Part shown: positions 1 through 64,000 of the stretch, piece after piece
How the letters are laid out: each line of letters opens with the position of its first letter
How positions within the stretch are numbered: position 1 is the stretch's first letter
From: Micrococcus endophyticus
Lineage (GTDB): Bacteria; Actinomycetota; Actinomycetes; Actinomycetales; Micrococcaceae
Direction: 5' to 3'
DNA length: 64,000 nucleotides
Assembly: GCF_014205115.1 (NCBI RefSeq)
Contig: NZ_JACHMW010000001.1
Coordinates: 248,001-312,000 of the forward strand
Notes under the pieces: model-generated
What the model saw: only the letters and a program-made list of their open reading frames with translations
Database searches by the model: none
What the model was told of the DNA's origin: nothing
Position numbers and translations under genes: made by a program

Positions 1-659
1 CCGGGCTCGTCCGCGAGCGCCTCGGCGGCGAGGGCGTCCCCGATGGGGGCCTTGGCGTCCACGGCCATGGTCTTGCCCCCGGGCAGGGACACCAGCAGGT
101 CCGGGCGCAGGCGCTCGCCGTCCCGCCCGCTGAGGGTGGACTGCTCCGAGAAGTCGACGTGGTGGAGCATCCCGGCGGCCTCCACCACGCGGCGCAGCTG
201 GGCCTCGCCCCAGTGTCCGCGGGCGGAGGTGGAGCGCAGGGTGGCCATCAGGGAGGTGGTCTGGTTCAGCAGGTCCCGGTCCGTGGCCGCGGCGGCGCGC
301 AGCTGCTCCCCGAGGCGGCCGAACTGCGCGGCGCGGTCCCGTTCGAGCACGCCCACCTGCTCCTGCAGGGCGGTGAGCTGCTGCCCCAGGGGGGTGAGGG
401 TGGAGAGCACGCGGGCCTCGGAGCGCTGCCGCTCCACGTCCTCCGCGCGCGCGGCCGCCACGGCCCGGTGCTCCGCGCGGGCGGCGGCGAGCTCCTCTCG
501 CGTCCCCTGGTGCTCCACGCGCAGCGCGGCCAGCTCCTGTTCCGCGCGGCGGGCCTCCTCACCGCCGCCGGCCGCGCGGCGCCACATGAGCCAGGCGCCC
601 GTCAGGGCGCCGACCACGAGGCCGAGGGCGAGGGCGAGCAGCAGGCTGAGGATGTCCAT
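1..659 (-). CDS. rmuC: DNA recombination protein RmuC (C-terminal part outside window)
   Basis: RmuC-family proteins limit DNA rearrangement and carry a PD-(D/E)XK-like nuclease core. Translated from the ATG at 659, the protein begins with one membrane helix (about residues 3-27), continues as a long Ala/Glu/Arg-rich coiled coil, and then shows the family hallmark RGHWGEAQLRRVVEAAGM followed by LRPDLLVSLPGG and VDAKAP, the start of the nuclease core. The remaining C-terminal part lies before base 1. The anchor plus coiled coil plus WGE...VDAKAP order is the standard RmuC layout. It is transcribed away from the next gene. Confidence 0.93.
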   Translation of the reverse strand, partial: MDILSLLLALALGLVVGALTGAWLMWRRAAGGGEEARRAEQELAALRVEHQGTREELAAARAEHRAVAAARAEDVERQRSEARVLSTLTPLGQQLTALQEQVGVLERDRAAQFGRLGEQLRAAAATDRDLLNQTTSLMATLRSTSARGHWGEAQLRRVVEAAGMLHHVDFSEQSTLSGRDGERLRPDLLVSLPGGKTMAVDAKAPIGDALAAEALADEP

Positions 660-793
660 GCCTCCACCCTTCCAGGCGAGGCGGACGCGTTAAGCGGCGG
701 CGCGCCGTCGTCGTGCGGCCGGACCCGCGGCCGGACCCGTCGCCGGCGTGCCTCGGCGCCCCCCGCCGGCCTGCCTCCGCTGGCGCGCCCGGC

Positions 794-1231
794 TCAGCCG
801 AACAGCGGGTTCGGGCCGTTGGCGACCACCTGGGGGTCGCCGTCGACCTGCGCGGCGATCCCGGCCCCGGGGACGCCGGGCAGGTAGGTGAAGACGAGGC
901 GCACGGAGGCCAGGGCGGCGGCGTCGAAGGCCTCCACGGCCACGGCGGGGCGCGGGCCGTCCTCGGTGTCGGCCTCGCCCTCGAACACGGCCACCGCGCG
1001 GGCCGGGCGCGGGCTGATCTTCGCCACCTCGGCGGCGGCCTGCTCCGGCTCGAGGTCGGGGTGCTCCCACATGCCGCGCTGGCCGTCGGCGGTGACGGCC
1101 AGGATGGTCGGGTGGAACACGGGCCGGCGCCCGAGCGTGTCGAACACGTGCTCCACGGCGAGCGTGATCAGCGGCAGCAGGTCTCGCGTGGGCGGGGTGG
1201 GGGTCGCGTCGGAGGGGGTCGAGGTGCTCAC
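794..1231 (-). CDS. conserved hypothetical protein, 145 aa
   Basis: Small acidic soluble protein starting at a GTG (1231). I do not recognise a named family. The sequence has an opening stretch rich in Thr/Pro/Ser, then RDLLPLITLAVEHVFDTL, and ends in a beta-rich half with FTYLPGVPGAG. The start is supported by a -10-like TAGCCT on the minus strand (1244-1239) exactly 7 nt upstream, which suggests a leaderless transcript. It is divergent from the macro-domain gene with only 57 bp between the two starts. No signal peptide or membrane segment. Function unknown. Confidence 0.75.
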   Translation of the reverse strand: MSTSTPSDATPTPPTRDLLPLITLAVEHVFDTLGRRPVFHPTILAVTADGQRGMWEHPDLEPEQAAAEVAKISPRPARAVAVFEGEADTEDGPRPAVAVEAFDAAALASVRLVFTYLPGVPGAGIAAQVDGDPQVVANGPNPLFG

Positions 1232-1288
1232 CGGCCCGAGGCTACCGGGCCTGTCCGGCGGCGGACAGGCGGGCCTAGCGTGGAGCGC
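1232..1288. promoter_or_regulatory. compact bidirectional promoter with central palindrome
   Basis: The 57 bp between two divergent start codons hold a minus-strand TAGCCT (1244-1239) and a plus-strand TAGCGT (1276-1281), each 7 nt from its start codon. Between them is a perfect inverted repeat, CTGTCCG (1251-1257) / CGGACAG (1262-1268), lying where both -35 regions should be. One regulator bound there could control both genes; that role is inference. Confidence 0.55.
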
Positions 1289-1840
1289 ATGGAGCTGCTC
1301 ATCGCCCCCGGGGACATCACCGCCACCACCGCCGACGTCGTCGTCAACGCCGCCAACTCCACCCTGCTCGGCGGGGGCGGGGTGGACGGGGCCATCCATC
1401 GGCGCGGCGGGCCCGAGATCCTCGCCGAGTGCCGCCGCCTGCGCGAGACCGAGCTGCCGGACGGACTGCCCGCCGGGCAGGCCGTGGCGACGACGGCGGG
1501 CCGCCTCCCGGCCCGCTGGGTCGTCCACACGGTGGGCCCGGTGTGGGCGAAGACGATCGACAAGTCGGCGACCCTGGCCTCCTGCTACCGGGAGTCCCTG
1601 CGGGTGGCCGCGGAGCTCGGCGCCCGGTCGGTGGCGTTCCCGGCCATCTCGGCCGGCGTCTACGGCTGGCCCATGGACGACGCGGCCCGGATTGCGGTGA
1701 CCACGTGCCGGGAGGTCGCCGCCCAGGGGGCCGGGTCGGTGGAGCGGGTGCTCTTCGTGCCGTTCGGCGAGCGCGCCGAGGCCGCCTTCCGCGCGGCCCT
1801 GGACGCCCCGGACGCGACCGGGGCGCCGGCGGAGACCTGA
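1289..1840 (+). CDS. macro-domain protein (O-acetyl-ADP-ribose deacetylase type), 183 aa
   Basis: Single macro domain of the MacroD/YmdB class, which hydrolyses O-acetyl-ADP-ribose and removes mono-ADP-ribose from proteins. Visible motifs are the adenine/ribose site GDITATTADVVVNAAN (residues 8-23), the diphosphate loop LLGGGGVDGAIHR (26-38) and the second loop FPAISAGVYGWP (117-128). These are complete, so an active enzyme is expected in the cytosol. The ATG at 1289 follows TAGCGT by 7 nt, so it is probably leaderless. It shares a short divergent promoter region with the preceding unknown gene. Confidence 0.9.
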   Translation: MELLIAPGDITATTADVVVNAANSTLLGGGGVDGAIHRRGGPEILAECRRLRETELPDGLPAGQAVATTAGRLPARWVVHTVGPVWAKTIDKSATLASCYRESLRVAAELGARSVAFPAISAGVYGWPMDDAARIAVTTCREVAAQGAGSVERVLFVPFGERAEAAFRAALDAPDATGAPAET

Positions 1841-1876
1841 CGCCGGCTCCGGAGACGCCGGCCCCAGAGCCGCGGA

Positions 1877-2572
1877 TCAGAGCCAGCCGCGGTCCCGGGC
1901 GACGACGGCGGCCTCCCCGCGCGTGCTCGTCGCCGTCTTGCCGATCGCCGCGCTGAGATGGTTCCGCACGGTGCCGGAGGACAGGTGCAGGCGCGCCGCG
2001 ATGGCCCGGACGGAGGCGCCCGTGAGCGCCTCGCGCAGCACGTCCGCCTCCCTCGGCGTGAGCGGCGAGGCACCGGCGGCCAGCGAGTCCACGGCGAGCG
2101 TCGGGTCCACCACCCGCTCGCCGCGCGCCGCGGCCCGGACGGCCTCGGCCAGGGCCTCGGCCGGGGTGTCCTTCACCACGAACCCCTGCGCCCCGAGCGC
2201 CAGGGCGCGGCCCAGGTAGCCGGGCCGTCCGAAGGTGGTGACCATGAGCACGGCGCAGTCCAGCCCCTGCGCGCGGAGCCGCTCGAGGGCCTGGAGCCCG
2301 TCCACCCCGGGCATCTCGATGTCCAGCAGCGCGACGTCCACGCCGTGGGCGGCCACGGCCTCGGGCACCCCCTCCCCGGAGCCCAGCTCCACGACCACCT
2401 CGAGGTCCGGCTCCGCCCCCAGGAGTGCCGCGAGGGCACCGCGGACCAGCGCCTGGTCGTCGGCCAGCAGCAGGCGCAGCGGTGCCGTGGCACTCGGCTC
2501 GGCGGGGCTCTGCTCGGTGCCCCGCGGCTCGGCACGGCCAGGAGCGCTCCCGATCCCCGGGTCTCGGCTCAT
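1877..2572 (-). CDS. NarL/LuxR-family response regulator, 231 aa
   Basis: Receiver plus HTH DNA-binding response regulator. After a 30-residue Ser/Pro/Ala-rich N-terminal extension the receiver starts at LRLLLADDQ (32-40); the phospho-acceptor is Asp84 in ALLDIEMPG, with the conserved Thr in VTTFGRP and Lys in VVKDTP. The C-terminal LuxR HTH reads SPLTPREADVLREALTG ... SSGTVRNHLSAAIGKT. The start overlaps the stop of the histidine kinase by 4 nt (ATGA), so the pair is translationally coupled. Partner of the kinase at 2569-3777 and last gene of a four-gene operon with an ABC exporter. Confidence 0.92.
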   Translation of the reverse strand: MSRDPGIGSAPGRAEPRGTEQSPAEPSATAPLRLLLADDQALVRGALAALLGAEPDLEVVVELGSGEGVPEAVAAHGVDVALLDIEMPGVDGLQALERLRAQGLDCAVLMVTTFGRPGYLGRALALGAQGFVVKDTPAEALAEAVRAAARGERVVDPTLAVDSLAAGASPLTPREADVLREALTGASVRAIAARLHLSSGTVRNHLSAAIGKTATSTRGEAAVVARDRGWL

Positions 2573-3777
2573 GCTCGTCCCCTCTCCTCGTCCACCGCTG
2601 CCCAGCGCACCGCCACCGCGGTTCCCCGCCCGTCGAGCCCCGGGCCCACCTCGAGCCGCGCACCGGCGTCCGCGGCGCGGGCGGCGAGCGTCCGCGGGCC
2701 GGCGCCGCCGGCCGGTAGCCCCGTGCCGTCGTCGTGCACGGCGACGTGCCCGGCGTCCAATAAGATCCGCACCCGGGAGGCGCGGGCGTGGCGCAGCACG
2801 TTGGTGACGGCCTCGCGAAGACTCCACGCCGCGAGCGCCCGGCGGGCCTCCGGGACCTCCGCGACGGCGCCGTGGGGCGGCGCCTCGACGGCGATCCCCT
2901 GATCGCGCAGGGCGCCCACGGACTCGGAGAGCTGCGCGCCGAGCCGGGGGACGGCCAGGTCCGTGACGGCGGCGCGGGCCTCGGTGAGCGCGGCGCGGCT
3001 CAGGGCCACCACCTCGGAGGCCTCCGCCCGCGCCCGGTCCGGGTCGGCGGCGATGAGCCGCTCGACCAGCTGCGCCTTGACGTTGATGGCGGTGAGGGAG
3101 TGGCCCAGGATGTCGTGCAGGTCGCGGGCCAGTCGCTCGCGCTGGCCGGCGAGGGCGAGCTCCTGCCGCATGTCCGTCAGCTGCTCCTCGCGCCCGACGG
3201 CGAGGCGGATCACGAGCATCACGGCGGCGCCCACGGCGAGGTAGGCCAGCACGGCGGTCCGGCGGTCGTCGGTCGGGTACAGCGTCAGCGCCACCGCGGC
3301 CGTGACCGCGGCGGTGCCCACGGTCCCGAGGACGGCGAGCCGCATCGGGTGGGGGAACACCCACAGCGCCATGAGGAACGTGGCGTACAGCAGCGCCATG
3401 ACACCGAGTGCCCCGGACAGGACCGTCAGGCACCCGGTGAGCACCGCGGTGTAGAGCAGCGTGCCCGCCCAGGCCGGGCGCCCCGGCAGGGGCCGGGGCA
3501 CCACGAACGCGATGAGGTACACGGGGACGAAGACGGCCACGGCGGCCAGGCCGGCGATCGCGGCGCCGCGATCGGCGGCGTCCGGGTCCAGGACGCGCGG
3601 CACGAGGACGGCGATCGCGAAGCCGAAGGTGATGAGCCAGACCCCGCTGAAGCCCAGGGCCGAGGGCCACTCGCGGCGCGGGAGCACGACGGGACCCTCG
3701 GAGGCCGTGGCACCGGCCCGGCCCGCCGGCGTTCCGGCGGCCGGGAGCGGAGCGGACGCGGTGCCGCTGGGGCTCAC
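2569..3777 (-). CDS. sensor histidine kinase, HisKA_3 (DesK/NarX-like), 402 aa
   Basis: Membrane sensor kinase. Residues about 42-195 form five or six hydrophobic helices with very short loops, so sensing is probably within or at the membrane. The dimerisation/phospho-acceptor region is ERLARDLHDILGHSLT with His221, typical of HisKA_3; the ATPase domain shows LREAVTNVLRHARAS (N box) and HDDGTGLP (G box). The GTG start at 3777 overlaps the stop of the upstream ABC permease (GTGA). Context resembles exporter-linked LiaS/DesK systems that answer to envelope stress or antimicrobials; the signal is not readable from sequence. Confidence 0.9.
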   Translation of the reverse strand: MSPSGTASAPLPAAGTPAGRAGATASEGPVVLPRREWPSALGFSGVWLITFGFAIAVLVPRVLDPDAADRGAAIAGLAAVAVFVPVYLIAFVVPRPLPGRPAWAGTLLYTAVLTGCLTVLSGALGVMALLYATFLMALWVFPHPMRLAVLGTVGTAAVTAAVALTLYPTDDRRTAVLAYLAVGAAVMLVIRLAVGREEQLTDMRQELALAGQRERLARDLHDILGHSLTAINVKAQLVERLIAADPDRARAEASEVVALSRAALTEARAAVTDLAVPRLGAQLSESVGALRDQGIAVEAPPHGAVAEVPEARRALAAWSLREAVTNVLRHARASRVRILLDAGHVAVHDDGTGLPAGGAGPRTLAARAADAGARLEVGPGLDGRGTAVAVRWAAVDEERGRA

Positions 3778-4592
3778 GCGCGCGCCGTCCTGGACCGGGC
3801 GGCCACCAGGCAGATCAGCGCGAACACGATCGTCCAGGCCGCCAGGTTCACGAGCGGCAGCCAGAGCGGGTCGCCGGCCGGGGCCGCCCCGGGGCCCATC
3901 TGCGCGAGGTCGCCCTCGAGCTGGGGCCAGCGGGCGAGCACGCCGGCGCCGTACACCGGGGTGAAGCGGCCGATCTCCAGCATGATGCCCTCCAGCGGGA
4001 CGAAGAGGTTGCCCAGGAACCCGAACACCACCAGCATGCCCGATGCGGCGCTCACCGCGGCCTCCGAGCGGAACAGCAGGGCGGCGGCGAGGCCGAACAG
4101 CGCGAAGGGCAGGGACGAGACCAGGGCGAGCACGCCCGTCGCCGCCCACGTGCCGGCGGTGTCCAGCTGGGCGCCGGTGAGGGCGCCCGCCGTGAACACG
4201 GCCACCACCGGCAGCGCCGCCGTCGCGAGCGCCACGAGGCACTTGCCGGCGAGGTAGGCGCCGGGGGTGAGGGCGGTGAGGGAGAGCTGGCGTCCCCAGC
4301 CGGTCTGCCGTTCGACGGCGGCCGACCCGGCGATCGACGTGGTGGCCATGACCGCGCCGTACACGGCCATGCCGGTCATGGTGTAGGCGGAGACGTCGCC
4401 GTGGCCGAGGGGCTGGTCGCCCCAGTCGGAGAGCGCTCCGAACATCAGGTACAGCGCCACGGGCAGGACCACGGTGAAGAACGTGGACTCCACGAGGCGC
4501 ACGGTGCGGACGAACTCGCGCCCGGCATAGCCGAGCAGGCGGCCGGCGGGCGTGGTGGTGCGGACGGCGGCGGGGGTGCCGGGGGTGTTCAT
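3774..4592 (-). CDS. ABC-2 type transporter permease, 272 aa
   Basis: Integral membrane subunit of an ABC-2 exporter with six predicted helices: around residues 35-52, 70-90, 115-135, 145-170, 180-195 and 250-268. Typical ABC-2 features are the cytoplasmic N-terminus and the polar loop AVERQTGWGRQLSLTALTPGAY. It overlaps the ATPase gene by 4 nt and the kinase gene by 4 nt, so subunits and regulator are co-translated. Substrate unknown; such two-gene exporters with a DesK-like pair often move peptides, drugs or lipids. Confidence 0.88.
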   Translation of the reverse strand: MNTPGTPAAVRTTTPAGRLLGYAGREFVRTVRLVESTFFTVVLPVALYLMFGALSDWGDQPLGHGDVSAYTMTGMAVYGAVMATTSIAGSAAVERQTGWGRQLSLTALTPGAYLAGKCLVALATAALPVVAVFTAGALTGAQLDTAGTWAATGVLALVSSLPFALFGLAAALLFRSEAAVSAASGMLVVFGFLGNLFVPLEGIMLEIGRFTPVYGAGVLARWPQLEGDLAQMGPGAAPAGDPLWLPLVNLAAWTIVFALICLVAARSRTARA

Positions 4593-5605
4593 GCTCGGGC
4601 CTCCGGAACGGTCTCGGGCGAGGGCGCGGCGGAGTCCGTGCCCCGGGTGAGGGACAGGAACATCTCGTCGAGCGAGGGGCGCGTGACGGCCACGTCCCGC
4701 AGCAGACCGCGGGAGAGGACGTGCAGGGCGGCCTCGTCGCCGGTGACGGGGGCCTCGGCCGCCACGAGCACGCGGACGCGGTCCCCGCCCTCGGCGGGCT
4801 GGACCTCGACGGCGTCCGGCGCCAGTCCGAGCTCCGCAGCCAGGGCGTCGGGGGAGCCGGGGCCGGTCCAGCGGCCGGAGAGGGTGACCGCGCCTCCGGC
4901 GGCCAGGGCGTCCGGGGCGCCGTCGGCATGGATCCGGCCGTGCTGCATCAGCACGATCCGGTCCGCGAAGTCCTCGGCCTCGGGGAGGAAGTGCGTGGCG
5001 AAGACCACCGTGCGGCCGCGGGCCGCCTCGGCGTGCATGGCCTCCCAGAACCCGTGGCGGCCGCCGACGTCCATGCCGGCCGTGGGCTCGTCCAGGATGA
5101 GCAGCTCCGGGTCGGTGAGCAGGGCCAGGGCGAAGCGCAGGCGCTGCTGCTCACCGCCGGAGCAGGACTTCACCTTGCGCCGGGCCAGGCCCCGCAGACC
5201 GGCGCGGTCCAGGGCAGTGTCCACGCCGATGTGGCGGCGGTGGCAGCCGGCCACCATCGCGACCGTCTCGCGCACGCTGAGGTCCTTGAGCAGGCCGCCG
5301 GTCTGCAGGACGGCGCCCACGCGGCCCGCGCGCACCGCGGCGCCTGGGGCCTGGCCCAGGACACGGACGGAGCCGGAGCTGGGGGAGGAGAAGCCCAGGG
5401 CCATGTCCAGCAGAGTGGTCTTGCCGGCGCCGTTGGGGCCCAGCAGGGCCACCACCTGGCCGGCGGGGATGCTCAGGTCCACGCCGTCCACGGCGCGGAC
5501 CGCGCCGAAGCGGCGGCTCACGCCGGCGGCGTGCAGGGCGGGTGCGGGGTCGGCGGGTGGGGTGTCGGGGTGGGCGAGGTCGGGGACGGGATCGGTGCGG
5601 CTCAT
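4589..5605 (-). CDS. ABC transporter ATP-binding protein (ABC-2 exporter), 338 aa
   Basis: Complete nucleotide-binding subunit: Walker A GPNGAGKTT (56-64), Q-loop LQTGG, signature SGGEQ (149-153), Walker B LLILDEP (168-174), D-loop AGMD and H-loop ATHF. The C-terminal about 100 residues form an extra domain common in multidrug-type ATPases. An N-terminal Pro/Asp-rich tail of about 25 residues precedes the domain. First gene of the exporter/two-component operon; a possible -10 AAGACT lies 6 nt before the ATG, suggesting the operon starts leaderless here. Confidence 0.92.
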   Translation of the reverse strand: MSRTDPVPDLAHPDTPPADPAPALHAAGVSRRFGAVRAVDGVDLSIPAGQVVALLGPNGAGKTTLLDMALGFSSPSSGSVRVLGQAPGAAVRAGRVGAVLQTGGLLKDLSVRETVAMVAGCHRRHIGVDTALDRAGLRGLARRKVKSCSGGEQQRLRFALALLTDPELLILDEPTAGMDVGGRHGFWEAMHAEAARGRTVVFATHFLPEAEDFADRIVLMQHGRIHADGAPDALAAGGAVTLSGRWTGPGSPDALAAELGLAPDAVEVQPAEGGDRVRVLVAAEAPVTGDEAALHVLSRGLLRDVAVTRPSLDEMFLSLTRGTDSAAPSPETVPEARA

Positions 5606-5727
5606 GCCCCCAGTCTTCGCGGCCGGGGCCCCGCCCGGATGCGGCAGGCGTCAGGATCCGGGCATGACGGATGTCAGGGGTGGAGGGCCCACCGCCCGGC
5701 CGCATGCGTTCGGCGGCGGCCGACCGC

Positions 5728-6951
5728 TCAGCGGTCGACCGGCGGCTGCCCCTCCGCCCGCCGCCACGCGAGCACGGTGAGCACCAGGCCGGCCGCGCCG
5801 ATGCCCACGAGCACCAGCCCGACGGCGGGCAGCCCGATCCGGGCGCCCAGCAGGCCGGCCAGCGGGTAGGTGAGCAGGAAGCAGGCATGGGAGAGCGAGA
5901 ACTGCGCGGCGAACACGGACGGGCGGCTCTGCTCGGTGCTGTTCCGGCGCAGCAGGCGCGCGGACGGGGTGAGCACGGCGGCGGTGGCGGCGCCCATCAG
6001 CGCCCACAGCACGAGCAGCCCGGCCCACTGCGCGCCGGCGTCCAAGCCGGTCATGGCCCCGACGGCGGCCAGCAGCAGCACAGGCAACGTGGCGGCGCCG
6101 GCGAGCATCACCCGGCGGTCCGGGACGGCGTCCAGCACACGCGGCAGGCCGAGCGCCACCACCATGGAGCCGCCGCCGTACGCGGCGAGCAGCAGCGCCA
6201 CGTCCTGCTGCGGGCGGCCGAGGTCCGCCTGCACGAGCACCACGGTGTTGACGATCACCATCGCCGTCGTCGTCGCCACCACGAGGTTGACGCCGAGCAG
6301 GCCGCGCAGCTCGAGCCGCGCCCAGTAGGCCCGGGTGCCCCGGGTGAGCCGGTCCAGGAACGGGGCCGGCTCCGGGGCCTGGATCGCGGGGAACCGGGCC
6401 AGCGCCACGAGCGCGGCGGACACGAGGAAGCCGATCACCGTGCCGAAGAACAGGTTGTTGTACGCCATCACCGTCAGCAGGGCGGCGGCGAGTAGGGGGC
6501 TGATGAGCGATTCGAGGTCGTAGGCCAGGCGGGAGAGGGAGAGGGCCCGGGTGTACTCGCGCTCGTCCGGCAGCACGGAGGGGATCACGGCCTGGAAGGT
6601 GGGCGTGAAGGTGGCCGAGGCGGACTGCAGCAGGAAGATCAGGATGTAGGTCTGCCAGGCCTCGGTGACGAAGGGCAGGGAGACGGCGACGCCGGCGCGC
6701 ACCAGGTCCGCGCCGATCAGCACGCGGCGGGCGGGCAGGCGGGACACGAGTGCCGTGGTCACGGGGGAGACGAGCACATAGGCGACCATCTTGATGGCCA
6801 TGACGGTGCCCATGACGATGCCCGCGTCGGACCCGGCGATGTCGTAGGCCAGCAAGCCCAGGGCGACGGTGAGCAGGCCGGTGCCCAGCAGCGCGATGAT
6901 CTGCGCGCTGAACAGCCTGGCGTAGGTGGGGTTGCGCAGGACGGCGAGCAT
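5728..6951 (-). CDS. MFS transporter, 407 aa
   Basis: Twelve-helix major facilitator of the DHA/enterobactin-exporter-like group. The protein opens with MLAVLRNPTYARLFSAQIIALLG style sequence and shows the inter-helix 2/3 loop TTALVSRLPARRVLIGADLVR. The start is preceded by AGGAGAG at good spacing. It lies 54 bp downstream of an ArsR/KmtR-like metal sensor on the same strand, so it is the likely regulated exporter; Ni/Co or another metal chelate is a reasonable substrate guess from context only. Many MFS proteins of this shape export drugs, so metal export is not assured. Confidence 0.85.
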   Translation of the reverse strand: MLAVLRNPTYARLFSAQIIALLGTGLLTVALGLLAYDIAGSDAGIVMGTVMAIKMVAYVLVSPVTTALVSRLPARRVLIGADLVRAGVAVSLPFVTEAWQTYILIFLLQSASATFTPTFQAVIPSVLPDEREYTRALSLSRLAYDLESLISPLLAAALLTVMAYNNLFFGTVIGFLVSAALVALARFPAIQAPEPAPFLDRLTRGTRAYWARLELRGLLGVNLVVATTTAMVIVNTVVLVQADLGRPQQDVALLLAAYGGGSMVVALGLPRVLDAVPDRRVMLAGAATLPVLLLAAVGAMTGLDAGAQWAGLLVLWALMGAATAAVLTPSARLLRRNSTEQSRPSVFAAQFSLSHACFLLTYPLAGLLGARIGLPAVGLVLVGIGAAGLVLTVLAWRRAEGQPPVDR

Positions 6952-7005
6952 GGGTCTCTCCTGGAGGGCGGCGGGGACGACGACGGCGGGGCGCGGCGTG
7001 GGCGC

Positions 7006-7374
7006 TCAGTCCCGGGGCGCGTGGGTGTGGCGGAGGGGCTGGCCGGGGCCGGCGGAGTGTTCGGCCTGCCGGATGGCCTCGAGGACCAGGGTGACGGCGT
7101 GCTCGTCGGTGAGCCGGTAGAGGACGCGGGTGCCCTCGTGGCGGGTGGTGACCATGCGGGCCATGCGCATCTTGGCCAGGTGCTGGGAGACGGCGGCCGG
7201 CTTGCGGTCCACGGCCTCGGCGAGGGCGTTGACGGGGAGCTCCTCATCGCGGTGGAGGGCGAGCACGAGGCGGATGCGGGTGGCGTCCGAGAGGAGGCGC
7301 AGGACCTCGGCGGCCATCTCCACGTGGTCGGGGAAGAGCTCGGGGGTGCCGCTTATTTTCGTATCTGCATGCAT
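7006..7374 (-). CDS. ArsR/SmtB-family metal sensor, KmtR-like, 122 aa
   Basis: Winged-helix repressor. The HTH reads PAAVSQHLAKMRMARMV. It resembles Mycobacterium tuberculosis KmtR along its length, including the C-terminal metal site: His92 (DEH), Glu105-His106 (AEH) and His116/His118 (RHTH) match the positions of KmtR's Ni/Co ligands. A perfect inverted repeat overlaps its start codon, as expected for an autoregulated ArsR gene. The MFS gene follows on the same strand. Cytosolic Ni(II)/Co(II) sensing is inferred from ligand conservation; other metals cannot be excluded. Confidence 0.85.
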   Translation of the reverse strand: MHADTKISGTPELFPDHVEMAAEVLRLLSDATRIRLVLALHRDEELPVNALAEAVDRKPAAVSQHLAKMRMARMVTTRHEGTRVLYRLTDEHAVTLVLEAIRQAEHSAGPGQPLRHTHAPRD

Positions 7375-7384
7375 ACGCAGATAC
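7361..7384. promoter_or_regulatory. ArsR/KmtR-type operator over the start codon
   Basis: Perfect 8-bp inverted repeat GTATCTGC (7361-7368) and GCAGATAC (7377-7384) with an 8-bp centre. The start codon of the metal sensor (7374-7372) lies in the centre, so a bound dimer would block transcription or initiation. Size and symmetry fit the imperfect 12-2-12 operators of SmtB/ArsR repressors. Confidence 0.7.
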
Positions 7385-7418
7385 TAGGGCATGAGGGCGG
7401 TGGAGGTGTCATCCGAAG

Positions 7419-7440
7419 ATTGAGCGGAGTTCACTCAACT
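7419..7440 (+). promoter_or_regulatory. HAIR element (HspR-binding repeat) upstream of hsp20
   Basis: TTGAGC (7420-7425), 7-nt spacer, ACTCAAC (7433-7439). This matches the HspR-associated inverted repeat CTTGAGT-N7-ACTCAAG with small deviations in each arm. It lies about 90 bp before the hsp20 start, so heat-shock control by HspR is the natural inference. Confidence 0.7.
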
Positions 7441-7529
7441 TGGGGGAATAGGTCTCCGGCGGGGTGTGTTGTGAGGGGCAGACGTCGCGGTCCGCGGCGC
7501 CACCCGACCACTGAGGAGAGTGAACCGAC

Positions 7530-8054
7530 ATGGCCCGTCCCATCGATCCCTTCCGCGAGATGGAGCGCCCCTTCCGTGAGATGGAGCGCCTCGTGAACGG
7601 TCTGACCCGCACCAGCGGCACCGCGTCCATGCCCATGAACCTGTTCCGCGAGGGCGACCGCTTCGTGGCGGAGGTCGAGCTGCCCGGCGTGGACCCGACC
7701 TCGATCGACGTCGACGTGGAGGAGCGCACCCTCACCGTGCGCGCCGAGCGCAAGGAGAGCCCGGCCGGCGAGGACCGCCGCTGGCTCACCCGTGAGCGCT
7801 CCGCCGGCACCTTCGCCCGCCAGCTCACCCTCGGCGAGGGCCTGGCCCTGGACCGCATCGAGGCGGACTACGAGGACGGCGTCCTCACCCTGACCATCCC
7901 GGTGGCCGAGCAGGCCAAGCCGCGGAAGATCTCGGTGAAGCACTCGGGCGCCGGGGCCGGCGCGGGGCAGACCGTGCCCGGCGAGACCGCCGAGGTCGAG
8001 GAGCGCTCGGCCGAGCAGGAGGCCGCCCAGAACGGCGGTGCCCCGCAGGCCTGA
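7530..8054 (+). CDS. Hsp20/alpha-crystallin small heat-shock protein, 174 aa
   Basis: ATP-independent chaperone that binds unfolding proteins. The alpha-crystallin domain covers about residues 40-137 with FVAEVELPGVDPTSIDVDVE and the diagnostic GVLTLTIP (117-124). A Glu/Gln/Ala-rich tail follows. The N-terminus contains an exact heptad duplication, PFREMER-PFREMER (residues 7-20), visible as a 21-bp tandem repeat at 7548-7589. AGGAGA precedes the ATG. Single-gene unit with a HAIR box upstream and a strong hairpin downstream. Confidence 0.93.
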   Translation: MARPIDPFREMERPFREMERLVNGLTRTSGTASMPMNLFREGDRFVAEVELPGVDPTSIDVDVEERTLTVRAERKESPAGEDRRWLTRERSAGTFARQLTLGEGLALDRIEADYEDGVLTLTIPVAEQAKPRKISVKHSGAGAGAGQTVPGETAEVEERSAEQEAAQNGGAPQA

Positions 8055-8081
8055 TCGCCTCCGGTTCACAGCGCTGAGCCC

Positions 8082-8111
8082 GACGGGGCCGTCCGCACGG
8101 ACGGCCCCGTC
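8082..8111. terminator. intrinsic terminator-like hairpin after hsp20
   Basis: Perfect 14-bp stem, 8082-8095 pairing with 8098-8111, with a 2-nt loop. No U-tract follows, as is common in high-GC actinobacteria. Confidence 0.7.
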
Positions 8112-8144
8112 GTCGTGTCCGGGGTGCGCCGTAGGATCGCCGCC

Positions 8145-8705
8145 ATGGTGAAGAAGCTCGAACAGAACATGGGCGCGGACGCCATGCGCGCCGCCACCGG
8201 GCGCGACCACGCGGGCTGGCGCGCCGTGCTGCAGGAGGCCGGGGCGCAGCAGTGGTCCCACTCCCGGATCGCGGCCTACCTCGTGGAGGAGCACGTCGTG
8301 GACGGGTGGTGGGCGCAGGGCATCACCGTGGACTACGAGCAGGCGCACCAGGGGCGGCTGCCTGGCCAGCAGACGGACGGCACGTTCAGCGTGGGCCTGA
8401 CCCGCACGGTGCCGGGGGAGCGGCTGGAGGCGCTCGCCCGGGTGGAGGCGACGGTGAGCGCCGTCCACGGCGAGCCGCACGGCAGGAACATGGGGGCGAG
8501 CCAGCCGGTGGTGCGGTGGCGGCTTCCCGACGGCGGCCGGCTCGCCGCCGCCGCGCAGGCCCCGAACAAGACCGGCACCCCCGTGAACCTCACGATGCAG
8601 AGGCTGCCGGACGCGGCCGCCGTCGAGCCGACGCGACGCGCGCTCGAGGAACTGCTGGAGGCCGCCCGCTCCGGCGAGGGTCCGGTGGCGACGCCCGGAC
8701 GGTGA
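8145..8705 (+). CDS. conserved protein, DUF4287/SRPBCC-like, 186 aa
   Basis: The N-terminal half (TGRDHAGWRAVLQEAGAQ, then HSRIAAYLVEEHVVDGWW and ITVDYEQAHQG) resembles the small helical DUF4287-type module often found before an SRPBCC (polyketide-cyclase/AHSA1) domain; the second half (SVGLTRTVPGERLEALARV ... PVVRWRLPDGGRL ... TPVNLTMQRLPD) looks like a degenerate SRPBCC fold. The reaction is unknown. The ATG at 8145 is chosen over an upstream GTG because TAGGAT (8132-8137) sits 7 nt before it, giving a leaderless start. Confidence 0.75.
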   Translation: MVKKLEQNMGADAMRAATGRDHAGWRAVLQEAGAQQWSHSRIAAYLVEEHVVDGWWAQGITVDYEQAHQGRLPGQQTDGTFSVGLTRTVPGERLEALARVEATVSAVHGEPHGRNMGASQPVVRWRLPDGGRLAAAAQAPNKTGTPVNLTMQRLPDAAAVEPTRRALEELLEAARSGEGPVATPGR

Positions 8706-8757
8706 GGCGGGGGAGCGGGGCCCGCGGAGCGAGGCCGCACCGGTAGACTCACAGACC

Positions 8758-9843
8758 GTGGCTTTGACTATCGGATTCGTGGGACTGCCCAACGTGGGCA
8801 AGTCGACCCTGTTCAACGCGCTGACGCGCCAGACCGTGCTCGCGGCGAACTACCCGTTCGCGACGATCGAGCCGAACGTGGGCGTGGTGAACCTGCCGGA
8901 CGAGCGGCTGCCCCAGCTGGCCGAGATCTTCGGCTCCGAGCGCATCCTGCCGGCCACGGTGTCCTTTGTTGACATCGCCGGCATCGTCAAGGGCGCCTCC
9001 GAGGGGGAGGGCCTGGGCAACCAGTTCCTGGCGAACATCCGCGAGGCCCACGCGATCGCCCAGGTGGTGCGCGCGTTCGACGACGGCGACGTCGTCCACG
9101 TGGACGGCAAGGTGGACCCGGCCTCGGACATGGAGACCATCAACACCGAGCTGATCATCGCGGACATGCAGACCGTGGAGAAGGCGATCCCGCGCGTCGA
9201 GAAGGAGGTCAAGGGCAAGAAGAAGGAGCCCGCCGACCTCGAGGCGCTCAAGGCTGCGCTCGCGGTGCTGGAGCGGGGCGAGACGATTTTCGCCGCGAAG
9301 GACAAGGACAAGTTGGACATGGACCGGCTGCGGGAGCTGAGCCTGCTCACCGCCAAGCCGTTCATCTACGTGTTCAACTCCGACGAGGGTGTGCTGGGGG
9401 ATGAGGCCAAGCAGCAGGAGCTGCGCGATCTGGTGGCCCCCGCCGACGCCGTGTTCCTGGACGCCAAGCTCGAGTCCGACCTCGTGGAGCTCTCCGAGGA
9501 GGAGGCCGCCGAGATGCTGGAGATGGCCGGGCAGGACGAGTCCGGGCTGGACCAGCTGGCCCGCGTGGGCTTCTCCACCCTTGGCCTGCAGACCTACCTG
9601 ACGGCCGGGCCCAAGGAGACGCGCGCCTGGACCATCCCGGTCGGCGCGACGGCGCCGGAGGCCGCCGGCGTGATCCACACCGACTTCCAGCGCGGCTTCA
9701 TCAAGGCGGAGATCGTGAGTTTCGATGACCTCATTGCTGCCGGGTCCATGGCCGACGCCAAGGCCGCCGGCAAGGTGCGCATGGAGGGCAAGGACTACGT
9801 GATGAAGGACGGCGACGTGGTGGAGTTTAGATTTAATGTCTGA
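8758..9843 (+). CDS. ychF: redox-regulated ribosome-associated ATPase YchF, 361 aa
   Basis: Obg-superfamily P-loop protein that prefers ATP and binds ribosomes. P-loop GLPNVGKST at residues 9-17, switch region VDIAGIVKGASEGEGLGNQFL, a helical insert in the middle and a C-terminal TGS domain ending GDVVEFRFNV. Length matches the family. The GTG start follows TAGACT (8744-8749) by 8 nt. Oddity: the last codons before the stop are TTT AGA TTT AAT GTC, AT-rich and including AGA, unlike the rest of the gene; this coincides with the border of the accessory region. Confidence 0.95.
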   Translation: MALTIGFVGLPNVGKSTLFNALTRQTVLAANYPFATIEPNVGVVNLPDERLPQLAEIFGSERILPATVSFVDIAGIVKGASEGEGLGNQFLANIREAHAIAQVVRAFDDGDVVHVDGKVDPASDMETINTELIIADMQTVEKAIPRVEKEVKGKKKEPADLEALKAALAVLERGETIFAAKDKDKLDMDRLRELSLLTAKPFIYVFNSDEGVLGDEAKQQELRDLVAPADAVFLDAKLESDLVELSEEEAAEMLEMAGQDESGLDQLARVGFSTLGLQTYLTAGPKETRAWTIPVGATAPEAAGVIHTDFQRGFIKAEIVSFDDLIAAGSMADAKAAGKVRMEGKDYVMKDGDVVEFRFNV

Positions 9844-10160
9844 TTCCGCGTGATTCTGCGGTTCTGGGTGCCATAACGAGTCTGGTTCACACAGTATTAC
9901 GGCAGGAGTGGCAGGAGCTGTGGTACGTGTGGCAGTCGGCATGGCACGGGTGCGGCGGCGAGCGAGGGAAGAGCCCCGCCGGACTACTCCGGCGGGGCTC
10001 TTGGCGTCTGTTGGCCGCGCGGGGCGCTATGTGCCCGCCTGTCGCACTGGGAGCGAGGAGGGGTCCACGGGTGCCGATAGATGAGCGGGAGGCCCTGTGT
10101 TTGCTCATCGAGACGCAGTCGAAGCTTGATACCCCGCTCATGGGCAACGATAGTTAAGGC
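9844..10160. other. gene-free left border of the accessory region
   Basis: 317 bp with no convincing gene. GC falls after the ychF stop, and the only clear structure is the terminator hairpin at 9969-10002. Short open frames here have no Micrococcus-like codon bias. The AT-richer DUF4238 gene follows at once. Confidence 0.5.
9969..10002. terminator. strong terminator hairpin downstream of ychF
   Basis: Perfect 15-bp stem, 9969-9983 pairing with 9988-10002, tetraloop CTAC. It lies 125 bp after the ychF stop, suggesting that the intervening DNA was inserted between gene and terminator, or that the 3' UTR is long. Confidence 0.75.
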
Positions 10161-11159
10161 ATGTCAAAAAACGACACCATAACCCGTCGACACCATTATG
10201 TTCCGAAAGGATATCTAAAGGGCTTTGCTAAATACGAAGAGTTCGCCGACGATCGAATTAAAATACACGCTAAGCCGCTAAATAAAACCGACAAAGAGTT
10301 TACGGCAAGTGTTGCAGATGTGGCGCTTAAGTATGACTACAACACCCTCAAAAGCCCTGCACTATTCAAGCGCGTAGATGAAGCAGAGAATCAGTTGCAG
10401 GCAGTTGAAAATACAGCTATACCGATTATAAGGAGAATTGAGAACGGGGACGCAAATCTCGATCATGACCAGAGAGAGACACTCTCTTGGTATCTCGCAT
10501 TACAGGCAACGCGTGTGCCCCGTGTGCGTGCCGCGCACGAAGAGTTTTTAGACATCCTTGAAAATATGAGAGGTAGGATTAAACAACCGCAAGACATCCA
10601 GAAAGTCGTGGATTCCTTCGGTAGTCTTAATTACCCAGACTTCAATGCCTATGAGGTATGGCAAAGTTTGAATAACCCTCAGGACAGCCTGCGGAATAAC
10701 TTGCGGCTCCAGCATCTGGAGAACACCTTCCTCAGTGCGCAGCGCGAGTTACCTTTCATCCAAATCCGTCAGTGGAAGTTTGTATACTTCGACAACGCTA
10801 CGCTAATCACTTCAGACTCTCCCATCTCTACCTACCCGCCCAAGGGTGCAGTGACAAAGGAAACATCAACGATCGGCGGCGTGTCGGGGTTGTTGTTTCC
10901 CGTGGCTCGCACGGTGGCGTTATCAATTGGCGACTATCCCAGAGTCAACTCACTCATGAGTCAACATGATGTGAATAAAAATCTTAAAGTCGTCAAAGAA
11001 AATATGGACGGCAAGCACGATAGAGTTATAAAGGGAAGTGCGGCGATTGCGCGACACTACAATGCAATGACCGCGCACTTTGCCTATAAATATTTGTATT
11101 GTCATCCAGACGATGCCAACTTTGACGCGGCGGAACTAAAGAATTCATTCACCCTATAG
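10161..11159 (+). CDS. DUF4238 domain protein, 332 aa, foreign composition
   Basis: The N-terminus RRHHYVPKGYLKGFA is the hallmark HH-VP--YL--F motif of DUF4238, a family of unknown biochemical function found patchily and often on mobile DNA. A second conserved block is QWKFVYFDNATLITSDSPIS (about residues 205-225). No signal peptide or membrane helix. The gene is far more AT-rich than its surroundings and uses ATA and AGA codons repeatedly (codon 7 is ATA; a cluster with ATA, ATA, AGG, AGA lies near 10420). It has no Shine-Dalgarno; a weak GATAGT lies 6 nt before the ATG. Acquired by transfer. A nuclease or defence role is possible but not shown. Confidence 0.85.
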   Translation: MSKNDTITRRHHYVPKGYLKGFAKYEEFADDRIKIHAKPLNKTDKEFTASVADVALKYDYNTLKSPALFKRVDEAENQLQAVENTAIPIIRRIENGDANLDHDQRETLSWYLALQATRVPRVRAAHEEFLDILENMRGRIKQPQDIQKVVDSFGSLNYPDFNAYEVWQSLNNPQDSLRNNLRLQHLENTFLSAQRELPFIQIRQWKFVYFDNATLITSDSPISTYPPKGAVTKETSTIGGVSGLLFPVARTVALSIGDYPRVNSLMSQHDVNKNLKVVKENMDGKHDRVIKGSAAIARHYNAMTAHFAYKYLYCHPDDANFDAAELKNSFTL

Positions 11160-11198
11160 GCGAAAGACGTTACGGCGCTCAGCCCAACGCAAACCCAC

Positions 11199-11800
11199 TC
11201 AACGGTTTGGAATCGCTTTTATTCCCTCCACGCAGCCGCGAGCCTCTCTCAATGCCTTGTAGGCCGTGGTGCGGCTAATACCTGCCTCACGCGCTATGCG
11301 CGCCATAGGGACGCCTTGGGCGTGTCGGGCGGCTACCTCTGCTTGTTGCTGCGCCGTCAGCACTGGCGGACGATGTCCGCGCTTCCCCGCTGCCTTGGCG
11401 GCGGCTACCCCCTCCTGCCTGCGCTCGTTGATGATGGTGCGCTCAAACTGGGCGAATGCCCCGAGCATCTGAAACATGAGCGTGGCGGCGGGGTCGGCGG
11501 TTTCGGTGAGGCTGAACGCGATGCGCTCCTTGATGAACTCCAAGCGGACGCCCTTGTCGAGCGGCTGCCGGACGACGTCGTCGAGGTCGCGCAGGTCGCG
11601 GGCGAGGCGGTCCACGGAGTAGACGCGGACGGTGTCGCCCTCGCTTGCGTAGTCGATGAGGGCGGTCAGTTGTGGGGGATTGCGGGTCTTGGCGCTGGCT
11701 TTCTCGCTGAAGACTTTCTCGCAACCTGCGGCAAGCTCGGCTTGTCTCTCAGGGGTTTGCCCCGCACTGCTGACTCTGGTGTAGGCGATTGTATGCCCAT
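11199..11800 (-). pseudogene. small serine recombinase/resolvase, frameshifted at codon 2
   Basis: Tn3-resolvase/invertase type site-specific recombinase. The catalytic N-terminus YTRVSSAGQTPERQ, the region VRVYSVDRLARDLRDL, LGAFAQFERTIINERRQEG and a C-terminal HTH (ARIAREAGISRTTAYKALREA) are all present in one frame. That frame has no ATG, GTG or TTG near its beginning. An ideal AAGGAG (11813-11808) and an ATG (11800) stand exactly where the start belongs, but one base out of frame: ATGGGCAT where ATGGGGCAT would give MGHTIAYTRVSS. So one G appears to be missing. It is either an inactivated gene or a sequencing error in a G run. Confidence 0.8.
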
Positions 11801-11912
11801 GGTTATGCTCCTTTATATATGTAATGCTCTTAGGCTGAATATCAGGAGTGTGAAGTGAACCGTCCCCGGTGTTATGTCGCTTCCTTTTGGGTATGGAAGG
11901 AAGATAAAAAGT

Positions 11913-12606
11913 ATGCCGAAGAGGATCTCGGAGTAGACCAAGCAGCGGGCCACCCGCCTGGTGCTGGACCGCCTCGATGACTACCCCACCCTGACCGCGG
12001 CCTGTCGGGCCGTCGGCGACCGACTGGGCATCGGGAAGGGGTCCCTGCGCCGCTGGGCCCGCCAGGCTCAGGTCGATGCCGGTGAATGCGAGGGAGCGTC
12101 CTCCAGCGAGCAGGAGCGGTTCAAGCAGCTCGAGCGGGAGAACCGCGACCTGCGCGAGGCCAACGCGATCCTGAAGGACGCCGCGGTTTTCTTCGCCGGG
12201 GAACTCACCCCCGACGCAACTGATCCTAGGATTCATCGAGGGCCGGTTGCCCAGGGCCGCTCGCTCGGGTCGATCTGCACGGTGCTGCGCGAGCAGGGCG
12301 TACCGGTCGGCGAGCGGACCTAGCGGGTGTGGAAACGAGCCCAGCCCAGCACTCGCAACCTCAGCGACGCGGTGATCATCGATGGGATCCGCACCGCCCG
12401 GGTGAACGCGCACGGCAGTGATTCCCCGGAGTAGATGTACGGACGACAGAAGATGACCGCGCTGCTACGGCGCCAGGGCCACGAGGTTTTCGAACGCCGG
12501 GCGGGCCGGCGGATGCGCGAGCTCGGGGTCAACGGCCTGGTGCGAGGCAAGGGTGTGCGCGCCACGGTCCCGGACCGCACCGCCGCCCGGGTCCCGGACC
12601 TGCTAG
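11913..12606 (+). pseudogene. IS3-family transposase orfA and 5' part of orfB, dead
   Basis: OrfA starts at ATG 11913 behind GGAAGGAAG but meets a TAG after seven codons (MPKRISE, stop at 11934); the same frame continues with LDRLDDYPTLTAACRAVG, the HTH GKGSLRRWARQ and a leucine-zipper-like EQERFKQLERENRDLREAN. The following orfB part carries TAG at 12321 and at 12432 and has lost the usual frame relation to orfA. It ends at AARVPDLL, where the IS481-family element is inserted; its continuation is at 15045. Confidence 0.85.
12603..12606. repeat. CTAG target-site duplication, left copy
   Basis: CTAG immediately before the IS481-family element; the second copy is at 15045-15048. CTAG is the known core target of IS481. 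Joining the flanks with one copy restores the broken IS3 orfB frame (PDLLARDFTAPAPNQCW). Confidence 0.85.
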
Positions 12607-12630
12607 CTGTACTGCCCGGAGACGTTGATC
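12607..12630. repeat. IS481-family left terminal inverted repeat (24 bp)
   Basis: Identical to the complement of 15021-15044; begins CTGTACTGCCC. Confidence 0.92.
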
Positions 12631-12711
12631 GAGCCGCCACAGCCCTGGCGGTCGTGTAGCGACACCACAGTGGTCGTCAGACAAGTGACTGTTTCTGGGC
12701 CGGGGCTTCCC

Positions 12712-12717
12712 TAGGGT
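12712..12717 (+). promoter_or_regulatory. -10 element of the passenger operon
   Basis: TAGGGT ends 6 nt before the ATG of the AraC gene, so the transcript probably starts at or next to the initiation codon. No convincing -35 at 17-18 bp. Confidence 0.5.
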
Positions 12718-12723
12718 GGGTGC

Positions 12724-13521
12724 ATGCCCGTTTGGCAGCCAGCTATCCCGCAAGGGTTGCGCCCCCATCTCCTTTCCTGGGTGGGGTACGACTTCACCAG
12801 TACCGACACCGTCCACCACGGGGTTCCCTCGATGGGCGTCACGGTGGTGCTGTCGCTCGGAGAGCCCATCGACTGTGGCTGGCTTCATGGCGACGCGCGG
12901 CATCTCTGTGACGTACTAGTCTCCGGCCTGCACACCACTCCGGCTCTGATCCAGTCGAGGGGACGCCAGCAGGGCCTTGAATTGTCGCTCCACCCGCTCT
13001 CGACCCGTCGGCTTCTCGGGCTGCCGGCCGGGGAACTGGCCGGCTCGATGGTTGATGTGAATGATCTCTCGTGGCCCAGGCACCTGCTCGACCAGCTGCG
13101 GCAGTCAACGTGGCCACGACGGTTCCACCTCTTGGCGGCATTCCTCACCAAGAGGCTCGAGCAGCATCCTCATGCACCGCGCGCAGACCTGGTCGAGGCA
13201 CTCGCGCGGATCCATCGGACCCGAGGCACGATCCCCATCTCCGGCCTGGCTCAGGACGTTGGCCTGTCCAGACGGCGGCTCTCAAGCCTGTTCGACCTCG
13301 AGACCGGTCTCTCGCCCAAGCAGGTGGCGCGCATCGCTCGCTTCACCCACGCCAAAGACCTGGTCCAGCGCGGCGCCCAGCCCTCGGACGTCGCGGCGAT
13401 GGCCGGCTACAGCGACCAACCGCACCTGTCCCGGGAATGGAAGTCGATGACTGGATGGACGCTGCGCCAGTCGAAGGACGATTTCCCATTGCTTCAAGAC
13501 ACGGACATGCTTCCGGCGTGA
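12724..13521 (+). CDS. AraC-family transcriptional regulator (IS passenger), 265 aa
   Basis: C-terminal AraC/XylS double HTH in about residues 155-255: TIPISGLAQDVGLSRRRLSSLF (first HTH, split here for reading) followed by ETGLSPKQVARIARF and then VAAMAGYSDQPHLSREWK, the classic second HTH. The N-terminal 150 residues are a weakly conserved sensing domain (MGVTVVLSLGEPID ... LHPLSTRRLLGLPAGEL), like the DUF6597/AraC-cupin type. Ten bp before the VOC gene, so co-transcribed; it most likely controls that gene and perhaps chromosomal targets. Lies inside the IS481-family element. Confidence 0.9.
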   Translation: MPVWQPAIPQGLRPHLLSWVGYDFTSTDTVHHGVPSMGVTVVLSLGEPIDCGWLHGDARHLCDVLVSGLHTTPALIQSRGRQQGLELSLHPLSTRRLLGLPAGELAGSMVDVNDLSWPRHLLDQLRQSTWPRRFHLLAAFLTKRLEQHPHAPRADLVEALARIHRTRGTIPISGLAQDVGLSRRRLSSLFDLETGLSPKQVARIARFTHAKDLVQRGAQPSDVAAMAGYSDQPHLSREWKSMTGWTLRQSKDDFPLLQDTDMLPA

Positions 13522-13531
13522 GGCTAGAGCC

Positions 13532-13918
13532 ATGACGACACCACAGCTGTTCCACTGCCTGCGCTATACAGACGCCGATCGAGGCATCGACTTCCTCCAA
13601 GCCATCGGCTTCACCACCGCCATGATCGTGCGGGATCCTGATGACGCGACCTTGGTGGCCCATGCGCAACTTGCCTGGCGTGACAACGGGGGCATCATGC
13701 TCGGCTCTGTTCGGGACGATGACCCGCATTACGGGCCGGGGATCTGCAACCTGGTGGTCGCCAGTGATGAGGACGTGGACAGCCTCTTCGCCGCAGCCCT
13801 GGCACACGGCGCGACCACCGTCACGGAGCCCAACGACGCCCCCCACGGAGGGCGCAACGCATGTGTCGCTGACTTCGATAGCCACTGGTGGAACCTCGAC
13901 TCCTACCCGGGAGCCTGA
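13532..13918 (+). CDS. VOC (glyoxalase/bleomycin-resistance superfamily) protein, 128 aa
   Basis: Vicinal-oxygen-chelate fold with two beta-alpha-beta-beta-beta modules: LRYTDADRGIDFLQAIGF at the start, then HAQLAWRDNGGIMLGSV, and the second module ICNLVVASDEDVDSLFAAA ... DFDSHWWNLDSY. This short form is closest to the PhnB/glyoxalase-like group annotated as stress or antibiotic-related. Metal ligands are not clear. Ten bp behind the AraC regulator, within the same mobile element; substrate unknown. Confidence 0.88.
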   Translation: MTTPQLFHCLRYTDADRGIDFLQAIGFTTAMIVRDPDDATLVAHAQLAWRDNGGIMLGSVRDDDPHYGPGICNLVVASDEDVDSLFAAALAHGATTVTEPNDAPHGGRNACVADFDSHWWNLDSYPGA

Positions 13919-14021
13919 GCCGGGGAACACCCCTCGACACCGTCATGTGCCACGGCTCACGAGTTCGTGCACATCTCAATGAGCCCTGACCCACACAATC
14001 TCGCCGCCCGCGGCGGCAACT

Positions 14022-14056
14022 GGCCTTCCTGGGCGGCGCATGCCCCCAGGAAGGCC
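14022..14056 (+). promoter_or_regulatory. hairpin that sequesters the transposase ribosome-binding site
   Basis: Perfect 12-bp stem: GGCCTTCCTGGG (14022-14033) with CCCAGGAAGGCC (14045-14056), 11-nt loop. The right arm contains the AGGAAGG Shine-Dalgarno 7 nt before the transposase ATG. Read-through RNA from outside would fold and hide the site, a known way of restraining transposases. Confidence 0.6.
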
Positions 14057-14061
14057 TCGTC

Positions 14062-15048
14062 ATGTCCCACGCGAACGCCGCTCTCACCCCTCGCCACCGC
14101 CTGATCGTCGGCCGCTTGGTCGTCGATGACGGCTGGCCGATCAGCGAGGTCGCCGCCAGGTTCCAGGTCTCCTGGCCCACGGTGAAGCGCTGGGCCGACC
14201 GCTACCGCACCGGCGAGCCAATGCAGGACAGGTCATCCAGGCCGCATCACTCACCGAACAAGACCAACCAGCAGACTGCCAGGCGCTGCGTCCGTCTTCG
14301 CCTGCGACTACGGGAAGGGCCGGTGCAGTTGGCCAGCCGACTTGGGATAGCCCCGTCCACGGTCCACCGCATCCTTACAGACGTGCACTTGAACCTGCTG
14401 TCGCACGTCGACCGCGCCACGGGAGAACCGGTGCGCCGTTACGAGCACGATCACCCAGGGTCGATGCTGCACGTCGACGTGAAGAAGCTCGGCAACATTC
14501 CCGACGGCGGAGGATGGCGCTACGTCGGGCGGCGACAGGGCGACAAGAACCGGGCCGCTACACCCGACAAGCCGAAGAACAAGCACTACGACCCGTTGAT
14601 GGGCATGGCTTACGTCCATACCGTCATCGACGACCACTCCCGCGTCGCCTATACCGAGATCCACGACGACGAAACCGCCCGCACTGCCACCGCCGTGCTG
14701 GTCCGAGCCGTCGAGTGGTTCAACGCCCGCGGCGTCACCGTCGAGCGGGTCCTGTCCGACAACGGCGGCGCGTACCGCTCACACCTGTGGCGCGACACCT
14801 GCGCCGAACTCGGTATCCGGCACAAGCGCACCCGGCCCTACAGGCCGCAGACCAACGGGAAAATCGAGCGCTTCCACCGCACCCTGGCCGACGGATGGGC
14901 TTACGCCCGCTGCTACACCTCCGAAGCCGAACGACGGGGCGAGCTGGACGACTGGCTGCACTACTACAACCATCACCGGCCGCACACGGCCTGCGGGAAC
15001 CTCCCGCCCTTCTCGCGATTGATCAACGTCTCCGGGCAGTACAGCTAG
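14062..15048 (+). CDS. IS481-family transposase, 328 aa
   Basis: DDE transposase with an N-terminal HTH (ISEVAARFQVSWPTVKRWADRY). Catalytic residues are Asp139 (MLHVDVKKLG), Asp233 (LSDNGGAYRS) and Glu269 (GKIERFHRTL), giving the D-D(35)E spacing; the helix after Glu carries WLHYYNHHRPH. Full length and apparently intact. The reading frame ends in the terminal repeat, and the TAG stop at 15046-15048 comes from the duplicated target CTAG, so the last codon is supplied by the host site. Confidence 0.95.
   Translation: MSHANAALTPRHRLIVGRLVVDDGWPISEVAARFQVSWPTVKRWADRYRTGEPMQDRSSRPHHSPNKTNQQTARRCVRLRLRLREGPVQLASRLGIAPSTVHRILTDVHLNLLSHVDRATGEPVRRYEHDHPGSMLHVDVKKLGNIPDGGGWRYVGRRQGDKNRAATPDKPKNKHYDPLMGMAYVHTVIDDHSRVAYTEIHDDETARTATAVLVRAVEWFNARGVTVERVLSDNGGAYRSHLWRDTCAELGIRHKRTRPYRPQTNGKIERFHRTLADGWAYARCYTSEAERRGELDDWLHYYNHHRPHTACGNLPPFSRLINVSGQYS
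15021..15044. repeat. IS481-family right terminal inverted repeat (24 bp)
   Basis: Exact complement of 12607-12630. It encodes the last transposase residues (LINVSGQYS) and is followed by the second CTAG at 15045-15048. Confidence 0.92.
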
Positions 15049-15625
15049 CCCGGGACTTCACCGCCCCGGCGCCGAACCAGTGCTGGGTCCTGGCTTCACG
15101 TATACCCGGACCTGGGCCGAATTCGTCTACGTCGCGCGTTCGTGATTGACTGCTACTCGCGCGATCGTGGGCTGGCACGCCGCGACCACGAAGACGACCC
15201 CGTTGCTCACCACCGCGCTGCGGATGGGACCGTGGCTCCGTGACCGGGCCGGGCACACGGTGAAGGGTGGGCTGGTCCATCACAGCGATGCCGGATCTCA
15301 ATTCCCGTCGGTAGCCTCCGCCGAGACCCTGGCGATGGAGGGCATCGCTGCCTCGATCGGGTCCATCGGCGACGACTATGACAACGTCCTGGCGGAGTCC
15401 ACGATCGGATCGTTCAAAAACAAGGCGGTGCGGGACGGTTCCCCATTCCGGACCGGCCCGCTGCGCAGCATCGACGACGTGGAGTGGGTCCGCGCCGGCT
15501 GGGTCGACTGCTACAACAACAGGCGGCTGCAGTCCACCCTCGGCGGCATCCCGCCCGAGGAGAAGGAAGCCGCGTACTACGCTGATCTCACCACGCTAGC
15601 CCGCCGGGTGCTGGCACCCGTGTAG
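15045..15625 (+). pseudogene. 3' part of the interrupted IS3-family orfB
   Basis: Continuation of the integrase domain broken at 12606. It begins ARDFTAPAPNQCWVL, then loses frame (a deletion after GTCCTGG and another near 15135), and resumes as SRAIVGWHAATTK ... VHHSDAGSQF ... IGSIGDDYDNVLAESTIGSFK ... WYNNRR-like CYNNRRLQSTLGGIPPEE. The second catalytic Asp and the Glu are still recognisable. Frameshifts here were independent of the IS481 insertion, so the IS3 copy was decaying on its own. Confidence 0.88.
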
Positions 15626-15684
15626 GAGTGGCAAAGAGCCGGGGACGGTTCACATGCCGGGGCGAGTCAGCCGGGTGCCTGGGG

Positions 15685-15835
15685 CATTCGCACCGGGGCT
15701 CCAAGTTCCGTTCGACCCCGTTCCAGGGCGATCTAACCCGTCGTGGGCTGATCGAATCGATGGACCAGGTTGGTTCTGCGGGGGCAACGCGGCCTGGAGT
15801 CCTTCGTCGCCCTGTTGCAGACAGGGCCGACTGGG
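15685..15835 (+). pseudogene. relic of a second IS3-type transposase (orfB fragment)
   Basis: Reads HSHRGSKFRSTPFQGDLTRR then GLIESMDQVGSAG, matching the HSDRGSQFRS...LVGSMGQVGSAGDNAAMESF region of IS3-family integrases. After a one-base loss the nucleotides resume as NAA-MESFVALLQ (15786-15835). About 50 codons remain, with no start, stop or ends. Confidence 0.6.
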
Positions 15836-15972
15836 CCGGTTGACCTCGATCGAATTCGAGATGACGATAGGCCACACGCCCGCTCACGCAGCGTAACGAC
15901 AACTGGCACCTATGCCTACACCAGTTCCTTGAGCACGTGAGCGCAGGCGTGAGTGAAACACATGATCGCTTC

Positions 15973-15978
15973 TATAAT
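15973..15978 (+). promoter_or_regulatory. TATAAT -10 of the HNH gene
   Basis: A consensus TATAAT, rare in this GC-rich sequence, 54 bp before the ATG; the leader then carries GGAGGGAA 6 nt before the start. No clear -35. Confidence 0.5.
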
Positions 15979-16031
15979 CGTTGCAATGACTTGTAAGACA
16001 CTGAATTGAATTAAAGCCGGAGGGAAACGCA

Positions 16032-17231
16032 ATGTCCGGACCCAGGTCCTATTCTGATAAAACACGCATCGCCCTAGGAGCGGCTTCCGGAGGTATCTGC
16101 TATTTTCCGGGTTGTAATGAACGTGTCCTTGCGATAGTTGCGGATCCACTCAGGGGTATTCCAAACGAGCCTTCAATGAAAGCGCATATTGCTCATATCG
16201 CAGACGCACATGTAGGAAACCGTTATATTGTCTCCATGTCGGATGCCGAGAGGGCTCACTTCAACAACCTTATCCTTTTGTGTAAGCCGCACCATGATCT
16301 AGTTGACAAAGTGTCCCCTGAGAAGTATTCCATTGAAGATTTGACGAGATGGAAGAAAGTTCGAGAAAATATCTACTTTTCTTCTGCCGGAATTATTCCA
16401 TCAGGCGACTCTCAAGCCCAGATTCTAGAACGCGAGTCGCGGAATGCACTAGAATCTTTGGGTAATTTTAGCAGTGATGCATTAGATGATTTTATTGACG
16501 TGATGGGTAATTTCATTAGGTCACTCCCAGACGATCCGGACTTTGAGCGTGCCGCTGTTCGTGAAATTGCAGAGATGAAGTGGTCGCCCGATGCTGCCTG
16601 GTGGGCCCGGAAGCGGGACGCCGTCTTGTTCTTTATCCGCCAAAGTCGCGTTGTATCCACCGAGATTGAGTCAGTACTGTCGAAATTCTTTGCTTCAAAA
16701 GGATTTCCCAAGTCTGCGAACGCACTGGCCGCCAGTCCCTCGCTGGCACGTATCCTTGAATCGTATGGTCTATTTAGTGCATTCGAGGAGGAAATTGTCG
16801 AGTCGGTGCGCGCAGTGATTCAGAATAGGGTGGCGGCTCTTGCTCTTGCTCAACTCATTTTTGGTCAAGGAGCGTATATTGATACGAAATGGGACACCTC
16901 GTCCTTGACTGAGGGGCAAATCAGGGATGGCATGCTACCACGCCACCTCTTCGATGTAGTTCTCCCGGACCTAAGATTTAATTTCAGAGTCTATGCAACC
17001 CGTCGGACGCTGGACGTATACGGATTGGATAGAGGTTTCTACTTTCCTGAGGACCTCGGGGTAGCTCTCGTCGATCCGCCTGCCTGGTGGGTCTATTTGG
17101 TCCCTTCCGCGTGCTCGCAGCTGGTGTGGAGCAGGTGGCGTTTACGCAATAATGAAGGGGCGTACAAAGAAGTGTTGAATATTGTTTCGCGGTTGGATGC
17201 CACCAAGGGTTGGCAGGCGGGGGCGGCCTGA
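16032..17231 (+). CDS. HNH-type endonuclease-like protein, 399 aa, foreign composition
   Basis: The N-terminal about 95 residues have a zinc-bound HNH arrangement: Cys23-x4-Cys28 (CYFPGC), then KAHIAHIADAH (residues 50-60) and NNLILLCKPHHDLVDK with Cys84, His87 and His88. This layout is shared by many HNH proteins of phages and defence systems. The remaining 300 residues are of unknown fold, with W-rich stretches (WSPDAAWWARKRD, PPAWWVYLVP). Clearly AT-richer than the host genes and containing ATA and AGA codons, so horizontally acquired. It stands alone with its own promoter and a good Shine-Dalgarno. A single-protein defence effector is possible; cleavage activity is only inferred. Confidence 0.8.
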   Translation: MSGPRSYSDKTRIALGAASGGICYFPGCNERVLAIVADPLRGIPNEPSMKAHIAHIADAHVGNRYIVSMSDAERAHFNNLILLCKPHHDLVDKVSPEKYSIEDLTRWKKVRENIYFSSAGIIPSGDSQAQILERESRNALESLGNFSSDALDDFIDVMGNFIRSLPDDPDFERAAVREIAEMKWSPDAAWWARKRDAVLFFIRQSRVVSTEIESVLSKFFASKGFPKSANALAASPSLARILESYGLFSAFEEEIVESVRAVIQNRVAALALAQLIFGQGAYIDTKWDTSSLTEGQIRDGMLPRHLFDVVLPDLRFNFRVYATRRTLDVYGLDRGFYFPEDLGVALVDPPAWWVYLVPSACSQLVWSRWRLRNNEGAYKEVLNIVSRLDATKGWQAGAA

Positions 17232-18160
<929 letters not shown>

Positions 18161-18572
18161 CTAGAGCAGCGGCCAGGGCACGGCCGGCGTCCGGCCGCTC
18201 GGGGCCGGGAAGGCCCCGTCGTCGAGCAAGCCGGCGCAACGCTCCGCAAGGGCACCGATCTCCACGGGACTCAGCAGCTCCGCCAGCCCCCGCCCCAGCT
18301 CCCCGTCGAGCCCGTCGAGAACCCGGCCGACGCCGTCGCGGTCCTCCTCGCTCAACTCCTCACCGAGCCACCCCCACAGCACGGTGCGCAGCTTGTCCTC
18401 CACATGGAAGGTGAGCCCGTGGTCCACCCCATAACGGTGACCGCCGGGCATGGCGAGGATGTGGGCACCCTTGCGGTCGGCGATGTTGACGATCACGTCG
18501 AACACCGCCATGTGGCGCAGCGCAGGCATGTCCTCCCAGGCCAGGACCATCCAGTTCCCGTCCTCACCCTCC
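18161..18572 (-). pseudogene. truncated SCO1664-family copy (C-terminal half)
   Basis: Encodes about 129 residues closely similar to the C-terminal half of the intact protein at 22227-23009: LRHMAVFDVIVNIADRKGAH, HRYGVDHGLTFHVEDKLRTV and the end TPAVPWPL. Identity stops near 18572, where the glycerate kinase gene ends, and the N-terminal half is missing. Divergence from the intact copy is around 10-15% by eye, so it is not a very recent duplication and may come from a related strain. Confidence 0.85.
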
Positions 18573-19727
18573 TCAACGTGTGAGGTCAGCGGGGAAGCAG
18601 GCCATCACCAGCCGCCCGACGTCGCGGGCGGTCGCGGTCAGGTCCTCTGCCGTACGGCGGATCGCTGTCGCCAGGTCCTGGGGCCCGCGGCCAATGGGCA
18701 CGATCGCGGTGATGCCCTCGTCGTAGAGGGTGTCCGCGTCCTGTCCCACGGAGCCGGCGAGGACGATCACCGGGATCGCACGGCCGGCTGCGCGCACGGC
18801 CTGGGCCACCCCGATCGGCACTTTCCCGGCCAAGGACTGACCGTCGATGCGCCCCTCCCCGGTGATGACGAGGACAGCGGTCTTCACGAGGTCGTGGAAG
18901 CCCGCTGTCTCGAGGACGACGTCGATGCCCGGCTTCAAGGTGGCCCCGATGAAGGCGTGCAGGCCACCGGCGAGACCCCCCGCCGCTCCCGCACCGGGGA
19001 GCGCATCGATCGCGACCCCGAGGTCTCGCTCGATGATGCCCGCGAGATGGACCAGTCCGGTGTCCAGGCTCGCCACTGATGCAGGATCCGCCCCCTTCTG
19101 GGGGCCGAACACGTGGGCTGCACCCTGCGATCCCGTGAGGGGGTTGCTGATGTCGCACATCACCTCCACGTCGACGTCGCGGAGCCGGTCTCGTGCCGGG
19201 GCGGGGTCGATCCGCGCAATCCGGGTGAGGGTATCGCCGGTCGGGACGAACTCCTCACCCGCGGCGTCGAGGAACCGGACGCCGAGGGCCGCGGCAGCGC
19301 CCGTGCCGCCGTCCGTCGTGGCGCTCCCGCCGGCCCCGACGATGACTCTGCGCGCGCCAGCGGACACCGCGTCGAGGATCTGCTCGCCGACCCCGAACGT
19401 CGTTGCCCGTCCCGTGTCCTCGCGTCCAGAGGCGAGCGGCAGCCCGGCACATGAGGCGGTCTCCACCACCGCCACGTCCGGCTCGATCAGTCCATAGTGG
19501 ACGGGCACGCGTTCGCCGTAGAACACCCCGCAGACGGTTGCAGATCGCAAGGAGCCCCCTGCGGCAGTCACGAAGGCCTCGACGGTGCCCTCCCCGCCGT
19601 CGGCGATGGGCACCACGAGGACCTCGGCGTCGGTGACCGATGCGAGACCCGTCGCGATCGCGGAGCCCGCTTCCCGCGACGACAGGGCCCCCTTGAACGA
19701 GTCTGGGATGACGATGATGCGCTGCAC
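18573..19727 (-). CDS. glycerate kinase (GarK/GlxK family), 384 aa
   Basis: Phosphorylates D-glycerate to 2- (or 3-) phosphoglycerate. The start MQRIIVIPDSFKGALSSREA is the family signature, with PIADGGEGTVEAF, VGAGGSATTDGGTGAAAALG and ITGEGRIDGQSLAGKVP further on. Full length. It follows a GntP permease by 29 bp on the same strand, so the pair should import and phosphorylate a sugar acid, plausibly glycerate. The 3' end directly abuts the truncated SCO1664 fragment, marking a recombination joint. Confidence 0.93.
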   Translation of the reverse strand: MQRIIVIPDSFKGALSSREAGSAIATGLASVTDAEVLVVPIADGGEGTVEAFVTAAGGSLRSATVCGVFYGERVPVHYGLIEPDVAVVETASCAGLPLASGREDTGRATTFGVGEQILDAVSAGARRVIVGAGGSATTDGGTGAAAALGVRFLDAAGEEFVPTGDTLTRIARIDPAPARDRLRDVDVEVMCDISNPLTGSQGAAHVFGPQKGADPASVASLDTGLVHLAGIIERDLGVAIDALPGAGAAGGLAGGLHAFIGATLKPGIDVVLETAGFHDLVKTAVLVITGEGRIDGQSLAGKVPIGVAQAVRAAGRAIPVIVLAGSVGQDADTLYDEGITAIVPIGRGPQDLATAIRRTAEDLTATARDVGRLVMACFPADLTR

Positions 19728-19756
19728 GCGTGGATCTCCTGAGTCAGGTGACGGGG

Positions 19757-21160
19757 TCAGACGAGGACGAGGCCGAGGAGCCAGATGAACACGATGGAGG
19801 TGAGTCCCATCAGAAGCGTGACCATGGTCTGGGTGCGGTAGCCCTGCGAGGGCGTCATGCCGCTGAAGTTGGTGACCACCCAGAAGTACGAGTCGTTGGC
19901 GTGGGAGACGGTCATGGCGCCGGCCGCGATAGCCATGACCACGAGCGCGCTGGCCACCGGGGTCTCGAAGCCCAGTGCAGGCATCATCGGGAAGACCATG
20001 GCCGACGTGGTCGTGAGTGCCACGGTGGAGGAGCCCTGCGCGGTCTTCAGGACGGCGGAGACGAGGAAGGGGAAGAGCAGTCCGATGACCGACAACTGTG
20101 CAGCGTTGCTCTCGATGAAGGTGACGAGGTCGGTGGCGGCGATGACGCGCCCCAGCACACCGCCGGCCGCCGTGATGAACAGAATGGGGCCGACGACCCG
20201 GAGGGTCTCCTCTGTCAGGTCGTAGAACGTCTCGCCACGGCGCACGCTGAACAGCAGGCCGACTGCGCAGAGGGTTCCGACGGCGAGCGCGATCATCGGC
20301 GTGCCGAGGAATCGGGCGAAGTCACCCGCGGGTCCGGTCCACTTCAGGACGGATGCGAGCGAGCCGAGAGCCATGAGCAGGATGGGGGCGATGATGGGCG
20401 CGAAGGACGCAGCCGTCCCAGGCAGCCGCCCGTAGGACCGGCGAAGCGCGTCGTAGGCCGCCTCCAGCTCGTCCGCGTCCTCCGTGCCGGTCTCCTCAGG
20501 GGAGCTCACCCGCTTGCCGATGTAGAGGGCGTACAGGTACGCGACGAGGAGTGCGGGGATCGAGACGAGGACGCCGAGGCCGATCACCAACAGAAGGTGG
20601 TCACCGATGCCGAGGTTCTGGGCGGCTGCGATGGGCCCCGGGGTCGGCGGGATGAAGACGTGCGACGTGTACAGACCTGCCGCCAGGGCCACGGTCATCG
20701 CCACGGGTGACGCCCCGGTGCGCCGGGCCAGGGCCTTGCGGATGGGGTTGAGGATGACGAAGCCGGAGTCGCAGAACACGGGGATGGAGACCACCCAGCC
20801 CATGAGCTGCATGGCCAGGACGGGGTAGCGCTTGCCGACGACCCGCACGAGCGCATCGGCAATTCTGAAGGCACCACCGGTGCGCTCCAAGATGAGTCCG
20901 ATGAGCGTGCCCAGGATGATGACGATGCCGATCGACGTGAAGATCCCGGAGAATCCCTCGCCGATTACGTCGGTGATGCCCTTGACGGGCTCTTCCCCTT
21001 CGGTGCCGGTCGACTTCACCAGCGGGATCCCACCGATGATCCCCAAGGCGAAGGCGACGACCATGATCGAGAGGAAGGGGTGGATCTTCCATCTGGAGAT
21101 CATGACGATCATCAGGGCGACGGCGAGGATGAAGACGAGCAAGAACGGTATTCCAGTCAT
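19757..21160 (-). CDS. GntP-family gluconate/glycerate:H+ symporter, 467 aa
   Basis: Hydrophobic carrier with about 12-14 helices, family signatures FLSIMVVAFALGIIGGIPL, GTLIGLILERTGGAFRIAD, FCDSGFVILNPIRKALARRTG and HVFIPPTPGPIAAAQNLGI. GntP members move gluconate and related sugar acids; the glycerate kinase just downstream suggests glycerate. First gene of the two-gene operon. Confidence 0.93.
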   Translation of the reverse strand: MTGIPFLLVFILAVALMIVMISRWKIHPFLSIMVVAFALGIIGGIPLVKSTGTEGEEPVKGITDVIGEGFSGIFTSIGIVIILGTLIGLILERTGGAFRIADALVRVVGKRYPVLAMQLMGWVVSIPVFCDSGFVILNPIRKALARRTGASPVAMTVALAAGLYTSHVFIPPTPGPIAAAQNLGIGDHLLLVIGLGVLVSIPALLVAYLYALYIGKRVSSPEETGTEDADELEAAYDALRRSYGRLPGTAASFAPIIAPILLMALGSLASVLKWTGPAGDFARFLGTPMIALAVGTLCAVGLLFSVRRGETFYDLTEETLRVVGPILFITAAGGVLGRVIAATDLVTFIESNAAQLSVIGLLFPFLVSAVLKTAQGSSTVALTTTSAMVFPMMPALGFETPVASALVVMAIAAGAMTVSHANDSYFWVVTNFSGMTPSQGYRTQTMVTLLMGLTSIVFIWLLGLVLV

Positions 21161-21360
21161 CGGAAGTCCTTTGTGCGGCAGGGCATTCCAGCCAGACTAA
21201 GACCGATGGGACTTCAACGGGGATGTTGTGGCGAACAGGGTTCGGCCGTCTCGATGGCCCTCAAGACAACAGAACGGCCCGCGGGGGCCTGCGTCAGGAG
21301 AGCGGATGTGGACATCTTCGGGAAGCCCAAGGCGCTCCTGGGAGAGAAGGGGACGCCTGA

Positions 21361-21615
21361 GTGCGCCTCGTGTGGGACCGCTCCGCCCGGGAGGACTACA
21401 CGAACTGGCAGACCACGGACCGCATGGTCCTCACACGGATCAACACCCTCATCGATGCCGCCCTGCGTGATCCCTTCGAGGGGATCGGCAAGCCCGGGCA
21501 GCTGAAGTACGGTGCGGCCGGGGCATGGTCCCGGCGCATCACCGAGGAGCACAGGCTCGTCTACCTCGTCGACGGCGAGGACCTGATCATCCTCCAGGTG
21601 AGGTATCACTACTGA
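21361..21615 (+). CDS. Txe/YoeB-family toxin, 84 aa, apparently without antitoxin
   Basis: Ribosome-dependent mRNA interferase. Nearly superposable on E. coli YoeB in length and motifs: MRLVWDRSAREDYTNWQ, DPFEGIGKPGQLK, WSRRITEEHRLVY and the C-terminal RYHY. The catalytic Glu (FEG), Arg (SRR), His83 and Tyr84 are all present. The GTG start (21361) follows a TGA (21358-21360) of an upstream frame, as in yefM-yoeB operons, but I cannot find a YefM/Phd antitoxin in 21161-21360 in any frame. Its 3' end nearly touches the mug start. Confidence 0.9.
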   Translation: MRLVWDRSAREDYTNWQTTDRMVLTRINTLIDAALRDPFEGIGKPGQLKYGAAGAWSRRITEEHRLVYLVDGEDLIILQVRYHY

Positions 21616-21616
21616 C

Positions 21617-22183
21617 ATGCGCTTCACCCAGGCCGAGCTCCAGCAGTTCCGCGACCGCACCGTCCCCGACCTGCTGCCGGACCCGCTGCGGCTGCTGTTC
21701 ATCGGCATCAACCCCGGCCTGTGGACCGCCGCCACCGGTGCGCACTTCGCCCGCCGCGGCAACCGCTTCTACCCGGCCCTGCACCGCGCCGGGCTCACCC
21801 GGCACCTGATCGACGCCTCCGACGGCTACAAGGCCGAGGACCTCGCCGAGCTGCACGCCCGCGGCATCGGGATCTCCAACCTCGTCCCGCGGGCCTCCGC
21901 TCGCGCCGACGAGCTCACCGCGGAGGAGCTCGCCGCCGCCCCCGCCCGCCTGGACGCGCTCGTGGCGGCGCACGCGCCGGCCGTCGTCGCCGTGTTGGGG
22001 GTGACGGCCTACCGGCAGGCGTTCAGACGCCCGAAGGCGGCGCTGGGGGAGCAGGAGACGCCGTGGCCGGGCACGCGGCTGTTCGTGGCGCCGAACCCCA
22101 GCGGGCTCAACGCCCACGCCACCGTGGACTCGCTCGCAGCGGACTACCGTGCGGCCGGTGCCGCGGCGGGGCTCGTGGGCTGA
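21617..22183 (+). CDS. mug: mismatch-specific uracil/thymine DNA glycosylase (Mug family), 188 aa
   Basis: Removes uracil (and some etheno or thymine lesions) opposite guanine. Motif 1 GINPGLWTAATGAHFARRGN (residues 35-54) includes the catalytic Asn; motif 2 is APNPSGLNAHA near residues 158-168. Length is normal. It starts 1 nt after the YoeB stop, so the two are probably co-transcribed, which may be accidental. Confidence 0.92.
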   Translation: MRFTQAELQQFRDRTVPDLLPDPLRLLFIGINPGLWTAATGAHFARRGNRFYPALHRAGLTRHLIDASDGYKAEDLAELHARGIGISNLVPRASARADELTAEELAAAPARLDALVAAHAPAVVAVLGVTAYRQAFRRPKAALGEQETPWPGTRLFVAPNPSGLNAHATVDSLAADYRAAGAAAGLVG

Positions 22184-22226
22184 GTGCACCCGCCGTCCCT
22201 GCGGCCGCACTGACGCCTCGGGCCCG

Positions 22227-23009
22227 TCAGAACAGAGGCCAGGGGACGGCCGGGGTCAGCCCGCTCGGGGCAGGGAAGATCCCGTCGTCGAGCAACTGGG
22301 CACAGCGTTCGGCGAGGGCTTCGACTTCCTCGGCACTGAGCAGCTCCGCCAGCCCCCGCCCCAGCTCACGGTCGAGCCCCTCGAGAACCCGGGCGACGCC
22401 GTCGCGCTCCTCCTCGCTCAGCTCCTCACCGAGCCATCCCCACAGCACGGTCCGCAGCTTGTCCTCCACATGGAAGGTGAGCCCGTGGTCCACCCCGTAA
22501 CGGTGACCGCCGGGCATGGCGAGGATGTGGGCGCCCTTACGGTCGGCGTTGTTGACGATCACGTCGAACACCGCCATCCGGCGCAGCGCCGCCGAGTCCT
22601 CATGGGCCAGGACCAGCCGGTTCCCGTCCTCGTCCTCACCCTCCAGGATCGTGAGCCATCCCGATGCCGGCACCTCGTCCGCCGGGAACAGGTCCACGGC
22701 GTCCTGCTCGGGATCCTGCTCCTGCCAGAGCTGCACCATGCCGTCGCCGAAGGGGCCGTCGCGCAGCCACGTGCGCGGCACGATGTCCCACCCCAGCGCC
22801 TCGGACACCCGGTGCGCGGCCACCTCGCGGCGGGCCAGGGTCCCGGCGGGGAAGTCCCAGAGCGGGGCCTCGCCGGCCACCGGCTTGTAGACCACCGGGG
22901 TGTCACCGATCGCGCCGAGGAAGGTGGCGTTGGACGCCGTCGTGATGCGGCCGGTGAGCGTCAGCTCCCCGGACACCAGCTCGCCGGCGGGCACGTCCGC
23001 GGCGCTCAT
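22227..23009 (-). CDS. SCO1664-family protein (PI3/4-kinase-like fold), 260 aa
   Basis: Conserved actinobacterial family of unknown role with a kinase-like core: DTPVVYKPVAGEAPLWDFP (ATP-binding Lys region), MAVFDVIVNNADRKGAHIL (catalytic loop, Asn-Asn-Ala-Asp) and VDHGLTFH (metal-binding Asp). It overlaps the DUF3090 stop by 1 nt and forms a conserved trio with it and the phosphomutase-like gene. A truncated second copy lies at 18161-18572. Confidence 0.88.
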   Translation of the reverse strand: MSAADVPAGELVSGELTLTGRITTASNATFLGAIGDTPVVYKPVAGEAPLWDFPAGTLARREVAAHRVSEALGWDIVPRTWLRDGPFGDGMVQLWQEQDPEQDAVDLFPADEVPASGWLTILEGEDEDGNRLVLAHEDSAALRRMAVFDVIVNNADRKGAHILAMPGGHRYGVDHGLTFHVEDKLRTVLWGWLGEELSEEERDGVARVLEGLDRELGRGLAELLSAEEVEALAERCAQLLDDGIFPAPSGLTPAVPWPLF

Positions 23010-23551
23010 CAGGAGTCGGGGAGAGTGCAGTCGTGGCCGTCGGGGTCGATGGGCTGGCCGCAGTCCGAGCAGATCGGACGCCCGGCGTCCACGACCTCCC
23101 GGGTGCGCCGGGCGAACGCTCGGGCGGCACCGACGGGCATCCGCACGCGCACGGCCTCGGCGTCCGCCTCGAGCGCCGGGTCGGCGTCGTCGTCAGAGAG
23201 CGGGTGCGCGTCGATGAGCACCTGCGCGGTGGTGGGGTCCCAGCCCAGGCCGATGGCCCCCACCCGGAACCACTCCTGCACCGGGTCCAGCGCATCGTTG
23301 TCCACAAGTTCCACGGGCGTGCTGGCCGGGACGCTGTGCGGGTTGCCCTCCAACGCCATCAGGTCGTCGAGGATCTCGTCGAGCATCTCCGCCATCAGGG
23401 CCGACTGCTGCTTCTCCAAGGCCAGGCTCACCAGCCGGGGCCCGGTGCGCACCTGCAGGTAGAACGTGCGGGCTCCGGGACGGCCGAGCGTCCCGATCAC
23501 GACCCGATCCGGCCAGTCGAACTCATGGACATGGGTGGGCGACTCGGTCAT
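23009..23551 (-). CDS. DUF3090 family protein, 180 aa
   Basis: Recognised by FDWPDRVVIGTLGRPGARTF and FYLQVRTGPRLVSLALEKQQ near the start and the C-terminal zinc-knuckle-like CSDCGQPIDPDGHDC. Function unknown; the family co-occurs with SCO1664 and an MSMEG_4193-type phosphatase in Actinobacteria, often near mycothiol genes, which fits here. Coupled by overlap to the SCO1664 gene. Confidence 0.88.
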   Translation of the reverse strand: MTESPTHVHEFDWPDRVVIGTLGRPGARTFYLQVRTGPRLVSLALEKQQSALMAEMLDEILDDLMALEGNPHSVPASTPVELVDNDALDPVQEWFRVGAIGLGWDPTTAQVLIDAHPLSDDDADPALEADAEAVRVRMPVGAARAFARRTREVVDAGRPICSDCGQPIDPDGHDCTLPDS

Positions 23552-23567
23552 GCGTCGATCCTAGGCC

Positions 23568-24278
23568 TCAGCCGTTCGCCGAGTCTGCGACCGGGTCCGT
23601 GCCGGCTCCGCCGCCCACCGGGGCGTCGCCGGACGGGCCCGCCGTCGCGAGCCAGGCGAGGTCCCCGGCGTCGGTGTTCATCGCCCAGACCCGCGGGCGG
23701 CTCGGACCGTAGCTCAGGATGGACACGGAGGCCGGTCCCACGTCGAGCCGCTGGAACATGTCCAGGTGCATCCCGAGCGCGTCGGCGAGGATCGACTTGA
23801 TGACGTCCCCGTGGCTCACCGCCACCCACACCGCGCCGGGCCCGTGCTCGGCCTCGACGGCGGCGTCGTGCCGGCGGATCGCCGCCACCGCACGCGCCTG
23901 CATCCCCGCCATGGACTCCCCGCCGGGGAAGACGACGGCGGACGGCTGGGACTGGACCGTCGCCCACAGGGGCTCGGTGGACAGGTCGCTGAGCGCGCGT
24001 CCCTGCCACTGGCCGTAGTCGCACTCGGTGAGGTCGTCGTCGACCAGCGAGGACACCGTCCCCGGCTGGCGGTCGAGGAGGGCGCGGGCCGTCTGCGCGC
24101 ACCGCTCCAGGGGGCTGGCCACCACCGCGGTCACGGGCACGGCCGCGATCCGCTCGCCCGTGCGGGCCGCCTGGTCCCGTCCGAGGTCGTCCAAGGCGAC
24201 CCCGGGGGTCCGGCCCGCCAGCAGTCCGGTCGCGTTGGCCGTGGTGCGGCCGTGCCGCACGAGAAGTACCGTCGCCAT
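23568..24278 (-). CDS. histidine phosphatase, MSMEG_4193 (phosphoglycerate mutase-like), 236 aa
   Basis: Histidine phosphatase superfamily: catalytic LVRHGRTTAN at the N-terminus, SPLERCAQTA, the Glu in DDLTECDYGQWQG, and SHGDVIKSILADALGM with the second His. Known in Actinobacteria as MSMEG_4193, substrate undetermined. I chose ATG 24278 over the GTG three bases upstream because TAGGCT (24290-24285) lies 6 nt before the ATG. It heads the DUF3090-SCO1664 set; 16 bp separate it from the next gene. Confidence 0.88.
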   Translation of the reverse strand: MATVLLVRHGRTTANATGLLAGRTPGVALDDLGRDQAARTGERIAAVPVTAVVASPLERCAQTARALLDRQPGTVSSLVDDDLTECDYGQWQGRALSDLSTEPLWATVQSQPSAVVFPGGESMAGMQARAVAAIRRHDAAVEAEHGPGAVWVAVSHGDVIKSILADALGMHLDMFQRLDVGPASVSILSYGPSRPRVWAMNTDAGDLAWLATAGPSGDAPVGGGAGTDPVADSANG

Positions 24279-24351
24279 CACTCCAGCCTACTGACGGCGC
24301 CGGCCGTGGTGCCGCCCCTCGGCAGGATCGACCACATGCCAGGATGTCCGC

Positions 24352-24918
24352 ATGACCCTGGTCACCCCGACACTCGACACCGATCGGCTGCGCCTGCGGC
24401 CCTTCACCGATGCCGACGGTGACGCTCTGTTCGCGCTCATGACCGACGCCGAGGCGCTGCGCTACTGGGATTCTCCGCCCTGGAAGGACTGCAACTCCGT
24501 GGAGCGGTTCATGGCCGGCAACGTCCGGGCGGCGGAGGAGGGCACCGGAGCGCGCGTCGCCGTCGAGTGCCGATCCGACGGCGCGTTCCTCGGCTGGTGC
24601 ACGTTCAACAGCTGGGACCCGGACTTCCGCAGTGCCTCCCTCGGGTTCTGCTTCACCCGGGACTCCTGGGGACAGGGCTACGCCACGGAGGCCGCCCGCG
24701 CACTGCTGCAGTGGGCCTACAGCACGCTGGATCTGAACCGGGTCCAGGCCGAGTGCGACACCCGCAACCCCGCCAGCGCCCGCGTGCTCGAGAAGCTCGG
24801 TTTCCGCCTCGAAGGCACGCTCCGCGAGGACTGCATCGTGGACGGGGTCGTCTCCGACTCGTGGGTCTACGGCCTGCTCCGCCGCGACTGGCAGATGCAC
24901 GGCGCGTCGGCCGCCTGA
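24352..24918 (+). CDS. GNAT N-acetyltransferase (RimJ/RimL type), 188 aa
   Basis: GNAT fold with TDRLRLRPFTDADGDALF at the start, the acetyl-CoA loop RDSWGQGYATEAARALLQWA (V/I-x-x-Q/R-G-x-G/A) and the downstream NPASARVLEKLGFRLEGTLR typical of RimJ/L enzymes that acetylate ribosomal proteins, antibiotics or small amines. Target not predictable. CAGGAT lies 6 nt before the ATG, so it may be leaderless. Confidence 0.9.
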   Translation: MTLVTPTLDTDRLRLRPFTDADGDALFALMTDAEALRYWDSPPWKDCNSVERFMAGNVRAAEEGTGARVAVECRSDGAFLGWCTFNSWDPDFRSASLGFCFTRDSWGQGYATEAARALLQWAYSTLDLNRVQAECDTRNPASARVLEKLGFRLEGTLREDCIVDGVVSDSWVYGLLRRDWQMHGASAA

Positions 24919-24973
24919 CGCACCTCCGCCCGCACGCGCTCCACCCCGCACTTCCACGCAAAGGACCTCACCC

Positions 24974-26626
24974 ATGACCGCCACCCTCGTCGCATCGCAC
25001 CTCGCCGGCGGGCACGGCCACCGCACGCTCTTCGAGTCGCTGGACCTCACGGTCGCCCCGGGCGACGTCGTCGGGGTGGTGGGCGCCAACGGCGCGGGCA
25101 AGTCCACGCTGCTGCGGATCCTGGGTGGGGACCTCGCCCCGCAGGCCGGCACGGTCTCGCTCGCCCCGGCGGACGCGTTCGTCGGCTGGCTGCCGCAGGA
25201 GCACGAGCGGGTGCCGGGGGAGTCCGTGGCCGCCTACATCGGCCGCCGCACCGGCTGCGACGCCGCCACGGCCGAGATGGACGAGGCCGCCGAGGCGCTC
25301 GGCGCCCCCGACGCCGGAGACGCCGCCGCGGACCGCTACAACACCGCCCTCACCCGCTGGCTGGCCTCCGGTGCCGCGGACCTGGAGGAGCGCATCCCCG
25401 CAGTCCTGGCCGACCTCGGCCTGGACCTCTCCGCCTCCCCGGAACAGGTCCTCATGACCTCCCTGTCCGGCGGGCAGGCCGCCCGCGTCGGCCTGGCCGC
25501 GCTACTGCTCTCTCGCTTCGACGTCGTGCTCCTGGACGAGCCCACCAACGACCTCGACCTGGACGGCCTCGAGCGCCTCGAGCGCTTCGTCCAGGAGCTG
25601 CGCGGTGGCGTGGTCCTCGTCAGCCACGACCGCGAGTTCCTCGCCCGCTGCGTCACCCGCGTCCTCGAACTCGACCTCGCCCAGCACTCCAATCGCGTCT
25701 ACGGCGGCGGCTACGAGGCCTACCTCGAGGAGCGCGCCACCCTGCGCCGCCAGGCCCGCGAGAAGTACGAGGAGTTCGCCGAGCAGAAGGCGGACCTCGT
25801 CTCCCGCGCCCGCACCCAGCGGGAGTGGTCCAGCCAGGGCGTGCGCAACGCGATGAAGAAGTCCCCGGACAACGACAAGCTCCGCCGCAAGGCCAACGCC
25901 GAGTCGTCCGAGAAGCAGGCCCAGAAGGTCCGCCAGATGGAGAGCCGCATCGCCCGCCTCGAGGAGGTGGAGGAGCCGCGCAAGGAGTGGCGGCTGGAGT
26001 TCACCATCGGCGCCGCGCCCCGCTCCAGCTCCGTGGTCGCCACGCTGAACGAGGCCGTCTTCCGGCAGGGCTCGTTCACCCTCGGCCCGGTGTCCCTGCA
26101 GGTCAACGCGGGGGAGCGGGTGGGCATCACCGGCCCCAACGGGGCCGGCAAGTCCACCCTGCTGCGCGGGCTGCTGGGCCGGCAGGATCCCGACGACGGC
26201 GCCGCGAGCCTCGGCTCGAGCGTGCAGGTCGGCGAGATCGACCAGGCCCGCTCCCTGCTCGCCGGTCCGACTCCGCTGGCCGACGCCTTCGAGGCGCTCG
26301 TGCCCGAGATGGCCTCCGGCGAGGTCCGCACCCTGCTCGCGAAGTTCGGGCTGCGCGCGGACCACGTCACCCGCCCCGTGGACGAGCTCTCGCCCGGCGA
26401 GCGCACCCGCGCCGGCCTCGCCCTGCTCCAGGCGCGCGGCGTGAACCTGCTCGTCCTGGACGAGCCCACCAACCACTTGGATCTGGAGGCCATCGAGCAG
26501 CTCGAACAGGCCCTGGAGACCTATGAGGGTGCCCTGCTGCTCGTCACCCACGACCGCCGCATGCTGGACACCGTCCGCCTGGACCGACGCTGGCACGTGG
26601 CCGACGGGCGGGTGACGGAGCGCTGA
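24974..26626 (+). CDS. ABC-F ATPase (translation factor/antibiotic-target protection type), 550 aa
   Basis: Two ABC cassettes in one chain with no membrane part. First: GANGAGKST, LSGGQAARVGLAALLLSRFD, VLLDEPTNDLD. Linker (about 245-330) is charged with YEAYLEERATLRRQAREKYE and KKSPDNDKLRRKA, the ABC-F interdomain that reaches into the ribosome. Second: GPNGAGKST, LSPGERTRAGLALLQARGVN, LVLDEPTNHLD. Such proteins remove macrolide/lincosamide-type drugs or tune translation; which applies here is not decidable from sequence. Confidence 0.92.
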   Translation: MTATLVASHLAGGHGHRTLFESLDLTVAPGDVVGVVGANGAGKSTLLRILGGDLAPQAGTVSLAPADAFVGWLPQEHERVPGESVAAYIGRRTGCDAATAEMDEAAEALGAPDAGDAAADRYNTALTRWLASGAADLEERIPAVLADLGLDLSASPEQVLMTSLSGGQAARVGLAALLLSRFDVVLLDEPTNDLDLDGLERLERFVQELRGGVVLVSHDREFLARCVTRVLELDLAQHSNRVYGGGYEAYLEERATLRRQAREKYEEFAEQKADLVSRARTQREWSSQGVRNAMKKSPDNDKLRRKANAESSEKQAQKVRQMESRIARLEEVEEPRKEWRLEFTIGAAPRSSSVVATLNEAVFRQGSFTLGPVSLQVNAGERVGITGPNGAGKSTLLRGLLGRQDPDDGAASLGSSVQVGEIDQARSLLAGPTPLADAFEALVPEMASGEVRTLLAKFGLRADHVTRPVDELSPGERTRAGLALLQARGVNLLVLDEPTNHLDLEAIEQLEQALETYEGALLLVTHDRRMLDTVRLDRRWHVADGRVTER

Positions 26627-26684
26627 CGTCCCGGCGCGGCGGCCGCGGCGTGAGGCTGGTGGGCGCCGTCACCCTTGCCCGAGA

Positions 26685-26705
26685 TTAGGTTGTGTACGAC
26701 CATGA
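26685..26705. promoter_or_regulatory. OhrR-type operator upstream of the PfpI gene
   Basis: Core GGTTGTGTACGACC (26688-26701) is partly palindromic (10 of 14) and matches 12 of 14 positions of the element in the ohrR-ohr intergenic region (29031-29044). Overlaps a TAGGTT -10 candidate. Suggests the downstream pair belongs to the OhrR regulon. Confidence 0.55.
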
Positions 26706-26739
26706 GAGTGCAGTCCCCACCAACGAAAGGACCCCAGAC

Positions 26740-27423
26740 ATGTCCCGCATCCTGATGATCCTCACCTCGCACGACCAGCTGGGCGACACCGGCCGCAAGA
26801 CCGGGTTCTGGCTCGAGGAGTTCGCCTCGCCCTACTACGTCTTCACGGACGCCGGCCACGAGGTCACCCTCGCCTCGCCCCGCGGCGGCCAGCCGCCCAT
26901 CGACCCGACGAGCTCGAAGCCGGAGATGCAGACCGACGCCACCCGCCGGTTCGACCAGGACGAGGAGGCCAAGGCCGCCCTGGCCCACACCACGCCCCTG
27001 GCCCAGGTGGACGTGGACGGGTTCGACGCCGTCTTCTACCCGGGCGGTCACGGCCCGCTGTGGGACCTGGTGTCCGACGCCGACTCCACGCGGATCATCC
27101 TCGACAGCGACGCGGCCGGGCGCCCGCTCGGCCTCGTCTGCCACGCGCCCGGGATCCTGCACCCGATCACCACTGCCGACGGCACCCCGTTCGTGCGCGG
27201 CCGTCAGGTCGCCGGCTTCACCAACGGCGAGGAGGAGGCCGCCCAGCTGACGGACGTGGTCCCGTTCCTCGTCGAGGACTCGCTGATCGCCGCCGGCGCG
27301 GACTACCGCAAGGGCCCGGATCAGGAGAGCTTCGTGGTCACGGACGGCACCCTGGTGACCGGCCAGAACCCGGCCTCCTCCGCCGACACCGCCCGCCGCC
27401 TCCTGGACTTGCTCGCGCGCTGA
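26740..27423 (+). CDS. DJ-1/PfpI-family protein, class I glutamine amidotransferase-like (Hsp31/YajL type), 227 aa
   Basis: Nucleophile elbow VCHAPGIL with Cys134 and His135, oxyanion region YPGGHGPLWDL (100-110) and the acidic residue in FWLEEFASPYY (24-33). This layout is that of the glutathione-independent glyoxalase/chaperone branch that handles methylglyoxal or damaged proteins. Start has AAAGGA upstream. 41 bp before an NADP-dependent oxidoreductase and probably in one operon, behind an OhrR-like operator, so a reactive-aldehyde/peroxide role is likely. Confidence 0.9.
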   Translation: MSRILMILTSHDQLGDTGRKTGFWLEEFASPYYVFTDAGHEVTLASPRGGQPPIDPTSSKPEMQTDATRRFDQDEEAKAALAHTTPLAQVDVDGFDAVFYPGGHGPLWDLVSDADSTRIILDSDAAGRPLGLVCHAPGILHPITTADGTPFVRGRQVAGFTNGEEEAAQLTDVVPFLVEDSLIAAGADYRKGPDQESFVVTDGTLVTGQNPASSADTARRLLDLLAR

Positions 27424-27464
27424 CCCTCCACCGAGCCCGCCGCCCCGACCCCGAGGAGACCACG

Positions 27465-28475
27465 ATGAGCACCCCCACCCGCACGCGCGAGATCCACCTC
27501 GCGTCCCGCCCCCACGGCGCCCCGACGCCGGAGAACTTCCGTCTCACGGAGGTCGAGCTCCCCGAGCTCGCCGAGGGTCAGGTCCTCGTGCGCAACACCG
27601 TGATGTCCGTGGACCCGTACATGCGCGGCCGCATGAACGACGTCAAGTCCTATGTGCCCCCGTTCCAGCTCGACGCCCCCCTCGACGGCGGCGCGGTGGG
27701 CACCGTGATCGCCTCGCGCCACGCGGACGTGCCGGAGGGCACGTCCGTGCTCCACGGCCTCGGCTGGCGCGAGCACGCCGTCCTCGACGGCGACACCGTC
27801 CAGGCCGTGGACACCTCCCAGTTCCCGGACAGCACCTACCTGGGCGTGCTGGGCATGACGGGTCTGACCGCCTACACCGGCCTCGTGCACGTGGCCGAGA
27901 TGCAGGAGGGCGACGCCGTCTTCATCTCGGGCGCCGCGGGGGCCGTCGGCTCGGTCGCGGGCCAGATCGCCCGCCTGCTGGGCGCCTCGCGCGTGGTCGG
28001 CTCGGCGGGGACGCCCGAGAAGGTGGCACGGGTGAAGGAGCTGGGCTTCGACGCCGCGTTCGACTACCACGACGGCTCTCCCACCGATCTGCTGGCGGAG
28101 GCAGCGCCGGAGGGCATCGACGTCTACTTCGACAACGTGGGCGGCGACCACCTCGAGGCCGCCATCGCCGCGCTGCGGGTCGACGGCCGCGTGGCGATGT
28201 GCGGTGCGATCGCCCAGTACAACTCGACGGAGCCGCCGGCCGCCCCGCGCAACCTCGCCCTGGCGATCGGCAAGCGGCTGACCCTGCGCGGCTTCGTCCT
28301 GCAGAAGTACGCGGCGCACGTCCGCCCCGAGTTCCTCGAGCGCGTGGGCCCGTGGGTCGCCGCCGGGAAGATCCAGTGGGACGAGACCGTCCGGGAGGGT
28401 CTGGAGAACGCACCCCAGGCGTTCATCGACCTGCTCGACGGCGCCAACACGGGGAAGATGCTCGTCCAGCTGTGA
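27465..28475 (+). CDS. NADP-dependent oxidoreductase, MDR family (leukotriene B4/curcumin reductase type), 336 aa
   Basis: Zinc-free medium-chain reductase reducing enones or quinones with NADPH. N-terminal SVDPYMRGRMND and the Rossmann loop SGAAGAVGSVAGQIAR (155-170), then FDYHDGSPTDLL and IDVYFDNVGGDHLEAAI are family-specific. GAGGAG precedes the ATG. Forms a unit with the PfpI-type gene; together they would detoxify alpha,beta-unsaturated carbonyls arising under oxidative stress. Confidence 0.92.
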   Translation: MSTPTRTREIHLASRPHGAPTPENFRLTEVELPELAEGQVLVRNTVMSVDPYMRGRMNDVKSYVPPFQLDAPLDGGAVGTVIASRHADVPEGTSVLHGLGWREHAVLDGDTVQAVDTSQFPDSTYLGVLGMTGLTAYTGLVHVAEMQEGDAVFISGAAGAVGSVAGQIARLLGASRVVGSAGTPEKVARVKELGFDAAFDYHDGSPTDLLAEAAPEGIDVYFDNVGGDHLEAAIAALRVDGRVAMCGAIAQYNSTEPPAAPRNLALAIGKRLTLRGFVLQKYAAHVRPEFLERVGPWVAAGKIQWDETVREGLENAPQAFIDLLDGANTGKMLVQL

Positions 28476-28507
28476 CGGGCGACGGCGGCCTATCGCCTCC
28501 CGGCGGC

Positions 28508-28996
28508 TCAGCGCGGCCCGACGGCCTCGGTGATCCGGTTCAGCAGGTCCATGAGGACCTGGCGCTCGGTGGCGTCGAGGGGGATCCGCGTGAGGGCGTC
28601 CGCCGGGACCGTCCGGGCGGACGTCCGCAGCGCTCGCCCCTCGTCCGTCAGCCGGACCAGCACGCGTCGCTCGTCGTGGACGTCGCGCTCCCGCGTGACG
28701 AGCCCCATGCCGGCCAGGCGCCGCACCAGGGGTGTGATCGTCCCGTTGTCCATGCCGAGCCGGTCCCGCAGCGCACCGACCGCCAGTGCTCCGGCGCCCG
28801 GCGTCGGCGCTTCCGTCTCGGCCGAGGCGTCACCCTCCACCTGCCACAGGGTGAGCATCACGAGGTACTGCGGGTAGGTGAGGCCGATGCGGGAGAGCAG
28901 CGGGCCGTAGCCGCGCGTGACGGCGCGCGTCGCCCGGTGCAGGGCGAAGCAGAGCTGGTCCTCGAGTGCGAGGCTGGGGGTCGGCTCGGCATCCAT
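28508..28996 (-). CDS. ohrR: MarR-family organic-hydroperoxide sensor OhrR, 162 aa
   Basis: One-Cys OhrR repressor: QLCFALHRATRAVTRGYGPL with the reactive Cys16 and GLTYPQYLVMLTLWQ are diagnostic, followed by the winged HTH (LRDRLGMDNGTITPLVRRLA, DERRVLVRLTDEG). Oxidation of the Cys by organic peroxides releases DNA. It carries an unusual Glu/Thr/Pro-rich insert, ASAETEAPTPGAGALAVG, before the HTH. TAGAAT (29009-29004) is 7 nt before the ATG, so leaderless. Divergent from ohr, with an operator between. Confidence 0.92.
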   Translation of the reverse strand: MDAEPTPSLALEDQLCFALHRATRAVTRGYGPLLSRIGLTYPQYLVMLTLWQVEGDASAETEAPTPGAGALAVGALRDRLGMDNGTITPLVRRLAGMGLVTRERDVHDERRVLVRLTDEGRALRTSARTVPADALTRIPLDATERQVLMDLLNRITEAVGPR

Positions 28997-29026
28997 GGGA
29001 GCGATTCTAGTGGTCGCTGGCGAACA

Positions 29027-29047
29027 ACTTGGTTGCGCACGACCTAA
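29027..29047. promoter_or_regulatory. OhrR operator in the ohrR-ohr intergenic region
   Basis: Near-palindrome around GGTTGCGCACGACC (29031-29044) extended by TT/TAA. Lies just upstream of the ohrR -10 and about 60 bp before ohr, as expected for shared repression. A close copy lies at 26688-26701. Confidence 0.65.
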
Positions 29048-29107
29048 CCGGGTGGCAGGCTGGAGCCGACTCGTCCCGCACGGGGCGGGCGGATGAAAGG
29101 ACCTCTC

Positions 29108-29527
29108 ATGGAGACCATCTACACCGCCGAGGCGCTCAGCACCGGCGCCGGCCGCGACGGCCACGTCCGCACGACCGACGGACGGGTCGACCTCGACCTC
29201 GCCGTGCCCACCGAGATGGGCGGCTCCGGCCAGGGCACCAACCCCGAGCAGCTGTTCGCCGCCGGCTACGCCGCGTGCTTCCACTCGGCTCTGCAGATGG
29301 TCGCCCGCGCCTCCCGGGCCGACATCACCGACTCCTCCGTCGGCGCGCGCGTGGGCATCGGCCGCCAGGGTGAGGGCTTCGGCCTGGAGGTCACCCTCGA
29401 GGTCGTGCTGCCCCACGTCCCCGCGGACCAGGCCCGCGCCCTCATGGAGCAGGCGCATCAGGTGTGCCCCTATTCGAACGCCACCCGGGGCAACATCGAC
29501 GTCGTCCTCGAGCTCGGGGAGGCGTGA
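29108..29527 (+). CDS. ohr: organic hydroperoxide resistance protein Ohr, 139 aa
   Basis: Thiol peroxidase of the OsmC/Ohr fold that reduces organic peroxides using lipoyl or low-molecular-weight thiols. Shows GTNPEQLFAAGYAACFHSAL with peroxidatic Cys57 and VCPYSNATRGNI with resolving Cys120, plus the catalytic Arg near residue 21. GAAAGG before the ATG. The DoxX-like gene overlaps its stop by 1 nt. Confidence 0.95.
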   Translation: METIYTAEALSTGAGRDGHVRTTDGRVDLDLAVPTEMGGSGQGTNPEQLFAAGYAACFHSALQMVARASRADITDSSVGARVGIGRQGEGFGLEVTLEVVLPHVPADQARALMEQAHQVCPYSNATRGNIDVVLELGEA

Positions 29528-29952
29528 TGACGAAGCGCCGGCAGTCCGTCCCCCTCTCCCAGGCCGCCGCCCGCCTCGGCCTCGGGGGGTTCATGACCGC
29601 CGCGGGGCTGTCCCACCTCACCGTGGCGCGCCGTGAGTTCCGCGCGCAGGTGCCCTCGTGGGTCCCGCTCCCGGCGGACCTCGTGGTGCTCGGATCCGGC
29701 GTGGCCGAGATCGGCCTCGGGGCCGCTCTGCTGGCGCTCCCCGGGCAGCGTCGCCTGACCGGCACCGCCCTGGCGGCCTTCTACACCGCGATCTACCCCG
29801 GGAACATCGGGCAGTACGCCGAGCGCAAGGACGGCTTCGGGCTGGACACCGACGGCCGCCGCCTGGCGCGGCTGTTCGGCCAGCCCGCCCTCATCGCGGC
29901 CGCCCTGTGGGCCGCGGGAATCCCCGAGCGGGAGCAGGGCGGACGCCGCTGA
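29527..29952 (+). CDS. DoxX-like membrane protein, 141 aa
   Basis: Small protein with four hydrophobic segments (about residues 15-35, 50-75, 78-98, 115-135) and the DoxX-type sequence YTAIYPGNIGQYAERKDGFG. In other actinobacteria DoxX proteins cooperate with oxidases or thiol systems at the membrane in detoxification. Translationally coupled to ohr (stop/start overlap TGATG), so it likely belongs to the peroxide response. Confidence 0.8.
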   Translation: MTKRRQSVPLSQAAARLGLGGFMTAAGLSHLTVARREFRAQVPSWVPLPADLVVLGSGVAEIGLGAALLALPGQRRLTGTALAAFYTAIYPGNIGQYAERKDGFGLDTDGRRLARLFGQPALIAAALWAAGIPEREQGGRR

Positions 29953-29978
29953 CGCCGTCGCCGGCCCCGCGGGCCTGT

Positions 29979-30008
29979 GCCGGCTCCGGGCGCGCGCCCG
30001 GAGCCGGC
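29979..30008. terminator. terminator hairpin after the ohr operon
   Basis: A 30-bp perfectly self-complementary sequence (29979-30008), forming a 13-bp stem with a GCGC turn. Positioned 27 bp after the DoxX stop. Confidence 0.65.
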
Positions 30009-30039
30009 GTGACCTCACCCCGCCGCGAGGCGCGGCCCG

Positions 30040-30480
30040 GGAGAAGGCCGCGAAGTCCTCGCCGCCGAGCATCGCGGGGTCGGTGATCACCGAGCCCGGG
30101 AACAGGTCCTCGCACAGCTCATGGGCCACCGCGGTGCGGGCCGGGTCGTTCCACACCATGTCGTAACCGCGCAGATAGTCCAGCTCGCAGCTCAGACCGG
30201 GGTTCGCCGTCTCCAGGCCGCGGACCATGTCCCGCATCGCCGCCTCGACCGTGTCCCGCACATCGTCGTCATGCGTGCGGACCACGCCGCCGATGTGCGC
30301 CTCCGGCGGGTACACGTTCAGCGCCGACTGACGCCCGGCGTCCATCCACGTCGTCGACACCACTCACGGGTCCAGGCCGGCCACCCGGCGGGACGGGATG
30401 AGCAGGAACTGCTGGATCAGGGAGCTGGCCGCGGTGACCACGTCCACGGCGTCGTCCGGGGTGGACGCGTGGGCGCCGCC
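30040..30480 (-). pseudogene. M20-family amidohydrolase/peptidase remnant
   Basis: Middle-to-C-terminal piece of an M20D amidohydrolase: GGAHASTPDDAVDVVTAASS (containing the conserved His), then a TGA at 30366-30364 after GLDP, then GRQSALNVYPPEAHIGGVVR, VRDTVEAAMRDMVRGL and AMLGGEDFAAFSR with the metal-binding Glu. The first about 150 residues are missing at 30480 and the C-terminus loses frame near 30040. Nonfunctional. Confidence 0.85.
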
Positions 30481-31233
30481 GGCACCCATTACGCCGACCT
30501 CACGGGCGAGGCGCTGTTCGTCCGGGACATGATCGACGCGCACCACGCAACCGCGCAGGCCACGGGCGCGCGGATCGTGAACTCCTGCGGCTTCGACTCG
30601 GTGCCCTCTGACCTCGGCGTGCTCCTCACCGCGCAGCAGGCGGCCGTCGACGGCGAGGGCACGCTCACGGACACCGTCCTGCGGGTGCGCTCGATGCGCG
30701 GCGGGTTCAGCGGCGGCACCGTGGACTCCATGCGCCGCCAGTTCACCGAGGCGGCGGCGGACGAGGCCCGCGCCGCCGTCGTGAAGGACCCCTACGGGCT
30801 GTCCCCGGACCGGGACGTCGAGCCGGACCGGAGCGGCTCCGGCACCGGGCGCGGCCGGGGCTCGCGAATGCCCGTGGCGAAGGACGGGGAGTCCGGGCGC
30901 TGGGAGGCGCCGTTCGTGATGGCCGGGTACAACACGCGCGTCGTCCGCTGGAGCAATACCCTGACCGGCTGGTCCTACGGCCGCGACTTCCGGTACCGGG
31001 AGGTCACGGACACCGGGGCCGGGCCGCGCGGGCTGGTGCGCGTGGCCGCCGCGCGGGACCCCGCCTACACCGGCACCGCCGTGATGCTCGGCCAGGCCGG
31101 TCTCGCCCTCGCCGAGGACGAGGACCGGCTCCCCGCGCGGACCGGCGTCCTCACGCCCGCCACGGCGCTCGGCGACGTCCTCGTGCAGCGCCTGCGCGAC
31201 CACGGGTTCACGCTGGAGACGCGGCGGCGCTGA
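30481..31233 (+). pseudogene. saccharopine dehydrogenase-like/trans-acting enoyl reductase, 5'-truncated
   Basis: About 250 C-terminal residues of a family with an N-terminal NADP-binding Rossmann domain. Present: GTHYADLTGEALFVRDMIDA, ARIVNSCGFDSVPSDLGVLL, SGGTVDSMRRQF, PFVMAGYNTRVVRWSN and TPATALGDVLVQRLRDHGFT. Missing: the first about 135 residues including the dinucleotide site. The upstream sequence at 30480 switches directly to antisense of the M20 relic. It remains open to the stop but has no native start, so I call it a pseudogene. Confidence 0.83.
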
Positions 31234-31320
31234 GCGGTCCGCCGTGACCCGTCCGGCCAGAGCGCGGGGAGGCACTGCGGGGCGGCGCCTCGGAGAGTCG
31301 CCCTCGCCACCGCACCCGGC

Positions 31321-32121
31321 TCAGGCCGGGGCGTCCTCCCGCACCTCGGCCGAGCGCAGCACGCGCGGCAGGGTGGTGAACACGAGCCCGCCCAGGACGT
31401 TCAGCGGGATCACCCACCAGATCCAGCCGAGCCAGGCGAGGTAGTCCACGCCCTCGACGCCGGCGTGGATGGCCCCGAAGATCACCACCGAATCCAGCAC
31501 GGAGTGGAACAGGGAGGCGCCGGCCAGCACCACGGCCCCGGCCACCGAGGCCACCACCGTGGCGACGGCCTCGTCCGCGCCGGCCTGCATGCGCGTCAGG
31601 AGCGTGATGGCCGCGCCCGCAAGCACGGCCAGTGCCGCGCCCTGCCAGCTGAGGCCGATGTCCAGGAAGTGGTGCGCCGTCTCGGCGATCACCGGGTGCA
31701 GCTTGGGGAAGGCCACCACGATCAGCCCCACCGTGATCCACCCGCCGATCAGGTTCATCAGCAGCGTCACGCCCCACAGGCGCAGCAGCTCCGCCCAGGT
31801 GGCGCGGCCGTTCACGATCGCCATGATCGGGTAGTAGAACCCCTCGGTGAACAGCTCCGAGTGCGCCAGGAACAGGGCGATGAACCCGATGGAGAACGCG
31901 ACGCCCGCGAGCAGGTGGCTGCCCGTCTCGTGCAGGGCCAGCAGGTAGGCGAGCAGCCCGATGCTGATCTCCACACCCCCGAGGAATCCCGTGGTCAGCA
32001 GCACCGGCCAGGAGCGGTGCAGGCGCTCGGCGCCCTCCTCCACGGCCTCATGGTGGACGTCCTCGACCGCGTCCTCGACGTCGGCCTCGCGGCGGTCGTG
32101 CCCGGTGTGCTCCTCGCTCAT
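31321..32121 (-). CDS. formate/nitrite transporter (FNT) family protein, 266 aa
   Basis: Pentameric anion channel family. Hydrophobic segments with FLGGVEISIGLLAYLLALHE, the re-entrant motif FLAHSELFTEGFYYPI and a second half-helix region ASLFHSVLDSVVIFGAIHAG. A charged His/Glu N-terminal tail (SEEHTGHDRREADVEDAVED) precedes helix 1. ATG 32121 is preferred because GGGAGGA lies 8 nt upstream; a longer start at 32208 lacks one. Substrate formate, nitrite or lactate/acetate is not decidable. Confidence 0.88.
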   Translation of the reverse strand: MSEEHTGHDRREADVEDAVEDVHHEAVEEGAERLHRSWPVLLTTGFLGGVEISIGLLAYLLALHETGSHLLAGVAFSIGFIALFLAHSELFTEGFYYPIMAIVNGRATWAELLRLWGVTLLMNLIGGWITVGLIVVAFPKLHPVIAETAHHFLDIGLSWQGAALAVLAGAAITLLTRMQAGADEAVATVVASVAGAVVLAGASLFHSVLDSVVIFGAIHAGVEGVDYLAWLGWIWWVIPLNVLGGLVFTTLPRVLRSAEVREDAPA

Positions 32122-32221
32122 CTGCGCATCCTCCCACGTCACCGACTGGGCCTCGGCGTGCCTGCCCCGCGACGACGTCGGCCGCCCACCGGGGCCGGCC
32201 GCCGTCATCGGGAAACCCGGG

Positions 32222-33736
32222 TCAGGCCTGCTTCATGCTCCCGGTGTCCAGGTACCGCTGGTGCCAGGACAGGGCCTCGCCCAACAGGTGCGGGGTGTGC
32301 AGGCCCGAGGACTCCTTCAGCGCGCGGTCGGAGTAGTCCTGCAGCTGGTCCCGGTAGTCCGGGTGCGCGCACTTCGCGATGATCTTGCGGGCGCGCTGCT
32401 TGGGGGAGAGGCCGCGCAGGTCCGCCAGGCCCTGCTCCGTGACGAGCACGTGGACGTCGTGCTCCGTGTGGTCCACGTGGGAGACCATCGGCACGATGCA
32501 GGAGATGTCCCCGCCCTTGGCCGCCGAGGGGGTGAGGAAGAACGAGGTGAACGCGTTGCGGGCGAAGTCGCCGGAGCCGCCCAGGCCGTTCATCATCTTC
32601 GTGCCCATTAGGTGGGTGGAGTTCACGTTGCCGTACAGGTCCGCCTCGAGCATGCCGTTCATGGCGAGGATGCCCAGGCGGCGCACGAGCTCCGGATGGT
32701 TGGAGATCTCCTGGGTGCGCAGGATCAGCTTGTCCTTGTACTGCGCCACGTTCGCGTTGAACCGCTCGGCGGCCTCGGTGGACAGGGAGAACGCGGTGGC
32801 CGAGGCCATGGAGAGGGTGCCGGAGTCCAGGGCGTCCAGCATGCCGTCCTGCACCACCTCGGTGAAGGCGGTCAGCCCGCGGAACCGGGACTTCACCAGC
32901 TCGGCCATCACCGCGTTGGCGATGTTGCCCACGCCGGACTGCAGCGGCAGCAGCCGCTCGTCGTACCGGCCGGCGGCCACCTCGTGCTCGAAGAACTCCA
33001 CCAGGTGCTGGGCGATGGCGATCGAGTCCTCGTCCGCCGGCTTGAAGGGGGAGTTGCGGTCCGGGGCGTGGGTCTCGACGACGGCGACCACCTTGGCGGG
33101 GTCGCACTCGAAGTACGGCTGGCCGATCCGGTCCGCGGGGTCCGTGATCATCACCGGCTGGCGGTGCGGGGGCAGGGCGGTGCCGTAGTAGACGTCGTGC
33201 AGGCCCTCGAGCTCCTCGCTCTGCCACGAGTTCACCTCGAGGATGACCTCGTCCGCGAGGTCCAGCCAGGACTTGTTGTTGCCCACCGAGGAGCTGGGCA
33301 CCAGGGTGCCGTCCTCGCGGATCGCCGAGACCTCGACGACGGCCGTGTGCATCGGCCCGTAGAAGCCGTTCCACACGGTCTGCGCCAGGTGCGAGAGGTG
33401 GGTGTCGATGTACTCGACCTCGCCGGCGTTGATCTTGGCGCGCATCGTCGGGTCCGACTGGAACGGGGTGCGCAGCGCGACGCCGCCGGACTCGGCCAGC
33501 GCGCCGTCCATCTCGGAGGACGTGGACGCGCCCGTGTGCAGGTCGATCCGGAAGTCCTCGCCGCGGGCATGCGCCGCGGAGATCCGCTCCGCGAGGGCCA
33601 GGGGCACCGCCTTCGGATACCCCGAGCCGGTGAAGCCGCTCATGCCCACCGTGGTCCCGGGCCGAATGAAGGCCGCGGCCTCCTGCGCGGACATCACCTT
33701 GGCGCGCAGGCCGGCGTGCTGGATGCGGGACGACAT
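32222..33736 (-). CDS. acetyl-CoA hydrolase/transferase (succinyl-CoA:acetate CoA-transferase type), 504 aa
   Basis: Two-domain class I CoA-transferase: AAAFIRPGTTVGMSGFTGSG at the N-terminus, the acyl-CoA loop LPLQSGVGNIANAVMAEL and FTEVVQDGMLDALDSG with the catalytic Glu, and GLGGSGDFARNAFTSFF in the second domain. Length is as usual for the Ach1/AarC group. Would swap CoA between succinyl-CoA and acetate or propionate in the cytosol. GGAGGTCCC leads directly into the ATG. Confidence 0.93.
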   Translation of the reverse strand: MSSRIQHAGLRAKVMSAQEAAAFIRPGTTVGMSGFTGSGYPKAVPLALAERISAAHARGEDFRIDLHTGASTSSEMDGALAESGGVALRTPFQSDPTMRAKINAGEVEYIDTHLSHLAQTVWNGFYGPMHTAVVEVSAIREDGTLVPSSSVGNNKSWLDLADEVILEVNSWQSEELEGLHDVYYGTALPPHRQPVMITDPADRIGQPYFECDPAKVVAVVETHAPDRNSPFKPADEDSIAIAQHLVEFFEHEVAAGRYDERLLPLQSGVGNIANAVMAELVKSRFRGLTAFTEVVQDGMLDALDSGTLSMASATAFSLSTEAAERFNANVAQYKDKLILRTQEISNHPELVRRLGILAMNGMLEADLYGNVNSTHLMGTKMMNGLGGSGDFARNAFTSFFLTPSAAKGGDISCIVPMVSHVDHTEHDVHVLVTEQGLADLRGLSPKQRARKIIAKCAHPDYRDQLQDYSDRALKESSGLHTPHLLGEALSWHQRYLDTGSMKQA

Positions 33737-33797
33737 GGGACCTCCGAGGTGAGTCAGGACGCGGTGCGGACACCTCAGCGTACTGGCCTGACCTGCA

Positions 33798-34448
33798 TCA
33801 AGCCTCGAATCGGACGTGCAGGCGGACCAGGACCTCCACGTCCTCCGGGGCCACGGCGACGCCCTCGCCGGTGTCCTGTCCGAACGCCCGAACCATGGCC
33901 TCGACGCGCGGATCAGGGGCACCGCCGCCCGGGAGCAGCCCCGCGTCGGCGACGTCGAGCACCGTGACCCGTCCGGTGCCGCACTCGGCGGCGATCGCTT
34001 CGGCCCGACGTCGGGCGTCCGTCACCGCGGCCCGCAGCGCCGCCGCCTCGAGGCGGGCCCGGACGGCGTCCGTCAGGGACCACGCGACCTCGTCGAGGGA
34101 CCATCCGTCCCGCTCGCCCCACCGGGAGGCCCAGCCGGCGAGCGCGCCGACGTCGTCGAAGGTCACCGAGGCGCGCACCGAGGCCTCGTGCCGCGGCGGC
34201 TGGGACTCGCCGCGCTCGTTCCAGGGCCGCCAGGACCGCGTCCCCGGCGCCTGCACGGCGGAGGAGACGACGGGGCTCGGCTCGGCCTGCCGCAACGCGT
34301 CGACCTCCGCGGTGAGGCGGTCGGCCTCCCGGGTGAGGGCGGCCATCGCGGCGGCGGCGTCCGCGTCCTCGACCGCGATCCGGACGGTGAGCGTGCCGAG
34401 CTCGGGCGGGTGGGCGGCGCGGTGCTCGCCGGCGACGGTGATGATCAT
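33798..34448 (-). CDS. SIMPL-domain (DUF541) protein, 216 aa
   Basis: Starts ITVAGEHRAAHPPELGTLTV and shows the repeating beta-alpha pattern of SIMPL proteins, with SVRASVTFDDVGALAGWASR and VTDARRRAEAIAAECG. No signal peptide, unlike many periplasmic members. The fold is known but its role is not. AGCGTA (complement TACGCT, 34460-34455) is 6 nt before the start: leaderless. Confidence 0.83.
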   Translation of the reverse strand: MIITVAGEHRAAHPPELGTLTVRIAVEDADAAAAMAALTREADRLTAEVDALRQAEPSPVVSSAVQAPGTRSWRPWNERGESQPPRHEASVRASVTFDDVGALAGWASRWGERDGWSLDEVAWSLTDAVRARLEAAALRAAVTDARRRAEAIAAECGTGRVTVLDVADAGLLPGGGAPDPRVEAMVRAFGQDTGEGVAVAPEDVEVLVRLHVRFEA

Positions 34449-34489
34449 GGCGTCAGCGTAGGGGAGGGGCGGCGCGGCAGGCAGTGGTC

Positions 34490-34927
34490 TCAGACGCCGG
34501 GGCGGCGCCGCAGCTGCTTCGTCTCGGAGCGCTGCCGCTTGGCCTCGAGGCGGCGCCGGCGAGAGCCGCGCGTGGGGCGGGTCGCCCGGCGCGGGGTCTG
34601 CGGGACCAGCGCCTCGCGGAGCATCGCGGCCAGGCGCTCGCGGGCGGCCACGCGGTTGCGGCGCTGGGCGCGGTGCTCCTCGGCGGCCACCGTCAGCACC
34701 GTCCCGGCCAGCCGCGGGCCGAGCACGGCCAGGGCGCGGGCGCGCTGGGACTCGTCGAGCGCCGTCGTCGTGGCGAGGTCCAGGCTCAGCTGCACGCGCG
34801 AGTCGGCGGTGTTCACGCCCTGCCCGCCCGGACCGGAGGCGTGGGAGAACCGCTCCGTCAGCTCCGCGGCCGGGATCACCAGGCCGCGCGGGGCGCCCGG
34901 GCCCGGTTCCACGCGCAGGTCAGCCAT
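34490..34927 (-). CDS. arfB: ribosome-rescue peptidyl-tRNA hydrolase ArfB (YaeJ), 145 aa
   Basis: Frees stalled ribosomes without a stop codon. The GGQ loop HASGPGGQGVNTADSRVQLS lies near residue 30, followed by a long basic tail (RRATRPTRGSRRRRLEAKRQ...) that sits in the mRNA channel. No codon-recognition domains, hence ArfB rather than RF1/2. The internal ATG 34927 is chosen because the GGQ domain then begins at its usual distance. Confidence 0.92.
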   Translation of the reverse strand: MADLRVEPGPGAPRGLVIPAAELTERFSHASGPGGQGVNTADSRVQLSLDLATTTALDESQRARALAVLGPRLAGTVLTVAAEEHRAQRRNRVAARERLAAMLREALVPQTPRRATRPTRGSRRRRLEAKRQRSETKQLRRRPGV

Positions 34928-35025
34928 GGGACCGGGGGCCGGGGCTGCTCTGCATGCCAGCCAGCATCGCACGGGTCCGGCGCCGGCGGGACGTCGTGCG
35001 AGGCAAGGCCGTCCGCACCCCGCAC

Positions 35026-35031
35026 TAGGGT
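35026..35031 (+). promoter_or_regulatory. -10 element of the DUF4921 gene
   Basis: TAGGGT, about 43 bp before the ATG; predicted leader of about 36 nt with AGGAGAG as ribosome-binding site, in contrast to the leaderless genes nearby. Confidence 0.5.
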
Positions 35032-35073
35032 GAGGCTCGTCGGCCAGCCCCGCCCTCGACGTCAGGAGAGACG

Positions 35074-36384
35074 ATGCCCCGGACCCGCCCGCCCGCGCAG
35101 GACTTCCTCGCCGAGCTGCCCGACGGCACCGTCAAGCAGCGCAACCCGTTCTCCGGCACCGAGGTGTGGACCGTCCCCGGCCGCGGCCACCGCCCCCTGG
35201 GGATCGCCCGCCCCGCCGCGCAGCCCCTGGACCCCGACGACGACGGCCGCCACTGCGCCTTCTGCTCCGCGCGGCTCCTCGAGACCCCGCCGGAGAAGTC
35301 CCGCGTGGTCCGCACCGAGGACGGCGAGCACGCGATCCTGCGCGATGTGCCGGCCGAGGCCCTGTTCGACAGCGTCCCCGAGTTCCGCCGGGTGCCGAAC
35401 CTCTTCGAAATCCTCAGCTACGAGTACTGGCGCCTCAACCACGGATTCGTGCCCGCGCCAGGGGTCGCCGACCGCCGCGCCGCGTACCTGGCCACCGAGG
35501 CCGGCCGCGCCCACGTACTGGCCGTCGTCGGGAACAAGCTGCGCGCCGCCGGGCGCAGCGCCGAGGAGGTCGAGGCGATGCCGGAGGAGGAGCGGATCGA
35601 GGCCGCGTCCGGGTTCTTCGGCGGCGGGCACGACGTGATCATCGCCCGGCGGCACTTCGCGGACGGCGCGCAGGACGACCACGCGCTCGCCGGCTCCGGG
35701 ACGCTCAGCCCCGAGGAGCACCGGCGGTTCATCGCGCTCACGGTGGACTCGATGCGGGATCTGTACGCGGCGAACCCGCACGCCCGCTACGTGTCCGTGT
35801 TCCAGAACTGGCTCAAGCCGGCCGGTGCGTCCTTCGACCACCTGCACAAGCAGCTTGTGGCGATCGACGAGGTCGGGGCGCAGAACGAGGCCGCGATCGC
35901 GCGGGTGCGGCGGAACCCTGACGCGTTCGTGGAGGACGCGCTCGGCTACGCCGCCGAGCAGGGCCTGATGATCGCGCGGAACGAGCACGCCGCGATGTTC
36001 GCCGGGTTCGGCCACCGGTACCCCACGGTGGAGATCCACTCGCTCTCGCCGACCTGCGAGCCGTGGGAGCAGACGGACGCCGAGCGCGACGCCATGGCGG
36101 ACCTGATCCACGCCGCCCACGCCGCCACCGGCGCGGACGTGCCCAGCAACGAGGAGTGGCACACCCGCCCGGCCGGCGTCGACGAGCCTCTGCCCTGGCG
36201 GGTGTGCCTGAAGTGGCGCGTGTCCACGCTGGCCGGGTTCGAGGGCGCCACGAAGATCTACCTCAACACCGTCAGCCCCGGGTCCGTGCGCGAGCGCGTG
36301 GCGACGCGCCTGCGGGAGCTGCAGGCCGCAGGTGCGATCGCGGACGGGATCCGGGTCGACGACGACGGGCGCGGGGCGGTCTGA
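35074..36384 (+). CDS. DUF4921 family protein (GalT/HIT-like), 436 aa
   Basis: Contains a Cys pair HCAFCSARL (about residues 54-62) and SVFQNWLKPAGASFDHLHKQ (about 243-262), which resembles the HxHxQ active site of galactose-1-phosphate uridylyltransferase and HIT-fold nucleotidyl transferases. A second His-rich patch is TVEIHSLSPTCEPWEQTD. Family function is unknown; nucleotide-sugar or phosphorylase chemistry is an inference. Confidence 0.83.
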   Translation: MPRTRPPAQDFLAELPDGTVKQRNPFSGTEVWTVPGRGHRPLGIARPAAQPLDPDDDGRHCAFCSARLLETPPEKSRVVRTEDGEHAILRDVPAEALFDSVPEFRRVPNLFEILSYEYWRLNHGFVPAPGVADRRAAYLATEAGRAHVLAVVGNKLRAAGRSAEEVEAMPEEERIEAASGFFGGGHDVIIARRHFADGAQDDHALAGSGTLSPEEHRRFIALTVDSMRDLYAANPHARYVSVFQNWLKPAGASFDHLHKQLVAIDEVGAQNEAAIARVRRNPDAFVEDALGYAAEQGLMIARNEHAAMFAGFGHRYPTVEIHSLSPTCEPWEQTDAERDAMADLIHAAHAATGADVPSNEEWHTRPAGVDEPLPWRVCLKWRVSTLAGFEGATKIYLNTVSPGSVRERVATRLRELQAAGAIADGIRVDDDGRGAV

Positions 36385-36438
36385 TCACGCGCCGCGTCGT
36401 CGAGGGTGACGAGGCCGACACGCGCTTATCCTGACCGC

Positions 36439-37701
36439 ATGAATGCGGATCAGGGACAGGTGCAGGTTTTCGCGGCTGACCAGGGGCTGCTCGTGTGGGG
36501 CCCCTCGGCCGCCCTCGAGGCGTTCGACCGCGCGGAGGATCTCCGCGCTCGCGCCGTGAGGCCCTCCACCATGGCCAAGCTGGCGACGCTCGTCCAGGGC
36601 GTCTCCCAGGCGCAGCTCGAAGGGGCCCGCTATCTGCGGCTGGACGACGCGTCCTACAACCGGGTCAAGGAGTTGGGCGTCAAGAACCTCGCTTCCGGAG
36701 TCCTGCGCATGAAGGACATTCCGGGTGAGAAGGGCGGTCAGATCGTCAAGCATCTGACCTTCGCGGCGACGGCGCCAGCCAACCCGGCCGCAGTCGCCGC
36801 GTTGGCCGCTGCGGCGACGGACAACCAGATCATGGCCGCCCTGGACGACATCCAGGACTACCTCGCCGTCATCGACGAGAAGATCGACCGCCTCCTGAAG
36901 CAGCGCAAGCTGGAGATCGCCGGGCAGCTCGGCGGCGTGGTCTTCGCCATCGAGGAGGCCGAGTCCGTGCAGGAGAGCACCGGGCACGTCTCTGCCGTGA
37001 CGTGGTCGAAGGTTCAGCAGAACTCCCTGATCCTGCAGCAGGTCCTCGCCGAGGCCGTGTCCCAGCTCGCCGCCGTGGCCGACCGCGTCATCGCGGCGAA
37101 GTCGGACGTGGACAAGCTGGCCAAGGTCATCGGGGCCGCGGAAGACGACGTCCAGTTCTGGCTCGGCATGCTGGCCCGCTCCATGGCGGTGCAGGATCGG
37201 CAGCACCTCCTGGAGCTGGCCCGTGTCGAGTCCGAGTCGCCCGAACAGCTGGCCGCCCACCGTGAGGGCCTGGTCGCCGCCCGTGCGCACCGCACCGGCC
37301 GCATCGTCGAGGCCCTGCGCCGGATCAACGAGTCCCTGGTCGAGGCCGGCACCCTCAAGAACCTGGGCTACGTGGCGAATCCGATCAGCTCGCGCCGAGT
37401 GACCAAGGGATCCAACGCGGTGACGGACCAGGTGGTCGAGTTCGTCACGCACACCGAGATCGAACTCGACGCCCTCGGCCGGGTGGCCGGCAAGCGATGG
37501 CTGCAGGCCGCGCAGGGCCTTGCCGGCGAGGCGAAGGAGGCGGTGACCACGAACGCCGCCGACGCCGCCGAAGGGGTGGGCCGCTTCGGGCGCGCGCTCA
37601 AGTCGCGCCGCGAGGACCGCATGCTGGCGAAGGCCGAGCAGATCCGCGCCCGACGAGATGCCGATGCGGACACCGAGTCCCCGGACGAGCTCACGACGTG
37701 A
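36439..37701 (+). CDS. hypothetical protein with long helical core, 420 aa
   Basis: Not recognised. The N-terminal 90 residues are a mixed domain (VQVFAADQGLLVWGPSAALE, ARYLRLDDASYNRVKELGVK). From about 130 to 330 it is Ala/Glu/Leu-rich helix likely to form coiled coil (NQIMAALDDIQDYLAVIDEK, VIAAKSDVDKLAKVIG). The C-terminal tail is strongly basic (RFGRALKSRREDRMLAKAEQ). No signal peptide or membrane helix. TATCCT (36427-36432) 6 nt before ATG fits a leaderless start. Native codon use, so part of the host genome. Confidence 0.8.
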   Translation: MNADQGQVQVFAADQGLLVWGPSAALEAFDRAEDLRARAVRPSTMAKLATLVQGVSQAQLEGARYLRLDDASYNRVKELGVKNLASGVLRMKDIPGEKGGQIVKHLTFAATAPANPAAVAALAAAATDNQIMAALDDIQDYLAVIDEKIDRLLKQRKLEIAGQLGGVVFAIEEAESVQESTGHVSAVTWSKVQQNSLILQQVLAEAVSQLAAVADRVIAAKSDVDKLAKVIGAAEDDVQFWLGMLARSMAVQDRQHLLELARVESESPEQLAAHREGLVAARAHRTGRIVEALRRINESLVEAGTLKNLGYVANPISSRRVTKGSNAVTDQVVEFVTHTEIELDALGRVAGKRWLQAAQGLAGEAKEAVTTNAADAAEGVGRFGRALKSRREDRMLAKAEQIRARRDADADTESPDELTT

Positions 37702-37734
37702 CCTCGCCCGGGGGCCCGTCGGCCCGCCGCCTGC

Positions 37735-38295
37735 TCAGCTCCGCAGCGCCGCCGTCGCCTCGGTGAGGTCCACCAGGCGGGTGAGCACCCGGCTCAGCGT
37801 CTTGTCGTGGTGGTCCGTGCGGGCGAACGTCCCGTCGGGGAAGTCGGCATGCCGCACGAGCTGCACCGAGTCGCCGACCACGTGCATGTTGTAGGCCGCG
37901 ACGGTGAACCGCCACGCCTCGGTGGCGCGCACGCCGCCGAGCCCGCCGTAGGCCACGAGGGCCAGGGCCTTGTCCTTCCACTGCGCGGAGAGTAGGTCGA
38001 AGGCGTTCTTGAAGGCGCCGGGGATGTTGCGGTTGTACTCGGGGCTGATGAACACGAACCCGTCGCACGCGGCTACGGCGTCACGCCAGCGGTGCACCTC
38101 GGCGGGGCCGTCCTCGTCCTGCGCCCAGCCCTCGTCGGTCATGATCGGCAGGTCGAACGCCGCGACGTCGAGGACCTCCCACTCCACGTCCCGGCCGCCC
38201 GCGTCCAGGCCGCGGGCCACCTCCTCCACCCACGCGCCGATCTGCGCGCCGAAGCGCCCTTCGCGAACCGATCCGATGACGATGCCGAGTCTCAT
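37735..38295 (-). CDS. NAD(P)H-dependent FMN reductase, 186 aa
   Basis: Flavodoxin-like fold: FMN phosphate loop IGSVREGRFG at the N-terminus and the re-side loop FISPEYNRNIPGAFKNAFDL at about residues 81-100, both typical of azobenzene/FMN reductases (PF03358). Reduces flavin or quinones in the cytosol. Converges with the preceding hypothetical gene (33 bp apart). Confidence 0.92.
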   Translation of the reverse strand: MRLGIVIGSVREGRFGAQIGAWVEEVARGLDAGGRDVEWEVLDVAAFDLPIMTDEGWAQDEDGPAEVHRWRDAVAACDGFVFISPEYNRNIPGAFKNAFDLLSAQWKDKALALVAYGGLGGVRATEAWRFTVAAYNMHVVGDSVQLVRHADFPDGTFARTDHHDKTLSRVLTRLVDLTEATAALRS

Positions 38296-38313
38296 GCGGC
38301 CGAGTCTAGGACC

Positions 38314-38353
38314 GCGTCCGGCACCGGGTGACGGCGTCCGGCACCGGGTGACG
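38314..38353. repeat. two perfect 20-bp tandem copies
   Basis: 38314-38333 repeated exactly at 38334-38353, in the divergent region between the FMN reductase and the mycothiol-dependent enzyme gene. Recent duplication; each copy contains GGCACCGGGTGACG. Confidence 0.85.
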
Positions 38354-38383
38354 GCGCCCGCCCGCGGCGTCATCATGGAGCCC

Positions 38384-39040
38384 ATGGACAACGGACCGGT
38401 ATGGGATGCAGACCGCACATGGACCGCCGTCCACGCCGAGCGCGCCCGTCTCGCCGCGAACCTCGAGCACCTGAGCCCCACGCAGTGGCGGACGGCCTCG
38501 CTCTGCACGGAGTGGACCGTGGAGGAGACGCTCGCGCACCTCACGGCGGGGGCCTCCACGGGCCGGCTGGCGTGGCTGCGCAGCATGGTGAGCGCCCGGT
38601 TCGACGCCGGCCGGCACAACGCGCGGCGCCTGCGGGAGCATCTCGGGTCGACCCCGGCCGACACGTGGGCGCGCTTCGCGGCGGTGACCGACAGCCGCGT
38701 GGCCCCGACCGGCGACACGTGGGCCTGGCTCGGCGAGGTCGTGGTGCACGGCACGGACATCCGCGTGCCCCTCGGCCTCCCCGGCGGACCGGACCCCGAG
38801 GCCGTCGCCGAGGTGGCCCGGCGCTTCGCCGCGCGGGACTTCGCCGTGGACTCGGCCCGCCTCGTGCGCGGCCTGAGCCTGGCCGCCACGGACGCGGACG
38901 TACGCTGCGGCGCCGGGCCCGATGTCCGCGGGCCGGTTCTCTCCCTCGTGATGGCGATGGCCGGGCGTCCGTACGGGCTCGCGGCGCTCGAGGGGAACGG
39001 CGTGCCGGAGCTGCGTCGCCGCATCGACGCGGACGGATGA
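38384..39040 (+). CDS. maleylpyruvate isomerase family mycothiol-dependent enzyme (DinB-like), 218 aa
   Basis: MDMPI/TIGR03083 family: RLAANLEHLSPTQWRTASLC then TEWTVEETLAHLTAGAS with the metal-binding His, and VVVHGTDIRVPLGLP with the second His ligand group. Such enzymes use mycothiol for isomerisation or detoxification. Start at 38384 is preferred (CATCAT -10-like hexamer 7 nt upstream); 38375 in the same frame is an alternative. Confidence 0.85.
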   Translation: MDNGPVWDADRTWTAVHAERARLAANLEHLSPTQWRTASLCTEWTVEETLAHLTAGASTGRLAWLRSMVSARFDAGRHNARRLREHLGSTPADTWARFAAVTDSRVAPTGDTWAWLGEVVVHGTDIRVPLGLPGGPDPEAVAEVARRFAARDFAVDSARLVRGLSLAATDADVRCGAGPDVRGPVLSLVMAMAGRPYGLAALEGNGVPELRRRIDADG

Positions 39041-39187
39041 ACCGGCGGATGGACTACGGTCCCGCCGTCGGCCCGCACCGCACGGAGCGGCGGGTCGTTC
39101 CGCCTCCCGGGTCGAGCGCAGGCCTGGACGGGGCCGGCCGGGGATGATCTGATCGTGGAGTCTCGTCCCGCCGGCCCTGGAGGTCCC

Positions 39188-40024
39188 ATGCCGATCATCG
39201 ACCTGCCCCGGATCACCTGGGCCGGGCTCGGCTGGGGCGCCGTCGCCCTCGGGATCGGGGTGCTGCTGGGCCTGGCCCTGCGTGCGGCCGTGATCGGCAC
39301 GATGCGCTGGCGCGGCCGGGGCGCGGCGGCCGCGCGGGTCTTCGGCCAGCTCGCCTTCGGCCTGGGCGTGCTCCTCGGACTCATGGCCGCCCTCGCCATC
39401 GTCTTCCCCTCCGTGCGGCCAGTGGACATCCTCGGCGGGGTCGGCGTCGTCTCCATCGCCGCCGGCATCGCGTTCCAGACCGTCCTGGGGAACATGTTCG
39501 CCGGCATCGTCATGCTCGCGCGGGACCGGTTCCGCGTGGAGGACCAGATCGAGGTGTCCGGGCACCGCGGCACCATCGTGGCCATGAGCCTCACGTCCAC
39601 CTCGGTGCGGACCTTCGACGGGCGCCTCGTCCTCGTGCCCAATGCGGTGATGCACTCGGAGGTCGTGACGGTGCAGACCGGCTTCGAGCGAGTCCGCTCC
39701 ACCGTCCGCGTGGACGTCGACGACGCCGTGGACCTGGTCGCCGCCTGCCGCATCGCCGAGGAGGCGATGCTCGCCGTCGGCCCCGTCCTGGACGACCCCG
39801 CTCCGCAGGCCCTGCTCTCCGAGGTCGGGACGACGACGGTCGGCATCGACCTGCGCTTCTGGTCCGGCGCCGCCCAGCTGGAGACGAAGCAGGCGACCCA
39901 CGAGGTGATCGCCGCCGTGCTCGCGGCGTTCCGTGAGCACGGCGTGGCGACCGGCTCCGACGTCCTCGTCGTCGAGCCCGGCCCCGAGATGGCCCGCGTG
40001 CTCGGCACGCCGCCCACACCCTGA
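39188..40024 (+). CDS. small-conductance mechanosensitive channel (MscS family), 278 aa
   Basis: Three N-terminal hydrophobic segments followed by the pore helix and MscS beta domain: GGVGVVSIAAGIAFQTVLGN, IVMLARDRFRVEDQIEVSGH, TVRTFDGR-like SVRTFDGRLVLVPNAVMHSE. Opens under membrane tension and lets osmolytes out. GGAGGTCCC directly before ATG. Monocistronic or with the DUF1801 gene 18 bp downstream. Confidence 0.93.
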   Translation: MPIIDLPRITWAGLGWGAVALGIGVLLGLALRAAVIGTMRWRGRGAAAARVFGQLAFGLGVLLGLMAALAIVFPSVRPVDILGGVGVVSIAAGIAFQTVLGNMFAGIVMLARDRFRVEDQIEVSGHRGTIVAMSLTSTSVRTFDGRLVLVPNAVMHSEVVTVQTGFERVRSTVRVDVDDAVDLVAACRIAEEAMLAVGPVLDDPAPQALLSEVGTTTVGIDLRFWSGAAQLETKQATHEVIAAVLAAFREHGVATGSDVLVVEPGPEMARVLGTPPTP

Positions 40025-40042
40025 GCGCCGAGAGGATCCCCC

Positions 40043-40495
40043 ATGGCCTACCAGCAGAAGACCACCGTGACCGACGTGCCCGTCGAGGAGTACCTGGCGG
40101 GCGTGGAGCCGGAGCGCCGCCGGGAGCAGGGCCTCGCGCTGCTGCGGATGTTCCGGGAGGAGACCGGCGCCGAGGCCGCGATGTGGGGCCCGTCCATGGT
40201 CGGGTTCGGCCACGTGCGCTTCACCTACGCCTCGGGCCACTCGGGGGAGATGTTCCAGGTGGGCTTCAGCCCCCGCAAGTCCGCGCTGAGCCTCTACGGC
40301 CTCACCACGTACGGCTCCCACGCGGACCTGCTCGCCCGGCTCGGCAAGCACAAGGTCGGCAAGGGCTGCCTGTACATCAACAAGCTCGAGGACGTGGACG
40401 AGGCCGTCCTGCGCGAGATGATCCGCGTGGGCTGGGGCGACGACGAGTCCTTCGTGGACTCCCACGATGGAACGGTGATCCAGCGCCTGGCCTGA
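40043..40495 (+). CDS. DUF1801 family protein, 150 aa
   Basis: YdhG/DUF1801 fold: VEEYLAGVEPERRREQGLAL near the start, AAMWGPSMVGFGHVRF and GFSPRKSALSLYGLTTYG. The fold resembles iron chaperones such as frataxin/YdhG, but no function is established. GAGAGGAT before the ATG. Probably co-transcribed with mscS. Confidence 0.85.
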   Translation: MAYQQKTTVTDVPVEEYLAGVEPERRREQGLALLRMFREETGAEAAMWGPSMVGFGHVRFTYASGHSGEMFQVGFSPRKSALSLYGLTTYGSHADLLARLGKHKVGKGCLYINKLEDVDEAVLREMIRVGWGDDESFVDSHDGTVIQRLA

Positions 40496-40517
40496 CGGCC
40501 CCGGGAGGGGGCTCGTG

Positions 40518-40548
40518 TTGACCCTCCTCCAGGGGGAGCGCCCACGCT
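40518..40548 (+). promoter_or_regulatory. MerR-type promoter/operator with 19-bp spacer
   Basis: -35 TTGACC (40518-40523) and -10 CACGCT (40543-40548) separated by 19 bp, with a dyad CCCTCC/GGGGAG in the spacer. Overlong spacers with a central dyad are the hallmark of promoters that MerR proteins twist into an active shape; the next gene is a MerR regulator, so autoregulation is likely. Confidence 0.65.
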
Positions 40549-40591
40549 GGAGTCAGCCGGCGACGGGCCGGCGTGAATCCAGGAGGAGACC

Positions 40592-41503
40592 ATGATCAGC
40601 ATCGGAGAGTTCGCGCTCAGCACCGGCCTGAGTGTCAAGGCCCTGCGCTTCTACGACGAGCGCGGCCTGCTCGTCCCGGCCGAGGTGGACCCGCACACCG
40701 GGTACCGCCGGTACGGCGCGGCCCAGCTGCGCACCGCCGTCGTCGTCCGTATCCTGCGCACCGCCGGAATGAGCGTGGAGGACGTCAAGACCGCCCTCCA
40801 GGAGCCGGACCGGCTCGCCGACCTGCTGCAGGGACATGCCGCCGAGCTGGAGCGCCGGCGGGACCTCGAGGACCGGGCCATGCGGCGGGCCCACGGGCTG
40901 CTCTCCGGCGGCGGGATGCTCGACGACGGCCCCTCGGCGTCGGCGGACGCCGTCCGGTTCCGCACGGCGGAGCGCGCCGGCTGGGTGGCGGTGGTGGACC
41001 GGCTGCACCTGGACGCCGATGAGCTCTCCGACGTCGTGGAGACCATGGACGCGGCAGAGCGGCACCTCGAGCGCCTGGCACAGGCGCTGCGTCAGGCAGG
41101 GGTCCGGGTCACCGGCGGATTCTGGGCGGGATTGGAGCAGGTGCCCGGATCCCCGGCGGTGGTGGAGCAGCGCCTGGCCCTCCCCGTCGACGGGGAGCTG
41201 CCGGAGGGCTTCGCGGTGCCGGGACTGCGCATCGCCTCCGGCGTGCTGCCGCGTCGGGAGGAGGCGTACGTGGTCATGACAATGACGGACGACGAGCCGG
41301 ACCTGCTGGTCGACGCCCCCGGCGGACCCCTGCCGCCGGAAGAGATGATCGTCCTCTCCGAGGTGCTCGAGGAGCGAGGGCTCGACCGGTCCGAGGTCCG
41401 CCAGCGAGGGCTGGGTCGGATCGGCGACGCGGGAGACGGCGTGACCGAGGGTGAGGACGTCTACGCCATGGAGGCGGCCGTGACGGTCCGCGTCCTGGAC
41501 TGA
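40592..41503 (+). CDS. MerR-family regulator with effector domain (BmrR-like), 303 aa
   Basis: N-terminal winged HTH ISIGEFALSTGLSVKALRFY and DERGLLVPAEVDPHTGYRRY, dimerisation helix about 75-120, then a C-terminal GyrI/BmrR-like ligand domain (RVTGGFWAGLEQVPG, EEAYVVMTMTDDEPDLL). BmrR-type regulators bind drugs or lipophilic cations. No transporter gene is adjacent, so its targets besides itself lie elsewhere. GGAGGAG precedes the ATG. Confidence 0.9.
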   Translation: MISIGEFALSTGLSVKALRFYDERGLLVPAEVDPHTGYRRYGAAQLRTAVVVRILRTAGMSVEDVKTALQEPDRLADLLQGHAAELERRRDLEDRAMRRAHGLLSGGGMLDDGPSASADAVRFRTAERAGWVAVVDRLHLDADELSDVVETMDAAERHLERLAQALRQAGVRVTGGFWAGLEQVPGSPAVVEQRLALPVDGELPEGFAVPGLRIASGVLPRREEAYVVMTMTDDEPDLLVDAPGGPLPPEEMIVLSEVLEERGLDRSEVRQRGLGRIGDAGDGVTEGEDVYAMEAAVTVRVLD

Positions 41504-41687
41504 CGGGTCCCGCCGGGACGGGCGCCGTCGTGCCCGCCGCCTCCGCGGCGACGTCAACGCCGTGCGCAGCGGCCCCCGGGCGATGGGCAGGCGCGCCGGC
41601 TCCCGGCTGGCCCACCGCCTCGTGAGCCGGCTCTTCCGCTGAGCCTGAGCCGCGCGGCGGCGCCGTGCCTGCTCGCCCCGCCCGCCG

Positions 41688-42275
41688 TCAGGCCAGGAGC
41701 TCGTCGACGGCGTCGAGGAGGTCGTGGATCGTGGGGCGCAGCGGGCCGCGGCGTCGGCCGTCGGCCTCGAGCACGAGGCCCGGGGAGCCGGTGACGCCGG
41801 CCGCCCGCGCCTGCCGCTCGGACTCGACCAGGTGGTCGGTGAGATCCGTGCGCCGGTCCCTCTCCCAGCGTTCCAGGTCCAGCTCGGGGATCTCGTCGGC
41901 GATCGCACGCAGGAATCGGTCTGTCACGTACCCGGAGTCCGCCTCCTGCTGGCTCAGGTGGAATGTCTCCATGAACTCCCACAGCCGGCCCTGACGCCCG
42001 GCCGCCCAGGCGGCGGCCTGCTGGGCCACGAACTCTCCCCTGTCCCGGGTGGTCGTCTCGAGCGGGCGGTAGCGCAGGGTGACGACGCCGGCCCGCACCT
42101 CCTGCTGCACCAGCTCCATCAGGTCGTGGTTGACGAAGTCGCGGCAGTGCGGGCACTGCAGGTCGCCCCAGTAGGTCAGGTGCGCCGGAGCGCCGGCCGC
42201 GCCCAGCAGATCGCCGTCCTGGGGGATGCCCTGCAGCTTCCACGCGAGATGCCTCTGGATGTCGTCGAGCGCCAT
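41688..42275 (-). CDS. DsbA-family thioredoxin-fold protein, 195 aa
   Basis: Thioredoxin fold with a helical insert; active site DLQCPHCRDF (CPHC, residues 41-44) and the cis-Pro loop GVTGSPGLVL. No signal peptide, so cytosolic, like FrnE/2-hydroxychromene isomerase-type oxidoreductases rather than a secreted DsbA. TAGCAT (42287-42282) lies 6 nt before the ATG: leaderless. Divergent from aarF. Confidence 0.9.
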   Translation of the reverse strand: MALDDIQRHLAWKLQGIPQDGDLLGAAGAPAHLTYWGDLQCPHCRDFVNHDLMELVQQEVRAGVVTLRYRPLETTTRDRGEFVAQQAAAWAAGRQGRLWEFMETFHLSQQEADSGYVTDRFLRAIADEIPELDLERWERDRRTDLTDHLVESERQARAAGVTGSPGLVLEADGRRRGPLRPTIHDLLDAVDELLA

Positions 42276-42339
42276 GGCCCCATGCTAGAGGCTGCCGGGC
42301 CATGCCAGGTCCCGGTGCCGGGTGGGTAGCGTGGGGCCC

Positions 42340-43998
42340 ATGCCCAGCCGTCTGCACCGCTCCCGCGAGATCGCCCTCGTCCTGGGCCGCAACGGCCTCC
42401 AGGCCACCGCGCTGGCGGCCGGGCTCGGCCGCTGGCTGCCCGCCGCGGACGCCCGCACCGCCCGGGACGCCGTACTGCGGCCGGACATGCTCGTGGACGT
42501 GTTCGAGCAGCTCGGCACGACGTTCGTGAAGCTCGGCCAGCTGATCTCGGCCCGCCCGGACATGTTCCCGGAGAGCATCTGCACGGCGTTCGCCCGCCTC
42601 ACGGACGACACCACGCCCGTCCCGTTCGAGGCCATGGCCGCAACGGTGCTGGAGGACTTCGGCGCCTCCGTGGACGAGCTCTACGCCTGGTTCGACCCCG
42701 TGCCGCTGGCCACCGCCTCGATCGGCCAGGCGCACCGGGCACGGCTGCACGACGGGCGCGACGTCGTCGTGAAGATCCGCAAGCCCGGGGTGGTCGAGCA
42801 GGTCCGCACGGATCTGGAGATCCTGCGCACGGTCGCGAGCCGGCTGTCCCGGGCCTCGCGGGCCCTCCAGGACATGGACGTCGTCTCCCTGGTGGACGAG
42901 TTCGACCGCGCCCTGCGCGCCGAGCTGGACTACCTCGTCGAGGCGCGGGCCTGCGAGCAGATCGCCGAGAACCTGCGGGACGTGCCCGGCGTGCGGGTCC
43001 CGTGGGTGGACTGGGCGACCACGTCCTCGCGCGTGCTGACCATGGAGGAGATCACCGGATTCCGCGTGGACGACCTGGCCTCCCTCGACGCCGCCGGGAT
43101 CGACCGGGCGGACCTGGCCTACCGGGCCGCCGAGGTGCTCATGGGCATGGTGTTCGAGGACGGCTTGTTCCACGCGGACCCGCACCCGGGCAACGTCTTC
43201 ATCGAGGCGGACGGCGGCATCGGCTTCATCGACTTCGGCTCCGTGGGCCGGATCAGCTCCGGCATGCGCCGCCGCTTCGCCCGCATGGCGATGGCCCTGG
43301 TGCGCCAGGACCCGGACGGCCTGGTGCGCGCGCTGGTCGCCATCGCCCCGCCGCGCGGGGACCTGGACCGCCGCGCCCTGCGCCTGGAGGTCTCCCGCAT
43401 CACCGGCCGCCTCGAGGGCCGCGACCTCTCGGACATCCGCGTGGACCAGCTGGTGGGCCAGATCTTCGGGATCGTCCGCCGGCACCGCCTCGCGCTCCCG
43501 CCCGAGCTCGTGCAGCTCTTCCGCATGCTGATCATCGTGGACGGGCTCGGCAAGCGCCTGCACCCCGGCTTCGACTACACCCGCGTGCTCAACCCGTTCG
43601 CCGTCCGGGTGGCGGGGGAGGAGCTGGACCCGCGGCGGGTGGCCGGCCGGATCGGGCAGGCGGGGCTCGCCGCCGCCGAGCTCGGCCTGGACCTGCCGGA
43701 GTACGCGCGCAAGGTCATCGACCACCTCGAGGACGGCGGCCTGGACGTCACCCTGCGCACCGGCGAGCTCGAGCCGCTCGTGGCGCGCATGGAGCGCACG
43801 GGGGACCGCGTGGTGGCCGCGCTCGTGGTCGCCGCCATGATCACCGGTGGCACCAACGTGCTGGTGGCCTACAAGGACCGGCTCGGCCGGTTCGCCGGGC
43901 CGGTGGTGGCCGCCGGCGGCGCCGCCCTCACCGGCGGCAGCGCCTACCTTGCCTGGACCGGACGCCCCAGCCGGATGCGGCGCCGCCCGCGCGGCTGA
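42340..43998 (+). CDS. AarF/UbiB (ABC1) family kinase-like protein, 552 aa
   Basis: Atypical kinase family linked to isoprenoid-quinone metabolism. Signature KLGQLISARPDMFP (KxGQ), Ala-rich loop PLATASIGQAHRARL in place of a Gly-loop, VVVKIRKPGV with the Lys, and HADPHPGNVFI plus FIDFGSVGRI (catalytic Asp and metal Asp). Two C-terminal hydrophobic helices (about 500-545) anchor it to the membrane. TAGCGT (42327-42332) is 7 nt before the ATG. Confidence 0.93.
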   Translation: MPSRLHRSREIALVLGRNGLQATALAAGLGRWLPAADARTARDAVLRPDMLVDVFEQLGTTFVKLGQLISARPDMFPESICTAFARLTDDTTPVPFEAMAATVLEDFGASVDELYAWFDPVPLATASIGQAHRARLHDGRDVVVKIRKPGVVEQVRTDLEILRTVASRLSRASRALQDMDVVSLVDEFDRALRAELDYLVEARACEQIAENLRDVPGVRVPWVDWATTSSRVLTMEEITGFRVDDLASLDAAGIDRADLAYRAAEVLMGMVFEDGLFHADPHPGNVFIEADGGIGFIDFGSVGRISSGMRRRFARMAMALVRQDPDGLVRALVAIAPPRGDLDRRALRLEVSRITGRLEGRDLSDIRVDQLVGQIFGIVRRHRLALPPELVQLFRMLIIVDGLGKRLHPGFDYTRVLNPFAVRVAGEELDPRRVAGRIGQAGLAAAELGLDLPEYARKVIDHLEDGGLDVTLRTGELEPLVARMERTGDRVVAALVVAAMITGGTNVLVAYKDRLGRFAGPVVAAGGAALTGGSAYLAWTGRPSRMRRRPRG

Positions 43999-44063
43999 GC
44001 GGGTCCACCACCACGACGACGACGGCGCGTGCCGACCCCGGCGCGGCACCGCACACTGGTGGC

Positions 44064-44432
44064 ATGACCGAGACCGATGCCCTGCCGCCCTGCCCCGCCT
44101 GCGCCGAGGAGTACGCCTACGAGGACGGTGCCCTGCTGGTGTGCCCCATGTGCGGCCACGAGTGGAGCCCCGCCGCGGACGAGCCGTCCGAGCAGGCGGA
44201 GCCGGCGGCCGCCGTCGTGAAGGACGCCGTGGGCAACCCGCTGGCGGACGGCGACGACGTCACGATCGCCAAGGACCTCAAGGTCAAGGGCGGGGCCGGC
44301 ATCAAGGCCGGCACCAAGGTGCGCGGCATCCGCCTGCTCGAGAGCCCGGTGGACGGGCACGACATCGCCGCCAAGGTCCCCGGCGCCGGCCAGATGTACC
44401 TGAAGTCCTCGGTGGTGAAGAAGGCGACCTGA
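44064..44432 (+). CDS. yjdM: zinc-ribbon/alkylphosphonate-utilisation operon protein YjdM (PhnA), 122 aa
   Basis: N-terminal zinc ribbon PPCPACAEEYAYEDGALLVC and CPMCGHEW, then the conserved C-terminal domain VKDAVGNPLADGDDVTIAKD, LKVKGGAGIKAGTKVRGIRL and GAGQMYLKSSVVKK. Function not established despite the historical name. CACACT 6 nt before the ATG suggests a leaderless start. Confidence 0.9.
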   Translation: MTETDALPPCPACAEEYAYEDGALLVCPMCGHEWSPAADEPSEQAEPAAAVVKDAVGNPLADGDDVTIAKDLKVKGGAGIKAGTKVRGIRLLESPVDGHDIAAKVPGAGQMYLKSSVVKKAT

Positions 44433-44492
44433 GCCCCGGCACGAGGACGACGGCGGCGCGGACCGGGCAGAGGGCTACACCTACGCCCAGGC

Positions 44493-44753
44493 GTGCGCTC
44501 GCCGTGGCTGTGGACCCTCGTGGCCTCGATCGTGCTGCTGGGCATGCTCCACGGCCTGATCCCCGCCATGGCCCTCGGCCTGGCCCGGCAGTCCGCGTTC
44601 TTCCTGTTCCTGCCGCACTACCACCAGGTGGGCGCGGTCATCCCCATGGTCGCCATGCTCTTCATGTCCGCCGGCATGGCCACCGGCACGGTCCAGCCGC
44701 CGCCCGGAACGCCGGGTCGATCGCCGGCCGGTCAGGCGTCCTCGCCGTCCTGA
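44493..44753 (+). CDS. small membrane protein, 86 aa, unknown
   Basis: GTG-started frame with two good hydrophobic helices (WTLVASIVLLGMLHGLIPAM about 8-27 and AVIPMVAMLFMSAGMATG about 48-66) separated by a His-containing loop FLPHYHQV, then a Pro/Ser tail. Codon bias fits the host. Its last 22 bp overlap the 3' end of the convergent sensor-kinase gene. Not recognised; could be spurious. Confidence 0.5.
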   Translation: MRSPWLWTLVASIVLLGMLHGLIPAMALGLARQSAFFLFLPHYHQVGAVIPMVAMLFMSAGMATGTVQPPPGTPGRSPAGQASSPS

Positions 44754-46246
44754 TCGGCCGTCAGCGGCACGGCCAGCCGGGCCACGGTCCCCGCGGCGTC
44801 GGGGCCGGGCTCCAGGGTGAGCTCCCCGTCCAGTGCGGTGCTGAGCAGGGCCGCCACGGGCAGGCCGAGCCCGTTGCCGGGGTACGGGTCGTTCGAGGCG
44901 TTGGCCAGCCGCTCGAACACCTCCTCGCGGTCATCCTCGGGGATGCCGCGGCCCCGGTCGGCGACCTCGACGACGGCCCACGGCTCGCCGTCACGCTCCT
45001 CCTCGCGGACCCGCACGGAGAGCGTGCGCTCCAGCGGGGTCACGGCGGTCAGGTCGCGCGGCAGGTCCGAGCCCGGCGCGAAGCGGACCGCGTACCGGGC
45101 GTTGTCCAGCAGCTCCTCGAGGACCTGCACGAGCCGCGCGCGGTCCGTCACGGCGGTCAGGCCCTCGGCGGGGGCCTCCACGTCCAGGCGCGGCTCGTCC
45201 GCGGCGTCCGGGTGGCGCTCCCGCCACGCCTGGGCCGCCGTGGCCACGAGCACGCCCACGTCCACGGGGGTGCGCTCCAGCACCACGTCGTCCTGCTGGA
45301 GGCGGGAGAGGATCACGAGGTCCTCCAGCAGCCCGCGCACGCGCGTGGCCTCGGCCCCGATGTGCCGGTAGGAGGTGCGCCGCTCCTGCTCGTCCCCGCC
45401 CGGGTTCCGCAGGCCGCCCTCGATCACGGTGAGGGGGGTGCGCAGGGCGAAGGTGACGTCCTCGGCGAAGCGCCGCTCCTCCTCGAGGCGCCGGTCGGCG
45501 CGGCGGACCAGGTCGTTGGCGCGCCGGGCCAGGCCCGCGTACTCCTCGGACCCGTTCTCCGGCAGGCGGCGCAGCCCCCGGTCCTTGAGCGAGGCGTCCA
45601 CCGCCCGGTGGAACTCCACCGTGTGCCCGAGGATGCGGCTGGAGACCAGCCAGGCCGCCGCCGCGGTGGCGGCGAGGGCCGCCAGGGCCAGGGCGGAGAG
45701 CAGCAGCGTCTGGGTCATCACGCGCTGCTCGTTGCGCTCGTGGAAGACGGCGACGACGACGTGCCCGGTGTCCGCCGGCGTGGTGACGGTGAGATTCGCG
45801 TAGGAGATGCGTCCGTGCGTCGGGTCCACGAGGGTGCCGCGGGAGCGGGGCTGCTCCATGGCCTGGCGGGTGGCCGGGGCGAGCAGCTCGACGGGCGCGG
45901 CGGCGTCCCCGTGGATCTGGGCGATCACGGGGGTGGCCGCGGTGCCGCCGAACATCAGCTCGGTGGGCTCCACGCGCTGCCGCTCCAGGTAGTGGCCCAC
46001 GAAGCGCTCGGGGGTGGCGAAGGGCTCGCCGGTCTCGGGGTCGCGCCCGTTCTGGGCGAAGACCGCCACCTCGTCGCTCTCCTGCGTCAGGGACGTCTCG
46101 ATGGCGTCCCGCTCGACCCACCGCAGGGTGAGCACGATAGAGACGAGCATCAGCACCATGCCCAGGGCGGAGACGCCCAGGATCCAGGCGACGACGCGGG
46201 CGCGGCCGGAGGCGCTGAGCCGTCCGGTGGGCTTGCTGCGGGTCAT
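44732..46246 (-). CDS. sensor histidine kinase-like protein lacking the phospho-acceptor His, 504 aa
   Basis: Classic architecture: TM1 (about 19-40), an extracytoplasmic domain of about 140 residues, TM2 (about 181-202), HAMP-like linker, HisKA and HATPase domains. The H box reads RRFAEDVTFALRTPLTVIEG: the usual DxSHELRTPL has Phe (residue 266, codon TTC) in place of His. The ATPase domain looks intact: ELLDNARYAV (N382), DRGRGIPEDD, GNGLGL (457-462). So ATP binding is likely but His autophosphorylation is not. ATGA overlap with the ABC gene upstream; no response regulator adjacent. Could act as a pseudokinase or phosphatase-type regulator. Confidence 0.9.
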   Translation of the reverse strand: MTRSKPTGRLSASGRARVVAWILGVSALGMVLMLVSIVLTLRWVERDAIETSLTQESDEVAVFAQNGRDPETGEPFATPERFVGHYLERQRVEPTELMFGGTAATPVIAQIHGDAAAPVELLAPATRQAMEQPRSRGTLVDPTHGRISYANLTVTTPADTGHVVVAVFHERNEQRVMTQTLLLSALALAALAATAAAAWLVSSRILGHTVEFHRAVDASLKDRGLRRLPENGSEEYAGLARRANDLVRRADRRLEEERRFAEDVTFALRTPLTVIEGGLRNPGGDEQERRTSYRHIGAEATRVRGLLEDLVILSRLQQDDVVLERTPVDVGVLVATAAQAWRERHPDAADEPRLDVEAPAEGLTAVTDRARLVQVLEELLDNARYAVRFAPGSDLPRDLTAVTPLERTLSVRVREEERDGEPWAVVEVADRGRGIPEDDREEVFERLANASNDPYPGNGLGLPVAALLSTALDGELTLEPGPDAAGTVARLAVPLTADQDGEDA

Positions 46247-48045
46247 TCGTCGTCTCCTTCGAGGTCGTCGGCGGACTCGCCGAGGCGCGGGGCGGACGCG
46301 GCCCGGGTGCCGGCCAGCTCCACGGCGGAGTGCCGGACCGGGGGTCCGAACGGGTCCCGGTCCGCGCCGGGGACGTAGGTGGTGGGCCGCTTGCCCTGGA
46401 TGCGGGCGTGCAGCACGGACGGGGCCACCACGAGGGTGGGGGCCAGCTCGTCCACGTTGTAGACCTCGTACCGCTCCAGCAGCTCGTGCGGGGAGGCGCT
46501 GCGCAGGATCACGCAGCCGGGGTAGTCGGCGAGGATGCGGCGCAGGATGGGGCGGTCGCGGGCGTCGAGCTGGTCGTCCACGTGGTCCAGGACCAGCAGG
46601 GGCGGGTTGCCGGCCACGGCGCCGGCGATCTTCAGCAGGGCGCGCTCGTTGATGGACAGGGGCTCGCCGCCGCGCTTGAGGCGGGTGGCGTCCCCCTCGG
46701 GCAGGCGGGCCACGCGCTCGGCCATGCCCACGCGGTCCAGCACCTGCGCCACGGTCTCCGCGGCGCCGCGGTTGCGGTAGCGGACGATCCGGGAGATCGT
46801 GCCGCGCTGCAGCGGCACGTCCCGGGCGGCGACGCCGATCAGCTCGCGGCGGTCCTTGGCGGTCATCGCGTAGAGGTGGCGGCCGGCCACGGTGATCCAC
46901 GCGTCCGAGGCGGGCATGTCCCCGGTGATCTCCCGGGTGACGCGCTCCAGGCGCTCGCGGGAGCCGCCGGTGAGCAGGACGCGGGAGCCGGGGGCGGCCA
47001 CGAGGGAGGGGATCGTCCCCTCGGCGTCCCGCAGGTCCGCCAGGTGCACGGCGTCCCGGGAGAGGCCGCGCGGGTTGCCGTGGTGGCGCATGCGGGTGCG
47101 GGCCCGCTTCTGGCGCTTCTCCCGCCGGGCGTGGCCGCGGGCGTTCTCGATGATGGGCCGCAGCACCCGGCAGGCGGCGTTGTAGTTCTGCCGGTACTCG
47201 CCCACCCGGCCGAGCTCGGTCACGGGGGCGCCGAGCATGCCGGCGATGAACACCGCGGTGGTGATGGCGGCCCCGGTGGAGCCGGCGGCCGAGCCGGTGA
47301 TGGCCACGAGCACGCCCAGCACGGTGGTGATGGAGGCGGCCGAGCCGCGCATGGTCCCGGAGACCACGGCGCGGCGGTGGGCGGCGTCCTGGAGCTGGCC
47401 GGAGATCCGGTCCACCCGGCCCACCTCCCGCTGCACGCCGCCGGCGGTGCGGATCGAGCCCGCGGCCGTCACGGTGTCCGCCACGTACCCGGCCATCTTG
47501 CCGCGCACCCGGCGCACCGCCACGGCGCGTCGGAAGAACACGCGGGAAAGCGCCCACAGGGCGGTGAAGAATACGCCCAGGGTGACCACGACGACGAGCC
47601 CGAGGGTGGGCAGCAGCACGAACAGGCCGATCACGATGCCCACGATCAGCGGCACGCCCACCACGATCGGGCTGATCCCGAGGGCGATCCAGTTCTTCAC
47701 CGCGGTGAGGTCGTTCGTGGTGCGGGCGATCGTGCTGCCCAGGTTGAGCGACTTCTCCGGGACGAGGGCGCTGGTCACCAGCAGCCGACGGGTCTCCCGG
47801 ACGTAGTCCTGGCCCAGGTCCTCGGCGGCGACCCGCTCGAGGATGCGGGCCCCGCCCACGAGTAGGGCGGCCACGAGCAGGGCCGCGGCCAGGCCCCACG
47901 CGCCCGCACCGGCCGTCAGCAGCCGCGGGGTGAGCACGGCCACCGCCACGGACAGCGCAGCCTGCAGCAGGCCGAGGCCGGCGAGCCCCAGCAGCAGCAG
48001 CAGCCTGCGGCGGCCGACGAACAGTGCGGGCATCGAGGGGTTCAC
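46243..48045 (-). CDS. ABC exporter-like protein with degenerate nucleotide-binding domain, 600 aa
   Basis: Full-length type IV exporter half: six membrane helices (residues about 13-275), then an NBD-like domain. Alignment to ABC motifs by eye shows all key residues lost: Walker A position is LTGGSRERLERV (359-368 region, no GxGKS/T), Q-loop lost, signature LSGGQ is LSINE (463-467), Walker B LLVLDH (Asp487 kept, catalytic Glu is His488), switch His region RSASPH. The chain is otherwise long, in frame and with native codon use, so the loss is evolved rather than a fresh mutation. GTG start overlaps the upstream stop (GTGA); it overlaps the kinase-like gene by ATGA. Confidence 0.88.
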   Translation of the reverse strand: MNPSMPALFVGRRRLLLLLGLAGLGLLQAALSVAVAVLTPRLLTAGAGAWGLAAALLVAALLVGGARILERVAAEDLGQDYVRETRRLLVTSALVPEKSLNLGSTIARTTNDLTAVKNWIALGISPIVVGVPLIVGIVIGLFVLLPTLGLVVVVTLGVFFTALWALSRVFFRRAVAVRRVRGKMAGYVADTVTAAGSIRTAGGVQREVGRVDRISGQLQDAAHRRAVVSGTMRGSAASITTVLGVLVAITGSAAGSTGAAITTAVFIAGMLGAPVTELGRVGEYRQNYNAACRVLRPIIENARGHARREKRQKRARTRMRHHGNPRGLSRDAVHLADLRDAEGTIPSLVAAPGSRVLLTGGSRERLERVTREITGDMPASDAWITVAGRHLYAMTAKDRRELIGVAARDVPLQRGTISRIVRYRNRGAAETVAQVLDRVGMAERVARLPEGDATRLKRGGEPLSINERALLKIAGAVAGNPPLLVLDHVDDQLDARDRPILRRILADYPGCVILRSASPHELLERYEVYNVDELAPTLVVAPSVLHARIQGKRPTTYVPGADRDPFGPPVRHSAVELAGTRAASAPRLGESADDLEGDDE

Positions 48046-49244
48046 GCGCCCACGGTCTCCGCGTCCAGGCCGAGCGTGCGCAGGGCCACGTCGGCCTCGC
48101 ACAGGTCGTAGGTGGGGATGACGGGCACGTCCACCACGGCGGAGGCCTCGCGGGCGATCAGCGGGGCGGAGGTGAGCAGGCCGGAGACGGCCACGAGCGG
48201 CAGGCCGGCCCGCTGGAGCAGGCCCACGCCGGCGGCCGCGGAGAGCGCCTCGCCGCAGGCGAAGAGCACCTTGTCCGCGAGCTCGCCGAACTCGGGGTCG
48301 GCCACGAGGGCGGCGGTCTCGCCCTGGTAGATGCCGTCGGCGATCTCGATGACGACGACGTCGGGGTCGCCCTGGGAGAGCACGGAGGTCATGGAGAACA
48401 TGATGTCCTTGGTGCACTCGAAGGACAGCCGGAACGTGGAGGGCAGGCCGAAGTCGGTGAAGTCCACGACCTTCTCGGCGCCGGCGTCGCGGAACAGGCC
48501 GGCGTCGTTGCCCGCGCCCGTGCCGGTCGCCTTTCCGGCGTGGACGGTCAGGCCGGCGTTGACCAGGCCGTTGACGAGGCAGCCCACGGTGGTGGACTTG
48601 CCGGAGTTCATGGAGGAGCCGAAGACGACCACCACGGTGGGGCCGTCCTCGCCCAGGGTCTCGCGGGCCTGCTCCCACGGGGTGATCTCGTGCGGGGCCG
48701 TGTCGGAGAGGGAGACGACCTCGCCGCCGCGGGTGATGAGCCCCAGCGGCTCGAGGACCGTGGCGGGGTCGATGTTCTCGTGCTTCTCGATCACGCGGGA
48801 GGCCATGCCGCCGGCGGCCACGAGGTTCGTGTAGTTCAGGTTGCGGGGGACCTCGGCGAGGAACTGGTCCGGGGCGTAGCGGTCGCCGTAGGCCACGATC
48901 ACCTCGTCACCCATGAAGAGGTTGCGGCGGCGGGAGTTGTAGGACTCGAGCCGCTTGTGCTGGCCGATCGTCGCGATGCGGGCCAGGACCAGGTCGCCGG
49001 CCTTCGGGGTGACGCCGCGGCCGCGACGCAGGCCGTAGCCCTGGTGCTCCTCGCCGCGGGCCCGCTGGCGGAACGCCCGGGCGGTGTACGAGGTCTTGGC
49101 CCGGCGCAGGCGGCGGGGGCTGAGCTCCACGTCCTCCACGCCGTCCACGGAGTGGCCCTCGGCGGGGTGGTCGGAGAGGTGGCGGTACTTCTTCTCCAGC
49201 TCGAAGCTGAGCGAGGCGATCAGGTCGGCGGTCTCGGTCTGCAT
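48042..49244 (-). CDS. P-loop protein resembling DUF1611 family, 400 aa
   Basis: First gene of the three-gene unit. N-terminal 150 residues are basic and novel (SPRRLRRAKTSYTARAFRQR, ESYNSRRRNLFMGDEVIVAY). The second half has an intact P-loop VVVVFGSSMNSGKSTT (GSSMNSGKSTT at 209-219), a switch-like VHAGKATGTGAGNDAGLFRD and Walker-B-like DVVVIEIADGIYQGETAALV, like DUF1611/SIMIBI-class NTPases. Reaction unknown. AGGAGAG before ATG. Because it is the only member with an intact nucleotide site, it may supply the energy or signal for the partner proteins. Confidence 0.78.
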   Translation of the reverse strand: MQTETADLIASLSFELEKKYRHLSDHPAEGHSVDGVEDVELSPRRLRRAKTSYTARAFRQRARGEEHQGYGLRRGRGVTPKAGDLVLARIATIGQHKRLESYNSRRRNLFMGDEVIVAYGDRYAPDQFLAEVPRNLNYTNLVAAGGMASRVIEKHENIDPATVLEPLGLITRGGEVVSLSDTAPHEITPWEQARETLGEDGPTVVVVFGSSMNSGKSTTVGCLVNGLVNAGLTVHAGKATGTGAGNDAGLFRDAGAEKVVDFTDFGLPSTFRLSFECTKDIMFSMTSVLSQGDPDVVVIEIADGIYQGETAALVADPEFGELADKVLFACGEALSAAAGVGLLQRAGLPLVAVSGLLTSAPLIAREASAVVDVPVIPTYDLCEADVALRTLGLDAETVGA

Positions 49245-49456
49245 GGTCTCTCCTGACGTCCGGTGAGGACGGTGTCCGGTGACGGCGCGGAGGCGGTGAC
49301 GAGCATCCCTCCCTGCCGGTCGTCGGGATCCCCCCGCCGACGTCGTCGATCTCACCAACGTTTCGTGAAGCGCGGATGAGAGCCGGGTGGCGCCCCGGCG
49401 GCGGGCCGGGGGACGCGCGGCGCGGCTGCTGCGGTGCAGGGGCGCCGCGGCGGGGC

Positions 49457-51193
49457 TCACTTGGCGTCCGCGTAGGAGTCCAGGGACGCCACGGTGAGCG
49501 GGAAGTCCACGGGGGCGGCGCCGAACAGCAGGCGGCCGGCGGCGCTCGCGGCCTCGGCGACGACGCCGCGCACCGCCTCCGCCTCCGGCGCCGGGCCGTG
49601 GAGCACCACCTCGTCGTGCACGAAGAACACCAGCTCGGTCCGCAGCCCGGCCGCACGCAGGCGACGGCGGATCTCGCCCATCCAGCACAGCGCCCACTCG
49701 GCCGCGGTGCCCTGCACCACGAAGTTGCGGGTGAAGCGCCCCTGCGAGCGCCGCCGTCGCCGGGCCGCGGACTCCGCGGCCTGGGTGCCGACGTCCGCCA
49801 CGGAGTCCAGCCACGCCTGCTCGGGGGCGGGGGACCAGCGGCCCAGCCAGGTGGCCACCTGCCCGCCGGCCTCACCCACCGAGGCGGCCCGCTCGAGCAG
49901 GCCGATCGCCCGCGGGTAGAGCCGGCGCAGGTGAGGCATGAGGGCGGCGGAGTCGCCGGTGGTGGAGCCGTACATGGCTCCGAGCAGGGCCACCTTGGCC
50001 CGGCCGCGGTCGGCCAGCGCGGTGCCGGCGGCGCGGCCCTGCTCGGCGACCTCGCGGTACAGGTCCGGCGTCGTGCCGGCGCGGGCGAGGGCCTCGTCGG
50101 CGGCCATGGCGGCGAGGATGCGCGGCTCCACCTGGGAGGCGTCCGCCACGGTGAGCAGCCAGCCGGGGTCTGCGCGGACGGCGTCGCGCACCCCGGCCGG
50201 GATCTGCATGGCCCCACCCCCGTGGGCGGCCCACCGCCCGGTCACCACGCCGCCGACCAGATAGGCGGCGTGGAACCGGCCGTCGTCGCCGATCCACTGG
50301 TCCAGCCAGTGCCAGCCGTTGGCCGTCCACAGCCGGGCCAGGGCCTTGTACTCCAGCAGCGGCGCGAGCAGCGCGGCCCGCGCCTCGCGTTCCGTGCCGC
50401 CGGCATCGATCCAGTGCTTCAGGTCCCACTGCCGCGTGGACTCCACAGCCACGCCCGCCGTCTGCAGTGCCCGCAGCAGGCTCGGCTGCGAGTCGGGGCT
50501 CAGCCCGGGGGAGCCCAGGACGTCGGCGATGCGCTCGGCCAGGGCCTGCAGGCGGGCGGGGCGCTCGCCCTGTGCAGGCCGGGGGCCGAGCTGCTCGGTG
50601 AGGAGCGCCTCGTGCACGCCCCGGTCCCATGGCAGACCCGCCGCCCGGATCTCCGCGGCCACGAGTGCACCCTGCGACTCCGCCGCCGCGAGCAGCCGCA
50701 GCCGGTGCGGGTGGGCCGAACCCTCGACGGCGGCCCGCTGCGCGGCCAGCTCGGACGCGAGCACGGTGACGTCCGGGGCGGAGCCGGTCCCGTCCGGCAG
50801 GTCGAAGAAGGACTCCTGACCGGCGGGCACCCGCGCGGGGCGCTCGGGCTCCGTCGGGTCGGCGACCTCGAGCTGCGCCACGGGCGTGTAACGCACCCCG
50901 CTGCCCGGCGCCGTCGCCGCGTGCCGCAGGATCCGCTGGACGAGGGCCACGTCCCAGCACCGATCCACCCGCACCCCCGCCGCCAGCCAGGCGGCATACT
51001 CCGTCCCGACGTCGGCGAGCACCCAGCGGACCGTGCTCGGGTCCACGCCCAAGCGGGCGGGCAGACCGGCCACGAGGCCGGCCACGGACCCGGCGGGGCA
51101 GGATCCCAGGGGGGTGGCGTCGTCCCCGTCCACGGCCCACCAGGCGCCTGGGCTGCCGACGGAGGCGGGGGCGGGGCCCAGGACGACGAACAT
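49457..51193 (-). CDS. bifunctional 3'-5' exonuclease/DNA polymerase-like protein (family A), 578 aa
   Basis: Actinobacterial short PolA-like enzyme. Polymerase motifs: A VADASQVEPRILAAMAADEA with the catalytic Asp, the O-helix region KVALLGAMYGSTTGDSAALM, and C FFVHDEVVLHG with HDE. The N-terminal about 200 residues correspond to a divergent exonuclease region (WVLADVGTEYAAWLAAGVRV). No 5' nuclease domain. Likely used in repair. ATG 51193 is chosen over 51202 because CAGAAT (51206-51201) is 7 nt upstream. Confidence 0.88.
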   Translation of the reverse strand: MFVVLGPAPASVGSPGAWWAVDGDDATPLGSCPAGSVAGLVAGLPARLGVDPSTVRWVLADVGTEYAAWLAAGVRVDRCWDVALVQRILRHAATAPGSGVRYTPVAQLEVADPTEPERPARVPAGQESFFDLPDGTGSAPDVTVLASELAAQRAAVEGSAHPHRLRLLAAAESQGALVAAEIRAAGLPWDRGVHEALLTEQLGPRPAQGERPARLQALAERIADVLGSPGLSPDSQPSLLRALQTAGVAVESTRQWDLKHWIDAGGTEREARAALLAPLLEYKALARLWTANGWHWLDQWIGDDGRFHAAYLVGGVVTGRWAAHGGGAMQIPAGVRDAVRADPGWLLTVADASQVEPRILAAMAADEALARAGTTPDLYREVAEQGRAAGTALADRGRAKVALLGAMYGSTTGDSAALMPHLRRLYPRAIGLLERAASVGEAGGQVATWLGRWSPAPEQAWLDSVADVGTQAAESAARRRRRSQGRFTRNFVVQGTAAEWALCWMGEIRRRLRAAGLRTELVFFVHDEVVLHGPAPEAEAVRGVVAEAASAAGRLLFGAAPVDFPLTVASLDSYADAK

Positions 51194-51333
51194 GTCCCTC
51201 ATTCTGCCCCGTGGCCGGGCCATGGGCGGGGCGAGGGGCTGTGCCACTTGCACGCCCGCCGAGCGAAGAACACACTGGGCGGACGCACCGGCGCGCAGCG
51301 GGCCGTCGGGCGCCACCCAAGAGAGGACCCACC

Positions 51334-52815
51334 ATGACAGCGACCCCGTCCGGCGGCGCCGCGACGTCTCGCCTCAACGCCAAGGTGGTCGGCATCTCGG
51401 TCGCCGCCGCGCTCGGCGGTTTCCTGTTCGGCTTCGACACCTCTGTCATCAACGGCGCCGTGGACGCCCTCGCCGGGGAGTTCGGCCTCGGCCCCGGTCT
51501 CACGGGCTTCACCGTCTCCTCGGCGCTGATCGGCTGCGCACTCGGCGCCTGGTTCGCCGGGCCGATCGCCAACCGCCGCGGCCGCGTGCCCGTGATGGTG
51601 ATCGCCGCGATCCTGTTCCTGGTCTCCGCCATCGGCTCGGGCCTGGCGTTCGGCGTGGTCGACCTGATCTTCTGGCGCTTGGTCGGCGGCCTGGGCGTGG
51701 GCGCCGCGTCCGTGATCGCTCCGGCGTACATCGCGGAGGTCAGCCCGGCCCATGTGCGCGGGCGCCTCGGCTCGCTCCAGCAGCTGGCGATCGTCCTCGG
51801 CATCTTCGCCGCGCTGCTCTCGGACGCGCTCTTCGCGACGATGGCCGGGGGAGCGGCGCAGCCGTTCTGGCTCGGTGTCGACGCCTGGCGCTGGATGTTC
51901 ATGGCCGAGGCCGTCCCGGCGGTGCTGTACGGCCTGTTCGCCCTGAAGCTGCCGGAGTCCCCGCGCTACCTGGTCGCCCGCGGTCGCACGGACGAGGCGG
52001 CCGAGGTCCTGCACGAGTTCACCGGCGTGGACCGGGTGAACCTGATGATCGAGGACATCCGGCGCTCGCTGGACTCGGAGCACCGCGAGTCGTTGGCGGA
52101 CCTGCGCGGGCCGTTGGCGGGCCTGCAGCCGATCGTGTGGATCGGCATCCTGCTCTCCGTCTTCCAGCAGGCCGTGGGCATCAACGTGATCTTCTACTAC
52201 TCCACCACCCTGTGGCGCTCGGTTGGCTTCGGTGAGTCGGACGCACTCACGGTCACCGTGATCACCTCGGTCACGAATATCGCCGTCACCTTCATCGCGA
52301 TCGCCCTGGTGGACCGCGTCGGCCGTCGCCCCATGCTGATCGCCGGCTCCGCCGGCATGGCGGTCAGCCTCGGCCTGATGGCACTGGCCTTCTCCTTCGC
52401 GGAGTCCGGCGGCGCCGAGTCCGTGTCCCTGCCGCAGCCGTGGTCCACGGTGGCGCTGGTGGCCGCGAACGCCTTCGTGGTGTTCTTCGGAGCCACCTGG
52501 GGTCCGCTGGTCTGGGTGCTGCTGGGCGAGATGTTCCCGAACCGCATCCGCGCCGGCGCGCTCGCCGTGGCCGCCGCCGCGCAGTGGGCGGCGAACTTCA
52601 CCGTCTCCACCACGTTCCCGTGGCTGGCGGACATCGGCCTGACCCTCGCCTACGGTCTGTACGCGGTCATGGCGGCGCTGTCCCTGGCTTTCGTGGCGGC
52701 CTTCGTCCCCGAGACCAAGGGCAAGACGCTCGAGGAGATGAGCGACGTCGTCGTGCGCTCCCCGGGGCAGCGGCGCGCGGTGCGCGCCGAGGCCGAGCGG
52801 GACCTGCGCGGCTGA
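51334..52815 (+). CDS. sugar porter (MFS) family transporter, 493 aa
   Basis: Twelve helices with sugar-porter signatures: GFLFGFDTSVINGAVDAL (helix 1), RRGR loop after helix 2, LPESPRYLVARGRTDEA (PESPR motif), VFQQAVGINVIFYYS in helix 7 (QQxxGIN, sugar-binding), VDRVGRRPMLIAG and PETKGKTLEEM at the end. Proton-coupled uptake of a hexose or polyol at the membrane. GAGAGGA precedes the ATG. Confidence 0.93.
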   Translation: MTATPSGGAATSRLNAKVVGISVAAALGGFLFGFDTSVINGAVDALAGEFGLGPGLTGFTVSSALIGCALGAWFAGPIANRRGRVPVMVIAAILFLVSAIGSGLAFGVVDLIFWRLVGGLGVGAASVIAPAYIAEVSPAHVRGRLGSLQQLAIVLGIFAALLSDALFATMAGGAAQPFWLGVDAWRWMFMAEAVPAVLYGLFALKLPESPRYLVARGRTDEAAEVLHEFTGVDRVNLMIEDIRRSLDSEHRESLADLRGPLAGLQPIVWIGILLSVFQQAVGINVIFYYSTTLWRSVGFGESDALTVTVITSVTNIAVTFIAIALVDRVGRRPMLIAGSAGMAVSLGLMALAFSFAESGGAESVSLPQPWSTVALVAANAFVVFFGATWGPLVWVLLGEMFPNRIRAGALAVAAAAQWAANFTVSTTFPWLADIGLTLAYGLYAVMAALSLAFVAAFVPETKGKTLEEMSDVVVRSPGQRRAVRAEAERDLRG

Positions 52816-52832
52816 CACCGCCCGTCCCGACG

Positions 52833-52871
52833 ACGGCCCCCTCCCGGAGCATCTGACAGGGAGGGGGCCGT
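52833..52871. terminator. bidirectional terminator between convergent transporter genes
   Basis: 13-bp perfect stem, 52833-52845 pairing with 52859-52871, 13-nt loop. Lies between the sugar porter and the dicarboxylate symporter, which converge. Confidence 0.75.
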
Positions 52872-52888
52872 GGTGTGTGCGGGGCGGG

Positions 52889-54196
52889 TCAGCCGGCGTC
52901 GGCGCCGGTGGCGGCCTCCTCGTCGTCGAGGCGCTCCAGGCCCTCGTCCTCGGAGTCCTCGATGAGACGGTCGCCGGCGATCTTGTCGACGATCATCGCG
53001 ATGGCGGCGTCGCCGGTCACGTTGGTGGCGGTGCCGAAGGAGTCGATGGCGATGTACGTGGCGACCATGAGCGCGACCTGCGGCTCGGTGAAGCCGAGCA
53101 TCGAGGACAGCAGGCCCGAGGCCGCCACGATCGCGCCGCCGGGCACGCCGGGCGCCGCGACCATGGTGACGCCCAGCATGAAGATGAAGCCCACGAACAC
53201 CGGGACGTCGATCGACTGGCCCGAGAGGAACAGCACCGCGATGGAGAACGAGACGATCTTCACCGTGGAGCCGGCCAGGTGGACCGTCGCGCACAGCGGC
53301 ACGACGAACGAGGCGATCGGCCGGCGCACGCCGAGCAGCAGGGTCTGACGCAGGGTCACCGGGATGGTCGCCGCCGAGGACGAGGTGCCCAGGGCCGTCG
53401 CGTAGGCCGGCAGCATCGTCTTCAGGGCCGTGAACGGGTTGCGGCCCGCGATCGCGCCGGCGACGACGTACTGGAGGAGCAGCAGCACCATGGTGAGGCC
53501 GAAGACCAGCAGGATCACGCCGAGGAACGTGGTGATGACCTTGAAGACCTCGCCGGCGGCGGTCATGTTCAGGAACACGCCGAAGATGTAGACGGGCAGC
53601 AGCGGCACGATCAGGCCCATGACGACCCGCTCGATGATGGATCGCAGCTGGTCGAAGCCCTCGTGCAGGACGCCGCGCGGCAGCATCGTCAGGCCGATGC
53701 CGAGCACGAACGCGAGCAGCAGGGCCGTCATCACGCCGAAGGGCGGGTCCATCTGCACCTCGAACAGCGGGCCGAGCAGCGCGTCCTCGGGGTTGGCCAT
53801 CGCCTCGAAGGACCCGGGCGTGAGGATCAGCGGGAAGACGAGCAGGCAGACCAGCAGGGCGCCGAAGCCGCCGAACAGGGTGGAGCCGTAGGCGATGCCG
53901 CCGGTCAGGGCCAGCAGCTTCCCCGCGCCCCGGCCGATGTCGCCGATGGCGGGGGCGACGAGCGACAGGATCAGCACCGGGACGATGAAGCCCAGGAAGT
54001 TCGAGAACAGCCCGTTGAAGGTGGCGAAGGCCTGCACGAGCCAGGTCGGCGCGACCAGGCCGACGAGGACGCCGGCCACGATCGCGAGGAGGATGCGGGG
54101 CAGCAGGCCGAAGCGGCGGCGCCGGGAAGACTCGGAGACGGCGTCCTGCGGGGCGCGATCGGACGGCGCGGCGGCGCCGGAGGAGGCGTGTGACAT
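52889..54196 (-). CDS. dicarboxylate/amino acid:cation symporter (DAACS family), 435 aa
   Basis: Glutamate-transporter fold with eight helices and two hairpins: LLPRILLAIVAGVLVGLVAP at helix 1, the HP1 Ser-rich TALGTSSSAATIPVTLRQTL, the helix 7/HP2 region GVPGGAIVAASGLLSS and DSFGTATNVTGDAAIAMIVD with the Asn/Asp that bind sodium and substrate. Imports C4-dicarboxylates or acidic amino acids. TAGCGT (54209-54204) 7 nt before the ATG indicates a leaderless start; divergent from the opu operon. Confidence 0.93.
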   Translation of the reverse strand: MSHASSGAAAPSDRAPQDAVSESSRRRRFGLLPRILLAIVAGVLVGLVAPTWLVQAFATFNGLFSNFLGFIVPVLILSLVAPAIGDIGRGAGKLLALTGGIAYGSTLFGGFGALLVCLLVFPLILTPGSFEAMANPEDALLGPLFEVQMDPPFGVMTALLLAFVLGIGLTMLPRGVLHEGFDQLRSIIERVVMGLIVPLLPVYIFGVFLNMTAAGEVFKVITTFLGVILLVFGLTMVLLLLQYVVAGAIAGRNPFTALKTMLPAYATALGTSSSAATIPVTLRQTLLLGVRRPIASFVVPLCATVHLAGSTVKIVSFSIAVLFLSGQSIDVPVFVGFIFMLGVTMVAAPGVPGGAIVAASGLLSSMLGFTEPQVALMVATYIAIDSFGTATNVTGDAAIAMIVDKIAGDRLIEDSEDEGLERLDDEEAATGADAG

Positions 54197-54309
54197 GGCG
54201 GACACGCTAGCGCAGGTCGTCCTGCCCGTCGCCCGGCCGGTAGGCCATCCGCGGCGGCGTCGGCGACCCCCGTCGTGGTGCAGAACACAGTGAGCGCCAC
54301 CGTCTCGGG

Positions 54310-54315
54310 TAGCGT
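54310..54315 (+). promoter_or_regulatory. -10 element of the osmoprotectant operon
   Basis: TAGCGT, giving a predicted start near 54322 and a leader of about 35 nt before a GAAGGAG ribosome-binding site. Confidence 0.45.
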
Positions 54316-54356
54316 GCAAGAGCACACCCGCCTCACCCGGACCGAAGGAGACGACG

Positions 54357-54428
54357 ATGACGGTCCCGCCCCGCCCCGCAGACGCCCGGGCCGCCCAGGG
54401 GTGCGCTGCCGGCGTGGAGGCCGCATGA
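54357..54428 (+). CDS. possible 23-aa leader peptide ahead of the osmoprotectant permease
   Basis: ATG 54357 follows a strong GAAGGAG at 5 nt; the frame MTVPPRPADARAAQGCAAGV-EAA ends at a TGA that overlaps the permease ATG (ATGA, 54425-54428). The permease itself has no good Shine-Dalgarno, so its translation may depend on ribosomes finishing this peptide. Peptide content (Ala/Pro/Arg) suggests no function of its own. Confidence 0.5.
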   Translation: MTVPPRPADARAAQGCAAGVEAA

Positions 54429-55062
54429 GCGAGTTCCTCGCCTCACGCTGGCCGGACATCCTCTTCCGGGCCTGGCAGCACGGGTGGCTCGTGCTGCAGG
54501 CGCTGGCCATCGCCACCGTCCTCGCCATCGCGCTGGCCGTGATCGCCACGCGGATCAAGGCCCTGACCCCGATCGCGAACGCCCTCACGGCCGTTGGGCT
54601 GACCCTGCCCTCCTTCGCGCTCATCGGCGTCCTGATCCCCCTGGTGGGCATCGGGACCGTCCCCGCCGTCGTGGTGGTGGTCTTCTATGCCCTGCTGCCC
54701 ATCCTCCGCAACGCGCTCGTGGGTCTGCGCGGCGTGGACCCGGACGTGCTGGAGGCCGCCCGGGGGATGGGCATGGGGCCGGTGGCGCTGTTCACCCGGG
54801 TGCGTCTCCCGCTGGCCTGGCCCGTGATCCTCACCGGCATCCGGGTCGCGGGCCAGCTCGGCATGGGCGTGGCCGCGGTCGCGGCCTACGTCCTGGGGCC
54901 CGGACTGGGCTCGTACATCTTCACGGGGCTGGTCTCCCTGGGCGGCGCCAACGCGTTGAACTACGCCCTCGTGGGCACCCTCGGCATCGTCGTCGTCGCC
55001 CTCATCCTGGACGGGCTGCTCGTGCTGCTCGGCCGGCTCACCATCTCGAAGGGACTGCGCGC

Positions 55063-55066
<4 letters not shown>
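54425..55066 (+). CDS. osmoprotectant (glycine betaine/choline) ABC transporter permease, OpuCB/BD-like, 213 aa
   Basis: Short ABC importer permease with five or six helices and the EAA-type loop LEAARGMGMGPVALFTRVRL then PLAWPVILTGIR. The sequence GVDPDVLEAARGMG is typical of OpuB/OpuC permeases. Overlaps the ATPase gene by 4 nt. Works with the second permease at 56067. Confidence 0.9.
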
Positions 55067-56066
<1,000 letters not shown>

Positions 56067-56070
<4 letters not shown>

Positions 56071-56819
56071 TCGCCCGGCTGCGTGCGGCCTCCGCCGAGG
56101 ACCGCCTGCTCCTGATCGGCCTGCCCCTGTTGGTGGCCGCCCTGCTGGTCGGGTGGACCGTCTGGGTGCGCGGAGCCGCCCTCGACGACGTCGAGGCCCG
56201 GCTGCTGACCTGGCCCACCGTCCTGCGCCTCACCGCTGAGCACCTGGCCCTCGTCGGCGTGTCCACCGTTCTTGTCGTGGCGACGGCCGTCCCGCTCGGC
56301 GTGCTGCTGAGCCGCCCCGCCGCCCGGCGGTTCACCCCCGTCGCCATGGGGCTGGCCAACGCCGGCCAGGCCGCTCCCGTGATCGGTGTGATCGTCCTGC
56401 TCGCCATGGCGTGGGGGTTCGGCTTCCGGGTCGCCGTCCTGGCCCTGTCCCTCTACGCGTTCCTGCCCGTGCTGGCCAACACCCTGGCCGGGCTGCGGGG
56501 CGTCGACCCCACCGTCGTCGAGGCGGCCCGCGGCATGGGCATGTCGCCGCTGCAGACCCTGCTTCGGGTGGAGCTGCCCTTGGCCCTGCCCGTGATCATG
56601 GCGGGTCTGCGGACCGCCCTGGTGCTGCTCGTGGGCACCGGGGCGTTCGCGACGTTCATCGACGCCGGCGGCCTCGGCCTGCTCATCCAGACCGGGATCG
56701 TCCTGTTCCGTTTCCCGCTGCTCGTCTCGGGGGCGATCCTCGTGGCCGCCCTCGCCCTGATGATCGAGTGGATCGGCCGCCTCGTCGAGACGCTGGCCAC
56801 CCCGAGGGGGCTCGCATGA
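56067..56819 (+). CDS. osmoprotectant ABC transporter permease, second subunit, 250 aa
   Basis: Six-helix permease paralogous to the first one, with the EAA-type motif VVEAARGMGMSPLQTLLRVE and LPLALPVIMAGLRTALVLLV. The extra N-terminal helix (LLLIGLPLLVAALLVGWTVW) distinguishes it from the partner permease. Overlaps the next gene by 4 nt (ATGA). Confidence 0.92.
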
Positions 56820-57823
56820 CCACCCCGCGTGCGACCATCCCGTCCCGCCGCCGCGGCCGGACCCCCGCTCGCGCCGCGCTCGCCGCGCTCGGCCTGGCGG
56901 CCTCCCTCGTCCTGTCCGGGTGCGGGCTGAGCACCGCCGGCGGCTACCTGCCCTCGGGCACGCCCGCCGGCGACGTCGCCGGGATCGACCTCGAGGGCGC
57001 CCACGTGGCGGTGGGCTCCAAGAACTTCAACGAGGGCGTCGTGCTCGGCAAGATCACCGCGATCCTGCTGCGCTCCGCGGGGGCCGACGTCGAGGATCTG
57101 ACCAACATGCCGGGTTCGCTCAGTGCGCGCCAGGCCCAGGTCGCAGGCGTCGTGGACGTCGAGTGGGACTACACGGGGACGGCCTGGATCACGTACCTGG
57201 GCCACACCGATCCGATCCCGGACGCCCAGGCGCAGTGGGCCGCGGTCCGGGACGAGGACGCGCAGCAGGGTCTGGTGTGGCTGCCGCCGGCCGAACTCGA
57301 CAACACCTACACCTTCTCCGTGCGCCAGGACCGGGCGGAGGAGCTCGGCCTGGAGACGCTCGCGGACATCAAGGACCTCCCCACCCAGGACCAGTCCTTC
57401 TGCGTGAGTGCCGAATTCGCCGCCCGCAACGACGGGTTCCTGCCCATGCTCGAGGCCTACGGGATCGAACGGCCCACCGGATCCCGGCTGCGCCAGATGG
57501 ACATCGGGGCGGTGTTCGCCGCGGTGGCGGACGGGTCGTGCACCTTCGGGGAGGCGTACTCCACGGACGGGCGGATCGCCGCGCTGGACCTGACGACCCT
57601 GCAGGACCCGCTGAGCTTCTTCCCGAAGTACAACGCGGCCCCCATCGTGCGCGAGGAGGTCCTGGCCGAGCACCCCGAGATCGCCGACCTGCTGGCGCCC
57701 GTGACCGCGCGCCTGGACAACGCGACGGCCGCGCGCCTGAACGCGCGGGTGGACGTCGACGGCGAGGAGCCCACCCAGGTCGCGTGGGACTGGCTCCGCG
57801 AGGAGGGCCTGATCACCGACTGA
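56816..57823 (+). CDS. glycine betaine/choline ABC transporter substrate-binding lipoprotein, 335 aa
   Basis: Lipoprotein signal: Arg-rich start, hydrophobic AALAALGLAASLVLSGCG with the lipobox LSGC. The mature OpuAC domain begins HVAVGSKNFNEGVVLGKITA and shows VDVEWDYTGTAWITYLG and SFCVSAEFAARNDGFLPML. Captures a quaternary-amine osmolyte outside the membrane and delivers it to the two permeases. Last gene of the operon. Confidence 0.92.
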   Translation: MTTPRATIPSRRRGRTPARAALAALGLAASLVLSGCGLSTAGGYLPSGTPAGDVAGIDLEGAHVAVGSKNFNEGVVLGKITAILLRSAGADVEDLTNMPGSLSARQAQVAGVVDVEWDYTGTAWITYLGHTDPIPDAQAQWAAVRDEDAQQGLVWLPPAELDNTYTFSVRQDRAEELGLETLADIKDLPTQDQSFCVSAEFAARNDGFLPMLEAYGIERPTGSRLRQMDIGAVFAAVADGSCTFGEAYSTDGRIAALDLTTLQDPLSFFPKYNAAPIVREEVLAEHPEIADLLAPVTARLDNATAARLNARVDVDGEEPTQVAWDWLREEGLITD

Positions 57824-57853
57824 CGGTCCGCCGACGCCGCGCGGGGCGGCGGA

Positions 57854-59326
57854 TCAGGCCGCCGTCAGCGTGCGCGAGTAGACCGTCCGGCCGACGGCGT
57901 TGATGGGGCCGGCCACGAACTCCCAGAACGGCTCGAAGTCGGTGAACGCCGCGCGGTCGGGAGAGTAGTGGTGCGCCGCGCAGTAGTGGACGTCGCCGGT
58001 GAGGAACACGACGTTCTTCACGCCGTGGTCCTTGATCGCCTTCAGGAGGCGGGCGATCTCCAGCTCGCGGCCCAGCGGGGCGCCGTCGTCGCCGTTGGAC
58101 AGGGACTCCTGCCCCGTGCCGTCGGGGACGATCAGGCCCAGCGGCAGGTCGTTGGCGATGACCTTCCACGTGGCGGTCGACGCGCGCAGCCCGCGGATGA
58201 GCCACTGCAGCTGCTCCTCGCCCAGGATCGGGGTCTCGTGGGTCTCGAGCCCCGGGGTGTTCTCGCCCTTGTGGGTGCGCATGTCCAGGGCGAACACGTC
58301 GAGCGTCGCGCCGCGGGGGATCCGGCGGTAGATGCGGGCGGGCTCGAAGCCGGAGCCGCGGCGCAGGGCCGTGGAGTCGGCGATCGGCATGTACTCCTGC
58401 CACGCGCGGCGGGCGCGGGCGGCCAGCGTGTCCACGTCACGGACCTGGGTGTAGCGCGGGTCTTCGAGGACCTCGCCCGGCCACCAGTTGTTGGTCGTCT
58501 CGTGGTCGTCCCACTGGGCGATGACGGGGACGTCCGCGTACAGGGCGCGGAGGTTGTCGTCCATCATGTTGTAGCGGTGGCGGCCGCGGAACTCGTCCAG
58601 CGTCTCGGCGACCTTGGACGTCTCCTCCGTGACGAGGTTGCGCCAGGTGGGCTCGCCGGCCACCTCGAGGGTCTCCGGGATGGGGTTGTCCGCGTAGATC
58701 GTGTCGCCGGAGTGCAGGAAGAAGTCGGGCTTCGTGGCGTGCATCGCCGCGTAGCCGCGCATGCCGCCGATCTCCGGGTTGATGCCGTAGCCCTGCCCCG
58801 CGGTGTCCGCGGTCCACACGAAGGACTGGGCGGCGGAGGTCGTCCGGCCGAACCGCGCGCCGGGCGCCGTCGTGAAACGGGACACGGCCGACTCGCCCAG
58901 GCGGCCGGCCTCGTCCTCGAACGCGTACGTCACCTCGAAGCGGGTGCCGGAGGGCAGCGCGTCCGCGAGGATCTTCGCGGTGTGGTCGGTGGCCCCGTCG
59001 ACCCAGCCGGAGCGCAGGGTCAGCCCGCGAGCGAAGCGGCCGCGCAGCACCTTCCCGTCCTCGTCGACCGCGCGCAGCGTGGCGTGCAGGCGCGAACGGC
59101 CGGACGAGCGCGCCCACAGCACGGCCGAGTTCGAGGTGACGTCACCGGTGGCGACGCCGGAAGGCAGCGTCAGGCGGGACGCGACCAGGCCACCGGGGGT
59201 GTGGCGGGCCGGACGGGCGGCGGCGGGGCCGGCGAGGGCGGCGGGGGCGAGCACGGCGGCGGACGCCGCGGCGAGCACCGAACGGCGGGAGGCAGAGTGG
59301 GACAGGGGTGCGGTGGTCTGCTTCAC
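57854..59326 (-). CDS. phoD: alkaline phosphatase D (PhoD family), Tat-secreted, 490 aa
   Basis: Secreted metallophosphoesterase (phosphodi/monoesterase). Twin-arginine signal SASRRSVLAAASAAVLAPAA followed by the PhoD_N domain (LPSGVATGDVTSNSAVLWAR) and the catalytic part: FFLHSGDTIYADNPI, VIAQWDDHETTNNWWPGE, VFLTGDVHYCAAHHY with the metal ligands. The GTG at 59326 is chosen because CACCCT lies 6 nt upstream; an ATG at 59359 in frame adds 11 residues and is possible. Scavenges phosphate from organic esters. Confidence 0.92.
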   Translation of the reverse strand: MKQTTAPLSHSASRRSVLAAASAAVLAPAALAGPAAARPARHTPGGLVASRLTLPSGVATGDVTSNSAVLWARSSGRSRLHATLRAVDEDGKVLRGRFARGLTLRSGWVDGATDHTAKILADALPSGTRFEVTYAFEDEAGRLGESAVSRFTTAPGARFGRTTSAAQSFVWTADTAGQGYGINPEIGGMRGYAAMHATKPDFFLHSGDTIYADNPIPETLEVAGEPTWRNLVTEETSKVAETLDEFRGRHRYNMMDDNLRALYADVPVIAQWDDHETTNNWWPGEVLEDPRYTQVRDVDTLAARARRAWQEYMPIADSTALRRGSGFEPARIYRRIPRGATLDVFALDMRTHKGENTPGLETHETPILGEEQLQWLIRGLRASTATWKVIANDLPLGLIVPDGTGQESLSNGDDGAPLGRELEIARLLKAIKDHGVKNVVFLTGDVHYCAAHHYSPDRAAFTDFEPFWEFVAGPINAVGRTVYSRTLTAA

Positions 59327-59436
59327 GGAGCCAGGGTGGGGCACGCAGGCGAGGGACATGTGGCGTCGGGCTGACCCCCGGATGAACTTCCGACGCCGGC
59401 CCCCGGCGGCATCGGGGTCGACCGGCCCGGGGCCGA

Positions 59437-60609
59437 TCAGCGCAGGGCGCTGACTGTCCGGACGGCGTCGACGATCGCGTCCGCGGCGGCGTCGAGGAGC
59501 GGGGCGTCGGCGTCCGGGCCGAACGTGCAGCGCAGGGCCGTGCGGGCCTCGTCCTCGCTCAGGCCCAGGGCGAGCAGGGCGGGGGAGGGCTCGGTCGAGT
59601 GCGCCGAGCACGCGGAGCCGGCCGAGGCCAGCACGCCGCGGCGGGCCGCCTCCTCGAGCACGGACTCCCCGTTGACCCCGGGCAGCACGAATGAGGCGTG
59701 ACGCGGCAGCCGCCGCGCGGGATGGCCGGTCAGCCGGGCGTCGGGCACGAGCTCCCGGACGCCGTCGAGCACGCGCGCCGCGAACCGGTCCCGCAGCCCG
59801 GCCCACGCGTCCGCGGCCGCGGCGCGCTCCGCCTCGGCCTCCTCGAAGGCGGCCGCGAACCCGGCCGCGCCGGCCACGTTCTGCGTCCCGGACCGTCGGC
59901 CCCGCTCCTGGCCGCCGCCGGGCACGAGCGGTTCCAGGGCGTGACCCGGGCGCACCCACAGTGCGCCGACCCCCTTGGGCCCGCCCACCTTGTGCCCGGA
60001 CAGCGCCACGAGATCCGCACCGAGGGCGCGCACGTCCACAGGGATCTGCCCCGCGGCCTGCACTGCGTCCACGTGCACGGGCACGCCCGCCTCCCGGGCG
60101 ACGGCGGCCAGCTCGGCCACCGGCTGCACCGTGCCCACCTCGTTGTGGGCCAGGTGCACGCTGACCAGCGCGGTGTCCGGGCGCAGGCGGGCGGCGAGGT
60201 CGGTCGCGGAGGTCAGGCCGTCACGGTCCAGCGCGAGGTGCTCGACCTCGACGCCGTGCAGCCGGGCCAGCTGGTCGCAGGACTGCCGCACCGCGCTGTG
60301 CTCGATCCCCGTGGTCAGCACGTGGCCCGCCGGGCGTCCGGCGAGGATCCGGGCGCGCACCGTGCCGAGCACGGCGAGCGCGTCGGCCTCCGTGCCACCC
60401 GAGGTGAACACGACCTGCCCGGCCCGGGCGCCGATCGCGCGGGCCACCCGCGCGCGGGCGTCCTCGAGCAGGGCCGCCGCCGCCCGGCCGGCCTCATGGG
60501 CCGAGGACGGGTTGCCGTAGACACCGGTGAGCGCTGGCCACATCGCCTCCAGCGCGCTGCGCCGGACGGGCGCGGTGGCCGCGTGGTCGAGGTAGAGGGC
60601 CGCGCTCAT
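59437..60609 (-). CDS. cysteine desulfurase (NifS/IscS class), 390 aa
   Basis: PLP enzyme releasing sulfur from Cys for Fe-S assembly. LYLDHAATAPVRRSALEAMW at the start, FTSGGTEADALAVLG, IEHSAVRQSC, the PLP lysine in ALSGHKVGGPKGVG (Lys207) and the active Cys in ASAGSACSAHS (Cys334). Last gene of the nad operon, where it probably serves the oxygen-sensitive cluster of NadA. Starts 4 nt inside the nadC end (overlap). Confidence 0.92.
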   Translation of the reverse strand: MSAALYLDHAATAPVRRSALEAMWPALTGVYGNPSSAHEAGRAAAALLEDARARVARAIGARAGQVVFTSGGTEADALAVLGTVRARILAGRPAGHVLTTGIEHSAVRQSCDQLARLHGVEVEHLALDRDGLTSATDLAARLRPDTALVSVHLAHNEVGTVQPVAELAAVAREAGVPVHVDAVQAAGQIPVDVRALGADLVALSGHKVGGPKGVGALWVRPGHALEPLVPGGGQERGRRSGTQNVAGAAGFAAAFEEAEAERAAAADAWAGLRDRFAARVLDGVRELVPDARLTGHPARRLPRHASFVLPGVNGESVLEEAARRGVLASAGSACSAHSTEPSPALLALGLSEDEARTALRCTFGPDADAPLLDAAADAIVDAVRTVSALR

Positions 60610-61544
60610 CGACGGCCGGGCGCCGGGGCGTCCGCCGCGTCCACCACGGCGTCGAGGCCGAGGTCCAGGGCGCGGACGCTGTGCGTCAGCGCGCCCACGG
60701 ACACCACGTCCACGCCCGTGGCCGCGATCACCCCGATGGTCTCCAGGCTCACCCCGCCGGAGGCCTCGACGACGGCGCGCCCGGCCACCAGCTCCACCCC
60801 GGCCCGCAGGTCGGCGAGGGAGAAGTTGTCCAGCATCACCGTGCCCACGCCGGCGGCGAGCACGGCGGGCAGCTGGTCGAGCCGGTCCACCTCGACCTCC
60901 ACGTGGACCGTGTGGGGCAGGCGGGCCAGGCCGGCGCGCAGCGCCCGCGTGAGCTCCTCGCCCGGGGCGTCTTCGCCGCCGAAGCCGAGGGCCGCCAGGT
61001 GGTTGTCCTTGAGCATCACGGCGTCGGAGAGGCCGTGGCGGTGGTTGTGGCCGCCGCCGTCCCGCACCGCCTGACGCTCCAGCACCCGCAGGCCCGGGGT
61101 GGTCTTGCGGGTGTCCGCCACGCGGGCGTGGCCGCCCCCGGCGCGCACCGCGGCCACGTGGGCCGCCGTCGCCGTGGCGATCCCGGACATGCGCTGGGCG
61201 AGGTTGAGCGCCACGCGCTCGGCGCGCAGCACCGAGCGGGCCGGGCCCGCCACCTCGGCGACGACGGCGCCGGGGGACAGGTCGGCGCCGTCGGCCAGGT
61301 GCAGGGTCACCTCCGTGGCGGGATCCACGAGCCGGAACGCGGCCTCGAGGGCGGCGGTGCCGGAGAGCACGCCGGCCTCGCGGGCCACCACGCGCGCGGT
61401 GATCCGGGCCTGCTCCGGGACGAAGGCCTCCGAGGAGACGTCACCCCAGGGCGCGTCCTCGGCCAGGGCCGCGGCCACGATCCGCTCCACGTCCGCGATC
61501 GGCGCCGGCGTCGGCCCCCACGCGCCGCCCGTGCCCGCGCTCAC
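60606..61544 (-). CDS. nadC: nicotinate-nucleotide pyrophosphorylase (quinolinate PRTase), 312 aa
   Basis: Converts quinolinate and PRPP to nicotinate mononucleotide. ALAEDAPWGDVSSEAFVPEQ at the N-terminus, LNLAQRMSGIATATA, VADTRKTTPGLRVLERQAVR with catalytic Lys/Arg, GGGHNHRHGLSDAVMLKDNH and VEASGGVSLETI. GTG start overlaps the nadA stop (GTGA). Confidence 0.95.
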   Translation of the reverse strand: MSAGTGGAWGPTPAPIADVERIVAAALAEDAPWGDVSSEAFVPEQARITARVVAREAGVLSGTAALEAAFRLVDPATEVTLHLADGADLSPGAVVAEVAGPARSVLRAERVALNLAQRMSGIATATAAHVAAVRAGGGHARVADTRKTTPGLRVLERQAVRDGGGHNHRHGLSDAVMLKDNHLAALGFGGEDAPGEELTRALRAGLARLPHTVHVEVEVDRLDQLPAVLAAGVGTVMLDNFSLADLRAGVELVAGRAVVEASGGVSLETIGVIAATGVDVVSVGALTHSVRALDLGLDAVVDAADAPAPGRR

Positions 61545-62863
61545 GCGCCGGCCCCCTGCGCGACGGACTGCCGGGGCGCCACCGCGAGCATGCGCTCGAG
61601 GGCGGCGCGGGCCGGGTCGGCCACCGCGTCCGGCACGGTGATCCGGTTGACCACGCGGCCGGCCACGAGCTCCTCGAGCACCCACGCGAGGTAGCCCGGG
61701 TGGATGCGGTACATGGTGGAGCAAGGGCAGATCACCGGGTCGAGGCAGAAGATCGTGTGCTCCGGGTGCTGGGCGGCCAGGCGCTGCACGAGGTTGATCT
61801 CGGTGCCGATCGCGAAGGTGGAGCCGGCCGGGGCGGCCTGGATGGCCTTGACGATGTGGTCGGTGGAGCCGGACTCGTCCGCGGCCTCGACCACGGGCAG
61901 CGGGCACTCGGGGTGCACGATCACCCGCACGTCCGGATGCTCGGCGCGGGCCTGCTCGATCTGGGCCACCGTGAACCGACGGTGCACGGAGCAGAAGCCG
62001 TGCCAGAGCAGGACCCGGGCGTCCCGCAGCGTCTCCGCGGTGTTGCCGCCCAGTGGCAGGCGGGGGTTCCACATCGGCATCCGCTCCAGCTCGATCCCCA
62101 TCGCCCGGCCCGTGTTGCGGCCGAGGTGCTGGTCCGGGAAGAAGAGCACCCGCTGGGCGCGCTCGAAGGCCCACTCGAGCACGGCGGAGGCGTTGGACGA
62201 GGTGCACACGATGCCCCCGCGCTCGCCCACGAAGCCCTTGAGGGCGGCAGAGCAGTTCATGTAGGTCACCGGCAGCAGCGGCACCCGGCCGTCCGCGTCC
62301 GGCTCGGTGCCGTACACCTCCTCGAGCTGCTCCCACGCGTCCTGGACGGAGTCGAGGTCCGCCATGTCCGCCATGGAGCAGCCTGCGGCGAGGTTCGGCA
62401 GGATCACGGCCTGCTCCGGGGTGGAGAGCAGGTCCGCGGTCTCGGCCATGAAGTGCACGCCGCAGAACACGATGGCCTCGGCCTCGGGGCGGCCCTGGGA
62501 GGCGCGCGCCAGCTGGAACGAGTCGCCCACGAAGTCGGCGTGCTGGACCACCTCGTCGCGCTGGTAGAAGTGGCCGAGCACCACGGCGCGGTCGCCGAGG
62601 GCGGCCTTGGCCGCGGCGATGCGCGCGTGCAGCTCCTCGTCCGAGGCCTGCTGGTACTCCTCGGGGATGCGGCCCTGCACGGGGGCGTCCGCTGGGATGG
62701 CGTCGTCCTGGGACGCGCCGGGGCCGTAGGCGGGCAGGCCGGCGTCGAAGGCCCAGGGGCCCGTGGTCAGGTCGGACGAGCAGGCGGAGCCGCGGGCGGG
62801 GTCCCGGGCGACGAGGGTCAGGGTGCGGGCCACCGAGGCGGTGGTCTCGGGCGTGGCGGTCAT
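61541..62863 (-). CDS. nadA: quinolinate synthase NadA, 440 aa
   Basis: [4Fe-4S] enzyme condensing iminoaspartate with DHAP. VLGHFYQRDEVVQHADFVGD, VFCGVHFMAETADLLS (first Cys), VTYMNCSAALKGFVGERGGI (second), FFPDQHLGRNTGRAMGIELE, VIVHPECPLPVVEAADESGS and LDPVICPCSTMYRIHPGYLA with the last Cys group. Full-length actinobacterial type. ATGA overlap with nrtR. No nadB lies between nadA and nadC. Confidence 0.96.
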   Translation of the reverse strand: MTATPETTASVARTLTLVARDPARGSACSSDLTTGPWAFDAGLPAYGPGASQDDAIPADAPVQGRIPEEYQQASDEELHARIAAAKAALGDRAVVLGHFYQRDEVVQHADFVGDSFQLARASQGRPEAEAIVFCGVHFMAETADLLSTPEQAVILPNLAAGCSMADMADLDSVQDAWEQLEEVYGTEPDADGRVPLLPVTYMNCSAALKGFVGERGGIVCTSSNASAVLEWAFERAQRVLFFPDQHLGRNTGRAMGIELERMPMWNPRLPLGGNTAETLRDARVLLWHGFCSVHRRFTVAQIEQARAEHPDVRVIVHPECPLPVVEAADESGSTDHIVKAIQAAPAGSTFAIGTEINLVQRLAAQHPEHTIFCLDPVICPCSTMYRIHPGYLAWVLEELVAGRVVNRITVPDAVADPARAALERMLAVAPRQSVAQGAGA

Positions 62864-63597
62864 GAGAGGTCTCCTGGATCGTCAGGGGCGGCCGGCGGCG
62901 GGGCGCCGTCGGCGGGTCGGTAGCGATAGAGCTTGGGCGGGCGGTGCCGGGTGCCGGCGCGGACCTCGCCGGTCTCCTCGAGCACCCCGGTGGCGAGGGT
63001 GGCCCGGCGGAAGTTGGCGGCGTCGAGGGTGCGGCCGAGGACGGCCTCGTGCACGGCGCGCAGCTCGGCGAGCGTGAAGGAGGGGCCGAGCAGGGCGTGC
63101 GCAACGCCGGCCCGCGGCAGGTCCGCGCGCAGGCGCGCCACGGCCGCGGTCAGGATCTCGGCATGGTCGAACGCCATCGCGGGGGGCGCGTCGGCCCGCT
63201 GCCAGCGCACGTGGACGCCGGCGGGCAGCCCCGCGACGTCGAGGCCGCCGCTGTAGGACGGGGCCGCGCCGTCGTCGTCGAGGGCGGGGCTGAGGGCCCA
63301 GTGGGCCACCGTGAGCACGCGGCCGGTGGGGGAGCGGTCCACGGCGCCGAAGGCGGCCAGCTGTTCGAGGCGCCGGACGGGGCCCGGGACGGTCTCGGCC
63401 GCCACCCGGGCGGCGGCGTCGGCGAGCTCCTCGTCGGCGGCGAGCCAGGTGCCCGGCAGCGCCCACCGGTCCAGGAACGGCTCGCGCATCCGCGGCACGA
63501 GGGCCACATGCAGGCGGGGCGCCCCGGAGGCGTCCGCGCGCACGCCGAAGACGGCCGTGGAGACGGCCACGGTGACGCGGGCCTCGGGTGCGGGCAC
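62860..63597 (-). CDS. nrtR: NrtR: NUDIX-domain transcriptional repressor of NAD synthesis, 245 aa
   Basis: N-terminal NUDIX-like domain (VTVAVSTAVFGVRADASGAP, FLDRWALPGTWLAADEELAD) fused to a winged helix (AHALLGPSFTLAELRAVHEA, VLGRTLDAANFRRATLATGV). NrtR binds ADP-ribose or NAD-related signals and releases the nad operon. The GTG start has GAGGAG at 6 nt. First gene of nrtR-nadA-nadC-desulfurase; two repeated operator-like boxes lie just upstream. Confidence 0.92.
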   Translation of the reverse strand: MPAPEARVTVAVSTAVFGVRADASGAPRLHVALVPRMREPFLDRWALPGTWLAADEELADAAARVAAETVPGPVRRLEQLAAFGAVDRSPTGRVLTVAHWALSPALDDDGAAPSYSGGLDVAGLPAGVHVRWQRADAPPAMAFDHAEILTAAVARLRADLPRAGVAHALLGPSFTLAELRAVHEAVLGRTLDAANFRRATLATGVLEETGEVRAGTRHRPPKLYRYRPADGAPPPAAPDDPGDLS

Positions 63598-63634
63598 GGC
63601 GGACTCCTCGGGAGGGACCGGCGGGGATGTTCTG

Positions 63635-63679
63635 GTCAGTATGACACTCTTCTCCGCGTGCAGAAAACGTCGGTATGAC
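63635..63679. promoter_or_regulatory. paired NrtR operator candidates in the divergent promoter region
   Basis: GTCAGTATGAC (63635-63645) and GTCGGTATGAC (63669-63679), same orientation, 34 bp apart; the first is palindromic at its ends (GTCA/TGAC). They lie between nrtR and the divergent hydrolase gene, where NrtR control of its own operon is expected. Confidence 0.6.
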
Positions 63680-63728
63680 CATAAGTGATCAGGGGTCGCC
63701 CCGCCGCCTGCCCGTTAGCCTGGAGCGC

Positions 63729-64000
63729 GTGAGCACCCCTGACCCCTCCGCATCCGCCGCCCCCTCCGACGCCGCCCTCGCCTCCGACGTGATCGGCGAC
63801 GGGCCGCACCGCGTCGCCTTCCTCCACGGCCTCATGGGCCGGGGCAGGAACTTCACGGGCCCGGCCAAGGCGCTCGCGGACGACTTCACGGTGGAGCTCC
63901 TCGACCTGCCGGACCACGGCCGGTCCCCCTGGACGGACCGGGTGGACTACCAGGAGATCGCGGACCGGGTGGCGGAGCACCTGCGGGCCGGCCTGGCCGC
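63729..64000 (+). CDS. alpha/beta hydrolase, N-terminal part (runs off window)
   Basis: GTG start at 63729, 7 nt after TAGCCT (63716-63721), so leaderless. The first 90 residues show the alpha/beta-hydrolase start: VAFLHGLMGRGRNFTGPAKA (oxyanion HG), then DDFTVELLDLPDHGRSPWTD. The nucleophile elbow is beyond base 64000. Close to actinobacterial esterases/2-succinyl-6-hydroxy-like hydrolases, but the substrate cannot be told. Divergent from nrtR with NrtR-like boxes between. Confidence 0.85.
   Translation, partial: MSTPDPSASAAPSDAALASDVIGDGPHRVAFLHGLMGRGRNFTGPAKALADDFTVELLDLPDHGRSPWTDRVDYQEIADRVAEHLRAGLA

Follow-up and report, generated by a model that had tools for sequence, protein, structure and literature searches.

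The P-loop and ABC-exporter-like genes described here form a two-gene actinobacterial core that is older than the three-gene unit found in Micrococcus, to which the sensor kinase gene is a later addition within one sub-clade. Judging from sequence, the ATPase of the ABC protein was probably lost once, in the ancestor of a clade now present in 22 named genera. Tentatively, we favour a module made up of a P-loop enzyme or sensor and an ATP-independent former exporter that serves as its receptor or scaffold, the kinase of Micrococcus being a partner or decoy, or else drifting. The window (the whole 64,000-nucleotide stretch of Micrococcus endophyticus DNA analysed) carries the trio on the minus strand, in the order P-loop gene, ABC-like gene, kinase-like gene, with the three frames open at these coordinates:

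48042..49244, minus strand: SIMIBI-class P-loop protein, 400 aa, with an N-terminal beta-rich domain (about residues 66-172) and a P-loop domain (197-399)
48591..48620, minus strand: intact Walker A of the P-loop protein, GSSMNSGKST, residues 209-218; G209, M212, N213 and K216 are invariant (n=68 sequences)
48042..48045, minus strand: GTGA overlap of the P-loop stop and a possible ABC start, read in the sequence
46243..48033, minus strand: ABC-exporter-fold protein, 596 aa, ATPase-dead by sequence
46945..46968, minus strand: degenerate Walker A, GGSRERLE, ABC residues 356-363; the Walker A Lys occurs in 0/79 full-length family members
46645..46659, minus strand: degenerate ABC signature, LSINE, residues 459-463; the signature Gly occurs in 3/79 members
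46582..46599, minus strand: degenerate Walker B, LLVLDH, residues 479-484, with the catalytic Glu replaced by His; Glu occurs in 5/79 members
46498..46515, minus strand: H-loop position without His, CVILRS, residues 507-512, read by eye in the window protein
46243..46246, minus strand: ATGA overlap of the ABC stop and the kinase start, read in the sequence
44732..46246, minus strand: sensor-kinase-like protein, 504 aa, with a HATPase domain and no phospho-acceptor His
45449..45451, minus strand: Phe266 codon where the phospho-acceptor His is expected (DVTFALRTPL)

The original prediction had given this gene order and both overlaps, and had claimed that the ABC protein and the kinase lost catalytic residues in genes that are full length and in host codon style; the coordinates, the open frames and the losses were all verified, and GC3 in the trio is 0.978-0.990, against 0.918-0.980 in the four neighbour genes computed. 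The ABC gene has two candidate starts, ATG at 48033 (giving 596 aa) and GTG at 48045; the MPALF position is the start in close relatives.

The window ABC protein falls below the Pfam cut-offs for both ABC domains (25.9 against 28, and 19.7 against 25), and its best NCBIfam match, CydC, reaches 83.6 bits against a cut-off of 329. Its predicted model (pLDDT 85.5) nevertheless resembles solved ABC transporters over nearly its full length (TM by query 0.57-0.71, 50 matches listed), contains both an exporter-type membrane domain and a C-terminal NBD fold, and retrieved only ABC transporters among the 50 Foldseek matches listed. The protein lacks Walker A, the Q-loop Gln, the signature and the catalytic Glu. 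Walker A is gone from all 79 full-length ABC proteins of the close actinobacterial set, which spans 22 named genera and omits the ABC fragments L128, L139, L150 and L156, the loci without an ABC gene (L088 and L084) and L097, at a contig end. The dead domain is under constraint, with open frames across these genera; set A4 comprises 56 rows, with L100, L104, L151, L163, others with stops, and near-duplicates left out. Retention of the catalytic Glu in 5/79 members counts against a receptor or scaffold. Heterodimeric ABC exporters with one degenerate site have been described, and the window protein has TmrAB and MsRv1273c/72c near the top of its fold matches, so that the dead ABC protein could be one half of a heterodimer whose other half is encoded elsewhere. 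We consider this very unlikely: Walker A and the Q-loop are lost in 79/79 members, and at least 74 lack the signature Gly and the catalytic Glu, losses that would disable both composite sites. Only 6/90 loci have a further ABC-ATPase-like ORF within 10 kb (2 of them within 4 kb), and just one of these ORFs reaches 400 aa.

In 82/85 actinobacterial loci the P-loop gene is followed by a same-strand ABC gene, and the claim that a dead ABC exporter is kept under constraint, nearly always linked to the P-loop gene, is supported (79/79 for the loss of Walker A). Against a receptor or scaffold, the flanks of the close P-loop relative L088 (65% identical) hold no ABC gene. Absence of Walker A across the whole family did not survive the search of wider genomes and is true of the closest set only; once deeper homologues of the pair are included, Walker A is intact in 8/97 loci with an ABC gene. 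In the P-loop tree, built from the window and 59 of 109 loci, 44 of the 45 rows with a dead ABC form one supported clade, which points to a probable single loss of the ATPase, with the shell retained. Among 59 relative genomes, 13 carry the P-loop gene, a profile that omits G056 (E 1.1e-4 over 90 aa); G008 lacks both the P-loop and the ABC gene. The open-access literature yielded, among the matches listed, no published account of such a pair.

The label DUF1611-like, used in the original prediction for the P-loop protein, is weakly right. The fold resembles DUF1611 structures, mainly over residues 197-399, and 54/68 family members give a weak DUF1611 match (best 2.3e-5; threshold 0.5), but the window protein itself has no Pfam match at E 1, DUF1611 included. 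It has the SIMIBI P-loop fold and the intact Walker A of DUF1611 and dethiobiotin-synthetase-like enzymes, together with an N-terminal domain that is beta-rich in the predicted model. Probably, then, it is an ATP-dependent enzyme or sensor of the DUF1611/dethiobiotin-synthetase kind, although the SIMIBI class also includes mechanical ATPases, so that an enzymatic role stays inferential. A P-loop protein whose NTPase activity drives or gates the dead exporter would fit the near-universal tight pairing, and also the fact that the protein paired with an ATPase-dead membrane protein has a Walker A Lys that never varies. It would also fit the P-loop itself, which ends in GKS in 87/89 loci with a dead ABC and in GKT beside the 8 ABC proteins with an intact Walker A, a shift of the partner with the ABC protein that a take-over also predicts. 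We nonetheless find this reading doubtful, since dethiobiotin synthetase and CTP synthase, both small-molecule enzymes, rank among the best fold matches, and since the same family already stands beside Walker A-bearing ABC proteins in those 8 loci and thus did not come in as the substitute for a lost ATPase. On this last point the original proposal of the P-loop protein as replacement NTPase finds no support, though the protein may have taken over that role later.

At the sequence level, the module is associated with an HTTM protein, a protein that we call PMFS and a canonical two-component system. Four of 10 HTTM family members match PF05090 (best 1e-9; limit E 5); an SdpA-like label for PMFS was dropped, NCBIfam having yielded no such match. 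The HTTM gene lies 25 kb away in the Micrococcus genome and is in cis in some genera, but its presence in cis at 7/80 GTDB loci and its absence from 5/13 P-loop genomes among the relatives (weak matches in G049 and G056 omitted) both count against the receptor or scaffold. Some distant P-loop relatives adjoin what is presumably a peptidase-like gene; others lie in a cluster with genes that we take to be ATP-grasp-like and PEP-mutase-like. These neighbours fit a biosynthesis cassette, in which a peptide or a compound of the envelope would be produced or modified by the P-loop enzyme together with HTTM and PMFS, and the former exporter would now be an assembly platform only. So does the deep locus L195, where P-loop, ABC, PMFS, HTTM and an esterase-like gene occur together, the last scoring 46.3 bits to a depolymerase family (below the cut-off of 150). 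A linaridin cluster, in the excerpted part of its description, likewise has HTTM, alpha/beta hydrolase and ABC genes side by side (PMC9927463). Such a cassette is, however, rather unlikely, given the genomes without HTTM. The Micrococcus luteus competence loci, considered as a counterpart, hold, in the excerpted text, tad and FtsK-like genes and a two-component pair rather than genes of the module (PMC8467076).

The kinase-like protein has a HATPase domain above the Pfam cut-off (59.9 against 26.4), with N, G1 and G2 boxes visible by eye, and a HisKA domain below it (18.6 against 26.9), the H-box DVTFALRTPL having Phe266 for His. Its gene follows the ABC gene in 8/86 loci, the window included, all within one sub-clade. 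Micrococcus and one Actinomycetaceae MAG have Phe or Leu in place of the His, which Actinobaculum, Tessaracoccus and a Propionibacteriaceae MAG retain. The kinase also evolves faster than its partners (window-G010 comparison). This distribution and rate do not support the idea that the trio evolved as one complex. Intact homologues, which the original prediction had set against itself, exist as Walker A-bearing deeper ABC relatives and His-bearing kinases of sister lineages, but the P-loop/ABC linkage is conserved; in other Actinobacteria the P-loop/ABC order and, in the close set, the lost ABC motifs are maintained, and the presence of the kinase and the loss of its His are not. In the kinase tree, which omits L072, L075, L089 and L155, the kinases without the His group with their His-bearing kin in one clade (100). 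That clade is not specifically sister to the neighbouring canonical kinase, HK21, which was rejected as direct parent; the sequences speak for distant kinship, and we claim nothing closer. No response regulator gene was found by tblastn in window positions 34001-60000, as predicted, but a canonical kinase and regulator lie near the unit in several relatives and, here, HK21 and its regulator occupy about 231.2-233.4 kb of the genome, some 60 kb from the trio. HK21 is also common without the module: at a limit of 1e-45 it occurs in 13/13 genomes with it and 16/46 without, genomes that share ancestry, which the profile statistics ignore; the 1e-80 line for HK21 was chosen after the scores were known.

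Simple decay, with the ABC and kinase genes on their way to pseudogenes, would account for the fast kinase (pN/pS between the window and G010 of 0.80, against 0.52 for the canonical kinase), for one relative, a MAG, that has lost nearly all of the ATPase domain in frame, and for G008, with neither P-loop nor ABC. As an explanation of the whole it is highly improbable: the ABC gene has stayed open and constrained across 22 named genera since one main loss, and the C-terminal part of the kinase is constrained (pN/pS 0.50, window against G009). Decay of the kinase is possible.

The most likely role of the dead ABC protein is, we infer, that of a membrane receptor or scaffold for the DUF1611/dethiobiotin-synthetase-like enzyme. 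At first it would have been a working exporter, which then lost its ATPase in a single event. Without ATP it may now anchor the P-loop protein at the membrane, near the HTTM pair where HTTM is present, and bind the small-molecule or peptide ligand of the module, while the two-component pair would sense the state of the envelope or of the ligand. The operon of the Micrococcus sub-clade would have gained a further sensor kinase, which lost its His afterwards; this kinase most likely binds ATP and modulates the canonical one, as its partner or as a decoy, or else it is drifting. In a bolder version, to which we give little credence, ABC proteins of this class lost their ATPase in a single ancestor, and a partner, the SIMIBI enzyme, took its place. 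The P-loop partner would then set the state of the exporter shell, now a gated conduit or a receptor for the ligand, and in Micrococcus the His-less kinase, heterodimerised with the canonical one, would report that state. In any event, an exporter-type protein of bacteria in which neither site survives stands beside one fixed soluble partner in 22 named genera; its relatives with ATP-site motifs offer a natural before-and-after series for an ABC fold without ATP, and the P-loop, HTTM and PMFS proteins and the two-component pair give a testable partner network for proteins that lack a role.

Degeneracy of one site is well known among ABC exporters, and the window protein shares the full-length fold of exporters of the MsbA/CydC/TmrAB type; unlike these, it has both sites dead. 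The P-loop protein differs from DUF1611, dethiobiotin synthetase and DgcN in that its constant neighbour is a membrane protein, in its beta-rich N-terminal domain (in the model) and in its lack of a Pfam match. DivL is reportedly a pseudo-histidine kinase. The ChrS pseudokinase of C. glutamicum, according to the excerpted account, is a product of laboratory evolution that lost a working ATPase domain and heterodimerises with a paralogous kinase (PMC9491836). The window kinase, like both, is predicted to be incapable of self-phosphorylation; unlike ChrS it keeps the ATPase domain and loses the His (to Phe or Leu), and unlike either its gene shares an operon with an ABC protein. The Sdp operon is, we assume, an HTTM-containing peptide cluster. 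In linaridin HTTM clusters, too, an HTTM protein is encoded near an ABC gene, as far as the excerpt goes (PMC9927463). The present module departs from the linaridin and Sdp clusters in having a P-loop protein and a dead ABC protein in place of an active exporter and, in Micrococcus, in having HTTM elsewhere than in cis.

Three overlapping genes on the minus strand encode a P-loop protein and two proteins that have lost catalytic residues, an observation of the original prediction upheld by the gene calls and by motif reading:

44732-49244, minus strand, three overlapping genes, transcribed in the order P-loop protein, ABC-exporter-like protein, sensor-kinase-like protein

The GTGA and ATGA overlaps are both present in the window sequence (the genome is 2.71 Mb in one contig), and the ABC gene may start at the ATG at 48033 instead of the GTG at 48045, because close relatives begin at that position. 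The pair formed by the P-loop protein and the "dead" ABC (an ABC-exporter-fold protein lacking Walker A) is, as genome comparison indicates, conserved more widely than the window sequence alone could reveal. A scan of GTDB, in which we used the best 80 of 143 stretches encoding relatives (12 named families), together with five more genomes, shows that in 82 of 85 loci the P-loop gene is followed by an ABC gene in the same orientation, at a median gap of 17.5 nt; L088, L097 (at a contig end) and L084 (G053) are the exceptions. Twenty-two named genera ([Zimmermannella] counted) and three MAG lineages carry a dead ABC. The interpretation in the original prediction is only partly supported: the pair is conserved, with its order and its loss of Walker A recurring in other Actinobacteria, but the kinase gene directly follows the ABC gene in just 8 of 86 loci. 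Broad queries of the open-access literature returned no description of the pair among the best matches listed. The gene upstream of the unit (49457-51316), which we take to resemble a family A DNA polymerase, has a relative near the unit in G009 (L073) and none in the stretches taken from G003 or G010.

The ABC-like protein falls below both Pfam ABC cut-offs, and its AlphaFold model (pLDDT 85.5) matches ABC transporters across nearly the full length. With eight intact exporters as yardsticks, Walker A, its Lys and the Q-loop Gln are each absent from all 79 full-length close relatives (the window, 74 of the 80 GTDB loci and four more genomes); the signature Gly is kept in three and the catalytic Glu in five (L076, L100, L102, L104, L108), never both in one of these proteins, and no His is seen by eye at the H-loop place of the window protein. 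Scaffold positions are retained, namely the Gly before the signature and the Pro before Walker B (79/79 each) and a further Pro (77/79). The P-loop protein might serve as an outsourced ATPase that powers or gates the dead exporter, which we regard as unlikely, or the dead ABC might be half of a heterodimer with an ABC protein encoded elsewhere, which appears more doubtful still.

Homologues with intact motifs do exist in a deeper set, and count against the original prediction. Of 109 loci scanned, all have the P-loop gene and 97 the ABC gene. Walker A is gone in 89 of the 97, a count that takes in a few fragmentary genes and at least one genome present twice, and kept in eight (L195, L196, L197, L198, L200, L201, L210, L211). 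Pattern matching finds all three motifs (Walker A, signature, Walker B) intact in L196, L197, L198, L200 and L201; in L195 Walker A persists, but LLDQ is present and the H-loop lacks its His, and the ABC of L202 is degenerate. A P-loop tree of 60 rows (the window and 59 of the 109 loci) was built by a quick method without bootstrap, and its deep order is unsure because of long branches (L198, L199, L201, L202); in it one clade (SH-aLRT 99) takes in 44 of the 45 dead-ABC rows, L202 being the outlier, and two changes explain the ABC state. Since intact forms and rows without an ABC gene lie outside this clade, one main loss of the ATPase motifs is the simplest reading. The family is scattered, occurring in 14 of 297 genomes at order level and in 15 of 396 at phylum level with the window's genome counted, a distribution that suggests loss and transfer. 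The most distant P-loop relatives (L188-L194) have no ABC neighbour, and the gene immediately before the P-loop relative in L190, L192, L193 and L194 is presumably of the M20 peptidase type; that before the P-loop gene of the deep, intact-ABC relative L198 (7179-8018) we take to be D-aminopeptidase-like (DppA-type). Another distant relative (L199:5356-10818, G087) is clustered with what we assume to be two ATP-grasp-like, one PEP-mutase-like and one decarboxylase-like protein, which could form a phosphonate-type pathway.

A canonical sensor kinase, HK21 (with GHELRTP or GHEMRTP in each of 12 rows inspected), is encoded with its response regulator close to the unit: no more than about 5 kb away in G010, G003 (L164), G011, L084, L087, L111 and L158, and up to 9 kb away in L137 and L155. 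Sixteen further loci (L098-L139; Arthrobacter, Glutamicibacter, Paeniglutamicibacter) carry a different, lower-scoring kinase (98-124 bits) and a regulator 4-7 kb upstream from the P-loop gene. In the window's genome the corresponding genes are more distant:

231.9-233.4 kb, HK21, 60 kb from the unit
about 231.2-231.9 kb, the regulator of HK21, 82% identity

At E < 1e-80, a line set after the scores were seen, HK21 occurs in 13 of 13 P-loop genomes versus 13 of 46 others (including G008, with half a gene), and the hypergeometric co-occurrence values leave shared ancestry uncorrected. Between HK21 and the P-loop gene of G010 (L071:6480-7076) is an ORF for a Ser/Pro-rich protein that begins hydrophobic and ends in a strongly acidic tail; it may belong to the sensor operon, and L072 has an ORF of comparable length at the same place (11788-12456).

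Genes for an HTTM-family protein and for a second protein, probably bound to the membrane and marked by the invariant motif FPxSxYPMF (PMFS; no convincing Pfam family), accompany the unit in cis at 7 of the 80 GTDB loci, as well as in G010, G011 and the deep genomes L196 (intact ABC) and L195 (partly intact). The window's genome has this pair as well:

about 320.5-322.4 kb, HTTM/PMFS gene pair

Close HTTM relatives occur in 9 of 59 relatives, eight of which have the P-loop gene. The ninth, G008, of the same genus, also lacks the ABC; there HK21 and the His-less kinase are reduced to their C-terminal halves, which meet head to head (L075:7228-8877) in what looks like a deletion scar. A biosynthesis cassette, in which the P-loop enzyme and the HTTM/PMFS pair make or modify a compound on the ABC as assembly platform, is conceivable, though we do not favor it.

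The kinase gene follows the ABC gene in the window, L085 (counted as a fragment at a contig end), L086, L087, L089, L090, L164 and L071; those in the P-loop tree form one sub-clade (support 100) spanning three families. In the flanks of L088, whose P-loop protein is 65% identical, both ABC and kinase are missing. Phe takes the place of the phospho-acceptor His in the window, G009 and L086, and Leu does so in G010, G003 and G008; the His is kept in L087 (DLLHELTTP), L089 (DLTHELRTP) and L090 (NMVHIIRTP). The L089 kinase (4063-4977, a Propionibacteriaceae MAG) is missing almost all of its ATPase domain in frame, which may be genuine or caused by the assembly. In the kinase tree L090 and L087 fall outside L086 plus Micrococcus, consistent with a single loss of the His. 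Between the window and G010 the unit kinase is 51% identical with a pN/pS of 0.80, versus 67% and 0.52 for HK21; the P-loop protein (about 0.40), the ABC membrane domain (0.37) and the ABC dead domain (0.51) complete the comparison, so that in full length the kinase is the least constrained part of the unit. Against G009, where only the C-terminal part is compared, its value is 0.50. Alternatively to any regulatory role, the kinase may merely be drifting.

Comparison across genomes documents that the two genes are paired, that the ABC lost its ATPase motifs in one main event, that constraint has continued and that other genes are associated. In our proposed reading, the ABC shell would be an ATP-independent receptor or scaffold holding the P-loop protein, and both would act with the HTTM pair where that pair exists, while HK21 and its regulator would read the state of the module. 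The His-less kinase could modulate HK21 through heterodimerisation; the ChrS pseudokinase of Corynebacterium glutamicum, described in PMC9491836, offers a precedent.
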